Part shown: positions 1 to 39,773 of the stretch, piece by piece | Layout: every line of letters begins with the position of its first letter | Numbering within the stretch: the stretch's first letter is position 1 | DNA from: Metallosphaera yellowstonensis MK1 | Lineage (GTDB): Archaea > Thermoproteota > Thermoprotei_A > Sulfolobales > Sulfolobaceae | Length of the DNA stretch: 39,773 nucleotides | Assembly: GCF_000243315.1 (NCBI RefSeq) | Contig: NZ_JH597761.1 | Location: 611,334 to 651,106 of the forward strand | Direction: 5' to 3' | Position numbers and translations under genes: made by a program | Notes under the pieces: model-generated | Told to the model about the DNA's origin: nothing | Database searches by the model: none | Seen by the model: only the letters and a program-made list of their open reading frames with translations

Positions 1-714
1 GAGTTGCTCAGGGAGGAGGGGCTGGTGCTCAGGGCCCTCCTCCTGCCCGTGTTGGGAGGGAAGTTGAACGCCAAGCTCTGGACCCAGGAGCTGGAGGTGA
101 GGGGGGACTTCAAGTACGTGATCGTGGACGGGAAGTACGTGAAGTTGAGGGGAGGAAGGAGGGGGGTCCTCTTAATCGCGTTGGGACTCACTGACCACGG
201 TGTGAGGGCCGTGCTTGACGTGGTCCTGACCGGGGAGGAGGACGTAGTGAGCTACTGGGACCTCCTGGTGAGGCTGTGGAGGAGGTACAACCTCACCCTG
301 GTCGTAGCCGACGGGGTGAAGGCCCTAGACACGGCAATCTCCCGCTCCGGGATCCAGGTCGCGAGGCAGACCTGCCTGGTCCACCTCAAACGGAGGGTGG
401 ACAGGAGGGTGAGGGTCTTGCTGGACCTCCTCCTCTCCCTCGCCGAGTCCGTCCCCACCCGTGGCTCTCCCCTCCTCTCCTACCTCCTCGCCCCCAGGGA
501 GCTCTGGCCCCTCCTCAGGTCAAACAACCTGGCCGAGTCCTTCAACTCCCTCCTGGAGAGGAGGAGGTTCGGGAAGTGCCACTCTCCCTGGAGGATACTC
601 CAGATCGCCCAGGCCATAGCCCTCAACTACAACCTCTCGACCTGTTATCTCGCTCTTGTAATAATATTACAAGAACCCTTATTTCTTCGTGATATGATCA
701 AATATATTCAATAA
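1..714 (+). CDS. IS256/Mutator-type transposase, partial at 5' end
   Basis: C-terminal 236 residues of a DDE transposase that moves the surrounding IS256-like element. The first catalytic Asp is in VIVDGKYVKL (about residue 42 of the visible part), the second in VVADGVKALD (about 103), followed by the CxxH segment TCLVHLKR, and the Glu in NNLAESFNSLLERRR (about 178). The N-terminus lies outside the window; the corresponding N-terminal part can be read in copy 2 (5310-5487). The distance between the second Asp and the Glu seems short for the family, so an internal deletion is possible. The reading frame itself is open. Activity cannot be judged without the 5' end. Confidence 0.85.
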   Translation, partial: ELLREEGLVLRALLLPVLGGKLNAKLWTQELEVRGDFKYVIVDGKYVKLRGGRRGVLLIALGLTDHGVRAVLDVVLTGEEDVVSYWDLLVRLWRRYNLTLVVADGVKALDTAISRSGIQVARQTCLVHLKRRVDRRVRVLLDLLLSLAESVPTRGSPLLSYLLAPRELWPLLRSNNLAESFNSLLERRRFGKCHSPWRILQIAQAIALNYNLSTCYLALVIILQEPLFLRDMIKYIQ

Positions 715-779
715 TTCCTCCATTGAATAAGTCCAAATCAACAGAGATATTACAATTTGCAAAGGAGCCCTGAATCGCC
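1..779 (+). mobile_element. IS256-like insertion sequence, copy 1 (3' part, cut by window edge)
   Basis: Right part of an IS256-like element running off the left edge of the window. It carries the transposase reading frame and ends at 779 with the terminal sequence GCAAAGGAGCCCTGAATCGCC. The same terminus recurs inverted at 3203 and in direct orientation at 5525-5545 and 38153-38173, which defines the element end. The insertion interrupts an HD-domain gene on the minus strand immediately beyond 779. Confidence 0.85.
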
Positions 780-1165
780 CATCAGCATGCTCTCCTTCTA
801 TTTGATCTTTCCTAGACGTTTCTTTTCCTAGGCTATTCTTCCCTTTTTCCATTACATCAAGGATTTTGACTGCGTCTTCAAACGTATGAGAGAAAGGCAT
901 ATGACCTATGTCATGAACTAACGCCACTTTTTTGACCAAAGATTTATCTATCGACGCCTTTACTTTCTCTACCATAAAGGAAGCTACATGAAAAGTGCCT
1001 AGGCTGTGTTCGAACCTCGAATGGGTAGCCGAAGGGAAAACTAAATAAGCCAAGCCGTTCTGTCTAATATATCTTAACCTTCTGGAAATAGGGGTTATCA
1101 ACTATCTTTAATTCATCATCTCCGAGCGTTACATAACCGTAAATCGGATCTCTTATCCTTTTCAT
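780..1165 (-). pseudogene. HD-domain phosphohydrolase, frameshifted and truncated by IS256-like element
   Basis: Reading the minus strand from ATG at 1165 gives MKRIRDPIYGYVTLGDDELK and then ...IVDNPYFQ; after a one-base shift at about 1081 it continues RLRYIRQNGLAYLVFPSATH and RFEHSLGTFH, then ALVHDIGHMPFSHTFED. This is the N-terminal signature of SAMHD1/dGTPase-like HD phosphohydrolases (RDPIHGYI, FQRLR, HTRFEHSLGT, HD). The extra A in the CAGAAGG stretch explains the shift. The protein is cut after GEHADG by the terminus of the IS256-like element at 779, so the C-terminal part is missing. The start overlaps the stop of the upstream gene (ATGA), so the two formed an operon. In the family such enzymes remove phosphates from (d)NTPs; here it is certainly non-functional if the sequence is correct. 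Confidence 0.8.
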
Positions 1166-1490
1166 ATGTTAATACCCAATTCTTTCATAAGCCTTAACTC
1201 CTCTTCATCAAAATCGACGTTATCCTTAACGATCTTTTTCCACAATTTTAACGCTAAGCCCCTGATCACTTCATCATTTGCGTTTAGCTCAGGCGTTATA
1301 CCGTTACATGAGGACTCAACGTAACTAGTATACATCACACCTTCATCTACCGGTCTGAAATCCGAGAAGTCCTTATCCCCCTAGCAAGCAATATAAGAAA
1401 AGCGGCCGAATGAGCCGTAACAGTGTCGTAACCCTTCTCTATGAAGCACTTTATCATTGAAGAGACTTTAAACTTTTCAAGTGATAGCAT
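1162..1490 (-). pseudogene. small unknown protein upstream of the HD gene, frameshifted
   Basis: Not recognised. From ATG at 1490 the minus strand reads MLSLEKFKVSSMIKCFIEKG then YDTVTAHSAAFLILLARGI; a single-base shift near 1380 is needed to continue DKDFSDFRPVDEGV and so on to the end ELRLMKELGINI, where the TGA overlaps the ATG of the HD gene. Repaired length is about 108-110 residues. Strict translational overlap with an HD phosphohydrolase suggests a functional partnership. Too short for an ORF scan because of the frameshift. Confidence 0.5.
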
Positions 1491-1805
1491 ACATTTATCA
1501 TTTGTTAGTGATACTATATTAATCGTAATTCCTATGAGTTGGAATACAGAGAGCTAGGTGAAACTATTTGCGTAGCATTAAGGCATACCAAGTACTATAA
1601 TTGCTACAGCTTTAATACGACCAAGCAGGGATTCATGTTCTCCTCAGAGAATCATTTCCGTTTATTTTTCACTAGACAGAGATAAAACACCCACTGAGCG
1701 AGGTGTTTTAAAGGGGACAAACCACTCATCACCTTTTAACATTAATGAAAACATAGAGCAAACCCCGGTGACAACATAAGACGTTCTTGCTCTATCCTGA
1801 CATTG
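1491..1805. other. gene-poor stretch with one short unassigned ORF
   Basis: No convincing gene. A 48-codon plus-strand frame from TTG at 1539 to TAA at 1685 (LEYRELGETICVALRHTKYY at its start) has protein-like composition but no recognisable family and no good upstream signal; it may be a gene fragment. The hairpin at 1684-1709 lies at its end. Confidence 0.3.
1684..1709. terminator. hairpin AAAACACC / GGTGTTTT
   Basis: Perfect 8-bp inverted repeat (AAAACACC at 1684-1691, GGTGTTTT at 1702-1709) around a 10-nt loop. On the plus strand the stem ends in a T run, at the stop of the short 1539-1685 frame. It could act as a terminator on either strand or be an operator; the sequence does not decide. 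Confidence 0.35.
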
Positions 1806-1861
1806 AATAAGTTGGTGGAATAAACTCCACTAAGTTTAAAATAAGTTGGTGGAATAAACTC
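1806..1861 (+). promoter_or_regulatory. TATA box flanked by two identical 22-bp direct repeats, promoter of the AAA ATPase gene
   Basis: Two identical 22-bp units at 1806-1827 and 1840-1861 (each contains AAGTTGGTGGAATAAACTC), 34 bp apart. Between them and overlapping the start of the second is a TATA-like box GTTTAAAATA (1834-1843), about 27 nt before the ATG at 1866, the spacing of a leaderless Sulfolobales promoter. The repeats therefore sit just upstream of TATA/BRE and across the transcription start, the expected place for a repressor or autoregulator. Confidence 0.6.
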
Positions 1862-1865
1862 ATAT

Positions 1866-3107
1866 ATGAATGCGGAAGAGGCTAAAAGGATAGTCGCCGA
1901 CCAGAAGGAGTTGGTTGAGGAAAAATTGGCATCTAATTACATTAAGAGGGACACGGGGGATATTTCGAGATTTCTAACTGTACCAAACGTCCTGGCTATA
2001 TTAGGAGTCAGGAGGTCTGGAAAATCCACGTTATCATTAATGTTAGTTAAGGAATTAAACGTCAAGTTCGCTTATTTGAACTTCGACGACGAGAACCTTT
2101 ACGGGTTAATAGCCAAAGACTTAAAGTTAGTAGAACAAGCTATATATGAGGTCTATAGTAGCGACGTAGGTTACCTCATCTTTGACGAAGTGCATAACGT
2201 CAAGGGCTGGGAACTCTTCATCTCCAGGCTGAGGGAGACCAAAAGGGTGATAATAACGGGAAGTAACTCGAAAATGTTATCGGGAGAGCTAGCGACCTCG
2301 CTTACGGGTAGGCATTCCGATTTTATACTCTTCCCCTTCTCCTTCAGGGAGTACTTAAGGTTTAAGAGGGTTAGTGAGGAGACCCCTATATCTACGAGGA
2401 GGATTGCCGAGGTGAATGTAGAGTTGGAGAGGTATATGGAAGTCGGGGGTTTCCCGGAAGCGTTGATGATAGGTAGGGATCAAATTGACGTGATATATAA
2501 CGACATACTCTTTAAAGACGTAGCCTTCAGGTATAAAGTCAGGGAGTTGGAGAAGTTTAAGGACTTCTCTAAGAGTTTGATCTCCTACTACTCATCCGAG
2601 GTATCCCTCTCCAAACTAGCAAAGGTTATCGGAGTTGATAAGAAGACTGTAGACTTATGGTCTTTTGGCGTAGAAAACGCTTACCTAGTTTATTTCCTAC
2701 CAAGATACGGCGAAAAACCCAGGGAGAGGTTGACATACAATAAAAAGGTGTACGTAGTAGACCCAGGCGTCATTTCGAGAGTAGCTCTGAGGGCTAAGGA
2801 CAAGGGGAGGGTGATGGAGAACCTAGTCGCCTTAAAGCTACTCAGAGACAACCAGTTAAAGGGTCTGCATTACGTCAAAGGTAAGGACTTTGAGGTCGAC
2901 TTTTACGATGAGGTAAATTCACGATTACTGCAAGTGACATACTCTTCGGATAAGGTGGAGGAGAGGGAGTTTAAGGCTCTCTTAAAGGCTGAAGAGATGT
3001 TGAGGGCTAGAGAGTTGGTCGTCGTCACTTATGATATAGAGGGTGAGGAAGAAAGGGAGGGAAGAAAGATAAAACTCATCCCTTTATATAAGTTTTTATT
3101 GAGTTGA
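1866..3107 (+). CDS. AAA ATPase of the archaeal AAA_14/DUF4143 type
   Basis: 413-residue P-loop ATPase. Walker A GVRRSGKST is at residues 47-55, Walker B YLIFDE at 103-108, the sensor-like ITGSNS at 130-135, followed by the family hallmark SGELATSLTGR (139-149). The C-terminal half (about 210-370) corresponds to the DUF4143 region, with a winged-helix-like segment and a nuclease-like part (VMENLVALKL, KGKDFEVDF). Such ATPases are abundant and variable in Sulfolobales and are associated with mobile or plasmid-derived DNA; their function is not established. The start is the ATG placed about 27 nt after the TATA box, in a promoter with duplicated repeats. It is the only intact gene in a stretch of broken genes, which suggests selection or recent arrival. 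Confidence 0.85.
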   Translation: MNAEEAKRIVADQKELVEEKLASNYIKRDTGDISRFLTVPNVLAILGVRRSGKSTLSLMLVKELNVKFAYLNFDDENLYGLIAKDLKLVEQAIYEVYSSDVGYLIFDEVHNVKGWELFISRLRETKRVIITGSNSKMLSGELATSLTGRHSDFILFPFSFREYLRFKRVSEETPISTRRIAEVNVELERYMEVGGFPEALMIGRDQIDVIYNDILFKDVAFRYKVRELEKFKDFSKSLISYYSSEVSLSKLAKVIGVDKKTVDLWSFGVENAYLVYFLPRYGEKPRERLTYNKKVYVVDPGVISRVALRAKDKGRVMENLVALKLLRDNQLKGLHYVKGKDFEVDFYDEVNSRLLQVTYSSDKVEEREFKALLKAEEMLRARELVVVTYDIEGEEEREGRKIKLIPLYKFLLS

Positions 3108-4098
3108 TAATTAATTTGCACACTCCTACCCCGGTAGACCTTAAAGAGTGATATCGTTCTTTGCATGCAGTATTTGGAAAATCGTGTACCGCTAGTGTCG
3201 TAGGCGATTCAGGACTCCTTTGCGAATTGTAATATCTCTGTTGATTTGAACTTACTCAATTGAGGAATTACTGAATATATTTGATCAATTTACGAAGAAA
3301 TAAGGGTTCTTATAATATTATTACAAGAACGAGATAACAGGTCGAGAGGTTGTAGTTGAGGGCTATGGCCCGGGCGATCCTGTCCTCCAGGGGGAGTGGC
3401 ACTTGCAGAACTCTCCAGGATGGAGTTGAAGGACTCGGCCAGGTTGTTGGACCTGAGGAGGGGGCCTCCCTGGGGGCAAGGAGGTAGGAGAGCCCCGGGT
3501 GGGGACGGCGAGGGAGAGGAGTCAAGTGCGTCCCTCACCCTCCTGCTTCGTTTGAGGTGGACCAGGCAGGTCTGCCTCGCGACCTGGATCCAGGAGCGGG
3601 AGATTGCCGTGTCTAGGGCCTTCACCCCGTCGGCTACAACGAGGGTGAGGTTGTACCTCCTCCATAGCCTCACCAGGAGGTCCCAGTAGCTCACGACGTC
3701 CTCTTCCCCGGTCAGGGCCACGTCAAGCACGGCCCTCACACCGTCCTCCGTGAGTCCCAACGCGATCGGGAGCACCCCCTTCCTTCCTCCCCTCAACTTC
3801 ACGTACTTCCCGTCCACGATCACGTACTTGAAGTCCCTCCTCACCTCCAGCTCCTGGGTCCAGAGCTCGGCGTTCAACTTCCCTCCCAACACGGGCAGGA
3901 GGAGGGCCCTGAGCACCAGCCTCTCCTCCATGAGCAACTCCTCCACTCCAGTCCTCACCCTCTCCCCTGTACAGCACGGGTAAGCTCACCGTGACCCACT
4001 CCAGCCCGTACACTACCCCGGAGGGAGACCTTGAACCCCTTCAAGAACCTGTACCTGGCGTAACCCCTCCTCCTCACCTCCTTCCCCCTGGCGTACCT

Positions 4099-5309
4099 CG
4101 GTAGACCCAAAATCGTATTATGAAAAATAATTCTGACAGAATAATATCGATTCATGATAGATAACAGGATTTATATGAGTATTAAGAATTCAGTTGAAGA
4201 AAGGTTTAAGGTGAGGGAGATGTGGTATTACCGTGTGGGAGATCAAGGTGATAATACACTATCTCCCTCACCAAAATAACGTACAACAAATAGGATATAA
4301 ATTACTTTCCATGTTCTCCTTCAAGGGAAAGAGAAGAGGTGGCGAGAACCCTCATCTCGGCCTGTCTGTGGAACGATTCGGTGGAAAGCAAGTCGAGGGT
4401 GTATGGCGTGTCCCCACAGACCGTGAGGAATTACGTGGAGGAGCAAGGGGTGGAAGTTATTGAGAAACTCTTGGAACAAGTGAGGAAAATATCCTTGAAG
4501 GTACTGAAGGGAGTCAAGGAGATAGACCTCTCAATAGACTGGACAACCAAGACCTGGTACGGGAGACCGGTGGGAGGACTCGGGAGTTCGGAGGAGGGGA
4601 GCTCTTGGAACTACGCAACTGCGACGACTAAAGACGGGAAAGTGCTCCTACTGGCCTTCGTCACTCAAGTCAAGGGGATGACCGAGGATGAGGTCGTGAA
4701 GGCCCTCGTGGAGCAAGTCGTCGCCATGGGGTTCAAGGTAAGGTTGATGACTCTCGACGCGGGCTTCTACGCGATTGACGTGCTCAACTTCGTTTCGCAG
4801 TTCAAGTACATAATTGCCGTCCCTGTTGGTGATGTTAAGGTCTACCAGGAGTTCGACGGCGAGTACGAGACGAACAGTAAGAGGCACAGGAGGGACGAGC
4901 AGGTCGAGTTCAGGCTCCTCGTGTACAGCAAGGAGAAGGTCAGGAGAAAGAAGAGGACTCTAGTTTACTTCGCTAGGGCGACTAATCTAAACCTACCGAA
5001 GGGGGAGGTGTTGAAGTTGTACAACAAGGTGAGGGGTCCCATAGAGACCTCTTACCGGAACATCAAGGCTTTTCTCCCCTTCACCAGTTCCACCAAGTTC
5101 GTCTTCCGCACGTTGATCTTCGTGCTGGCCGTGGCCTTCTACTCCCTGTACACCGTGTTCAAGGGGGAGGTGAGGAGGGAGCAGTTCAGGTTACTCCTAA
5201 TACTCTTGTTTTCTGATGATTTATTCAATCTAAAAGATTTTCTATTTAAATCAATAGAACCGCTTATTAATATAGATTTATTTTCAAGGAGGTGATTTTG
5301 GGTCTACCG
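4099..5309 (+). mobile_element. ISH3-like insertion sequence, copy A (nested, 1211 bp)
   Basis: Terminal inverted repeats CGGTAGACCCAAAATC (4099) and GATTTTGGGTCTACCG (ending 5309), with a 4-bp target duplication ACCT at 4095-4098 and 5310-5313. Removing the element and one ACCT rejoins the IS256-like transposase reading frame. The same element occurs at 20755-21977. Family assignment to ISH3 (ISC1225/ISC1359/ISC1439 relatives) is from size, 4-bp duplication and transposase motifs, not from a search. Confidence 0.85.
4248..5295 (+). pseudogene. ISH3-like DDE transposase, N-terminally frameshifted copy
   Basis: Compared with the intact copy at 20905-21963 this gene lacks 5 nt near 4330 (after KLLSMFSFKGK), so the first about 30 residues are out of frame with the rest. 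From [11 protein letters not shown] (4339) onward 318 residues are open and closely match the other copy, with catalytic residues in [23 protein letters not shown] and [11 protein letters not shown]. Small indels elsewhere keep frame (one residue lost before DGKVLLL and one at EPLINIDLF). Translation from the ATG at 4339 could in principle give a shortened protein, but loss of the N-terminal part probably inactivates it. Confidence 0.75.
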
Positions 5310-5545
5310 ACCTGGGGGAGGTCCTCCTCTCCTCCTCCAGGGCCCTCCTCTCCATCTCAGCTATTTCATTTAATAGCGCGTCCTCCCCAACTACCTCGGG
5401 GACGAGCGTGGTCATCACGTGATTGGATAGATGTCTCATGGTATGACCTAGCGCTCGTCCCCTTTTCGTGTACTGATGAAGGATCAATTAAGTCACTTTC
5501 ATTCTATAGAAACAAATAGAAATCGCAATGGAGACCTGAATCGCC

Positions 5546-6078
5546 CCCTCTCAGATATAGAAAAAGTTAGGATGTTAACAGGCTTTAAGAACAGAAAAGA
5601 GCTAAGGGAAAGTGTGCGTTCACTTCTAGAGAGAGTAGTAATTTTATCTGGGGGTTCCATAGAAGGGAGTAAAATAAAAGTAGGGAATTACCTTAGCTCT
5701 GTAGACGAGTCTAGGATAGGGCTGTTGATTCATACTCTCAACAAAGTAGTCCAAGATAGGGCTAGGGAAGCTAAGCCTTTCGTACTATGCAACAATATTC
5801 AAGCAAATTACTATATAGCCGAGGCCGTAGTTAAACTTAAACAATCGGAAGTCTTGTCGATACCGATAGTAATTAAAGTAGAGGAGAAAGATAAATTGAT
5901 TGTTGAAAGAGTACCTTTATCGCAATTCCTTAGAGAGGTTTTACCCCTTGCTGCTGAGTGCACAGCTTACCCTGAATATGTGGAAATAATCGACAAGCCG
6001 TTCTCAGGCATAATTAGGGATATCGAGGTTGATAATCTTAGGTATTCCAATTTGAGTGGGGCTCGTTTCACCCTTTAG
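5546..6078 (+). pseudogene. unknown protein, 5' end lost to the IS256-like insertion
   Basis: About 177 residues remain in frame after the IS terminus (PLSDIEKVRMLTGFKNRKEL to NLSGARFTL, stop at 6076-6078). The open frame extends upstream into IS sequence, so the native start is missing. Alternating helical and hydrophobic segments (RIGLLIHTLNKVVQDRA, SEVLSIPIVIKVEE) look like a folded soluble protein, but I recognise no family or catalytic motif. It is not the missing half of the HD gene as far as orientation shows. Confidence 0.45.
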
Positions 6079-6082
6079 GGTG
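6069..6082 (+). terminator. short hairpin CACCCT-TT-AGGGTG at the end of the 5546-6078 frame
   Basis: A 14-bp perfect palindrome overlaps the stop codon and is followed by the T-rich CTTTTCTTTCC. It is compatible with a terminator, though archaeal termination relies mainly on the T-rich tract. Confidence 0.3.
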
Positions 6083-6248
6083 TACTCGCTTTTCTTTCCT
6101 ATTTTGGTAGCTTCCATATCTAGCCCAACAGTCCTTACATGAGGGAAAAGAGGTACGGCCCTTCAAACCTGTGAGGGAATTGGAGGTTATTAAAAGCACG
6201 GAAAGTCACATAGCTGGTAGACATTACCTACGGGTACACGCTCTCTCG

Positions 6249-6865
6249 TCATCTGCCGTGCCTCTGCTCCCTCCTGATCAGGTGTTGAGAACACTCCCTG
6301 AACCTAGGAGATATTTGGGGACCCAATATACCTTGATATCCGGAGTCCAGTACCCTGTCCCCAGTGAACTTAACCCATCCCCTCCCTTCGGGGTTCTTGA
6401 ATATCACCACTACTTCACTTACGATTCCTAGGATAACCCTGAGGTTGCCGTTGAGCATTATTGTCTCCCTCAACTTGAAGCTCCACTCCAGGTCAGACAT
6501 CCTTCTGACCTCCACAACCTTCCCCAAGCACCTTATGAAGGACTCCACGTCTAAGGTAACATCACCACCGTGTCCTTATCACATCGGAAGTTCCTCCTGA
6601 AGAGAGGGTTGAGCCTCCTCTGTAGGGCCTCGCCGACACACTCCAGGTACTTCACGCTCTCCTGATCTAATACCCCTATCCTGTACGTGAACTTGAAGGT
6701 TTTGGCACCAGGTGGAGGACTGTACTTGGCCAACTGATCCCTCCACACATCCACCACAAGCACCTTGTTAGGGTTTTCCAAGACCACGATGACGTCCCTC
6801 CAGTAGAGGTAGGGGGCCCTGAGGGAGGGTACCTGGTGCCACTGTATCTGCGGTTTGATTATCAT
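6249..6865 (-). pseudogene. unknown cytosolic protein, one frameshift
   Basis: From ATG at 6865 it reads MIIKPQIQWHQVPSLRAPYL and on to FRRNFRCDKDTVV; a frame change at about 6555 joins it to GGDVTLDVESFIRCLGKVVE and on to LIRREQRHGR, stop at 6249. Repaired length is about 205 residues. The start overlaps the stop of the upstream membrane protein gene (ATGA), so the two are translationally coupled. Contains a repeated theme (DVIVVLENPNKVLVVDVW, VVIFKNPEGRGWVKFTG) suggestive of a beta-rich fold. No family recognised. Confidence 0.55.
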
Positions 6866-7326
6866 CCATACATCTTCCTCTCGAGGTTCCTCATCCAGAG
6901 GGATATGACCAGAGCAACTCCGTTGAAGAGCATGGCCAGAGAGCCGCTAAGTATGAAGGGAAACTGGGTCTCTTTATCGAAGGGATTCAGCTTCGAGGAA
7001 GAGACTAATGCGAATATTGAGGCCATGAGTAGTATGACCAGGGAGCTCTTGATTACGTTCATGATGTATATCCTATTCAGCATGAGCTGTATTCCCAATA
7101 TCACTACGGCGTCGAACATGACAGAGAATATGGGTGTACCGACCTCGAGGGCTAGGAGAAAGAGGTTAGGTACGTAGAAGGAGCCCGAGACGTCATAGAT
7201 ATAGGCAGCCTCGAAGGTGGCCCTTATTATTGCTAAGACCATGAATACTACAGCTGAGACCGAGGAAAAGAAGTATGAGACGATCGTAGCGTATCTGAGG
7301 TAGTTGAAGAGTGGACTTTGGGACAT
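6862..7326 (-). CDS. unknown four-helix membrane protein
   Basis: 154 residues with about four hydrophobic segments: residues 12-34, 52-82, 90-110 and 124-145 (for example SSLVILLMASIFALVSS). No enzymatic motif and no recognised family. The final helix is followed by a basic tail (RNLERKMYG), placing the C-terminus probably inside the cell. The stop overlaps the ATG of the next, frameshifted gene, so they form a two-gene unit of unknown role. An A+T-rich stretch with ATTATAAAT (7356-7364) lies upstream and may be the TATA region. Confidence 0.65.
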   Translation of the reverse strand: MSQSPLFNYLRYATIVSYFFSSVSAVVFMVLAIIRATFEAAYIYDVSGSFYVPNLFLLALEVGTPIFSVMFDAVVILGIQLMLNRIYIMNVIKSSLVILLMASIFALVSSSKLNPFDKETQFPFILSGSLAMLFNGVALVISLWMRNLERKMYG

Positions 7327-7650
7327 GGAGTAATCAAGTGAAAAATGAATTATGTATTATAAATCTTCCTTATTAATTATAAGGTATTTCACCTCTGATC
7401 GTGATAGATTGATATGCTTTTTCAAGTTTTGAGTGTATGTTTTACTTTTTTCTAATCAATAAGAAGAGTTCCCTTCTCACTGCGTGGAGGGAAACGTCGC
7501 CGGAGGTTTCAAAAGAGGCTCTCGTCATATCCCCCAAAAGAGGGTTGGAAGATGATCTCTCAAGTGAAGGATTGAAAGCTCGGAAGGCCGTAGCCAACAG
7601 TTTCAGACAAACCGTAAAGTTTATATCATTTCGTCATAAACTTTTATACA
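7327..7650. other. intergenic region without a supported gene
   Basis: A 75-codon plus-strand frame starting at 7437 has no protein signature and I do not call it. Just before the IS607 tnpA start lies an 8-bp inverted repeat, AAGTTTAT ... ATAAACTT (7617-7643), with TATA-like sequence CTTTTATAC; it is either the promoter of tnpA or part of the IS607 end. Confidence 0.4.
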
Positions 7651-8215
7651 ATGCTAAGACCTAAGGAAGTCTGCCAACGCTTAGGAATATCCTATGCAAC
7701 ACTCAGAGAATACGTAAAGAAGGGATAAATAAAACCAGTAGTACAGACCGGGAAGTGGAGGTTCAGGGAGGATGTAGAGAAGTTAATGGGTATTGTCAAG
7801 AGGAGGAAAGTGGCATTATACGCTAGGGTATCGAACAAGCGAAAGGACGACTTGGTGAACCAGGTTAAATACCTAGAGGAGAACGTTAAGGATTACGAAG
7901 GTGATAAAAGACGTGGGGTCTTGGTTGAACGTGAAGAGGAAGGGCTTCCTCAACTGAGGATGATACTAAACAACGAGGTGTCGAAAGCCATTGCTTATCC
8001 CGGCAGACTTGTTAGGTTCGGCTTCGAGATACTTGAGGAAGTGTGCAAAGCACACGACCGTGAGCTCGTGGTGTTGAACTGGGAGGACAAAACGCCGGAA
8101 CAAGAGTTGATCGAGGACTTGATCTCTATACGTATCGTTCAGGGAGAAATTGCGAGGAGTGGGGAGTCACGAGTACGAGAAGGTGAGGAAGTGCGTCGAA
8201 GAGCTTAAGGCTTAA
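7651..8215 (+). pseudogene. IS607-family serine resolvase-type transposase TnpA, broken
   Basis: N-terminal MerR-like helix-turn-helix MLRPKEVCQRLGISYATLRE and then a serine recombinase domain containing LYARVS (probable catalytic Ser), DLVNQVKYLEENV and YPGRLVRFGFEILEEVCKAH. A TAA at about 7726 replaces the expected codon after VKKG, the middle of the catalytic domain has lost residues (DYEGDKRRGV), and near the end a frameshift separates GEIARSG from SHEYEKVRKCVEELKA. In intact IS607 elements this protein catalyses insertion with little target specificity. This copy is dead. Confidence 0.85.
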
Positions 8216-8963
8216 ATCGTTTCAGCCAGAGGAGGAGTACGTCTACCTAACTTACTCCATGAAGAACGACGAGGGGGAGGAGAGTGAAGTACTACTGGAG
8301 AACTACAGAGTCCTACTGCAGAGGGCTTTAGACTGGTTGTGGGAAAAGAAGAAGGTTGAGAGGAGAGAAGTGAAGTGGAGTTGAAGAGGGGTAGAATACA
8401 GTCCTTCGCTTCCAAGCACGGTAGGAAAGGGGAGAAGTTGATGAGGAAGTACTCACACCGTGAAAGGAACCGCGTCCTAGATTACGTTCACAAGTTCGTC
8501 AACAAGCTTCTTGAGATGTACCCACTCACTCTGATCGCTGTTGAGAAACTGAACAAACAGAAGATGTTCCAAGACGCTGACGACAAGTTGTCTAAAAGGA
8601 TCTCCAGGACTGTATGGAGGAGCATTCATAGTTTGTTGAAGTACAAGGCCCCACTATACGGCTCCCTAGTTAAGGAGGTGAACCCTCACCTCACATCCAA
8701 GTCCTGCCCCAGATGTGGACGGGTTTTCCGAAAGGTAGGACTTTCAGGTGTGAGAGGTGTGGTTTCACCTGGACAGGCAACTGAACGCGTCCTTGAATAT
8801 CTACCTCAAGATGTGCGGGTTTCCCCACCTCTCTCTCACTCCCAGTGGGAGTAGGTGGGTTGGGGTTACCCCGCTAAGGGGGCGGAGGAGTAACGGGTTT
8901 CCCCGTGACCCCAGTGAAGCTCAAGGGCTGAGGATTGATATTAAATACTATGAAATCCTATGA
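8216..8963 (+). pseudogene. IS607-associated TnpB, deleted and frameshifted
   Basis: Follows tnpA directly. It starts as RPEEEYVYLTYSMKNDEGEE and ENYRVLLQRALDWLWEKKKV, then jumps after ERREVKWS to LKRGRIQSFASKHGRKGEKL, so the central part of TnpB, including the first RuvC motif, is deleted. The second RuvC region is LIAVEKLNKQKMFQD. The zinc-finger segment SCPRCGRVF is out of frame with its second half FRCERCGFTWTGQLNASLN and the tail GLRIDIKYYEIL. TnpB proteins are RNA-guided nucleases; about half of the usual length is left, so this one cannot work. Intact gene plus tnpA would make an ISC1904-like IS607 element. Confidence 0.8.
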
Positions 8964-9145
8964 AGCCCGAATCTCTCATTACCTTAGTGTTCTCATTGAT
9001 AGGAGACGTATGACGTTCGTCCTCCTGTTTGAGTACTTAGCCTAGTGGATGCCCACCTTAGGCATCTAGGGATATGTTCGGCCCCCGCACCTCTAGAAGT
9101 CGACCAGGGTAGGACATCTTGAGAGGAGCGATTCGAGGCTTAAAA
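8964..9145. other. short intergenic remnant region
   Basis: No gene seen between the IS607 tnpB remains and the IS605-like end. Contains the inverted repeat around 9049-9071 noted above; probably IS-derived. Confidence 0.35.
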
Positions 9146-9202
9146 CTACAAAGGAGCCATCTCCGCCTCAAGGAGGCGAGTTTTTCCGCCCCCCTTGAAC
9201 CC
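9146..9202 (-). mobile_element. remnant of an IS200/IS605-type left end
   Basis: Read on the minus strand this segment (GGGTTCAAGGGGGGCG..., GGAGATGG, CCTTTGTAG) closely parallels 23222-23283, just upstream of the tnpB gene at 23184. Both contain a hairpin: here CGCCTC-AAG-GAGGCG (9164-9178). A further hairpin, GATGCC...GGCATC, lies nearby at about 9049-9071. The segment follows, and supplies the last codons of, the amidohydrolase gene. Confidence 0.55.
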
Positions 9203-10271
9203 TCTCATTTATAACGTTAATGACTTGACCACCTCTCTTGACTATGGCGGCGTACTTATTGATCGCCCTGGTTATTCCAGTCCATTCGGCCTCAACTATC
9301 ACTCCCGTCAACTCATGACCCTCCAGGATGGGGTTGGCTCCGCCGTGCACCGTGCCAGCCTTCAGGACTTCCCTGGAGTAGTCACTCCCAGGTTCCAATA
9401 ACCTAGAGATCAACAGTGCCGTCTCCATCTCTTTCCATAGGTCGTGGTCGTTCCACGCCGCGTTGTCCGTACCCAAGAGCGTGTGAACCTCCTCCCTGAA
9501 GATGAGGGGCACGTTGGGAACTCCGGTTCCCCACCACAGGTTACTCCTGGGACACAGTACCAGCCCTACCCCCTCGTCCCTTAGAAGGGAGAGCTCACTC
9601 TCCGCGAGCCTCGTCCCGTGAACTACGAGGTCGGGCCTTAGGTCACTCAGGATAGTCTCCAGGTCCCTGGAGAGGTTCTGTCTCAACGTCTCTGAAACGT
9701 GGGCGACGACCAATTTGTCCTTGAACACCTCCCTTATCTCCTTCATGGTTTCCCTAGTAACCGATGTGACGCTACTTAACCCATATCCATCCACCATATC
9801 CCTCAGGGTCTCGAGCCTCTCCCTGCTGAAGTCTCCGTCAAGCCTTCCTAGAGCCACGTACTCTATGGGGGAGATCAACTTCACCTCCTTCGCGACCTTT
9901 GCCCCCAGAAGGTCGAGTTCCTTGAAGTCTACGACCTTCATCACGCCGATCTTCCTGGAACGACGTAGGAAATCCAGAGTGGATTCCTTCAACCTATCCT
10001 GAGTCAGAGACCCGATCAGCTTGTACTTCTCGCTTTGAGGATCTCCTACCGCCTCCTTTAAGGTCAGTCCCATACCGAACTCGGGAAAGGCCGAGTCGAA
10101 CGTATGTACGTGTGCGTTGACCAACGCGGGGAGAATGAGCCCAGTGGGGTACGTCTCTCCCCCAGTTACCCAACCCTTACCCACGTGCTGGACCTTCCCG
10201 TCTTCTAAGGTCAGGTGAACCCTCTCAGCTATTTCTAGCTCCTCCCCCAGTAGAGCGTAGGCCACGTTCAC
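9168..10271 (-). CDS. amidohydrolase of the ATZ/TRZ-deaminase type (COG0402) in the riboflavin operon
   Basis: Metal-dependent hydrolase. Numbering from the longer possible start (10292), the metal ligands are H61/H63 in NAHVH, H198 in VAHVSE, H225 in VVHGTR and D276 in LLGTDNAAW; the CPRSN signature (247-251) is typical of cytosine, guanine and MTA/SAH deaminases. I choose the GTG at 10271, which overlaps the arfA stop (GTGA), giving 367 residues. It is the last gene of ribB-ribC-ribH-arfA. Its ring-deaminase family suggests the deamination of the diaminopyrimidine intermediate of archaeal riboflavin synthesis, an inference from context only; a formamidase role (ArfB step) is the alternative. 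The last residues, about VQGGRKNSPP, are encoded by an IS605-like end, so the native C-terminus was probably replaced. Confidence 0.85.
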   Translation of the reverse strand: MNVAYALLGEELEIAERVHLTLEDGKVQHVGKGWVTGGETYPTGLILPALVNAHVHTFDSAFPEFGMGLTLKEAVGDPQSEKYKLIGSLTQDRLKESTLDFLRRSRKIGVMKVVDFKELDLLGAKVAKEVKLISPIEYVALGRLDGDFSRERLETLRDMVDGYGLSSVTSVTRETMKEIREVFKDKLVVAHVSETLRQNLSRDLETILSDLRPDLVVHGTRLAESELSLLRDEGVGLVLCPRSNLWWGTGVPNVPLIFREEVHTLLGTDNAAWNDHDLWKEMETALLISRLLEPGSDYSREVLKAGTVHGGANPILEGHELTGVIVEAEWTGITRAINKYAAIVKRGGQVINVINERVQGGRKNSPP

Positions 10272-10966
10272 TGTCCGCTGACGATCTTCCACAATACCTT
10301 CCTCTCCTTGCGTATTTCGGTGAGGGCCTTGGTAGCGTTCCTCAGTGCTTGTCTAGGAGTGAACCCTATCCCCACACCGGCCTTCACGTTGGTGGAGACT
10401 AGATCCAGGGCCCCATCCACGTCCTCAGGGTTCAGGAACGTTATCACATTGTCCCCTCCCAGGTACTGTGTGACCCCACCCAACTTATATGTCCTGAGCA
10501 TGACGTCCAGGACGAGTTTCTGTACCTCAACGAAGGCGTTGTACATGGAGGTCTGTGCCGTGAGGTCCCTGAACCCGTTTAGGTCATAGTGTACTACAGC
10601 TACAGGAGAGTCCTCATAGTTCCCCAGACTTAATCTCCCGGGTTCAAGATCGTGTAAACAGTCGTTGGCTTCCCCCTGTGCCTCCACGGGGTTCCTCCCG
10701 TGGCCCATACAACCCCTCACCATTACTGGGGAGAGCCTGACGGCGTACCTGAAGAGAGACGTGAGTTTAGCGTTCATTATCCCGTCAGCTAGGACGAGGA
10801 ATAGGTCGTACCTGAGGGGGAGTAGCGCTCCTCCCATCTGTGAAACCCTGTCCACCAGCCTGTAGGAAAGGAAGTGCTGAACCTCCTGAATCTTCCACTC
10901 CCTGTCTTCCCCCAAGAGTTCTGTCCATTCCCGGTAGTTATAAAGCTCCAGGAGGAGAACCTTCAC
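10268..10966 (-). CDS. arfA: GTP cyclohydrolase III (first step of archaeal riboflavin/F420 synthesis)
   Basis: 232 residues matching the archaeal GTP cyclohydrolase III family, which opens GTP to the formylamino-pyrimidine nucleotide (FAPy) and releases pyrophosphate. Two related domains are seen: N-terminal with [15 protein letters not shown] and C-terminal with [11 protein letters not shown] (metal-binding DxNxFxD type) and [11 protein letters not shown], the GGDEF/cyclase-like signature of the family. The ATG at 10966 overlaps the ribH stop (ATGA) and the stop overlaps the amidohydrolase start, so it is translated within the riboflavin operon. Length is close to that of the Methanocaldococcus enzyme. 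Confidence 0.9.
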
Positions 10967-11421
10967 TCTACGACCACCGTACCCTCTCCTTCCTTCTCCA
11001 CGTCCCTGAGCCTCTTAACCATCTTGATGGCAGATTCCACTGCCCTGGTCGAGTATTCCTCCACCCTCTCCAAGGCCTGATCATGCGTAGCTCCAGGGCC
11101 TATAACACCAAGAGCCACTGGTTTGTTATACTCCAGGCTCAGATCTGAGACGAGCCTGGCCAGCTGGTTAGCGATGAGTTCGTCATGCTTGGTCTCTCCC
11201 TTTATCACACAACCGAGAGTGACGACACCATCTACGTCGTCCCTGGCCAACAGTCTCTTCACTGCCAAGGGTATCTCAAAGGTTCCGGGTACCTTGAAGA
11301 CTACCTTGACCTCAGCTCCAAGAAACTTAGCGTGCGCCAAGGCCTTGGTCAGCATGAGGTTGGTCACGTCGTAGTTGAACTCCGCCACAACTATGCCGAG
11401 CTTAATCGATCTCTCCTGCAT
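10963..11421 (-). CDS. ribH: 6,7-dimethyl-8-ribityllumazine synthase
   Basis: Condenses 3,4-dihydroxy-2-butanone 4-phosphate with the ribitylaminopyrimidine to form lumazine. Characteristic segments are [14 protein letters not shown] (substrate loop), [31 protein letters not shown] and [19 protein letters not shown]; the KGETKHDE segment carries the catalytic His. I choose ATG at 11421 (152 residues) because the longer start at 11478 would add 19 residues before the conserved [16 protein letters not shown] and increase the overlap with ribC. It overlaps the end of ribC by 20 bp and arfA by 4 bp. Confidence 0.93.
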
Positions 11422-11875
11422 GTTCGTACCCCTGCCTGAGACCCTTTCCTGCCAAGGGAGTGAGTGCCTTCCAGCCATCTCTCACAAGCTTCACCAGGTT
11501 GACGGAGTGCTTCCTCGTCCTATCTAGGGCTATCTCCTTAAGTCTCTCCTCGTCCTCAGCCTCATCCTCGTGAACCGTGACGTCTATTACGTGAGTCGAG
11601 GTCATGAGTTGTACCGTTATCAACCCTATGCTTGCAGCTAAGTAACTGTACTTATCCAATTGCGTCCTTCCGACCCACCCAAGAGTTATTACGCCGTGAC
11701 AGCCTGACTCTATGAGTCTCTTGGCAGCCACCGGAAGATCCTTGATTCCGGGCACGGTGTACCTCCTCACTTCTCCCTCGGGATCTTCTTTCTTTATGAC
11801 CTTCACAGCCAGCTCACCCATGTTAACCCTGGAGAATGTGGTGTCCGCGACCCCGTAAATCCTCCTGAAACTCAA
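11402..11875 (-). CDS. ribC: archaeal-type riboflavin synthase
   Basis: 157 residues of the archaeal RibC family, which is structurally related to lumazine synthase and unrelated to bacterial RibE. It dismutates two lumazine molecules to riboflavin and the pyrimidine. Visible family segments are [18 protein letters not shown] near the N-terminus, [35 protein letters not shown], and [15 protein letters not shown]. Start is TTG at 11875, overlapping the TGA of ribB (TTGA). Located between ribB and ribH, consistent with its place in the pathway. Confidence 0.92.
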
Positions 11876-12534
11876 GGGGAGATCACCTTGATCACCTGGA
11901 TACCTTCGAGGAAATGAAAACCGTTATGCTTCGCGAACCTCTTGGCCTCCTCCTTACCCATGCTCCTCCCGTCCCCCAGCATCTCGGCCAGAACCACGCT
12001 CTTCTCTAGGCCAACCGCCTCCATGAGTTTCACCGACATCTCCGTGTGTCCCTTCCTCTTCTCTAGGCCCCTGGACACTAATATGGGTACGTGCCCAGGG
12101 GTGTAGAAGTCCTGATAAAAGGTCTCCCTCGCCTCCTCTACGTCGGACTTGAGCGTCTCCACCACCCTGTGAAGAGAGGAGATCGTCAATGCCCTATCCT
12201 CGTCCGATATCCCCGTCCTGGTTTTCCTGTGGTTTACCCACAATGAGAACGCAGGTTCATCACCGTACACGGGTCTCTTAACTAGTCTCGACAGTGACGG
12301 AATGGACCTCATGATCTCCGTCTGAAAGGGCAATCCCAAGAGTTCGGCCTCCCTCTTACCCGTGGCGTAGCAGATTAGCCCGCCAGCCTCCTTCCTTAAG
12401 GTTTGGACTGTCTTCCACGTGACTGAGCCCCCGTAGAATACCATGTCTACCTCCTCCTCTCTCCCGTCGAAGTCGTACAGTAGGACGGGCAGACCTGACT
12501 CCAGGTCTTTTCTTATTTCCTGTAGCACGAACAT
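11872..12534 (-). CDS. ribB: 3,4-dihydroxy-2-butanone 4-phosphate synthase
   Basis: 220-residue enzyme converting ribulose 5-phosphate to the four-carbon unit of riboflavin plus formate. The acidic metal-binding loop is LLYDFDGREEEVDMVFYGG (residues about 18-36), followed by GGLICYA, and the second catalytic segment NHRKTRTGISDEDRALT, equivalent to the family THxxxTGIS-DR. GHTEMSVKL near residue 170 carries another conserved His. No fused cyclohydrolase II domain. It is the first gene of the operon; the ATG at 12534 lies about 25 nt after a TATA-like box (12554-12563), so the transcript is probably leaderless. Confidence 0.92.
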   Translation of the reverse strand: MFVLQEIRKDLESGLPVLLYDFDGREEEVDMVFYGGSVTWKTVQTLRKEAGGLICYATGKREAELLGLPFQTEIMRSIPSLSRLVKRPVYGDEPAFSLWVNHRKTRTGISDEDRALTISSLHRVVETLKSDVEEARETFYQDFYTPGHVPILVSRGLEKRKGHTEMSVKLMEAVGLEKSVVLAEMLGDGRSMGKEEAKRFAKHNGFHFLEGIQVIKVISP

Positions 12535-12553
12535 AGGGCAGAATTGAGTATTA

Positions 12554-12563
12554 GATATAAAAG
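12554..12563. promoter_or_regulatory. symmetric TATA-like box between ribB and a short divergent ORF
   Basis: GATATAAAAG on the plus strand, CTTTTATATC on the minus strand. Its centre is about 25 nt from the ribB ATG (12534) and about 30 nt from an ATG at 12589 on the other strand. It clearly suits ribB; use in the divergent direction is only possible. No flavin riboswitch-like structure could be recognised. Confidence 0.5.
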
Positions 12564-12588
12564 AGTATGTACTAATATCGTTTATTTA

Positions 12589-12663
12589 ATGGAAGAGTTT
12601 TCAACCAGAGATCCCTTAGCTGACCTCCTCCTTGCCATGAGGGCTAGGTTCCTAAATAGCTAA
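12589..12663 (+). CDS. possible 24-residue microprotein
   Basis: ATG at 12589, reading MEEFSTRDPLADLLLAMRAR then FLNS and stop. Below the size reported by ordinary ORF calling. Support is limited to normal codon choice and a TATA-like box about 30 nt upstream. The amphipathic helix-like middle (DLLLAMRARF) could make it a real small protein, but chance is equally possible. Confidence 0.25.
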   Translation: MEEFSTRDPLADLLLAMRARFLNS

Positions 12664-12694
12664 TTCATGATTCCCAGTCGTTTGGGGGGACAAC

Positions 12695-14551
12695 TCACGA
12701 GAGGTTTATTACGTTACTGACTCCCCTCAAGACCTCGGCCACACTCCACGCTTGGGCTATGCACCCTCCCTTCCTGTAGGGGGGTATGTCCTCGAAGAGC
12801 TCAGGTATATATCCCCCTTCCCTCTCGGCCAGGTTCAGGAGAGGCCTGAAAACGTTCAGGAGCCTCTTCACCTCTATGGGATCCTCCTCGAACCTCACCT
12901 TCGCGTCAGCGTATGCCCCCACCAACCATGGCCAGATAGGGCCGTTGTGGTAGGCCATATCCCTACTCCTCCTATCTCCCCTGTAGAAGGGAGTGTACCC
13001 CTGCTCGCCCTGGGCTAAGGTACTGAGGCCGTAGGGTCTCACCAACCTCTCCTCCACTACCCTCAACACTCTCTTGGCCAACTCTCCCTCCACCACTGGG
13101 AAGGGTAGGGAGATCGCGAATATCTGGTTCGGCCTAACGGCCCTGTTCGGTCTCCCGTCCCAATCCACGTAGTCATAGAGTCCTCCCTCGAACACGAACC
13201 TCTCCCGGAACGCGGACTTCACCGTCTTCGCCTTCTCCTGGAACTCCTCGGCATCGTAACCGATGACCTCCCCCAACCTCCAGGCAATCATGAGGGCGTT
13301 GTACCACAGGGCGTTTACCTCAACCGCTGCCCCCTCCCTCGGGGTCACGACGTTGCCGTCGAACTGGGCGTCCATCCATGTCCTGGGGGAACCCGAGTGG
13401 TAGAGCAGACCTCCCCTGTTGAACACCACTCCGTTCCCCTTCCAGTACTCGTCCAAGACCTCCAGGACCTTGGGGAATAGCTTCCTCACCAGGTCCAGGT
13501 CCTTGGTGTAAAGGTAATACTTAAACAGAGCGTTTACCCCCCAGAGTGACACGTCGACCCCCTTGTACATGACCTCCTCGTTCCCCAGGAAGTTGTTGGG
13601 CATCATCCCCCTGTTGACCCTCTCGAAGTACCTGGAGAGGATCTGGGAGGCCTGTTTCTGGGACCCGTTCATGAGGAGTGCACCCTCCAAGGATATCATG
13701 GTGTCCCTCCCCCACTCGTCGAACCAGTGGTAGCCGGCTATCAAGGCGTAACCCTCCCTACCCTTGACCACGAAGGACTTGGAAGCGTTCGAGAGTAGGG
13801 TCAGGAGTTCCTGGCTGTAGGGTTTCAACTCAACCTCCTCACCCCTCTCCCCCCAGTATGCGTGTAGGGTCAGCTTGTTCCCAACACTGATTAGGCAGAA
13901 GGGATTGTAGAGGTCCTCAAGGTAGTTGGAGCCCCTCTCCCTGTCCAACCTATACACGAAGTTGTAGTACCAGTACCCCGTATCCTCCACTTGAAATCCT
14001 TCCTCTACATCCAACCTGAGGAAGGCTCTGTTCCCAACGGTGAGGGTGAAGCCTCCCCCGTCCCTGGAGTAGGAGAAGATGGGGTGCCTCTCCTTGATGA
14101 CCAGGTGATGGCTCCTGAACGTGACCAGCGGACAAACCCTCACCACCCCTCCCCCGCTCCTGTACCTCAGGATAATAGAGTCGTTGCCCCTGTTCACCAC
14201 CAGTGTCTTCTCCACCCTCACCTTGTCGAAGGAGTACTCCCAGGTCACGAAGTTCTCCCCAGCGACGAACCTCTCTAGGTACCTGTACCCCTGAGGGTGG
14301 AACACGTCCCCCTGGTAACGGTTCGTACTCATGGGGTACTCGTGCCCGTCCACCAGGAGGGAGTCCTCAACCTTGGAGAGGGTCATGAACCTCCTGTGGG
14401 GAGGATCCTGGGGTACCACCAGCAGGCCGTGGTAAGTCCTGGCGTTTATCCCGCATGGCGTTGAGGAGGAGTAACCTCCTGTGCCCGTGGGGATGAGCCA
14501 CTCCCTCTCCTCGCACTCCAGGGGATCTAACATTGCTCTAGTATTTGCCAT
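12695..14551 (-). CDS. glycogen debranching enzyme (amylo-alpha-1,6-glucosidase type)
   Basis: 618 residues. The N-terminal domain starts with the family signature [20 protein letters not shown] (about 17-36) and RTYHGLLV; the C-terminal (alpha/alpha)6 domain begins near 265 with [20 protein letters not shown] and includes [16 protein letters not shown] and [16 protein letters not shown]. These define the archaeal/bacterial GDE_C glucosidase that hydrolyses alpha-1,6 branch points of glycogen. The ATG at 14551 overlaps the upstream glucoamylase gene by 14 bp; a second ATG (14533) just after that stop would shorten it by six residues, and either may be used. Third gene of the minus-strand glycogen operon. 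Confidence 0.92.
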
Positions 14552-16388
14552 GGTATTTATTTAAGGTGATTACAAACTCCGCGTGGGACCACACCAGGGG
14601 TAACACGGAGGTTGACTCTAGGGTCTCCGGGTCAACCTGTTCCGGGAGCAGACCTGAGGGGGTGGCCCTCTTCGTGACCCAGTTTATGAGTGGGTCAGCC
14701 TCGGTCTTCCTCCCCGAGTCTATGAGGTACTCGGCTACCCACAAGGTCGTTATGATCCACGGGTTCGGGGACGACTTCCTCCTCTGATATGAGTCGCCCT
14801 CGTACCTGGCGATCCCTCCGTTCACAGTAAGCCTCTGCAGGATCAGCTCCACGGTGTTCACCATCACTGGGTCCCCTGGGTTGACCATTCCGAAGAAGTA
14901 GGGAGAGTACATGCTGGCGTCGACTACGGGGTCAAGTTGGAGGTTCTCGTCGAGCCTACGGAAGAACCTCTTCCCGTCGCTGAGCCTCTTTAGGGCCTGC
15001 TCCCTCATGGACTTAGCGACCTCCAGAGTGTCCTCGGCTAAGCTCTCATCCCCCATCCCCCTCGCCAATTCTGCCCCCTGCACCAGCCCCCCGTACACTG
15101 AGGAGACTGTGTGGAGATGTATCCCGTACCTCTCCTCCCAGAGGTCGAAGCTGGGCTTCGGTAAACCGTCCTCTACGAACCTGGTCATGAAGTTCAGTGC
15201 AGGTCTCACGAACCCCTTGTATATCTCCACCAGTTCGTCCAGGTCCCTATACTTCCTGTAATGGTACCCTATGGCCCAGACCTCCAGTGCCGTCTCGTCC
15301 TCCTGGATAGGGTAGATCCTCTTACCCATGTAGAGCCAGGGGTGCCAGGAGCTGGCTAAGGTCCTGTTGGGATTATACTTGTGGTAGAGGAACCCCTCCC
15401 TGCTCACGACGTCCCTTATGAAGTTGAAGTGTCTCATGGCAAGCTCACCGTAACCCGCCACGTCCAAGGCGTGTGCAGCAAGTGCCCCGTCCCTAGGCCA
15501 GCAGTACTGGTAGGCATCACCGTAGATGTTAACGAAGGAGTAGTCGGACGAGGCTATTATGGACCCGTTCACGTCCATGTGGTTCTTCACGGTTATGAGG
15601 CTCACGTTGTAGAGCCAACTCTCGTGGTTGGAGGGCCAGCTCCCTTTGGAGAGCCAGCTCCTCCAGAACTGGAACACCGAGACGAAGGAGCTCTCGGCCT
15701 GTGCAGGGCTTATCTTCTGGAGCAACCTCCTCACTTCCTCCAGGTTCCTGGAAGCTACCATGACGTAGTATAACTTGGTAACTGCCTTGGGCTTCAGGGG
15801 TAGCTCGACCCCTAGGGCAGACTGGACGTTGCCGTGGGATATGGGGTTGTAATCCAGTTTCCCGTCCTTGAGGTCGTCGAGGGGATTTCCCTTACTGGCG
15901 GAGAACTCCACTGGGTAGCCTGGGGCCGACATCATCTTCACCGCGACGTACCTCTTGGACTTATAGTGTATTATGGAGGACGTGTAAGGGTCGTAGAAGG
16001 CAGTGTCCCCGTAGGGGTTGGAGTAGATGTTGAAGTCCTGGACGAAGAAGAGCTTACCCCTCCCTTCCCCTTCACCGTTGTAGAGTACCTTTAGCACGGC
16101 GTAGAGGACGGGTTCGTCCACGTCCACGAAGGTGTAAGCAGTTATCTCCACTTTCTCCCTCTCCAGGAACCACCTGGACTCCACGACGTTCGTCGCCTCC
16201 TGATACGTCACCTGCGACCTCCACTCCTCGTCTAAGGAGAGGGACTCCCCATTCCAGAAGGCCACCCTCACCGGGTTTCCTGAGGTTTGGTTCTCCAAAC
16301 CCACGTAGGGGAAGTAGAAGTCCACTATCCTACCGTGCCTGTCCAGAGTGACCAGGAGCCTCCCGTTACCGACACTAGCGAACCTCAC
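14538..16388 (-). CDS. GH15 glucoamylase (glucan 1,4-alpha-glucosidase family)
   Basis: 616 residues. The N-terminal beta-sandwich of archaeal GH15 proteins ([24 protein letters not shown]) occupies about 1-250; the (alpha/alpha)6 catalytic domain follows with [17 protein letters not shown] (294-310), [20 protein letters not shown] (361-380), the general acid in [12 protein letters not shown] (Glu 418/419), and the general base in LLPEQVDP (Glu 583), then PLVWSHAEF. It releases glucose from the non-reducing ends of glucans; some archaeal members act on trehalose, which sequence alone does not exclude. No signal peptide is seen, so it acts inside the cell on stored glycogen. Seven bases separate it from the upstream nucleotidyltransferase gene and it overlaps the debranching enzyme gene. 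Confidence 0.92.
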
Positions 16389-16395
16389 GGGTATA

Positions 16396-17640
16396 TTAAG
16401 TCAGCACTGTATCATGAATCTTGCTATTTGCGTTTATGGTCTTATGGGGCCATATCTTGGAGTTCACTATCTCAGTTCCCGCCTCTATGACTACGTCGTC
16501 CCCTATGACGCTCCTGATTATCCTGGCCCCTCCCCTTATCTCCACATGCCTCGCTATGACAGAGTCCTCTATCACAACCCCCTCCCCTATATACGCCCTG
16601 TCCATCACTGCGCTCCTAACTATCCTGGCATTGTTCTTGACCATGGAGAAGTTATCCACTGTGGAGTTCTCCAGGTAGACGTTGTTCCCTATCTGACAGT
16701 GCCTCCCCACGAGGACACTCCCCTCAACCTTGAGCCTGCCCCTCTTGTACTTATTGACTATGACGTTCCTTCTCCTTATGGAGTCTGGGCTAGTCCCTTG
16801 GACGAAGATCCTCTTGCTCTCGTCGACCCTCTTGGCCATAATGTCCCTCTCCTCCAGCGTGGAGAGCAGGGTCTTCATGGCGTCCAAGTACCTCTCTGGC
16901 GTCCCGACGTCGAACCAGAGGGACTCGGTGACGTAGCCGTACACCGGGTAACCCTTGGAGATGAGGTAGGGTATTACGTCCTTCCCAAAGTCCATCCTAC
17001 CCTCCTCCCTCATCATGCTCACCTCCTCACTAGCGAACACGTCCCTTATCTTGGGGGAGAGGACGTATATCCCGGTGTTTATCAGGTTGGAGGGAGCCTC
17101 TCCTTCCTTGGGTTTCTCCACGAACCTCTTGATCCTCATGTCGTCCCCCAACTCAGCTACACCGAACTCTCTCACGTCGTGCCACTTCCTGAGGACTATG
17201 GTCATGAGTGCCCCCCTCTCCAGGTGGTAGTTCACTAAGTCCTTGAGGTCTACCTTGATTAGGTTGTCCCCTTGTATTACCAGGGTTATGTCCTCTATCC
17301 TGTAGTAGTCCATGTTTATCCTCACCGAGTCCGCGTTTCCGACGCTGTCGACCCTGGGCTGGTACTTGAAGTGTACCCTGGGCTTTATGCCATACCTGGC
17401 GGAGAAGCCTATCCCCTCCTTGAAGGTGTCGAAAAGCGACTTGTAATTTATGTACCCCTTAACTCCGAAGATGAACTCCTTGACCCCCTGCTTGGCCAAC
17501 TCGAGGATAGGGAACTCCAGTAGGGGCCTGTTGAGAAGTCTGACCGTGGCCTTGGACGTCTCCACTGTTAAGGGCCTCATCCTCGTGGCCTCCCCTCCGA
17601 TGGGGATTATGACCTTAACGTCCTCCGGAGACCACTTCAT
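16396..17640 (-). CDS. sugar-1-phosphate nucleotidyltransferase with left-handed beta-helix domain
   Basis: 414 residues. The N-terminal Rossmann-like nucleotidyltransferase domain has the pyrophosphorylase signature [20 protein letters not shown] (13-31, with only a modified GGxATR loop), VIQGDNL (metal Asp), [17 protein letters not shown] and WFDVGTP. From about 290 the protein shows hexapeptide-type repeats ([34 protein letters not shown]). Family members make ADP-, UDP- or GDP-sugars. As first gene of the minus-strand glycogen operon, opposite the glycogen synthase, it is a good candidate for supplying the NDP-glucose donor, but the nucleotide preferred cannot be read from the sequence. 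Start ATG is 34 bp from the divergent GH57 gene. Confidence 0.88.
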
Positions 17641-17674
17641 GATTTTTTATTTGACAGGAATCATTTAAGTACAT
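17641..17674. promoter_or_regulatory. 34-bp divergent promoter between the two glycogen operons
   Basis: The gap contains two TATA-like boxes: TTTTTTATTT on the plus strand (about 17643-17652), centred about 27 nt before the GH57 ATG (17675), and TACTTAAATG on the minus strand (17662-17671), centred about 26 nt before the nucleotidyltransferase ATG (17640). Both transcripts must be leaderless. Each TATA box lies beside the start site of the opposite gene, so the two preinitiation complexes could not be bound at once. Confidence 0.65.
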
Positions 17675-19009
17675 ATGACGGACAGAGTCCTAGTGGGATT
17701 TGAGGTTCATCAGCCCTTCAGGGTCAGGAGGAACGCCTTCTGGAGTCCAAGGTTCAGGGGTTCACCCCTGGAGAAGTACTTTGACGAGGGCAAGAACAGG
17801 GAGGTATTCGAGAGGGTCAGGAGGAAGTGTTACATCCCTGCCACCAACGTGATCCTAGACGAAATAGAGGCCGGAGAAGATGAGGGCAGGGAGGTCAAGT
17901 TCTTCTTCTCGGTCTCTGGGACTCTCTTGGATCAGGCCGAGATGTGGGGGAGGGACTTCCTGGAACTCCTCCAACTCCTCTCCTCCACGGGGAAGGTGGA
18001 GTTCCTGGCCCAGACATACTACCACTCAGTGACGTCACTCTGGGAGGACAGGACGGAGTGGAGGGAACAGGTACAGATGCACAGGGAGACAGTGAAGTCC
18101 CTCCTAGGGCAGGAGCCCACGACCTTCGAGAACACTGAGCTACTGACCACCCCAGTGACGGTGGAGGAGGCCGAGAGGATGGGGTTCTCGGGATACATCC
18201 TGGAGGGAAAGGAGTCCCTCCTGAAGGGGAGGAGCCCCAACTTCGTCTACAGGAGGAAGGGAGGAGAGATCTCTCTCCTTCCCAGGAACTACGTGCTCAG
18301 CGACGACGTGGCCTTCCGTTTCTCCAACAGGAGTTGGGACCAGTACCCCCTCACAGCAAACAAGTATGCGTCCTGGATAAGGAGTTCGCCAGGACAACTG
18401 GTGACCCTGTTCGTGGACTATGAGACCTTCGGGGAGCACCATTGGGCCGAGACCGGGATAATGGACTTCCTCCGTTGGCTCCCCAGAGAACTGGACAGGG
18501 CAGGGGTGAAGATGGTACTCCCCAGGGAGGTGGTTCACAGTCCCTATTACGAACTTGAGGTCGAGGGAATATCCTCCTGGGCTGACATAAGGAAGGACCA
18601 CACTAGCTGGTTAGGGAACGTGATGCAGTGGGCCTACGATGAGGCGGTCAGGAGGGCCGAGATGCCGTCGAGGGAGTTGAAGGGGGAATTCCTGAGGGCC
18701 TGGAGGTACTTCAGCACCAGCGACAACTATTACTACCTCTTCACGGAGTCTGGAGGGCCTGGAGAGGTTCACTCCTACTTCAGTGCCTACGACTCACCCC
18801 TGGACGCCTTCCTCAACGAGTTCTATGCTGTGAATTCCTTCCTACACGAGGAGCTTAAGGCCCTGGGGGTTGAGAACGAACCCTTCTTCTTCTACAAGGA
18901 CGGCAAGAGGTTCTCCGTGGCCTGGAACGAGAGGGAGTTCAGGGAGGTGCTCAAGAGGGATCCCTCACTAAAGGATCACGAGAAGTTCATGGAGGAGTGG
19001 TTGAAGTGA
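17675..19009 (+). CDS. GH57 alpha-amylase/glucanotransferase-type enzyme
   Basis: 444 residues of the GH57 family. N-terminal VGFEVHQPFRVRRNAFW carries the conserved His of region 1; FFFSVSGTLLDQ and VEFLAQTYYHSVTSL are region 2; the nucleophile Glu is in FENTELL (Glu 155); the acid Asp is in LFVDYETFGEHHW (Asp 248). Length is like the short alpha-amylases of methanogens and Sulfolobales and without the C-terminal extension of GH57 branching enzymes. It has no signal peptide. First gene of the plus-strand operon, overlapping the glycogen synthase gene, so a role in glycogen trimming or remodelling is likely; a branching role is possible, because no other branching enzyme is in the cluster. 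Confidence 0.9.
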   Translation: MTDRVLVGFEVHQPFRVRRNAFWSPRFRGSPLEKYFDEGKNREVFERVRRKCYIPATNVILDEIEAGEDEGREVKFFFSVSGTLLDQAEMWGRDFLELLQLLSSTGKVEFLAQTYYHSVTSLWEDRTEWREQVQMHRETVKSLLGQEPTTFENTELLTTPVTVEEAERMGFSGYILEGKESLLKGRSPNFVYRRKGGEISLLPRNYVLSDDVAFRFSNRSWDQYPLTANKYASWIRSSPGQLVTLFVDYETFGEHHWAETGIMDFLRWLPRELDRAGVKMVLPREVVHSPYYELEVEGISSWADIRKDHTSWLGNVMQWAYDEAVRRAEMPSRELKGEFLRAWRYFSTSDNYYYLFTESGGPGEVHSYFSAYDSPLDAFLNEFYAVNSFLHEELKALGVENEPFFFYKDGKRFSVAWNEREFREVLKRDPSLKDHEKFMEEWLK

Positions 19010-20694
19010 AGAGAGTCGAGTCCCTCTGGGTTCCGGACTCCCTAAACAAGGTGTGGATGATAACCTTCGAGATGAGGGGGATCGCCAGCTCAGGGGGTCT
19101 GGGGAGTGCGGTCTATTACCTGAGCACAGGACTGACCAAGAGGGGGATGAGCGTCACGGTGATCATGCCCAGTCACGGGAGGCACTTGGACGGAGCGTAT
19201 AGATCAAGGCTCAAGTTGAGGGAACTTCCCCTCTCGACCTCAGGGAAGAGGAGGGGAGTTGACAACCAGGTCTACCCTTACAGGCTGGGCTTCGAGAGGG
19301 GAGAGTTGGATGGGGTGGAGGTAGTCCTTGTCAAGGGGTTAGACGAGCCCACAGGCAGGGTGATGGACTCGTGGGGGGTATACGATTGGGCCATGGAGAA
19401 GTCGGCTCTCCTCACCAGGGGAGTGGAGGCCCTAGTAGGTACCCTGACGTTGGATGGTGTGCCCAGCCTCATACACGCCCACGATTGGCACTCAGTCCTA
19501 CCTGGAGTCAAGGCTAAGCTAGCTCTGGAAGAGAGGAGGGTGGTCGTACCTCTGGTCTACACGGTCCACCTGCTCAACAGGGTCGGAGCCCCGTGGCACT
19601 ACGCCTCCTCGGACTGGACCGGTTTGGAGGACTGCAGTCACTACATCTGGATGGTCTCAAAACACGTGCTCAGGAAACCCTCGGAGATCTGGGATCTCTC
19701 AGAAGGTAGGATAGAGAAGTTCGGAGTCTACGAGGCGGACCTGGTCACCAGCGTGAGCAAGAACTATCTCGTGAGCGAGGTCATCCCCTACGTTGGGGGG
19801 ATGGCTGAAAACAAGTCCTGCGTGATTTACAACGGGACTGACTGGGACCTGGGTCAGGTGTTGGAGCTGGCCAAGAGAGTCACGGGAAGCGAGGACAGGA
19901 AGGAAGTGAGGAGGAAGTTGTTGGCCTCCCTGAACACCATGAGGCTAGTCCCTGAAAACTACAACGTGGGCAACATGTTGTGGAACCACAGGAAGTCCCT
20001 GGGCATAAGGGACGACTGGACTTACGAACCCCTGGGAGATGGTCAACTGATCCTATTCACGGGGAGGTTGGTCTATCAGAAGGGCGTGGACGTACTGGTA
20101 AGGTCCTTCCGTGGAGTGGTAGACAGGGAGCCGGAGACTAGGCTCCTGATGCTGGGCATACCCACGGACGACTACGCCCTACTTCAGGACCTGATAGATA
20201 GGGTCTCGGAGGTGAGGGATAACGTGAGGATAATAGCTAGCTCGTCCATGGACCCGAACATGTACAAACTCCTCCACTACTCAGCCTCAGTCATGGCCAT
20301 GCCCTCCAGGTGGGAGCCCTTCGGAATAGGAGCTATAGAGGCCATGAGTGTGGGGACCCCCGTAGTTGCCTCAGCTACGGGCGGACTGAGCGAGATAGTG
20401 GAGGACCTGAGATACTCTCAGGAGGGCACGGGCTTCCTGGTTGAACCCGGGAACATAGACTCACTGAGGTCGTCCCTGCTGGACTCGGTCATCCTATCCA
20501 AGGCCAGTGAGGGGAGGGGAGGAGTAGAGGGGACGAGCTTCAGGGCCGTCCCAGAGACCTGGGCTAAGGCAAGGGAGAACGCGGTGAGGAGAGTGGACAG
20601 GATGTTCAGGTGGTCCTCTGTGGCACAACAGGCCTTGGAGTGTTATGGGAAGGCCTTACTCATGGCCAAGTACAGGGCGTCCGCCTACATGTGA
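19006..20694 (+). CDS. glgA: glycogen synthase, GT5 family
   Basis: About 562-565 residues. GT-B fold with the N-terminal acceptor loop ASSGGLGSAVYYLS (30-43), IHAHDWHSVLPG, and in the C-terminal Rossmann domain LFTGRLVYQKGVDVLVRSFR, and the E-X7-E region RWEPFGIGAIEAMSVGTPVV followed by ATGGLSEIV. It extends alpha-1,4-glucan chains from NDP-glucose. I choose GTG at 19006, overlapping the GH57 stop by GTGA; another GTG nine bases upstream (18997) is equally in frame. Co-transcribed with the GH57 gene. An IS200/IS605-type element starts within a few bases after its stop without damaging it. Confidence 0.92.
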   Translation: MKRVESLWVPDSLNKVWMITFEMRGIASSGGLGSAVYYLSTGLTKRGMSVTVIMPSHGRHLDGAYRSRLKLRELPLSTSGKRRGVDNQVYPYRLGFERGELDGVEVVLVKGLDEPTGRVMDSWGVYDWAMEKSALLTRGVEALVGTLTLDGVPSLIHAHDWHSVLPGVKAKLALEERRVVVPLVYTVHLLNRVGAPWHYASSDWTGLEDCSHYIWMVSKHVLRKPSEIWDLSEGRIEKFGVYEADLVTSVSKNYLVSEVIPYVGGMAENKSCVIYNGTDWDLGQVLELAKRVTGSEDRKEVRRKLLASLNTMRLVPENYNVGNMLWNHRKSLGIRDDWTYEPLGDGQLILFTGRLVYQKGVDVLVRSFRGVVDREPETRLLMLGIPTDDYALLQDLIDRVSEVRDNVRIIASSSMDPNMYKLLHYSASVMAMPSRWEPFGIGAIEAMSVGTPVVASATGGLSEIVEDLRYSQEGTGFLVEPGNIDSLRSSLLDSVILSKASEGRGGVEGTSFRAVPETWAKARENAVRRVDRMFRWSSVAQQALECYGKALLMAKYRASAYM

Positions 20695-20754
20695 GGGAGG
20701 GATAACCACCAGGTGGGTTAGCTGAGACTCTTTGGTGAACTACCCCGCCCTAAC

Positions 20755-21977
20755 CGGTAGACCCAAAATCATATTATGAAAAATATTTCTGGTAGGATAA
20801 TATCGAATTTATAAAAGATAAAGAAATTTATAAGAGTATTAAGAATTCAGTTGAAGAAAGGTTTAAGGTGAGGGAGATGTGGTATTACCACGTGAGTAAG
20901 TGAGATGGTAACACCGGTACTCCCTCACCAAAACAACCTTCAACAAATAGGATATAAATTACTTTCCGTGCTGAACTTCAAGGGAAAGAAAGGGGAAGAG
21001 GTGGCGAGAACCCTCATCTCAGCGTGTTTATGGAACGATTCAGTAGAGAACAAGTCGAGGGCGTACGGCGTGTCCCCACAGACCGTGAGGAATTACGTGG
21101 AGGAGCAGGGGGTGGAAGTTATTGAGAAACTCTTGGAACAAGTGAGGAAGATATCCTTGGAGGTACTGAAGGGAGTCAAGGAGATAGACCTCTCAATAGA
21201 CTGGACGACCAAGACCTGGTACGGGAGACCGGTGGAGGGGCTCGGGAGTTCGGAGGAGGGAAACTCTTGGAACTACGCAACTGCGACGACTAAGTTTGAC
21301 GGGAAAGTGCTCCTACTAGCTTTCATTACTCAAGTGAACGGGATGACTAAGGATGAGGTCGTGAAGGCCCTCGTGGAGCAAGTCGTCGCCATGGGGTTCA
21401 AGGTAAGGTTGATGACTCTCGACGCTGGTTTCTACACGGTTGACGTGCTCAACTTCGTTTCGCAGTTCAAGTACATAATTGCCGTCCCTGTTGGGGACGT
21501 GAAGGTCTACCAGGAGTTTGACGGCGAGTACGAGACGAACAGTAAGAGGCACAGGAGGGACGAGCAGGTCAAGTTCAGGCTCCTCGTGTACAGCAAGGAG
21601 AAGGTCAGGAGAAAGAAGAGGACTCTAGTTTACTTCGCTAGGGCTACGAACCTCGACCTACCGAAGGGGGAGGTGTTGAAGTTGTACAACAAGGTGAGGG
21701 GTCCCATAGAGACCTCTTACCGGAACATCAAGGCCTTTCTCCCCTTCACCAGTTCCACCAAGTTCGTCTTCCGCACGTTGATCTTCGTGCTGGCCGTGGT
21801 CCTCTACTCCCTGTACACAGTGTTCAAGGGGGAGGTGAGGAGGGAGGAGTTCAGGTTACTCCTAATACTCTTGTTTTCTGATGATTTATTCTATCTAAGA
21901 GATTTTCTACTTAAATCAATAGAACCGCTTATTAATAATATAGATTTATTTTCAAGGAGGTGATTTTGGGTCTACCG
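20755..21977 (+). mobile_element. ISH3-like insertion sequence, copy B (1223 bp, apparently complete)
   Basis: Inverted repeats CGGTAGACCCAAAATCA and TGATTTTGGGTCTACCG at the two ends, and a 4-bp target duplication TAAC (20751-20754 and 21978-21981). Removing the element plus one TAAC restores the tnpB end ...EAPSVRAG followed by a stop. Inside, an inverted repeat GGTGAGGGAG / CTCCCTCACC (about 20868 and 20920) flanks the transposase start; copy A has the same arrangement. Confidence 0.9.
20905..21963 (+). CDS. ISH3-like DDE transposase, intact
   Basis: 352 residues, uninterrupted. Probable helix-turn-helix in residues 34-66 ([32 protein letters not shown]). Catalytic residues: Asp 99 in [12 protein letters not shown], Asp 173 in [11 protein letters not shown], Glu 269 in [13 protein letters not shown], the last with the Y-x2-K like spacing of IS4/ISH3-type enzymes. 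The C-terminus is hydrophobic and helical ([17 protein letters not shown]). Start ATG lies between the arms of a 10-bp inverted repeat near the left end. This copy is full length, unlike copy A, so it may be the active source. Confidence 0.85.
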
Positions 21978-23184
21978 TAACGGACGGGGCTTCCTGCTTC
22001 AAAGCCGAGGCTTGCCCAAAGGGTAGAGGTCTCAGCTCCACAGGCACTAAGGGTCGTTCCGACCCCGATCTTCTTAGGACGTTGAGGGAAGCATTATAAT
22101 CACGATCAGCGACCCAACCGCACTTGGGACAGACAAACACACGATCGGCCAACGTCAAATCTTTCTTAACGTGTCCGCACCTAGCACAAGTCATTGAAGT
22201 AAAAGCAGGATCCACTAGAGTGAGTTTCTTACCGTACTTCCCAAGTTGATACTCCATGACACTCCTAAGCTCATGAATAGCAACATCGTGTAACCTCATC
22301 CTCAGCCTTCGAAGAGACTTACCAACAAGTTGCTTAACTTGAATGTCCTCCATTACGAGAACGTCGTAATGCTCAGCAAAATACTTACCGAGTTTCATGT
22401 ACATATCCATCCTCAAGTTCTTCAAGTGTTCGTGAGCCCTCGCTAGACGAATCTTTGCCTTAAACCAGTTGCGTGACAGGAACTTCTTCCGTGAGAGAGC
22501 TTTATGAAGCCTCTTCACCTTGTTGAGTGCCTTCTCGTAAGGTCTCTGGTTGGGGACATATTCCCCGTCAGAGGTAGTGAGAAGTTTCTCTACACCAATA
22601 TCTATCGCCACTACTTTTCCAATTGATGGTAGTTTTGGGAACTCGTAGTTCTCAACTATGAACGAAATATATACTGTCTCACTCCTTGTTAGCTTTACTA
22701 CTCTCTTTACCCTGTCCAATGGAAAATCCCTATGAACAATAACGTTGAAGATACCCAGATGTGACAGTCTTAACGTCATTACCTTCTTCTTGTTCTTCTT
22801 GCTCTTCGTCCTTATTTCTCTTACCCTCAGTACTTTCCAACCTGATTGAGGGTAGACGAGGGAGTACCACTTGTGTGCTCTCTTCTCCCTGGGGTAACGT
22901 GCTAACCCTTCAAAAAAGCGTTGCCTAGCCTCGTAATAACGGTCGGCAAGTTGCTGGGCAGTCTGTGAGTAAAGTTGCTGATATTGTCCATCTTGTTTTC
23001 TCAAGTCCAGGGCTAGTTGCCTTAACTCCGTTTGGGTTAGACCTTTCCCATCCCTTTGGTAGAAATATATGTCTGCCCACCGTAGGGTGTTGTAAACCTC
23101 ACATGCTAACTTCAACTGGGCTTTTAACGCCCTCAACGTTTGTTCGCCTGTGTATGCTCTGAACCGTAACCCTACGTCGGGCAT
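21978..23184 (-). pseudogene. tnpB: TnpB RNA-guided nuclease, separated from its last codons and guide-RNA end
   Basis: From [15 protein letters not shown] (ATG 23184) 402 residues are readable. RuvC motifs are complete: Asp 195 ([11 protein letters not shown]), Glu 279 (VMEDIQVK), Asp 362 (DRDYNASLN); the zinc finger has Cys 333, 336, 352 and 355 (CARCGH, CPKCGW). A longer start at 23247 is possible but the family begins near residue 22 of that form. After APSV the frame enters the ISH3-like element and would stop after TVDPKSPP; before insertion it ended APSVRAG, with the last codons and stop now at 20740-20754. The protein may still fold, but the 3' part that normally gives the omega (re)RNA is 1.2 kb away. 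Confidence 0.88.
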
Positions 23185-23283
23185 TAATAGGATACCTGAT
23201 GCTGTTACTAAAAAAACCTTTCTACAAAGGGGGCTATCCATCTCCACCCTTACGGATGGAGTCTTACGCCCCCTTTGAACCCC

Positions 23284-23642
23284 CGAGAAGATAAAATGAG
23301 GGACAAAACACCATCTCTTCGAGGGGCGGGGTAAAAGTCATTAAGTCCGAAATTACCATCTCTTTTAACAGCTACTTCATATCTAACATCATCCTCGCTT
23401 TGAGGGCGAGGGTTCCCGGGATTCCCCCAAATGGTCCGCTAAGGCTTAGTCAGCAAGATTTTTGAAACATAAACAATGAACGACCTACTTCACGTGACCG
23501 TTGAGGTGTAACGGATGTCGTTCCGTGATGAAGTCCCCTGCTACTCGGAGGCGTGACCGAGGGAGTGTCCCGTTGGAAACAATTGAATAGGGAGTGCTCG
23601 GATATACCACGTGTAATTCACATGATGTAAAATAGTTAAGGA
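23284..23642. other. intergenic region with no supported gene
   Basis: Contains short palindromes (for example CCTCGC-TTTGA-GGGCGAGG near 23395) and a C-box-like GTGATGA at 23525, but no matching D box (CTGA) at the expected distance, so I do not call a C/D RNA. Probably IS-derived at its left side. Confidence 0.4.
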
Positions 23643-23708
23643 AAATCAGTTGTGGGATTTTTCCTTAGTTAGCGCCCTGTAATCAAGGTAAAATCTGATA
23701 ACTGCTGT
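23643..23708. mobile_element. 66-bp MITE, copy 1
   Basis: Aligns over its whole length with 32955-33020, sharing the core CGCCCTGTAATCAAGG and AAAATCT. Ends (CAGTTGTGGGA and ATAACTGCTGT) match the termini of the ACAGCAGTTATGGGA element family at 29482-39773, so it is probably mobilised by that transposase. Confidence 0.7.
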
Positions 23709-23799
23709 AAGGAAACTGGTTCTCCGTCACTCTCTAAGTTCCTCAAGGGCAAAGAGTTTCCCTCACAAACGTTTTAACTCAGGAATCCACTGAACGTGT

Positions 23800-24006
23800 G
23801 TGAAAGTTAAGGTTTACCTGGCTAGACAGAAGGAGGAGAGGGTCGTTTCCCTTGATGACAGGGCTACAGTGAGGGATCTGATCAAAATCTTGGGTCTGAG
23901 GGTTCAGGGGGTCGTTGTACTGAAGGATGGTGTTCCCGTTCTTGAGGAAGAGAGGTTAAAGGAGGGAGACAACCTGACCGTAGTCCTCACTGCGTCTGGT
24001 GGTTGA
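23800..24006 (+). CDS. ThiS/MoaD/Urm1-like sulfur carrier or ubiquitin-like modifier
   Basis: 68-residue beta-grasp protein ending in the required Gly-Gly (LTASGG). VKVYLARQKEERVVSL, DRATVRDLIKILGL and VVVLKDGVPVLEEERLKEGD match the pattern of ThiS-like proteins more than MoaD. The C-terminal glycine is activated by an E1-like enzyme and carries sulfur as thiocarboxylate or is conjugated to proteins. Start GTG at 23800; TATA-like GTTTTAAC is about 25 nt upstream. The stop overlaps the next gene, whose product and a ThiO-like oxidase are co-transcribed. Confidence 0.8.
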   Translation: MKVKVYLARQKEERVVSLDDRATVRDLIKILGLRVQGVVVLKDGVPVLEEERLKEGDNLTVVLTASGG

Positions 24007-24631
24007 CTTGGACCTAGCAGGTTTGAGGAGTTTGGATCCGGAGAGGAGACGGAGGGCGTGGGAGGAACTGGAGTCGCTCGCTTCTAGGTCCCCCAAGGAA
24101 TTGGAGGATAAGAGACTGTACATTCGGTCACTCCTGTGGCACAAAATGCAGGGAGTGAGGGAGGAGGCCTGGAAGCATCTCCCGTTGTACAAGAGGCTTG
24201 AAGTAGACGTGGAGAGAGCCTTTAGGGCTAACTCCGACAGAATAAAGCTCACCGCTTGGTCCCACTACCCTGATGTCATATCTTCAGGGCTGATGACCAG
24301 GGAGCAGGTCGTGAAGATGAGACAACACTTCTGGAGGTTACTCAGGAGCTTTTACCCTACGGTCAGGAAGAAGGCGTGGGCCCTTCTGGTCTCCATGGTG
24401 AGGGACGGCATAGTGCAAGAGGGAGATAAGGAGAAGGTCCTCTCATATCTCTCCCATAGGAAGGTTAGCGTCAGACTGTTGGCCTGGTCGAAGGTGAGGG
24501 AACTGGGGGAATTGGGCTTCCTAACGAGGGAGGACGTTGAGAGGAAGGAGGTATTCCTCAAGGAACTAACTCAGGGAGAGAGCAGAGCCTCAGCGAGGGC
24601 CAGGAAGCTGGTGGAGGTGCTCAGGCTTTGA
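23999..24631 (+). CDS. helical-repeat (HEAT-like) protein of unknown function
   Basis: 210 residues, almost entirely helical, with repeated units of about 38-40 residues in which a Trp follows small residues: RRAWEELESLASRS, REEAWKHLPLYKR, KLTAWSHYPDVISS, RKKAWALLVSMVRDG, RLLAWSKVRELGEL. This looks like a HEAT or armadillo-type solenoid, usually a protein-binding scaffold. Highly basic. GTG start at 23999 overlaps the ubiquitin-like gene by 8 bp, and the stop overlaps the FAD oxidoreductase start. No family name is known to me; position between a ubiquitin-like protein and an oxidase suggests an accessory or partner role. Confidence 0.75.
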   Translation: MVDLDLAGLRSLDPERRRRAWEELESLASRSPKELEDKRLYIRSLLWHKMQGVREEAWKHLPLYKRLEVDVERAFRANSDRIKLTAWSHYPDVISSGLMTREQVVKMRQHFWRLLRSFYPTVRKKAWALLVSMVRDGIVQEGDKEKVLSYLSHRKVSVRLLAWSKVRELGELGFLTREDVERKEVFLKELTQGESRASARARKLVEVLRL

Positions 24632-25725
24632 GGGTAGCCGTGCTGGGAGGGGGGATAACTGGGCTCTTCGTGTCCAAGTTCCTGGCGGAGGAGGGAGCGG
24701 ACGTGACGCTTTATGAACCCCAGGATCTCGGACACTTCTCAGTCCACGCTGCGGGGCTCATAGAACCCTATAGGTTCGACAGGATGAACACCACGGGTAT
24801 GATCGTTAAGATGCTCAAGTACATGAGGCGTGGTGTAACTTCACTGAGGCAACTTGACGGGAGATGGGTCTTGGAGCTGTTGAAAACGCTGAACAGGGAC
24901 CCGCCAGAGGAGGCGTGGTCGACCATCAGGGAGATGGCTAAGTTCTCCCTGAGGTACTATAGGGAGATGGCCGAGGTAAGGAACGACTTCGATTATAGGG
25001 ATGACGGGCTACTGGAGGTCTACAGGTCCAGGGAAGAGCTGGAGAGAGGAGAAGAGGAAGAGAAGAGGAGCCCGTTTAAGGCCAGGTTTGAGGTGGTGGA
25101 CCTAGAGGGATTCGCTGGAGCTGTGTTCTTTCCAGACCTGAGCAGGTTGGCAACCGAGAAGTTCGTGGCTAGGATATCCAGGGAACTGGAGGAGAGGAAA
25201 GTCAGGGTAAGGAGAGAGGAGGGTAAAGTTCAGGGTAATAAGGTGAACGGAGAGGAGTACGACGTTGTGGTGTTAAGCAATGGGGTGTGGATGAGGAGAG
25301 AGTTGACACTCCCACTTACCGCATTCAAGGGATATGGGGCCTGGGTTAGAGGAGAAAGCAAGTTCAAGAACGCCATGGTCTTAGCTGAGGAGGGAGTTGC
25401 CATCTCTCCGCTCTCGGATCACGTGAAGGTGACTGCAGGCTTCTCTGCAGACTTCTCAACGCAGGGCTCCATGGATCTGTTGGGGAAAGTAGCCGATGTG
25501 GTGAAGGCAGAGGAGGTGCTCAGGTACAGTCAGGGATTCAGACCCTGTTCACCTGACGGTTTCCCCATAATAGGAAGGAGAGGTGACTGGGTCGTAGTGA
25601 CCGGAGCTTGTAGGTTGGGGTGGAGCTACGGTCCGGCCATGGGAAGGTGGAGTGCAGACCTGGTTCTAGGGAAGGTGAGGTCTTTAGGTTACCTCTCCAG
25701 GTATGTGGAGGAGAACCCAACGTGA
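24628..25725 (+). CDS. FAD-dependent oxidoreductase of the DAO/glycine oxidase (ThiO-like) family
   Basis: 365 residues. The N-terminal dinucleotide-binding motif is VAVLGGGITGLFVSKFLAEE (3-22) with the Glu at the end of beta 2 (TLYEPQ). The substrate domain contains VVDLEGFAGAVFFPD, and the C-terminal part has the DAO-family segment GFRPCSPDGFPIIGR, VVVTGACRLGWSYGPAMGR (flavin contact). Members oxidise amino acids or related amines, for example glycine to iminoglycine in thiamine thiazole synthesis. TTG start overlaps the upstream stop (TTGA). The pairing with a ThiS-like protein resembles bacterial thiO-thiS, although archaea mostly use Thi4 for thiazole, so the substrate remains open. Confidence 0.82.
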   Translation: MRVAVLGGGITGLFVSKFLAEEGADVTLYEPQDLGHFSVHAAGLIEPYRFDRMNTTGMIVKMLKYMRRGVTSLRQLDGRWVLELLKTLNRDPPEEAWSTIREMAKFSLRYYREMAEVRNDFDYRDDGLLEVYRSREELERGEEEEKRSPFKARFEVVDLEGFAGAVFFPDLSRLATEKFVARISRELEERKVRVRREEGKVQGNKVNGEEYDVVVLSNGVWMRRELTLPLTAFKGYGAWVRGESKFKNAMVLAEEGVAISPLSDHVKVTAGFSADFSTQGSMDLLGKVADVVKAEEVLRYSQGFRPCSPDGFPIIGRRGDWVVVTGACRLGWSYGPAMGRWSADLVLGKVRSLGYLSRYVEENPT

Positions 25726-25769
25726 GCCTTTAAGCCTAGGACATTTGGGTTTTTGGGCTTTATAGAATT

Positions 25770-25866
25770 TCAAACGATATCAATTCTCAGCCCTTGGGCT
25801 TCACAGGAGTCGCGGGGAAACCCGTTCACACTCCTTAAGGATGACCCAATCCAACGGGAGTGTTTA
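25770..25866 (-). pseudogene. remnant of an IS607-type tnpB 3' end
   Basis: Minus strand reads SRWIGSSLRSVNGFPRDSCE and AQGLRIDIV, matching the tail of the IS607 TnpB at 8216-8963 (SRWVGVTPLRGRRSNGFPRD, AQGLRIDIK). Only the last about 30 codons are left. Confidence 0.65.
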
Positions 25867-26055
25867 CCCGTGGCGTAACTTACCTTCTTTAATTACTTCT
25901 AATTCCACCACGGGCACCCCTCTTAAGGGATCATACACGGTCACCCTTAACTCATTGGGGCTAGTCGAGGGAAACTTCAATACCCTCCCATCCACACTTT
26001 TATCACTCCCCAAACCTCGTGAGCAGTGCCCGTCATCAGTTAGGGGGATCATCAA
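25864..26055 (-). CDS. small unknown ORF
   Basis: 63-codon frame, MMIPLTDDGHCSRGLGSDKS to VVELEVIKEGKLRHG. Composition with RVTVYDPLRGVPVVELEVI is protein-like and beta-rich; the opposite-strand frame is less so. It lies directly against the IS607 remnant and may itself be element-derived. Not recognised. Confidence 0.3.
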   Translation of the reverse strand: MMIPLTDDGHCSRGLGSDKSVDGRVLKFPSTSPNELRVTVYDPLRGVPVVELEVIKEGKLRHG

Positions 26056-26762
26056 TAAAAACTACTTAGGTAATACTATATAAACACAACTTGTCAAAAC
26101 GATATTTAGAAGTGATTAAAAATAACGAGTAGTTACGTAGAAGCGTTACAGTCTCTATCCGTTAATAAAACCGCACACCTTAAGTTAACCGTCACACCTA
26201 GTCGGGATACCCTCACCCTCCGGTGTAACTGTATTTAAGATTTCTAACAATTAGCAAAACCTTAAGTCTTATCGAGAACTCTCTACAACGGCTTGCCACT
26301 TAATACGTCACCACGTCTCGACTCCTTTCCCGGATGAAACCGTTCAGTCTAAGGGCACGTCCTAGGCCCCTACCCGGGTGACGTACGTAAAACTTTATCC
26401 CTTCGCGATTTAAGGGGGGGCAAACTGGTCCACTCTGCGCTAAAATTCTCTACCTACACTTTCGTCCCAGTCCCTTTGTGTTCAATCATGACCCAGTGTG
26501 AGGGCTTAAGCCCTGGATAACTACAAGTCATGGTAAGTGAATCGTGAGAATCCTTGGAGCCCAACAGGGAGGGGTTCACGTCCTGGATCTCTCCCCTTGA
26601 GCGGAGCTTACACGATGTGAGAGCTCACGTTTTACGTAAAGATTGTAACATGGATATAAAACATTCTCGACGTGAAAGGACTCAGCCCGAGATATTTAAC
26701 GACCGTCTCTTAAGGGAATCATGGTATAACATATTTAAGACACGGGGAGATTACTATAAGTA
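26056..26762. other. gene-poor region before the 26763 gene
   Basis: About 700 bp without a supported gene. A TATA-like box ATATTTAAGA (26731-26740) is about 27 nt before the ATG at 26763. A plus-strand frame at 26554-26763 has no family features and I do not call it. The stretch is A+T-rich with many stops in all frames and may be degraded mobile DNA. Confidence 0.45.
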
Positions 26763-27272
26763 ATGACCAAAGAGAACAGGGAGTTACAGAAGTCCCTCAT
26801 GGAGGCGAAGGAGAGGATAGTTAACGGGGATGTCAAGCAGGGAACTGAGCTCATAGGAAAGGTCGTGAATTCCTCCAATATAAGGGAGGCTAACTGGGTC
26901 ATCTGCAACATAATAGACGCGGCGGAATGCAAGTACGTGGTCGAGACCCTGGAGAGTATAGGTAAGATCTTCGACATAACCACCTGCGGAAACTTGAAGA
27001 GGGTCATAACTTGTCACGCCATGAGGGGCGTACTCAACGAGTATGTGGATATAGCCCTGGGGGCCCTGGTGAAGAGGAGGAGAGAGGATCTCCTGGACAG
27101 GCTGGCCCAAGAGTTGATGAACGCCGACCCCAAGTTCCTGGTGAAGCTCGCCTCAGCCTACGGTGAGTTGGGTAATACCAGGAAACAGGGAGATCTCCTC
27201 AGGGTAGCGTGCGAGAAGGGACTCACAGAGGCCTGTAGGAATATTAATCAGGTCTACCCACGGCTCTCATGA
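26763..27272 (+). CDS. conserved-looking helical protein, possible regulator, upstream of pyruvate kinase
   Basis: 169 residues, almost wholly alpha-helical with repeats of about 35 residues (ELQKSLMEAKERIVNGDVKQ, KYVVETLESIGKIFDI, DPKFLVKLASAYGELGNTRK, LLRVACEKGLTEACRNI), like HEAT or TPR folds. Four to six cysteines (NWVICN, AECKYV, TTCGN, ITCH, VACEK, EACRN) are notable for a hot acidophile. No family name known to me. The stop overlaps the pyruvate kinase start (ATGA) and a TATA box precedes it, so it is the first gene of the pyk transcript. Confidence 0.75.
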   Translation: MTKENRELQKSLMEAKERIVNGDVKQGTELIGKVVNSSNIREANWVICNIIDAAECKYVVETLESIGKIFDITTCGNLKRVITCHAMRGVLNEYVDIALGALVKRRREDLLDRLAQELMNADPKFLVKLASAYGELGNTRKQGDLLRVACEKGLTEACRNINQVYPRLS

Positions 27273-28630
27273 GAAGAACTAAGATAGTGGCGACGCTGGG
27301 GCCCTCCTCCCTCAAGTTAATTTCTCAACTCTCCAAGTTCGTGGACGTATTCAGGGTCAACTTCGCTCATGGGGATGAGAACAGCAGGAGGGAGTACGTG
27401 AGACTCATCAGGGAAGAGGCACCTGACTCTTCCATCCTTATCGACCTCCCAGGCCCTAAGCTGAGGGTGGGAGACATAGGGAGGATGGAGCTCAAGAGGG
27501 GACAGGAGGTCCTCTTCTCTCCCAAGGGTGGGATCACGGTTGAGGACCCCGTGTTCTACTCTAGTGTTAAGGAGGGTTCCGTCATCCTCATCTCCGACGG
27601 CCTCATAAGGATTAAGGTGACGAACGTTTCTGAGGACGAGGTCAGGGGTGTCGTATTGGATGAGGGAGTGTTGACCTCCAGGAAGGGGATAAACATACCT
27701 GACCTCAATCTGAGGAGCGGACTCACCCAGAGGGATCTGGAGTTGCTGGAGGAGGCCATCTCACTCAAGGCAGACTACGTAGGGCTCTCCTTCGTCCTCA
27801 GCGCTGAGGACGTTAGGAAGGCGAAGGAGAGGATAAAGGGGAGGGCGTGGGTAGTATCCAAGATCGAGAAGAGGCAAGCCGTGGAGAACCTGAAGCAGAT
27901 AATTCTTGAGAGCGACGCCGTCATGGTAGCCAGGGGAGACCTTGGAGTGGAGATAGGCCTGGAGAACCTACCGTACGTGCAGAGGAAGATAATCTCCACC
28001 TCTAAGACCCTGGGGAGACCGGTAATCCTGGCCACACAGGTGTTGGAGTCCATGGTCCTGAACCCTATGCCCTGGAGGGCTGAGGTCATAGACGTTGCCA
28101 ACTCCGTCTACCAGGGGGTGGATGCAATAATGCTGAGCGATGAGACAGCTTCAGGTTCCTATCCCCTGGAGGCAGTGAGGTACCTTCACCGCATCATAAC
28201 TTCCTCAGAAGACAAGGTGAGGTCCACGAGGCCCACCCCCTCAGGTCCGGACGACGCCGTCGCCTCAGCCTCGCTGGCCCTCGCTGAGACTTCCAAGTCG
28301 AAGCTAATAGTGGTGCACACAAGGAGCGGACTCACGGCCCTCAGGGTGTCGAGACTCAGACCCAGGAGTCCCATACTCTGCCTGACCCCGGATCCCGAAG
28401 TCGCGAGGAGGTTAAGGCTCTGCTGGGGGATTACAACGGTGGTGGTGAAGGGTCCCTCATCCTTGGACGAGATGGTTTCCTTGGCCGTGGAACACTGTAG
28501 GAGGTTAGGGGTCAAGGGTAGCGTGGTCATAGTCGCCGGGGATCCGTCCACGGAACCGGGGAGGACGGACTTCATCAAGCTCCACAACCTGGATGAGGAG
28601 AAAGGCTTAAAATCTACTAAGAAGATTTAA
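27269..28630 (+). CDS. pyk: pyruvate kinase
   Basis: 453 residues, final ATP-forming step of glycolysis (phosphoenolpyruvate plus ADP to pyruvate). Conserved segments in order: KIVATLGPSS (5-14), FRVNFAHG (28-35), LIDLPGPKLRVGD, ILISDGLIRIKV, the catalytic Lys region WVVSKIEKRQAVENL, the metal and substrate segment MVARGDLGVEI, the ATQVLESMV and RAEVIDVANSVYQGVDAIML run, then SDETASGSYPLEAV. The C-terminal allosteric domain is shorter than in bacteria, as in other archaeal enzymes. Start ATG overlaps the upstream gene; the GNAT gene follows after only four bases. Confidence 0.95.
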   Translation: MRRTKIVATLGPSSLKLISQLSKFVDVFRVNFAHGDENSRREYVRLIREEAPDSSILIDLPGPKLRVGDIGRMELKRGQEVLFSPKGGITVEDPVFYSSVKEGSVILISDGLIRIKVTNVSEDEVRGVVLDEGVLTSRKGINIPDLNLRSGLTQRDLELLEEAISLKADYVGLSFVLSAEDVRKAKERIKGRAWVVSKIEKRQAVENLKQIILESDAVMVARGDLGVEIGLENLPYVQRKIISTSKTLGRPVILATQVLESMVLNPMPWRAEVIDVANSVYQGVDAIMLSDETASGSYPLEAVRYLHRIITSSEDKVRSTRPTPSGPDDAVASASLALAETSKSKLIVVHTRSGLTALRVSRLRPRSPILCLTPDPEVARRLRLCWGITTVVVKGPSSLDEMVSLAVEHCRRLGVKGSVVIVAGDPSTEPGRTDFIKLHNLDEEKGLKSTKKI

Positions 28631-28634
28631 ATAT

Positions 28635-29096
28635 ATGGAGCTGAGTATAAGCATACCGCTGTCGATCAGGGAAGCTAGGAGGGAGGACGCTGATGGGATA
28701 TACCAACTCTACTCCTCTCTTTCCCCAGAGGACCTCTACATGAGGTTCTTCAGTTTCCACAGGGTTACCAGGGGAGAGATAGAGGAGTTGGTCAAGGGTG
28801 GGGACCACGTGACGCTAGTGGCCGAGGAGGGAGGAAAGATAGTGGGAGAGGCAACCCTATACAAGGACGGGGAGTTCTCCTTGGTTGTGGACCCCAGGGA
28901 GAGAGGAGCGGGACTAGGTACCAAGCTGGTCCAGGAGTTAGTGAGGAAGGCTAAGGAGATGGGACTCAGGGAGGTGAGGTTTTACACGTTGCCGGACAAC
29001 ATGCCTATGATAAGGATCGGGAGGAGACTGGGCTTCAAGCTGACCTTTGAGGAGGACGAGGTCCTGGGAGTCCTGAAGTTGGATCACCACTCGTAG
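28635..29096 (+). CDS. GNAT-family N-acetyltransferase
   Basis: 153 residues with the GNAT order: N-terminal REARREDADGIYQLYSSL, motif D/A strand VAEEGGKIVGEATLY, the acetyl-CoA pyrophosphate loop VVDPRERGAGLGTKLVQELV (R/Q-x-x-G-x-G/A pattern) at about residues 89-108, and motif B RRLGFKLTFEED. The substrate is not indicated. It starts four bases after pyk and converges on the regulator gene, overlapping its end by 13 bp. Confidence 0.85.
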   Translation: MELSISIPLSIREARREDADGIYQLYSSLSPEDLYMRFFSFHRVTRGEIEELVKGGDHVTLVAEEGGKIVGEATLYKDGEFSLVVDPRERGAGLGTKLVQELVRKAKEMGLREVRFYTLPDNMPMIRIGRRLGFKLTFEEDEVLGVLKLDHHS

Positions 29097-29434
29097 GGGC
29101 AGGAATAGTCCTGAAGCCTCAACTTCTTTCTAGCTAAGCTACACAGGGGACACATGTTCACTACTTCGTTGTTTGTGAGTTTGACCGCGAAGTTCCTGAC
29201 GACTTCCATGAACTCGGGGTCAGATTCCAGGACGTGTTTGTAGGGCGTATTGGCCCTCTTCCCCCTGAGGTAATAGCTCGCCTCTGCGGGGGTGAGGCCC
29301 AGGAGTGAAGCGGCCTTGAACTGTGAGAGACCCTGTGACACGATCTCCTTAACGAGGATAGCCTTAATACTTGGGATTATGTCCCTCATGGCCACTTCGC
29401 AGGGTACGAGCAGTTTTGAGGATCCATCTTTCAT
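29084..29434 (-). CDS. COG2522-type HTH transcriptional regulator
   Basis: 116 residues. N-terminal LVPCEVAMRDIIPSIKAILV and a lambda-repressor-like helix-turn-helix, GLSQFKAASLLGLTPAEASYYLRGKRA (about 36-62), are followed by a C-terminal cluster CPLCSLARKKL ... YSCPYEW (four cysteines counting C9) that may bind metal or sense redox. This matches the archaeal COG2522 regulators. The ATG at 29434 is preceded by the A+T-rich AACATAAATATC. Targets are not evident. Confidence 0.8.
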   Translation of the reverse strand: MKDGSSKLLVPCEVAMRDIIPSIKAILVKEIVSQGLSQFKAASLLGLTPAEASYYLRGKRANTPYKHVLESDPEFMEVVRNFAVKLTNNEVVNMCPLCSLARKKLRLQDYSCPYEW

Positions 29435-29481
29435 AATAACATAAATATCATTGTTTAACGACCTTTAAAGTTTTAGTATGA

Positions 29482-29828
29482 ACAATGGTTATGGGAATCT
29501 TTGGGAGGTAATACCAAGAAGTGGTATTAGCGAGAAGTTTTTCGACGTCGTCCTGCTGAAAAGGTGCGGAAGTGCCGATCGAGTTCGCTAGGGAGAGTCT
29601 GTTAAGGAGATCAACAGGCTGGGCGTGGTTAGGGGAAGAGGAGGAACAGGAAGGTTAACTGGCACTAGTCCTCGTGGTCCTGATCAACGGGAGTGCCAGA
29701 GTCGTCAGGGAGTCGGGAGCTTAACCTGGGGAGCGTGGAGGCGTTCCTCAGCTTCTAGAACGTCATTTAGGCTAACCACCTGGGCTGATGAAAATCTCTA
29801 AGTTACGTTAAAGTCCCATAACTGCTGT
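29482..29828. mobile_element. internally deleted copy (347 bp) of the ACAGCAG-type IS
   Basis: Left end ACAATGGTTATGGGAATC and right end GTCCCATAACTGCTGT. It joins the 5' part of the transposase region (start, then QLGVV-like remains) to its last codons and lacks everything between. The arrangement matches the 285-bp copy at 37710-37994. Confidence 0.75.
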
Positions 29829-29887
29829 TTAATAAATAACCAAGTTTTGGTTAACATGAAAACTGGCACGAAATAACTTATGCAAAT

Positions 29888-30280
29888 CTATATAGATTTT
29901 ATGAAATCTTCTAGAGAAATAGTGTTTTTCTTTCCTATTAAGTCCTTATCGTTGGACACTAAAATAAGTCCTAAAGATGTAGCAGCATAAAGGTAGGACG
30001 CGTCGTAATAAGTTAAACCTCCTTTCACTGCAGTTTTGATCACTTCTTCAAGAGGAGGGTCTTCTATTACGTTAAATTTTCTCAAAAATTTATGAAAAAA
30101 CATCGCAAGGGCTATAGGGTCTTTAACCTTTTTACGTAGGTAATGCTCCTTCCATATTGCATTACCTACCTCGTAGAATGTCAGACTAAGCACGTGAATT
30201 TTGCTAGGGTCTATCTTGTCTACATAGTTTAAGAGTGGATACAGAGCTGAGGCGTCGAAAAGAAACCTCTTATCTTTCAT
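29888..30280 (-). CDS. vapC: VapC-type PIN-domain toxin
   Basis: About 130 residues from ATG at 30280. First acidic residue in FLFDASALYPLL, second around TFYEVGNAIWKEHY, third in GLTYYDASYLYAA and fourth in ILVSNDKDLIG: the PIN nuclease quartet. VapC toxins cleave RNA. A longer frame up to 30319 lacks PIN sequence at its start, so I use the ATG that overlaps the vapB stop by 11 bp. Pairs with the antitoxin immediately upstream. Confidence 0.88.
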   Translation of the reverse strand: MKDKRFLFDASALYPLLNYVDKIDPSKIHVLSLTFYEVGNAIWKEHYLRKKVKDPIALAMFFHKFLRKFNVIEDPPLEEVIKTAVKGGLTYYDASYLYAATSLGLILVSNDKDLIGKKNTISLEDFIKSI

Positions 30281-30494
30281 TTCTACTCTCCCTAATATCT
30301 GTTGTCCAATCATCTTCACTTACGTCTGACATTAATTCTTTAATTTTCATTGCTATGTCTTTAATTTCTTCCTTTTCTTTTTCCCTTATCGCATCCTCCA
30401 AAGCCTTTTCCACTACTTTTCTAATGTTGATTCCTAATTCCTCAGCTCTCTTCTTTATCTCCTTTGCTACTCTCACGCTAATTACGTCAGACAT
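30270..30494 (-). CDS. vapB: VapB-type antitoxin (ribbon-helix-helix-like)
   Basis: 74 residues: SDVISVRVAKEIKKRAEELG INIRKVV is the beta strand plus two helices of a CopG/RHH-like DNA-binding domain, followed by a long charged helix (EKALEDAIREKEKEEIKDIA) and the acidic tail SEDDWTTDIRES that would cover the toxin. Overlaps vapC. The 6-bp inverted repeat at 30503-30519 just upstream is a likely operator. Confidence 0.85.
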   Translation of the reverse strand: MSDVISVRVAKEIKKRAEELGINIRKVVEKALEDAIREKEKEEIKDIAMKIKELMSDVSEDDWTTDIRESRNER

Positions 30495-30502
30495 GAATAC
30501 AT

Positions 30503-30519
30503 ATACGAGATATTCGTAT
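30503..30519. promoter_or_regulatory. inverted repeat ATACGA-N5-TCGTAT upstream of vapB
   Basis: Perfect 6-bp arms at 30503-30508 and 30514-30519, 9 nt before the vapB ATG (30494) and overlapping a TATA-like region. Position and symmetry fit autorepression by a dimeric RHH antitoxin. Confidence 0.5.
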
Positions 30520-30545
30520 ATAAGAGTTCCGTATACGTGCGCTCT

Positions 30546-30759
30546 ATGTCACTATTCTAAGTGGCTCATGTTAAGAGGGACCTAACTTTGTCTCATCGTA
30601 TTTTTGTTTGTCCTAATTGTGGTTCGACTGTTAGACCGTGACTATAATGCTTCCCTCAACGTCCTGAGTAGGGTTGGAACGACAGTGCCTGTGAAGCTGA
30701 GAGCTCTACCCTTGGCACGCCTTGACCGTGAAGCGGGAAGCCCACTTCTGGCGGGGTAG
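30546..30759 (+). pseudogene. tnpB 3'-end remnant (IS200/IS605 type)
   Basis: Plus strand reads VAHVKRDLTLSHRIFVCPNC and then, after a one-base shift near 30643, [20 protein letters not shown] and REAGSPLLAG before TAG at 30757-30759, followed by the right-end sequence GGCGGGGTAGTTCACC. A premature TAA and loss of the first zinc-finger cysteines show decay. Only the last about 70 codons survive. Confidence 0.75.
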
Positions 30760-30774
30760 TTCACCTTTAACTCT

Positions 30775-31100
30775 ACAGCAGTTACGGGACTTTAACGTAA
30801 CTTAAAGATTTTCATCAGCCCAGGTGATACGCCTATATGACGCTCGAGGACCTGAGGAAAGTGGAGGCGTACCTCAGGTTAAGCTCCCAGCTCCCTGAGG
30901 ACGTTGTTGATGGTGAAGGTCGTGAGGTAGCCCTGAAGCCTCCTTCAGAAGGACGAGTCCCAGGGCCTTGAAGACCCTTGGAGCTCCTCGATCTCCGGCC
31001 AGGCAGGCCTCCTCGCTGAGCGAGAGGTCGGTGGTGTAGAGGTACCTGGTGTACGTCATGGAGTCACGTTTACGTTCCGGGACGTGAGAGGTCTTCATTT
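30775..31100. mobile_element. 3' fragment of the ACAGCAG-type IS
   Basis: Starts with ACAGCAGTTACGGGACTTTA, then minus-strand C-terminal transposase sequence (out-of-frame pieces of SLSEEACLAGD and RYLYTTDLS). The opposite IS end is missing; sequence similarity stops near 31100. Confidence 0.7.
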
Positions 31101-31240
31101 ATCAACAAAAATTTATTATAAACAAATATAATAAAGATTTCTATCAATGTGAAAAAGGATTCACCACAATTTTTGTAAGGTTGTTAATGACAACATTGTG
31201 CTCAAAACAAATTAATATCTAAAGTATATAGTTAGGAATT

Positions 31241-31507
31241 ATGGATGAGTGGGGATTTAGCCAATCTGGTTTTCAGATTTCCACGAATTTTCCGCTCTTA
31301 TCATTCCCTGGCACTGCTTTTCAAGTGATAGTAGATAATGATTTCGGTAATCTTATAGTTGAATTTAAGAGGAGTGTTGAGAAAAGTTTCGAAGGTGAGG
31401 CTTTTGTTACTATTGGAGTTGACGAGAACGGTAGGATAGCTTACATCTCAATAGAACCGTTAGATAAAGATCTAAAAGAAGGGATAAAGGGGATTAAAAA
31501 TGAGTGA
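31241..31507 (+). CDS. small unknown protein, first of an AT-rich three-gene unit
   Basis: 88 residues, beta-rich with VIVDNDFGNLIVEFKRSV and VTIGVDENGRIAYISIEPL, and an acidic helix at the end (DKDLKEGIKGIKNE). The VDENGRIAYISI segment is reminiscent of DUF2283-like small antitoxins, but the match is weak. Overlaps the next gene by 8 bp. The region is much A+T-richer than the core genes, a sign of transfer. Role unknown. Confidence 0.6.
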   Translation: MDEWGFSQSGFQISTNFPLLSFPGTAFQVIVDNDFGNLIVEFKRSVEKSFEGEAFVTIGVDENGRIAYISIEPLDKDLKEGIKGIKNE

Positions 31508-31889
31508 AGTCCTGGACTATACATTACAAGAAATTCGAGAAGGAAAGTATAAGATAGAAACTGATGAGGAAAACCTAGAACTAATTCTCCACCCTGTTTT
31601 GTTTAAAGTGTTCAAGAAGGATGATAAATACTTTTTCGTGGTTCAAAACATTATATCTGTGAATACTGATAAACCAAGGTTTGGCCCTCTTTGCTCTAGC
31701 AACACTTTAAATTCTAGACCAGCCCGGATCAGGAAGACAGAGGTTTTAAACGAGCCTAAGATCGTGTTGAAAATAGATGAGAAAATTTTCAACATTATAA
31801 TAAATGTTACTAATATTTCAATTTATCCGGATTATAGGGATTCATTTGGCTCGCCATGCGTGATGGTCTCAACGGTGGTCCTATATTAA
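31500..31889 (+). CDS. unknown protein, second gene of the AT-rich unit
   Basis: 129 residues: LQEIREGKYKIETDEENLEL, a beta-rich middle VLFKVFKKDDKYFFVVQNII, and IDEKIFNIIINVTNISIYPD. No recognised motif. The stop (31887-31889) overlaps the beginning of the third frame, giving a translationally coupled set of three. It may be a third partner of a toxin-antitoxin-like module, but this is only positional inference. Confidence 0.6.
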   Translation: MSEVLDYTLQEIREGKYKIETDEENLELILHPVLFKVFKKDDKYFFVVQNIISVNTDKPRFGPLCSSNTLNSRPARIRKTEVLNEPKIVLKIDEKIFNIIINVTNISIYPDYRDSFGSPCVMVSTVVLY

Positions 31890-32172
31890 GTGTGAATTTA
31901 CGAGACATGCTCAAGAAAGGCTAAGACTTAGGTTAGAAGAACTAAGCAAAAATTACGGGATAGAAATAGCAGGTGAAATTCAGAGAGTAATTGACGAATT
32001 TTGCAAAGCTGAAAAGATAGCTGCTAAAAAACTTAATGATGAGGAAAGCTATTGCAAAAAATTAAGCTTTAATTGTTTATATCTTATCATGGTTTTTGTA
32101 CAGTTTGATAAAAGAAGAATTATCACATTATTTCCTACCAATAGACCATCAACGGTAAAGAAATTTTGTTAA
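31885..32172 (+). CDS. possible RelE/DUF4258-like protein without a canonical start codon
   Basis: 95 codons: IKCEFTRHAQERLRLRLEEL, then EIAGEIQRVIDEFCKAEKIA and CLYLIMVFVQFDKRRIITLF ending PSTVKKFC. The pattern FTRHAQERLR followed by a beta sheet with RRIITLFPT resembles small ParE/RelE or DUF4258-type toxins. The only sensible start is ATT at 31885 (expected M-K-x-E-F-T), so either a rare start is used, the true start codon was mutated, or it is made by re-initiation after the overlapping stop. Missed by start-based ORF calling. Confidence 0.45.
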   Translation: MKCEFTRHAQERLRLRLEELSKNYGIEIAGEIQRVIDEFCKAEKIAAKKLNDEESYCKKLSFNCLYLIMVFVQFDKRRIITLFPTNRPSTVKKFC

Positions 32173-32237
32173 CTTCACCGAAAGGGTGTTATATATATAT
32201 ATTTATTATCTAACACTGTGGCTTAGCTGACTTCCTT

Positions 32238-32775
32238 ACAGCAGTTATGGGAATCTTAGGGAGGTAATACGAAGAAGTCGGTATTAGCGAGAAGTTTTTA
32301 TTTTTCGACGTCTTCCTGCTCAAAAGATGCTGAACGGAAAGGGATCGATCGAACTCGCTAGGGAGAGGCTGGTCAAGGCGGTCAACCAGGTTCTGGGCGT
32401 GGTCAGGAGGAACGGGAGGAGCAGGAAGGTCGGGTTGGCGCTAGCCCTCACGGTCCTGGTAGGTGGGAGGGCCAGGGTGAGGAACGCGGCCGAGACGTTC
32501 GGGTTGGAACGTGAACTGATGGGGCGTTGGGAGAACTCGACGACGCGTGGGGACTGGAGGTCCTGTCAGGCTGGTGAAGGGTCAGATCGTCATCGTAGAC
32601 GACACCGTGGACCACGACGCTCTGGGTAGACGTGAGCCCATGAGAACTACTGGACCTACTGCCACACCCACGGGAGATTCGAGAGGGTTAAGATCCTCAC
32701 GGTCGTGATGGTGGACCTCAAGCAGGACTTTCACGGTTTCCCTTACGCCGTGAGGAAGATGTTGGACTTGTGAGG
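32238..32775. mobile_element. 5' half of the ACAGCAG-type IS
   Basis: Begins ACAGCAGTTATGGGAATC and carries the first half of the transposase; similarity stops at about 32775 near VRKMLDL. The other terminus is missing. Confidence 0.7.
32327..32774 (+). pseudogene. transposase of the ACAGCAG-type IS, N-terminal part, frameshifted
   Basis: MLNGKGSIELARERLVKAVN, then GRSRKVGLALALTVLVGG and FGLERELMGRWENS. Frame changes near 32555 lead to VKGQIVIVDDTVDHD (first catalytic Asp of a DDE enzyme) and later YWTYCHTHGRFERVKIL, VVMVDLKQDFHGFPYAVRKM (second Asp region). The protein belongs to a DDE family that I cannot name with confidence. Non-functional fragment. Confidence 0.7.
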
Positions 32776-33190
32776 GTAAGGTAGAGATACATTAGATTAT
32801 AATAGCTGAAACTGTAAGTAATATTGCAGTTAACCTATAAACTAAGGAATTAAGATTTTATCCACACAACAGCGGGGAATACTCTAGTGTCTCTAACTTC
32901 TTTTATAGTTCTCTTTAACTAATCGCCAAACAGAGCGCGTTAAACCAGTACAGTACAGCAGTTATGGGACTTTCCCTTAAATATCGCCCTGTAATCAAGG
33001 CAAAATCTAATAACTTCTGTACAGTATTTATTGGAAAATCCAAGGTCGGTTATTACGTGCTTCCAGAGCGTGGGTCTAGACAGTGACACCAGGAAGACAC
33101 CTAGTGAAACTCTACGTTAAAGCTTAACCTATCCCTTATAGAACGAATTTCCTACCACTTGAATTTAGGGCATTTTAATTCAACAATCCG
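32776..33190. other. intergenic region containing a 66-bp MITE
   Basis: Apart from the MITE at 32955-33020 no gene is seen; A+T-rich sequence between the IS fragment and vapBC 2. Confidence 0.5.
32955..33020. mobile_element. 66-bp MITE, copy 2
   Basis: ACAGCAGTTATGGGACTTTC at the left and TAATAACTTCTGT at the right, with the core TCGCCCTGTAATCAAGG shared with 23643-23708. Its left end is identical over the first 18 bases to the IS ends at 33973 and 39359. Confidence 0.75.
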
Positions 33191-33583
33191 TTAAACTACT
33201 TCTACTCCGTGTCTTTTAGCGAGGCTCTTCAGGGCCTTGTCCTTAGTAGCTAAAGGTAATTTATTTTCAATAGTGTGAGCTAAAATCACAACATCGTTAT
33301 ATCTGGATAAGCTTAACCTTTCTTTGGTCAATATTTCTAAAGCTATACCTATAATGTTATCATTATCGCACAGGATTTTAGTCCTCTCATTAGCCACGTA
33401 ACTTTTTATGTACTCTACGTTGTCGATGTTGTTAGCTCTTAGAAACCAAGTAAACTCATGGATAACTAAGGAGGGGATCAGCCATTCCTCAAGGCTGTCT
33501 AATAATTCCCCGGCTTCTTTATGAAACTCCGAATCTTCTACTAGGTCATAGATTAAGATGTTTGTGTCAATGACTGCTTTCAT
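33191..33583 (-). CDS. vapC: VapC-type PIN-domain toxin, second pair
   Basis: 130 residues, typical full-length PIN protein: AVIDTNILIYDL (Asp 6), IPSLVIHEFTWFLR (Glu), RYNDVVILAHTIEN (Asp, about 94), PLATKDKALKSLA (Asp, about 115). RNA-cleaving toxin by family. The start overlaps the upstream antitoxin gene by 17 bp. Not closely alike the VapC at 29888; the two pairs have different antitoxin folds. Confidence 0.9.
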   Translation of the reverse strand: MKAVIDTNILIYDLVEDSEFHKEAGELLDSLEEWLIPSLVIHEFTWFLRANNIDNVEYIKSYVANERTKILCDNDNIIGIALEILTKERLSLSRYNDVVILAHTIENKLPLATKDKALKSLAKRHGVEVV

Positions 33584-33794
33584 TTAAACCCCTTTCTATG
33601 TCCCTTTCGATCTCCTCAATAGTTAACTTCCTTCCCAATTTAATTCTCGGTCTTACGGTTGAGACTTTCTTTATTATTATTTCGTCTTCTTCTACGTAAA
33701 ATTCTAAAATATCCCCCTCATGTATGCCTAGCCTGTTTCTTATGGAGGCGGGGATTGTAACTTGATAGTTTCTGGTAACCTTTACCCTTTCCAC
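33567..33794 (-). CDS. vapB: AbrB/MazE-type antitoxin partner of VapC 2
   Basis: 75 residues. The swapped-hairpin domain is plain: VKVTRNYQVTIPASIRNRLG followed by IHEGDILEFYVEEDEIIIKK, then an acidic helix EEIERDIERGLNE that would contact the toxin. A minus-strand TATA-like TTTTATATATAAC lies about 26 nt upstream of the ATG, consistent with a leaderless transcript. Confidence 0.9.
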   Translation of the reverse strand: MERVKVTRNYQVTIPASIRNRLGIHEGDILEFYVEEDEIIIKKVSTVRPRIKLGRKLTIEEIERDIERGLNESSH

Positions 33795-33972
33795 GACTTA
33801 CTACTTAATCTAGTTATATATAAAACTTTCTAGTAACACACTCTACACCGGACTTTTCCGCGTGCGGGTGATTAGGTATTTACAAAGTTGGGGGGCTCTG
33901 GAAACCCTTCCAGATTGAAGAGATGTCAGATCTTGGTGCGTATAATTAACAAGTCACAGTAGCTTCTAACTA

Positions 33973-35113
33973 ACAGCAGTTATGGGACTTTAACGTAACT
34001 TAATGATTTTCATCAACCTGGGCGGTCCACCTAAATGACGTTCAACGAACCTGAGGAACGCCTCCACGCTCCTCAGGTTCAGCTCCCGGCTCCCTGACGA
34101 CGTTAGTCATGATGGTGAAGATCGTGAGGTACCCCTGAAGCCTCTCCCTCCTCCAGAACGAGGAGTCCTCCAGCCCAGGGCCTTGACGTCCCTTGGAGGT
34201 CCTCGATCTCCCACACAACAGGCCTCCTCCTCGCTGAGCGAGAGGTCGTTGGTGTAGAGGTACCTGACGTGTGTCCCGGAGTCACGTTTACGTTCCCGGA
34301 CTAGCAATTTTACCGTAATGGGTCGGCCTCCCAGGGTCAGGTCGGCGTAGTAGACTCCGGGGGGTATCCCACTCGGAGGTGTCCCTCCTCGAGGGTCCCC
34401 TGGGCCGACTCGACCCTGAGCTCGGTTGGACTTGAGCTCAGACACCACGTTGTCCGTCACGAGCTTCTCGGACAGTACTGGAGTCGAAGACTACCCTGGA
34501 CACGCGGAAGTACCCCTTGAGCACGTCCAACATCTGGCTATCTCGATCTTGGTCTTGAACTCGTTGACCATCCCCAAGTCCAACATCTTCCTCACGGCGT
34601 AGGGGAAACCATGAACGTCCTGCCCGAGATCCGCTATGGCGACCGTGAGGAGCTTGGCCCTCTCGAACCTCCCGTGGGTGTGGCAGTAGGTCCAGTAGTT
34701 CTCAGGGGCTCACGTCCTTCCCCCTGGAGTATTGTGGTTCACGGTGTCGTCCACGATGACGACCTGACCCTTCACCGGTCTGACAGGACCTCCAGTCCCT
34801 CCACGTGCCGTCGAGTTCTCCCAACGCCCCATCAGTTCACGTTCCAACCCGAACGTCTCGGCCGCGTTCCTCACCCTGGCCCTCCCACCTACCAGGACCG
34901 TGAGGGCTAGCGCCAACCCGACCTTCCTGCTCCTCCCGTTCCTCCTGACCACGCCCAGAACCTGGTTGACCGCCTTGACCAGCCTCTCCCTAGCGAGTTC
35001 GATCGATCCCTTTCCGTTCAGCATCTTTTGAGCAGGAAGACGTCGAAAAATAAAAACTTCTCGCTAATACCGACTTCCCCGTATTACCTCCCTAAGATTC
35101 CCATAACTGCTGC
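33973..35113 (-). mobile_element. full-length ACAGCAG-type IS (about 1.14 kb)
   Basis: Both ends present: ACAGCAGTTATGGGACTTTA at 33973 and CCCATAACTGCTG ending at about 35112. This is the only copy in the window with both termini and the whole transposase region. No target duplication is obvious. It interrupts the 3' part of the secreted-protein gene at 35114. Confidence 0.8.
33990..35024 (-). pseudogene. transposase of the ACAGCAG-type IS, several frameshifts
   Basis: From ATG 35024: MLNGKGSIELARERLVKAVN to FGLERELMGRWENS, then VKGQVVIVDDTVNHN, YWTYCHTHGRF, VRKMLDLGMVNEFKTKIEIA, GVYYADLTLGGRPITVKLLV, RYLYTNDLSLSEEE, and a tail homologous to FVERHLGGPPxLMKIxKLR with stop at 33990. Frames change at about 34720, 34480 and 34150. 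Assembled length is about 340 residues. DDE-type by the VIVDDT motif; family not resolved. Confidence 0.75.
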
Positions 35114-35851
35114 ACCGTATATGGACCCACCGTTGTCCTCCACTAGGTACGTGGACGTCACTGTGGCCAAATTTCGGCCTTGAACCCTGTCGACGTTTGG
35201 TACACTGGTGAGACCTTGTACACATGCAGTGTCCCGTTGAACCAGTATACGTTCACCGTGTTAGGTAGATCGAAGGTGAAACCAATCATTACCTGTTGGC
35301 CTAAACCGATTTGGCCGACAGACCAGTTTCCCCAGACGACACCATTATAATATTTAGGAAGATATGGTAGTTAGTCATAGATCCGCGTTCTAGGACTACC
35401 ACAATACCGTATGGCCCATACGGACTGGCCGGTTGGTAGTTCCCCAGAAAAGTGGCGGGGTATAGAACACCATACCCTATGCACATCCGCCGTAGTTTCC
35501 TGAGGTACCACTGGGGACTACGATTGTCGTATTCAGCCCGATGACTGACGTCGAGAGCGATACCGAGGCGTTGTTATCCAGATAGCCCTGATTTGGCAAA
35601 ACTTCCAATTGGTTCGTATTCACGACTGCGACGACGCATGGATCAAACCATGCGAGACTGGCCCAATTGGAGCCAGGCGCTGTGACCACTTGGGTGGTCG
35701 TAGTGGTCGTGGACGAACCACCAAACGTGAAAGAGGTAGAGTATGTGAACCATGAAAAGCCTCCCCCGCCTCCGAACCTATAGAAAGCCGAAACCGGTAT
35801 TAGCAATGAAAGTAGGACTAGAGTCATTATTATTAGTATACGCCACATCAT
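35114..35851 (-). pseudogene. secreted protein with signal peptide, frameshifted and truncated by the IS
   Basis: Starts MMWRILIIMTLVLLSLLIPV (hydrophobic signal), then a Gly-rich and Thr-rich linker (FGGGGGF, SSTTTTTTQVV). After NYGG the frame shifts at about 35486 (YGVLYPATFLGNYQPASPYG), again near 35345 (YYNGVVWGNWSVGQIGLGQQ, FTFDLPNTVNVYWFNGTLHV), and ends at the IS border as TYLVEDNGGSIYG. The style, with many Asn/Thr sites and beta strands, is that of extracellular Sulfolobales proteins such as thermopsin relatives or lectin-like peptidases. Function unknown. It belongs with the next two minus-strand genes. Confidence 0.6.
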
Positions 35852-35877
35852 TGAGTGAGGAAAAAGAGAACGACTTT

Positions 35878-36099
35878 TTAAATGGCCCGTCTAAAAATCT
35901 TCCTCAATTCAGGCGAGAGGTAAAAAGTTAATGCGGTGGAAATGATGCCCGCCGCAATGAGGAGCTCCGGTAAATAGTGCACATACCACGGAGGAGGTGG
36001 TTGAATTGCTTCAAGCGGGGGGATTGTAACATTGAAGAAGGTTGTATTAGGGGGGATTGTAATATTGAAGGCTGTAGTATTGGTAACATTGAGTATCAT
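35878..36099 (-). CDS. small sequon-rich single-pass membrane protein
   Basis: 73 residues. The N-terminal half has five N-x-S/T sites in about 25 residues (NVT, NTT, NIT, NTT, NVT), then a proline run PPPPWYVHYLPE, a single transmembrane helix (LLIAAGIISTALTFYL) and a basic tail (RKIFRRAI). This topology puts the Asn-rich segment outside the cell, where Sulfolobales N-glycosylate heavily, and the Arg/Lys tail inside. It could anchor or shield the neighbouring secreted proteins. No family known. Confidence 0.65.
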   Translation of the reverse strand: MILNVTNTTAFNITIPPNTTFFNVTIPPLEAIQPPPPWYVHYLPELLIAAGIISTALTFYLSPELRKIFRRAI

Positions 36100-36138
36100 A
36101 ACAAAAACAAAGGGGAAAGAATTAAAAAAAGCTTTTCC

Positions 36139-37050
36139 TTATAGTCCGTACGTTGTTCCTATCCCCGGGTAGGTGAATTGGTATAGGTAACTCCACCCGC
36201 CATAACTACTATAGGGCCATCCGTTGTATATTTCGGCATAAGCACTGTTGTAAGCTGAGGACGAACCGAGTTGGTAGACGTCCGCGTATATTGTGCCCGA
36301 GGGATTAGTACTAGGCCCAGTATGTTCGTTCCCATCTTCGCCGATATATGCGAAATTGAAGTTTATCATTCCGCCGGACAGATATGGTAACTCATAACGG
36401 AATCCGGAGGATGATTCAGGGGCCTCGACTACGCTCATGGCCGAACCTGTCAGAGTCCACGGTATAGATTCATATACTTTCGTAGTCCAAGTTGCCCCAT
36501 TGGAGTAAAGTACGAAAAACTGAGCCATTGCGGTTCCGTTTTCAAAATTACCTAAGGACACATCAAGACGAGTTACCGTCCCCTCGGCGGGTATATAGTT
36601 TTCATAAGCGTTCAGTTCTTGTCCGTTGTCAAAAGTAAATACGAAATACTGAACGTAGACATTACTCGGTGTTACATATACATAATATCCGGCCTGTACG
36701 AAGCTAGACCCTTCTGAACCAGATGAAGCGCCGGCACCGTATCCGATTTGTGCGGGGCTAAGCCCAACCCATATGGCCACCACGTCAGGATAGAGATAGC
36801 CCGGTTGATAAATGTAAGCTAGCGTAAGATTTTTACGTAAATGTAGTCACTGGCCGTCAGTACTAGGCCCCCAGTAGTTTGTAACCCATGACCTCCACTC
36901 GACAGAGTAAGCCACGCCGGCCCAATTCTCTGAGTTAACGGTATTTACTATCTGGTTCGCCCCTATTTGGCTTGCCGTTATTGCTGATGTGTTTAGAGAG
37001 ATTAGAGCTAGCAAAAATAGCGAAACGCCAATTATTAGGTACTTCCTCAT
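36139..37050 (-). pseudogene. probable glutamic peptidase (G1/eqolisin-like), secreted, with an in-frame TGA
   Basis: Signal peptide MRKYLIIGVSLFLLALISLN, then NSENWAGVAYSVEW (the NWAG hallmark). After WGPSTDGQ an in-frame TGA (36847-36849) occurs; the frame continues unchanged LAYIYQPGYLYPDVVAIWVG, then SSFVQAGYYVYV (candidate catalytic Gln), LNAYENYIPAEGTVTRLDVS, and GSAMSVVEAPESSS (candidate catalytic Glu), ending PGIGTTYGL. This order matches acid-active G1 peptidases. Total about 303 codons. The stop may be a recent mutation, a sequencing error, or read-through; translation could also restart at GTG 36783 without a signal peptide. Confidence 0.55.
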
Positions 37051-37085
37051 TTGCCGGAACGAGAAAATCAGACTTTAAAAAGGGC

Positions 37086-37445
37086 TTAAAACAGTGGGCT
37101 GTAGTTGTAGAGAAAGATAAACGTGTTATTGACATCTACTAGTATCGACAACGCGATAAACGGTAACAATGAGAGCCACTTATACTTACCTACCTTCAAG
37201 ACGTCGAAAAGCCTTGTAAACCAGTAGACCCCGGTGAAAAACAGAAGTTTTATCGATATTGCCATTAGAAGTGCTAAGCGAAACGAGATGATACCTTCAT
37301 TATTGGCGTAGTATATCCAGATAAAGAAGTTCTCTTCATTCAAGATATTTCCTTCATGCCAATACACGGCTGATATGACTAGGTCATAAACGTTGAGTAG
37401 GATGAAGAGAACCCATACTATTTTAAGGATTCTCATCGACATCAC
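37086..37445 (-). CDS. three- to four-helix membrane protein
   Basis: 119 residues. Hydrophobic segments: ILKIVWVLFILLNVYDLVIS, LALLMAISIKLLFFTGVYWF, LSLLPFIALSILVDVNNTFI. The LNVYDLVISAVY ... VDVNN pattern recalls small DUF5658-like membrane proteins, a weak match. GTG start follows the stop of the zinc-finger frame by no gap. Its function is unknown; location upstream of the secreted-protein genes may be incidental. Confidence 0.6.
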   Translation of the reverse strand: MMSMRILKIVWVLFILLNVYDLVISAVYWHEGNILNEENFFIWIYYANNEGIISFRLALLMAISIKLLFFTGVYWFTRLFDVLKVGKYKWLSLLPFIALSILVDVNNTFIFLYNYSPLF

Positions 37446-37700
37446 CTAGCCAACACAGATGTTATGTTTTTTGCAAACATGATCTAGGGTCGAATCCGTA
37501 TTAGCGAACTCCTTCCGACAGACGGGGCAGGTCGTCGTATGCTCAGTATAACGTGTATGTCGTTTCAGAGACGGATTACTTCCGCGGAATGTTAATGATT
37601 TTCTTTCAATTCCACCTTTGGTAGGATAGTTAACAGTCTTTAAGTGGCCACATGTGATAAATACAAGTAGGCTGAAGGTATGAGTAATAAAGTTTTCACA
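37446..37700 (-). pseudogene. C2H2 zinc-finger protein fragment
   Basis: Open minus-strand frame ending HTTTCPVCRKEFANTDSTLD, HVCKKHNICVG, with stop at 37446-37448. CPVC...H-x3-C/H is a C2H2-type finger of the sort common in Sulfolobales viruses and plasmids. No ATG, GTG or TTG occurs in frame back to the IS border at 37709, so the 5' end was probably removed by that insertion. Not visible in start-based ORF calling. Confidence 0.4.
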
Positions 37701-37709
37701 TTTGGTGAT

Positions 37710-37994
37710 ACAGCAGTTATGGGAACCTTAGGGAGGTAATACGGGGAAGTCGGTATTGGCGAGAAGTTTTTCCGACGTCGTCCCGCTGAAAAGGTGCGGA
37801 AAGGGACAGATCGAGTTGGCTAGGGAGAGGCTTAAGGGCCACCTCACGACCTTCACCATCAACAACGTCGTCAGGGAGCTGGGAGCTTAACCTGGGGAGC
37901 GTGGAGGCGTTCCTCAGGTTCTCTAGAGCCGTTTAGGCTGACCACCCAGGCTGATGAAAATCTTTAAGTTACGTTAAAGTCCCATAACTGCTGT
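37710..37994. mobile_element. internally deleted copy (285 bp) of the ACAGCAG-type IS
   Basis: ACAGCAGTTATGGGAACCTT at the left, GTCCCATAACTGCTGT at the right. Keeps about the first 100 bp and last 170 bp of the element. It is inserted in, or adjoins, an IS256-like remnant at 37995. Confidence 0.8.
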
Positions 37995-38173
37995 CATCTA
38001 ATAACGCGTCCTCCCCAACTACCTCAAGGAGGAGCGTGGTCACCACGTGATTTGATAGAGATCTCATGATATGACCTAGCGCTCGTCCCCTTCCCATGTA
38101 CTGATGTAGGATCAATTAAGCCACTTTCATTCTATAGAAACAAATAGAAATCGCAAAGGAGCCCTGAATCGCC
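37995..38173 (-). mobile_element. 5'-end remnant of the IS256-like element
   Basis: Nearly identical to 5370-5545 (start region of the IS256-like transposase on the minus strand) and ends in the same terminus GCAAAGGAGCCCTGAATCGCC at 38173. The rest of the element is missing, replaced by the IS derivative at 37710-37994. Confidence 0.8.
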
Positions 38174-38272
38174 CTAATAGCTCATAGCGACCTTCATAGC
38201 CTCATTAATGTGATAAATTGCGTCGATGATTTCCAGTAGTTCTTCACCTTTCACTTCTCTCTGCGTCTGCAT
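38174..38272 (-). CDS. 32-residue protein following the SWIM gene
   Basis: ATG at 38272: MQTQREVKGEELLEIIDAIY HINEAMKVAMSY, then TAG. Mostly one amphipathic helix. It begins four bases after the SWIM stop (38276), so the two were coupled. The final codon is at the border of the IS256-like terminus, so the native C-terminus may have been longer. Unknown function. Confidence 0.45.
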   Translation of the reverse strand: MQTQREVKGEELLEIIDAIYHINEAMKVAMSY

Positions 38273-38275
38273 CTC

Positions 38276-38556
38276 TTATCCCCAGCTTGCCATGTCTTCT
38301 ATCCTCATGAGGTCTGCCTTACTTTCTCTATCCTTTCCTTAACTTCTTCATCTTGTATTAGCTGTTTCAACGTTTCGATATGCCAGCAGTGGTGCCTGAA
38401 AGTGTACCCCTCACAGTCACACGTAGCTCTTACTACCTTCAAACTAATGGGATCCAATATCAGTCTGATGTAATGCGTTAAATCCTTCCTGGACTTAATT
38501 TGTATATCCGCTGAAACGATTATGCCTTTAGATAATACGTAAAAACATCTAACCTT
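38276..38556 (-). pseudogene. SWIM zinc-finger protein, missing start and frameshifted near the end
   Basis: Reads KVRCFYVLSKGIIVSADIQI, LTHYIRLILDPISLKVVRAT, CDCEGYTFRHHCWHIETLKQ: a classical SWIM motif CxC-x(n)-C-x-H. After RIEKV a one-base shift around 38320 gives KADLMRIEDMASWG and stop. A TAA precedes the first codon and no start codon occurs in frame before TTG at about 38451. SWIM proteins of this size are known from Sulfolobales plasmids and are thought to bind DNA or proteins. Probably inactive here. Confidence 0.6.
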
Positions 38557-38654
38557 TTAATCGGATTTTTGGGGATTTGTGCGGAAATCATTTTGTATCG
38601 AGACACGATATATTTATACCCATTTAAAAATTTTAGTCTCGAATATCGAGAGAA

Positions 38655-38936
38655 TTAACATTCTTCTACTGACGAGATCTCTCCTTTAGTTAGTTTAGTT
38701 GAACATTCTAGCCCTCTCTGAGTCAGTTGATAAGTGGTAGAACCTCTGGTAGGGTGTAACGTCAATAGCCCTCTTTTGATCAGTTCTTTAATACACCTCC
38801 TTACATCTCCTCTTAAATGACCTGGAAACCTCCTCAATACTGCTTCTAAAGGGACGTGAGCAGATAACGAACCGTTGGTGGCGTCAAAAACAGCTACTAA
38901 TATTGCGTTAAGTGTCTCGATACTGCATTTAGCCAT
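38655..38936 (-). CDS. winged helix-turn-helix DNA-binding protein
   Basis: 93 residues with a wHTH arrangement: LNAILVAVFDATNGSLSAHV (helix 1), PLEAVLRRFPGHLRGDVRRC (recognition region), IKELIKRGLLTLHPTRGSTT and YQLTQRGLEC (wing and final strand). It ends with CSTKLTKGEISSVEEC. Divergent from the AbrB-like gene at 38999 with a 62-bp shared promoter region, a setting typical of plasmid copy or transfer regulators. Target not known. Confidence 0.75.
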   Translation of the reverse strand: MAKCSIETLNAILVAVFDATNGSLSAHVPLEAVLRRFPGHLRGDVRRCIKELIKRGLLTLHPTRGSTTYQLTQRGLECSTKLTKGEISSVEEC

Positions 38937-38998
38937 TTTCTGCCAGAATCGTTTTATTCATAACAAGGTTTATAGGTTTTTGGTAGAAAGTGATAATT

Positions 38999-39271
38999 AT
39001 GGAAAGTAAACAAGTAGAGAAGGAGGTAGTTTTCGTAAGCAAGGTTTCCGTAACTAAAGGTAAGAAAAACGGTAGGGAGTACGTCACGTATAGGATAACC
39101 GTTCCTATGGATAAGGCTAGGGAGTTGGAGTTAAACGAAGGGGATTATCTCTTAATAAAGGCTAAGAAGGCTAAGTGGTATCACCTCTTAAATTGGGAGG
39201 AAATGAAGAACGTTTACAACATGTTACCTGAGGAAATAAAAAGAGAAGTCGATGAACTGAATCATAAATAA
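38999..39271 (+). CDS. AbrB-like small DNA-binding protein of plasmid type
   Basis: 90 residues from ATG at 38999: ESKQVEKEVVFVSKVSVTKG and YVTYRITVPMDKARELELNE, GDYLLIKAKKAKWYHLL. The central TYRITVPMDKARELELNEGD is the beta-hairpin plus helix of AbrB/SpoVT-type domains. I prefer this start to the GTG nine bases upstream because TTTATAGG (38970-38977) lies about 26 nt before it. Similar proteins occur in conjugative plasmids of Sulfolobales, so the region may be a plasmid remnant. Confidence 0.75.
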   Translation: MESKQVEKEVVFVSKVSVTKGKKNGREYVTYRITVPMDKARELELNEGDYLLIKAKKAKWYHLLNWEEMKNVYNMLPEEIKREVDELNHK

Positions 39272-39358
39272 GGTTTCAACATATCTCTCGTTAGAGGTAT
39301 TATAACCTTAGGAAAATCACTCTCCCTATTAAGCTCAGCTTTGTCGGATAAGTCTAAA

Positions 39359-39773
39359 ACAGCAGTTATGGGACTTTAACGTAACTTAAAGATTTTCATC
39401 AGCCCAGGCGGTCCACCTAAATGACGTTCAACGAACCTGAGGAACGCCTCCACGCTCCCCAGGTTAAGCTCCCCTACCAGCTCCCTGACGACGTTGTTGA
39501 TGGTGAAGATCGCGAGGTACCCCTGAAGCCTCTCCCTCCTCCAGTATGAGGAGTCCTCCAGCCCAGGGCCTTGACGTCCCTTGGAGTTCCTCGATCTCCC
39601 ACCCGAAAGGCCTCCTCGACTTCCTCGCTGAGCGAGAGGTCGGTCGTGTAGAGGCACCTGGCGTGTGTCCCAGAGTCACGTTTATGTTCCCGGACTAGCA
39701 ACTTCACCATAATCACTCGGCCTCCCAGGGTCAGGTCGGCGTAGTAGACTCCGGGGGGTATCCCACTGGGAGG
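39359..39773 (-). mobile_element. 3' part of another ACAGCAG-type IS, cut by window edge
   Basis: Starts ACAGCAGTTATGGGACTTTA and carries the C-terminal third of the transposase on the minus strand (LGSVEAFLRFVERHLGGPPG, stop at 39376), with frame breaks near 39540. Continues beyond the window. Confidence 0.75.

Follow-up and report, generated by a model that had tools for sequence, protein, structure and literature searches.

The gene at positions 36139 to 37050 on the minus strand of the window (the whole 39,773-nt stretch of DNA that was analysed) is very probably a pseudogenised secreted-toxin gene of a fusellovirus (SSV-type), lying within a provirus fragment; both its identity and its decay were read from the assembly sequence alone. 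The toxin is of the SSV11 p29 type. A full-length match to PHROG 11028 (function unannotated) was obtained with an E-value of 9e-107. When the intact paralogue from the same genome was compared by tblastn with 50,697 phage records, 29 were matched; all 29 were Sulfolobus spindle-shaped viruses, and SSV11 was the best match among them. The sole IMG/VR relative found in a first scan lay on a 15.9-kb contig with fusellovirus gene order, including VP4, VP1, and VP3. By full-length family match (PHROG 11028 and the 29 SSV records), the frame is no chance ORF, and the gene belongs with the Gene 1 secreted toxins of fuselloviruses.

The provirus fragment and the intact copy

The gene order around the toxin agreed with this assignment. 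The toxin lies between a B129 gene (together with a small membrane gene) and VP4, which is the position of Gene 1 in fuselloviruses. The decayed provirus fragment spans about 2.4 kb (about 35139-37595) between transposase remnants, and all of its genes are on the minus strand. It comprises the C-terminal remnant of a B129-like zinc-finger gene (37449-37595), a 119-aa membrane protein of PHROG 8567 that is also a viral neighbour of the toxin (37086-37445), the toxin itself, a small TM gene 3' of the toxin (35887-36135), and the frameshifted and truncated start of the gene for the end-filament protein VP4 (35139-35851). Protein similarity in the VP4 remnant spans 35206-35755, and at the DNA level the intact copy is matched as far as about 35139; besides its truncation, this remnant carries three further frameshifting indels. 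A TATA-like box (37074-37081, minus strand) precedes the toxin ATG, is the same in the intact copy, and corresponds to the position of the SSV T3 promoter according to the SSV1 annotation. The sequence-only reading had assigned the gene to a peptidase of the archaeon itself; PHROG 11028 and the SSV synteny place it instead in the remnant of a provirus.

An ISC1217-type transposase remnant (34575-35112, minus strand) adjoins the provirus fragment, and another piece of the same element is located at 37711-37832. Many repeated transposase-type fragments were present between 29701 and 39773 (for example at 32239-32770, 34575-35112, and 37822-37994), and this part of the window is a mobile-element graveyard. 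Two PIN-domain proteins, encoded at 33191-33583 and 29888-30319, are likely VapC-type toxins. When the membrane gene at 37086-37445 was compared with its intact copy, nine nonsynonymous and no synonymous changes were counted, a pattern that hints at rapid change of the protein or at relaxed constraint.

A second toxin copy (L002, C19:297261-298181), 78% identical and free of stops, was found on a different contig when the assembly that contains the window (21 contigs, 2.82 Mb) was searched. Both copies lie inside a region of about 2.4 kb with a DNA identity of 87%. Along this duplicated region the identity ranged from 72 to 100% (the ragged end excepted), which suggests recombination. The surroundings of the intact copy (L090/L091, G000:C19 about 292464-306455) measure about 14 kb, are bordered by a tRNA-Tyr gene on either side, contain D244, B129, the toxin, VP4, B78, C166, B115, VP1, VP3, A82, B277, A153, and a DnaA-like gene, and have integrase-like stretches near both ends. 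Judged by gene content, this region is apparently a complete fusellovirus provirus in which the toxin, VP4, VP1, and VP3 are intact.

The in-frame TGA and the decay of the toxin gene

As the sequence-only reading had described, the minus-strand frame from 37050 to 36139 encodes a signal peptide followed by NWAG, IWVG, FVQAG, and VVEAP, in that order, and is interrupted by a single in-frame TGA at 36847-36849. A signal-peptide region of some 24 residues (36979-37050, minus strand) is kept in viral relatives; its extent was taken from alignment and DNA comparison, not from a computed cleavage site. The sequence-only reading had also taken the frame to be undisturbed before and after the TGA. Indels were called relative to the intact paralogue in a DNA alignment. 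The window copy has an extra base near 36865, GGGGGCC(T)AGTACTG, and lacks a base near 36834-36835, ACGT-AAAAATC. The approximately 31 nt between these indels (36835-36865, minus strand) are nearly the same as in the intact copy, but in frame +1 only. Three-frame translation of the shifted stretch gave VLTASDYIYVK in frame +1, compared with VLSASDYIYVG in the intact copy. The conserved residues around the TGA therefore do not form one continuous frame with the rest, since they lie in frame +1 between the indels, and the TGA itself comes from an out-of-frame reading of AGT GAC (Ser-Asp). Recoding is unsupported, because read-through would put in about 11 wrong residues. As far as the DNA alignment can be read, a pair of compensating one-base indels produced the TGA incidentally, and the gene is a pseudogene rather than a case of recoding.

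An internal GTG at 36783 had been proposed as a second start that would give a product without a signal peptide. This GTG is the Val codon of VAIWVG, and such a product is not expected to be active, because published relatives need the signal peptide for toxicity (PMC13431529, PMC8628083). The window copy is predicted to yield no more than a 67-residue stub, or else a product lacking the signal peptide, and to be inactive. Compared outside the shifted stretch, the two toxin copies had a dN/dS of 0.68, with changes distributed over every codon position; comparisons with viral genes gave 0.23-0.47.

We also considered whether the stop and the indels are sequencing or assembly errors in a gene that is intact. 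The missing base is at a run of five A, and the two indels cancel out, as errors might. However, the extra T in GGCCTAG does not alter the length of a homopolymer, and the adjoining VP4 remnant carries three more frameshifts and a truncation, so that an error is improbable. Marginally less credible still is a cellular, acid-active G1 peptidase gene that was killed by one recent TGA or is made by its read-through. Motif order, Gln-Glu spacing, and an open frame on either side of the TGA speak for such a gene; against it stand the viral family and synteny, the two compensating indels with conserved residues in frame +1 (so that read-through gives the wrong residues noted above), and a genome without any PF01828 match. 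The choice between recent inactivation and a bypassed stop thus falls away, with the TGA inside a short out-of-frame segment and the neighbouring VP4 broken as well. The pseudogenised viral toxin gene illustrates how a pair of compensating indels in a dead provirus can look like stop-codon read-through.

Broken or partial toxin relatives were also present in other genomes of the host family, so toxin genes commonly decay after integration. Defects were seen in viral records too. In the free virus SSV Ragged Hills (L035), this toxin gene is frameshifted as well, and the annotated ORF C247 is therefore truncated; the same kind of defect has been noted for SSV8 (PMC8628083). For an A291-type toxin (L080, L107, L108), the annotation in one or more SSV records, MK054210 among them, begins at an internal start and so omits the signal peptide; the full open frame is present.

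Comparison with G1 glutamic peptidases

Archaeal G1 peptidases were collected from 398 genomes of the phylum, and 25 were aligned. True G1 peptidases (PF01828; L011, L012, L048-L072) occurred in 33 of the 398 sampled genomes; none of the 33 came from the family to which the window belongs, and the window's own genome had no PF01828 match. In searches of Pfam, the PDB, and single sequences, the toxin matched no G1 protein and neither a Pfam family nor a solved structure. In an hhalign alignment, its Gln and Glu nevertheless fell at positions homologous to the catalytic Q and E of G1 peptidases, and the motifs NW[AS]G, W[AV]G, Q[AT]G, and A-x4-E-[RA]-P were common to toxins and archaeal G1 peptidases. 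The motifs had been said to have the right spacing for a G1 peptidase, and this was borne out for Gln to Glu only, a distance of 90 residues in the window toxin and 84-96 in the toxins, compared with 82-89 in 24 archaeal G1 proteins. The other intervals were longer than in archaeal G1 peptidases, with 25 residues from Trp to Gln (compared with 13-15) and 51 from NWAG to WVG (compared with 35-40). Eqolisins keep E69 and W67, and both residues are important (PMC6154417). The corresponding WYE motif was not found in the toxins, which have [YWL]F[VL] or similar at this place, whereas archaeal G1 peptidases have WYE or WFE.

When profiles of trimmed proteins were compared, the toxin-G1 score was 30, against a mean near 15 and a maximum of 24 for shuffled controls. 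VP4 controls scored 15-16 against the G1 profile, equal to background, and the toxin-G1 score dropped to background when the four motifs were masked. The corresponding E-value, near 0.001, is that of one comparison and would not hold in a blind search of all families. A probability of 94% given by full-length profile comparison was discarded, as it was inflated by aligned signal peptides and fell to 16% after trimming. The motifs behind the G1-like label are thus real and conserved in relatives, but the similarity that they carry is modest, though above shuffled controls, and is confined to them; from these profiles, membership in G1 is unproven.

Two AlphaFold models built from thin alignments (3 and 6 sequences) were all-beta and of low confidence (mean pLDDT 45 and 51). 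For the second of these low-confidence models, the best PDB matches by Foldseek were ConA-like lectins and GH16 enzymes, with E-values above 0.005. Neither SGP nor AGP was among the 50 listed Foldseek matches of the models. G1 peptidases belong to the ConA-like sandwich class. The lectin and GH16 matches, coming from a predicted model, would be compatible with the G1 fold class and are no evidence for G1.

The Gln/Glu pair, toxin function, and known systems

The Gln119, Glu209, and Trp94 of the window frame were invariant in alignment A2 (9 sequences). On the minus strand, Gln119 (36694-36696) and Glu209 (36424-36426) are the candidate catalytic residues, Trp94 (36769-36771) is that of IWVG, and NWAG (residues 42-45) is encoded at 36916-36927. 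The A291-type relatives L080, L108, and L082 also keep both Gln and Glu. When these three were added to A2, about a dozen positions remained invariant in the mature part, including Y80, W95, Q120, A121, A203, E208, and P210 (SSV11 numbering). Across the dyad-bearing toxins, which represent two divergent branches, Q120 and E208 were the sole invariant polar residues besides Tyr80 and Trp95. The dyad was absent from the SSV1 A291, SSV9 B310, SSV2, SSV7, SSV10, SSV-Lassen, and SSV13 alleles, two of which (A291 and B310) are toxic despite its absence. In a tree, the dyad appeared on each of the two main branches, and the supported branches require at least two changes; the pattern fits, but does not prove, an ancestral dyad with several losses. 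One genome carries SSV11-type and A291-type alleles (L021 and L082) within 2.6 kb (G177:C1 1777740-1780318), each with its Gln/Glu pair.

The activity of intact relatives has been established by others. Supernatants from SSV11 p29 expressed alone inhibit uninfected S. islandicus; SSV9 B310 gives the same inhibition, for which its N-terminal region with the signal peptide is required (PMC8628083). SSV1 A291, encoded at the same locus, is required for halos and dispensable for virion production, and halos are lost when its signal-peptide cleavage site is changed (PMC13431529). In term searches of the two reports (PMC8628083, PMC13431529), no peptidase mechanism for the toxin was found. We propose that an infected cell would export the intact toxin by means of its signal peptide, that Gln120 and Glu208 of the mature protein (SSV11 numbering) would form a glutamic-peptidase-like dyad at low pH, and that this dyad would cut surface proteins of uninfected neighbours. 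Whether the intact toxin acts through such a dyad, with the peptidase step drawn from residue conservation, seems to us evenly balanced. We would also give about equal weight for and against the broader proposal that the killer toxins of fuselloviruses form, or derive from, a divergent lineage of G1-like glutamic peptidases. If it is true, these are acid proteases of viruses, secreted by an infected archaeon to inhibit uninfected neighbours, and several alleles have lost the dyad. Conservation points to Gln120 and Glu208 of the proven toxin SSV11 p29, two residues that correspond to the dyad of glutamic peptidases, and the idea is therefore testable by one pair of point mutants in the existing assay. 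The motif call is a useful lead to the working of the live toxins, not proof of G1.

A quite plausible alternative, to which we accord a little less than even weight, is that the intact toxins are ConA-like proteins that bind or cut glycans, the Gln/Glu pair being structural or serving other chemistry. The A291 study (July 2026) describes a glucanase-like predicted fold and names no substrate (PMC13431529). The weak Foldseek matches to lectins and GH16 enzymes point the same way, as does the toxicity of dyad-less alleles, whereas the retention of the dyad in two divergent branches, within G1-like motif contexts, argues against a glycan-directed protein. The fold does not decide between glycan and peptidase, because G1 peptidases are, as a matter of general knowledge, ConA-like sandwiches too. 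That the toxin-family protein matures the major capsid protein VP1, which is cleaved by an unknown protease (PMC5748691), is the least probable explanation and was set aside, given that virions look normal in SSV1 without A291 (PMC13431529), that A291 and several other alleles have no dyad, and that the protein is secreted.

Compared with known systems, the toxins resemble G1 peptidases (the eqolisins of PF01828, the archaeal L011 and L012, SGP, and AGP) in having a signal peptide, four motifs in the same order, and a similar Q-E distance; they differ in lacking E69 of WYE and a Pfam match, and in their longer inserts before Trp and Gln. The SSV1 A291 and SSV9 B310 toxins share with the window gene the locus 5' of VP4, a signal peptide, and a length of about 300 aa, but are very divergent and lack the Gln/Glu dyad. 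The closest known counterpart is SSV11 p29 (MK054237; PMC8628083), equated here, by position and size, with a 303-codon gene (16657-17568 of MK054237). It is 60% identical and has the same signal peptide, dyad, motifs, and gene neighbours; SSV11 p29 is intact and viral, whereas the window copy is frameshifted and lies in a provirus fragment.
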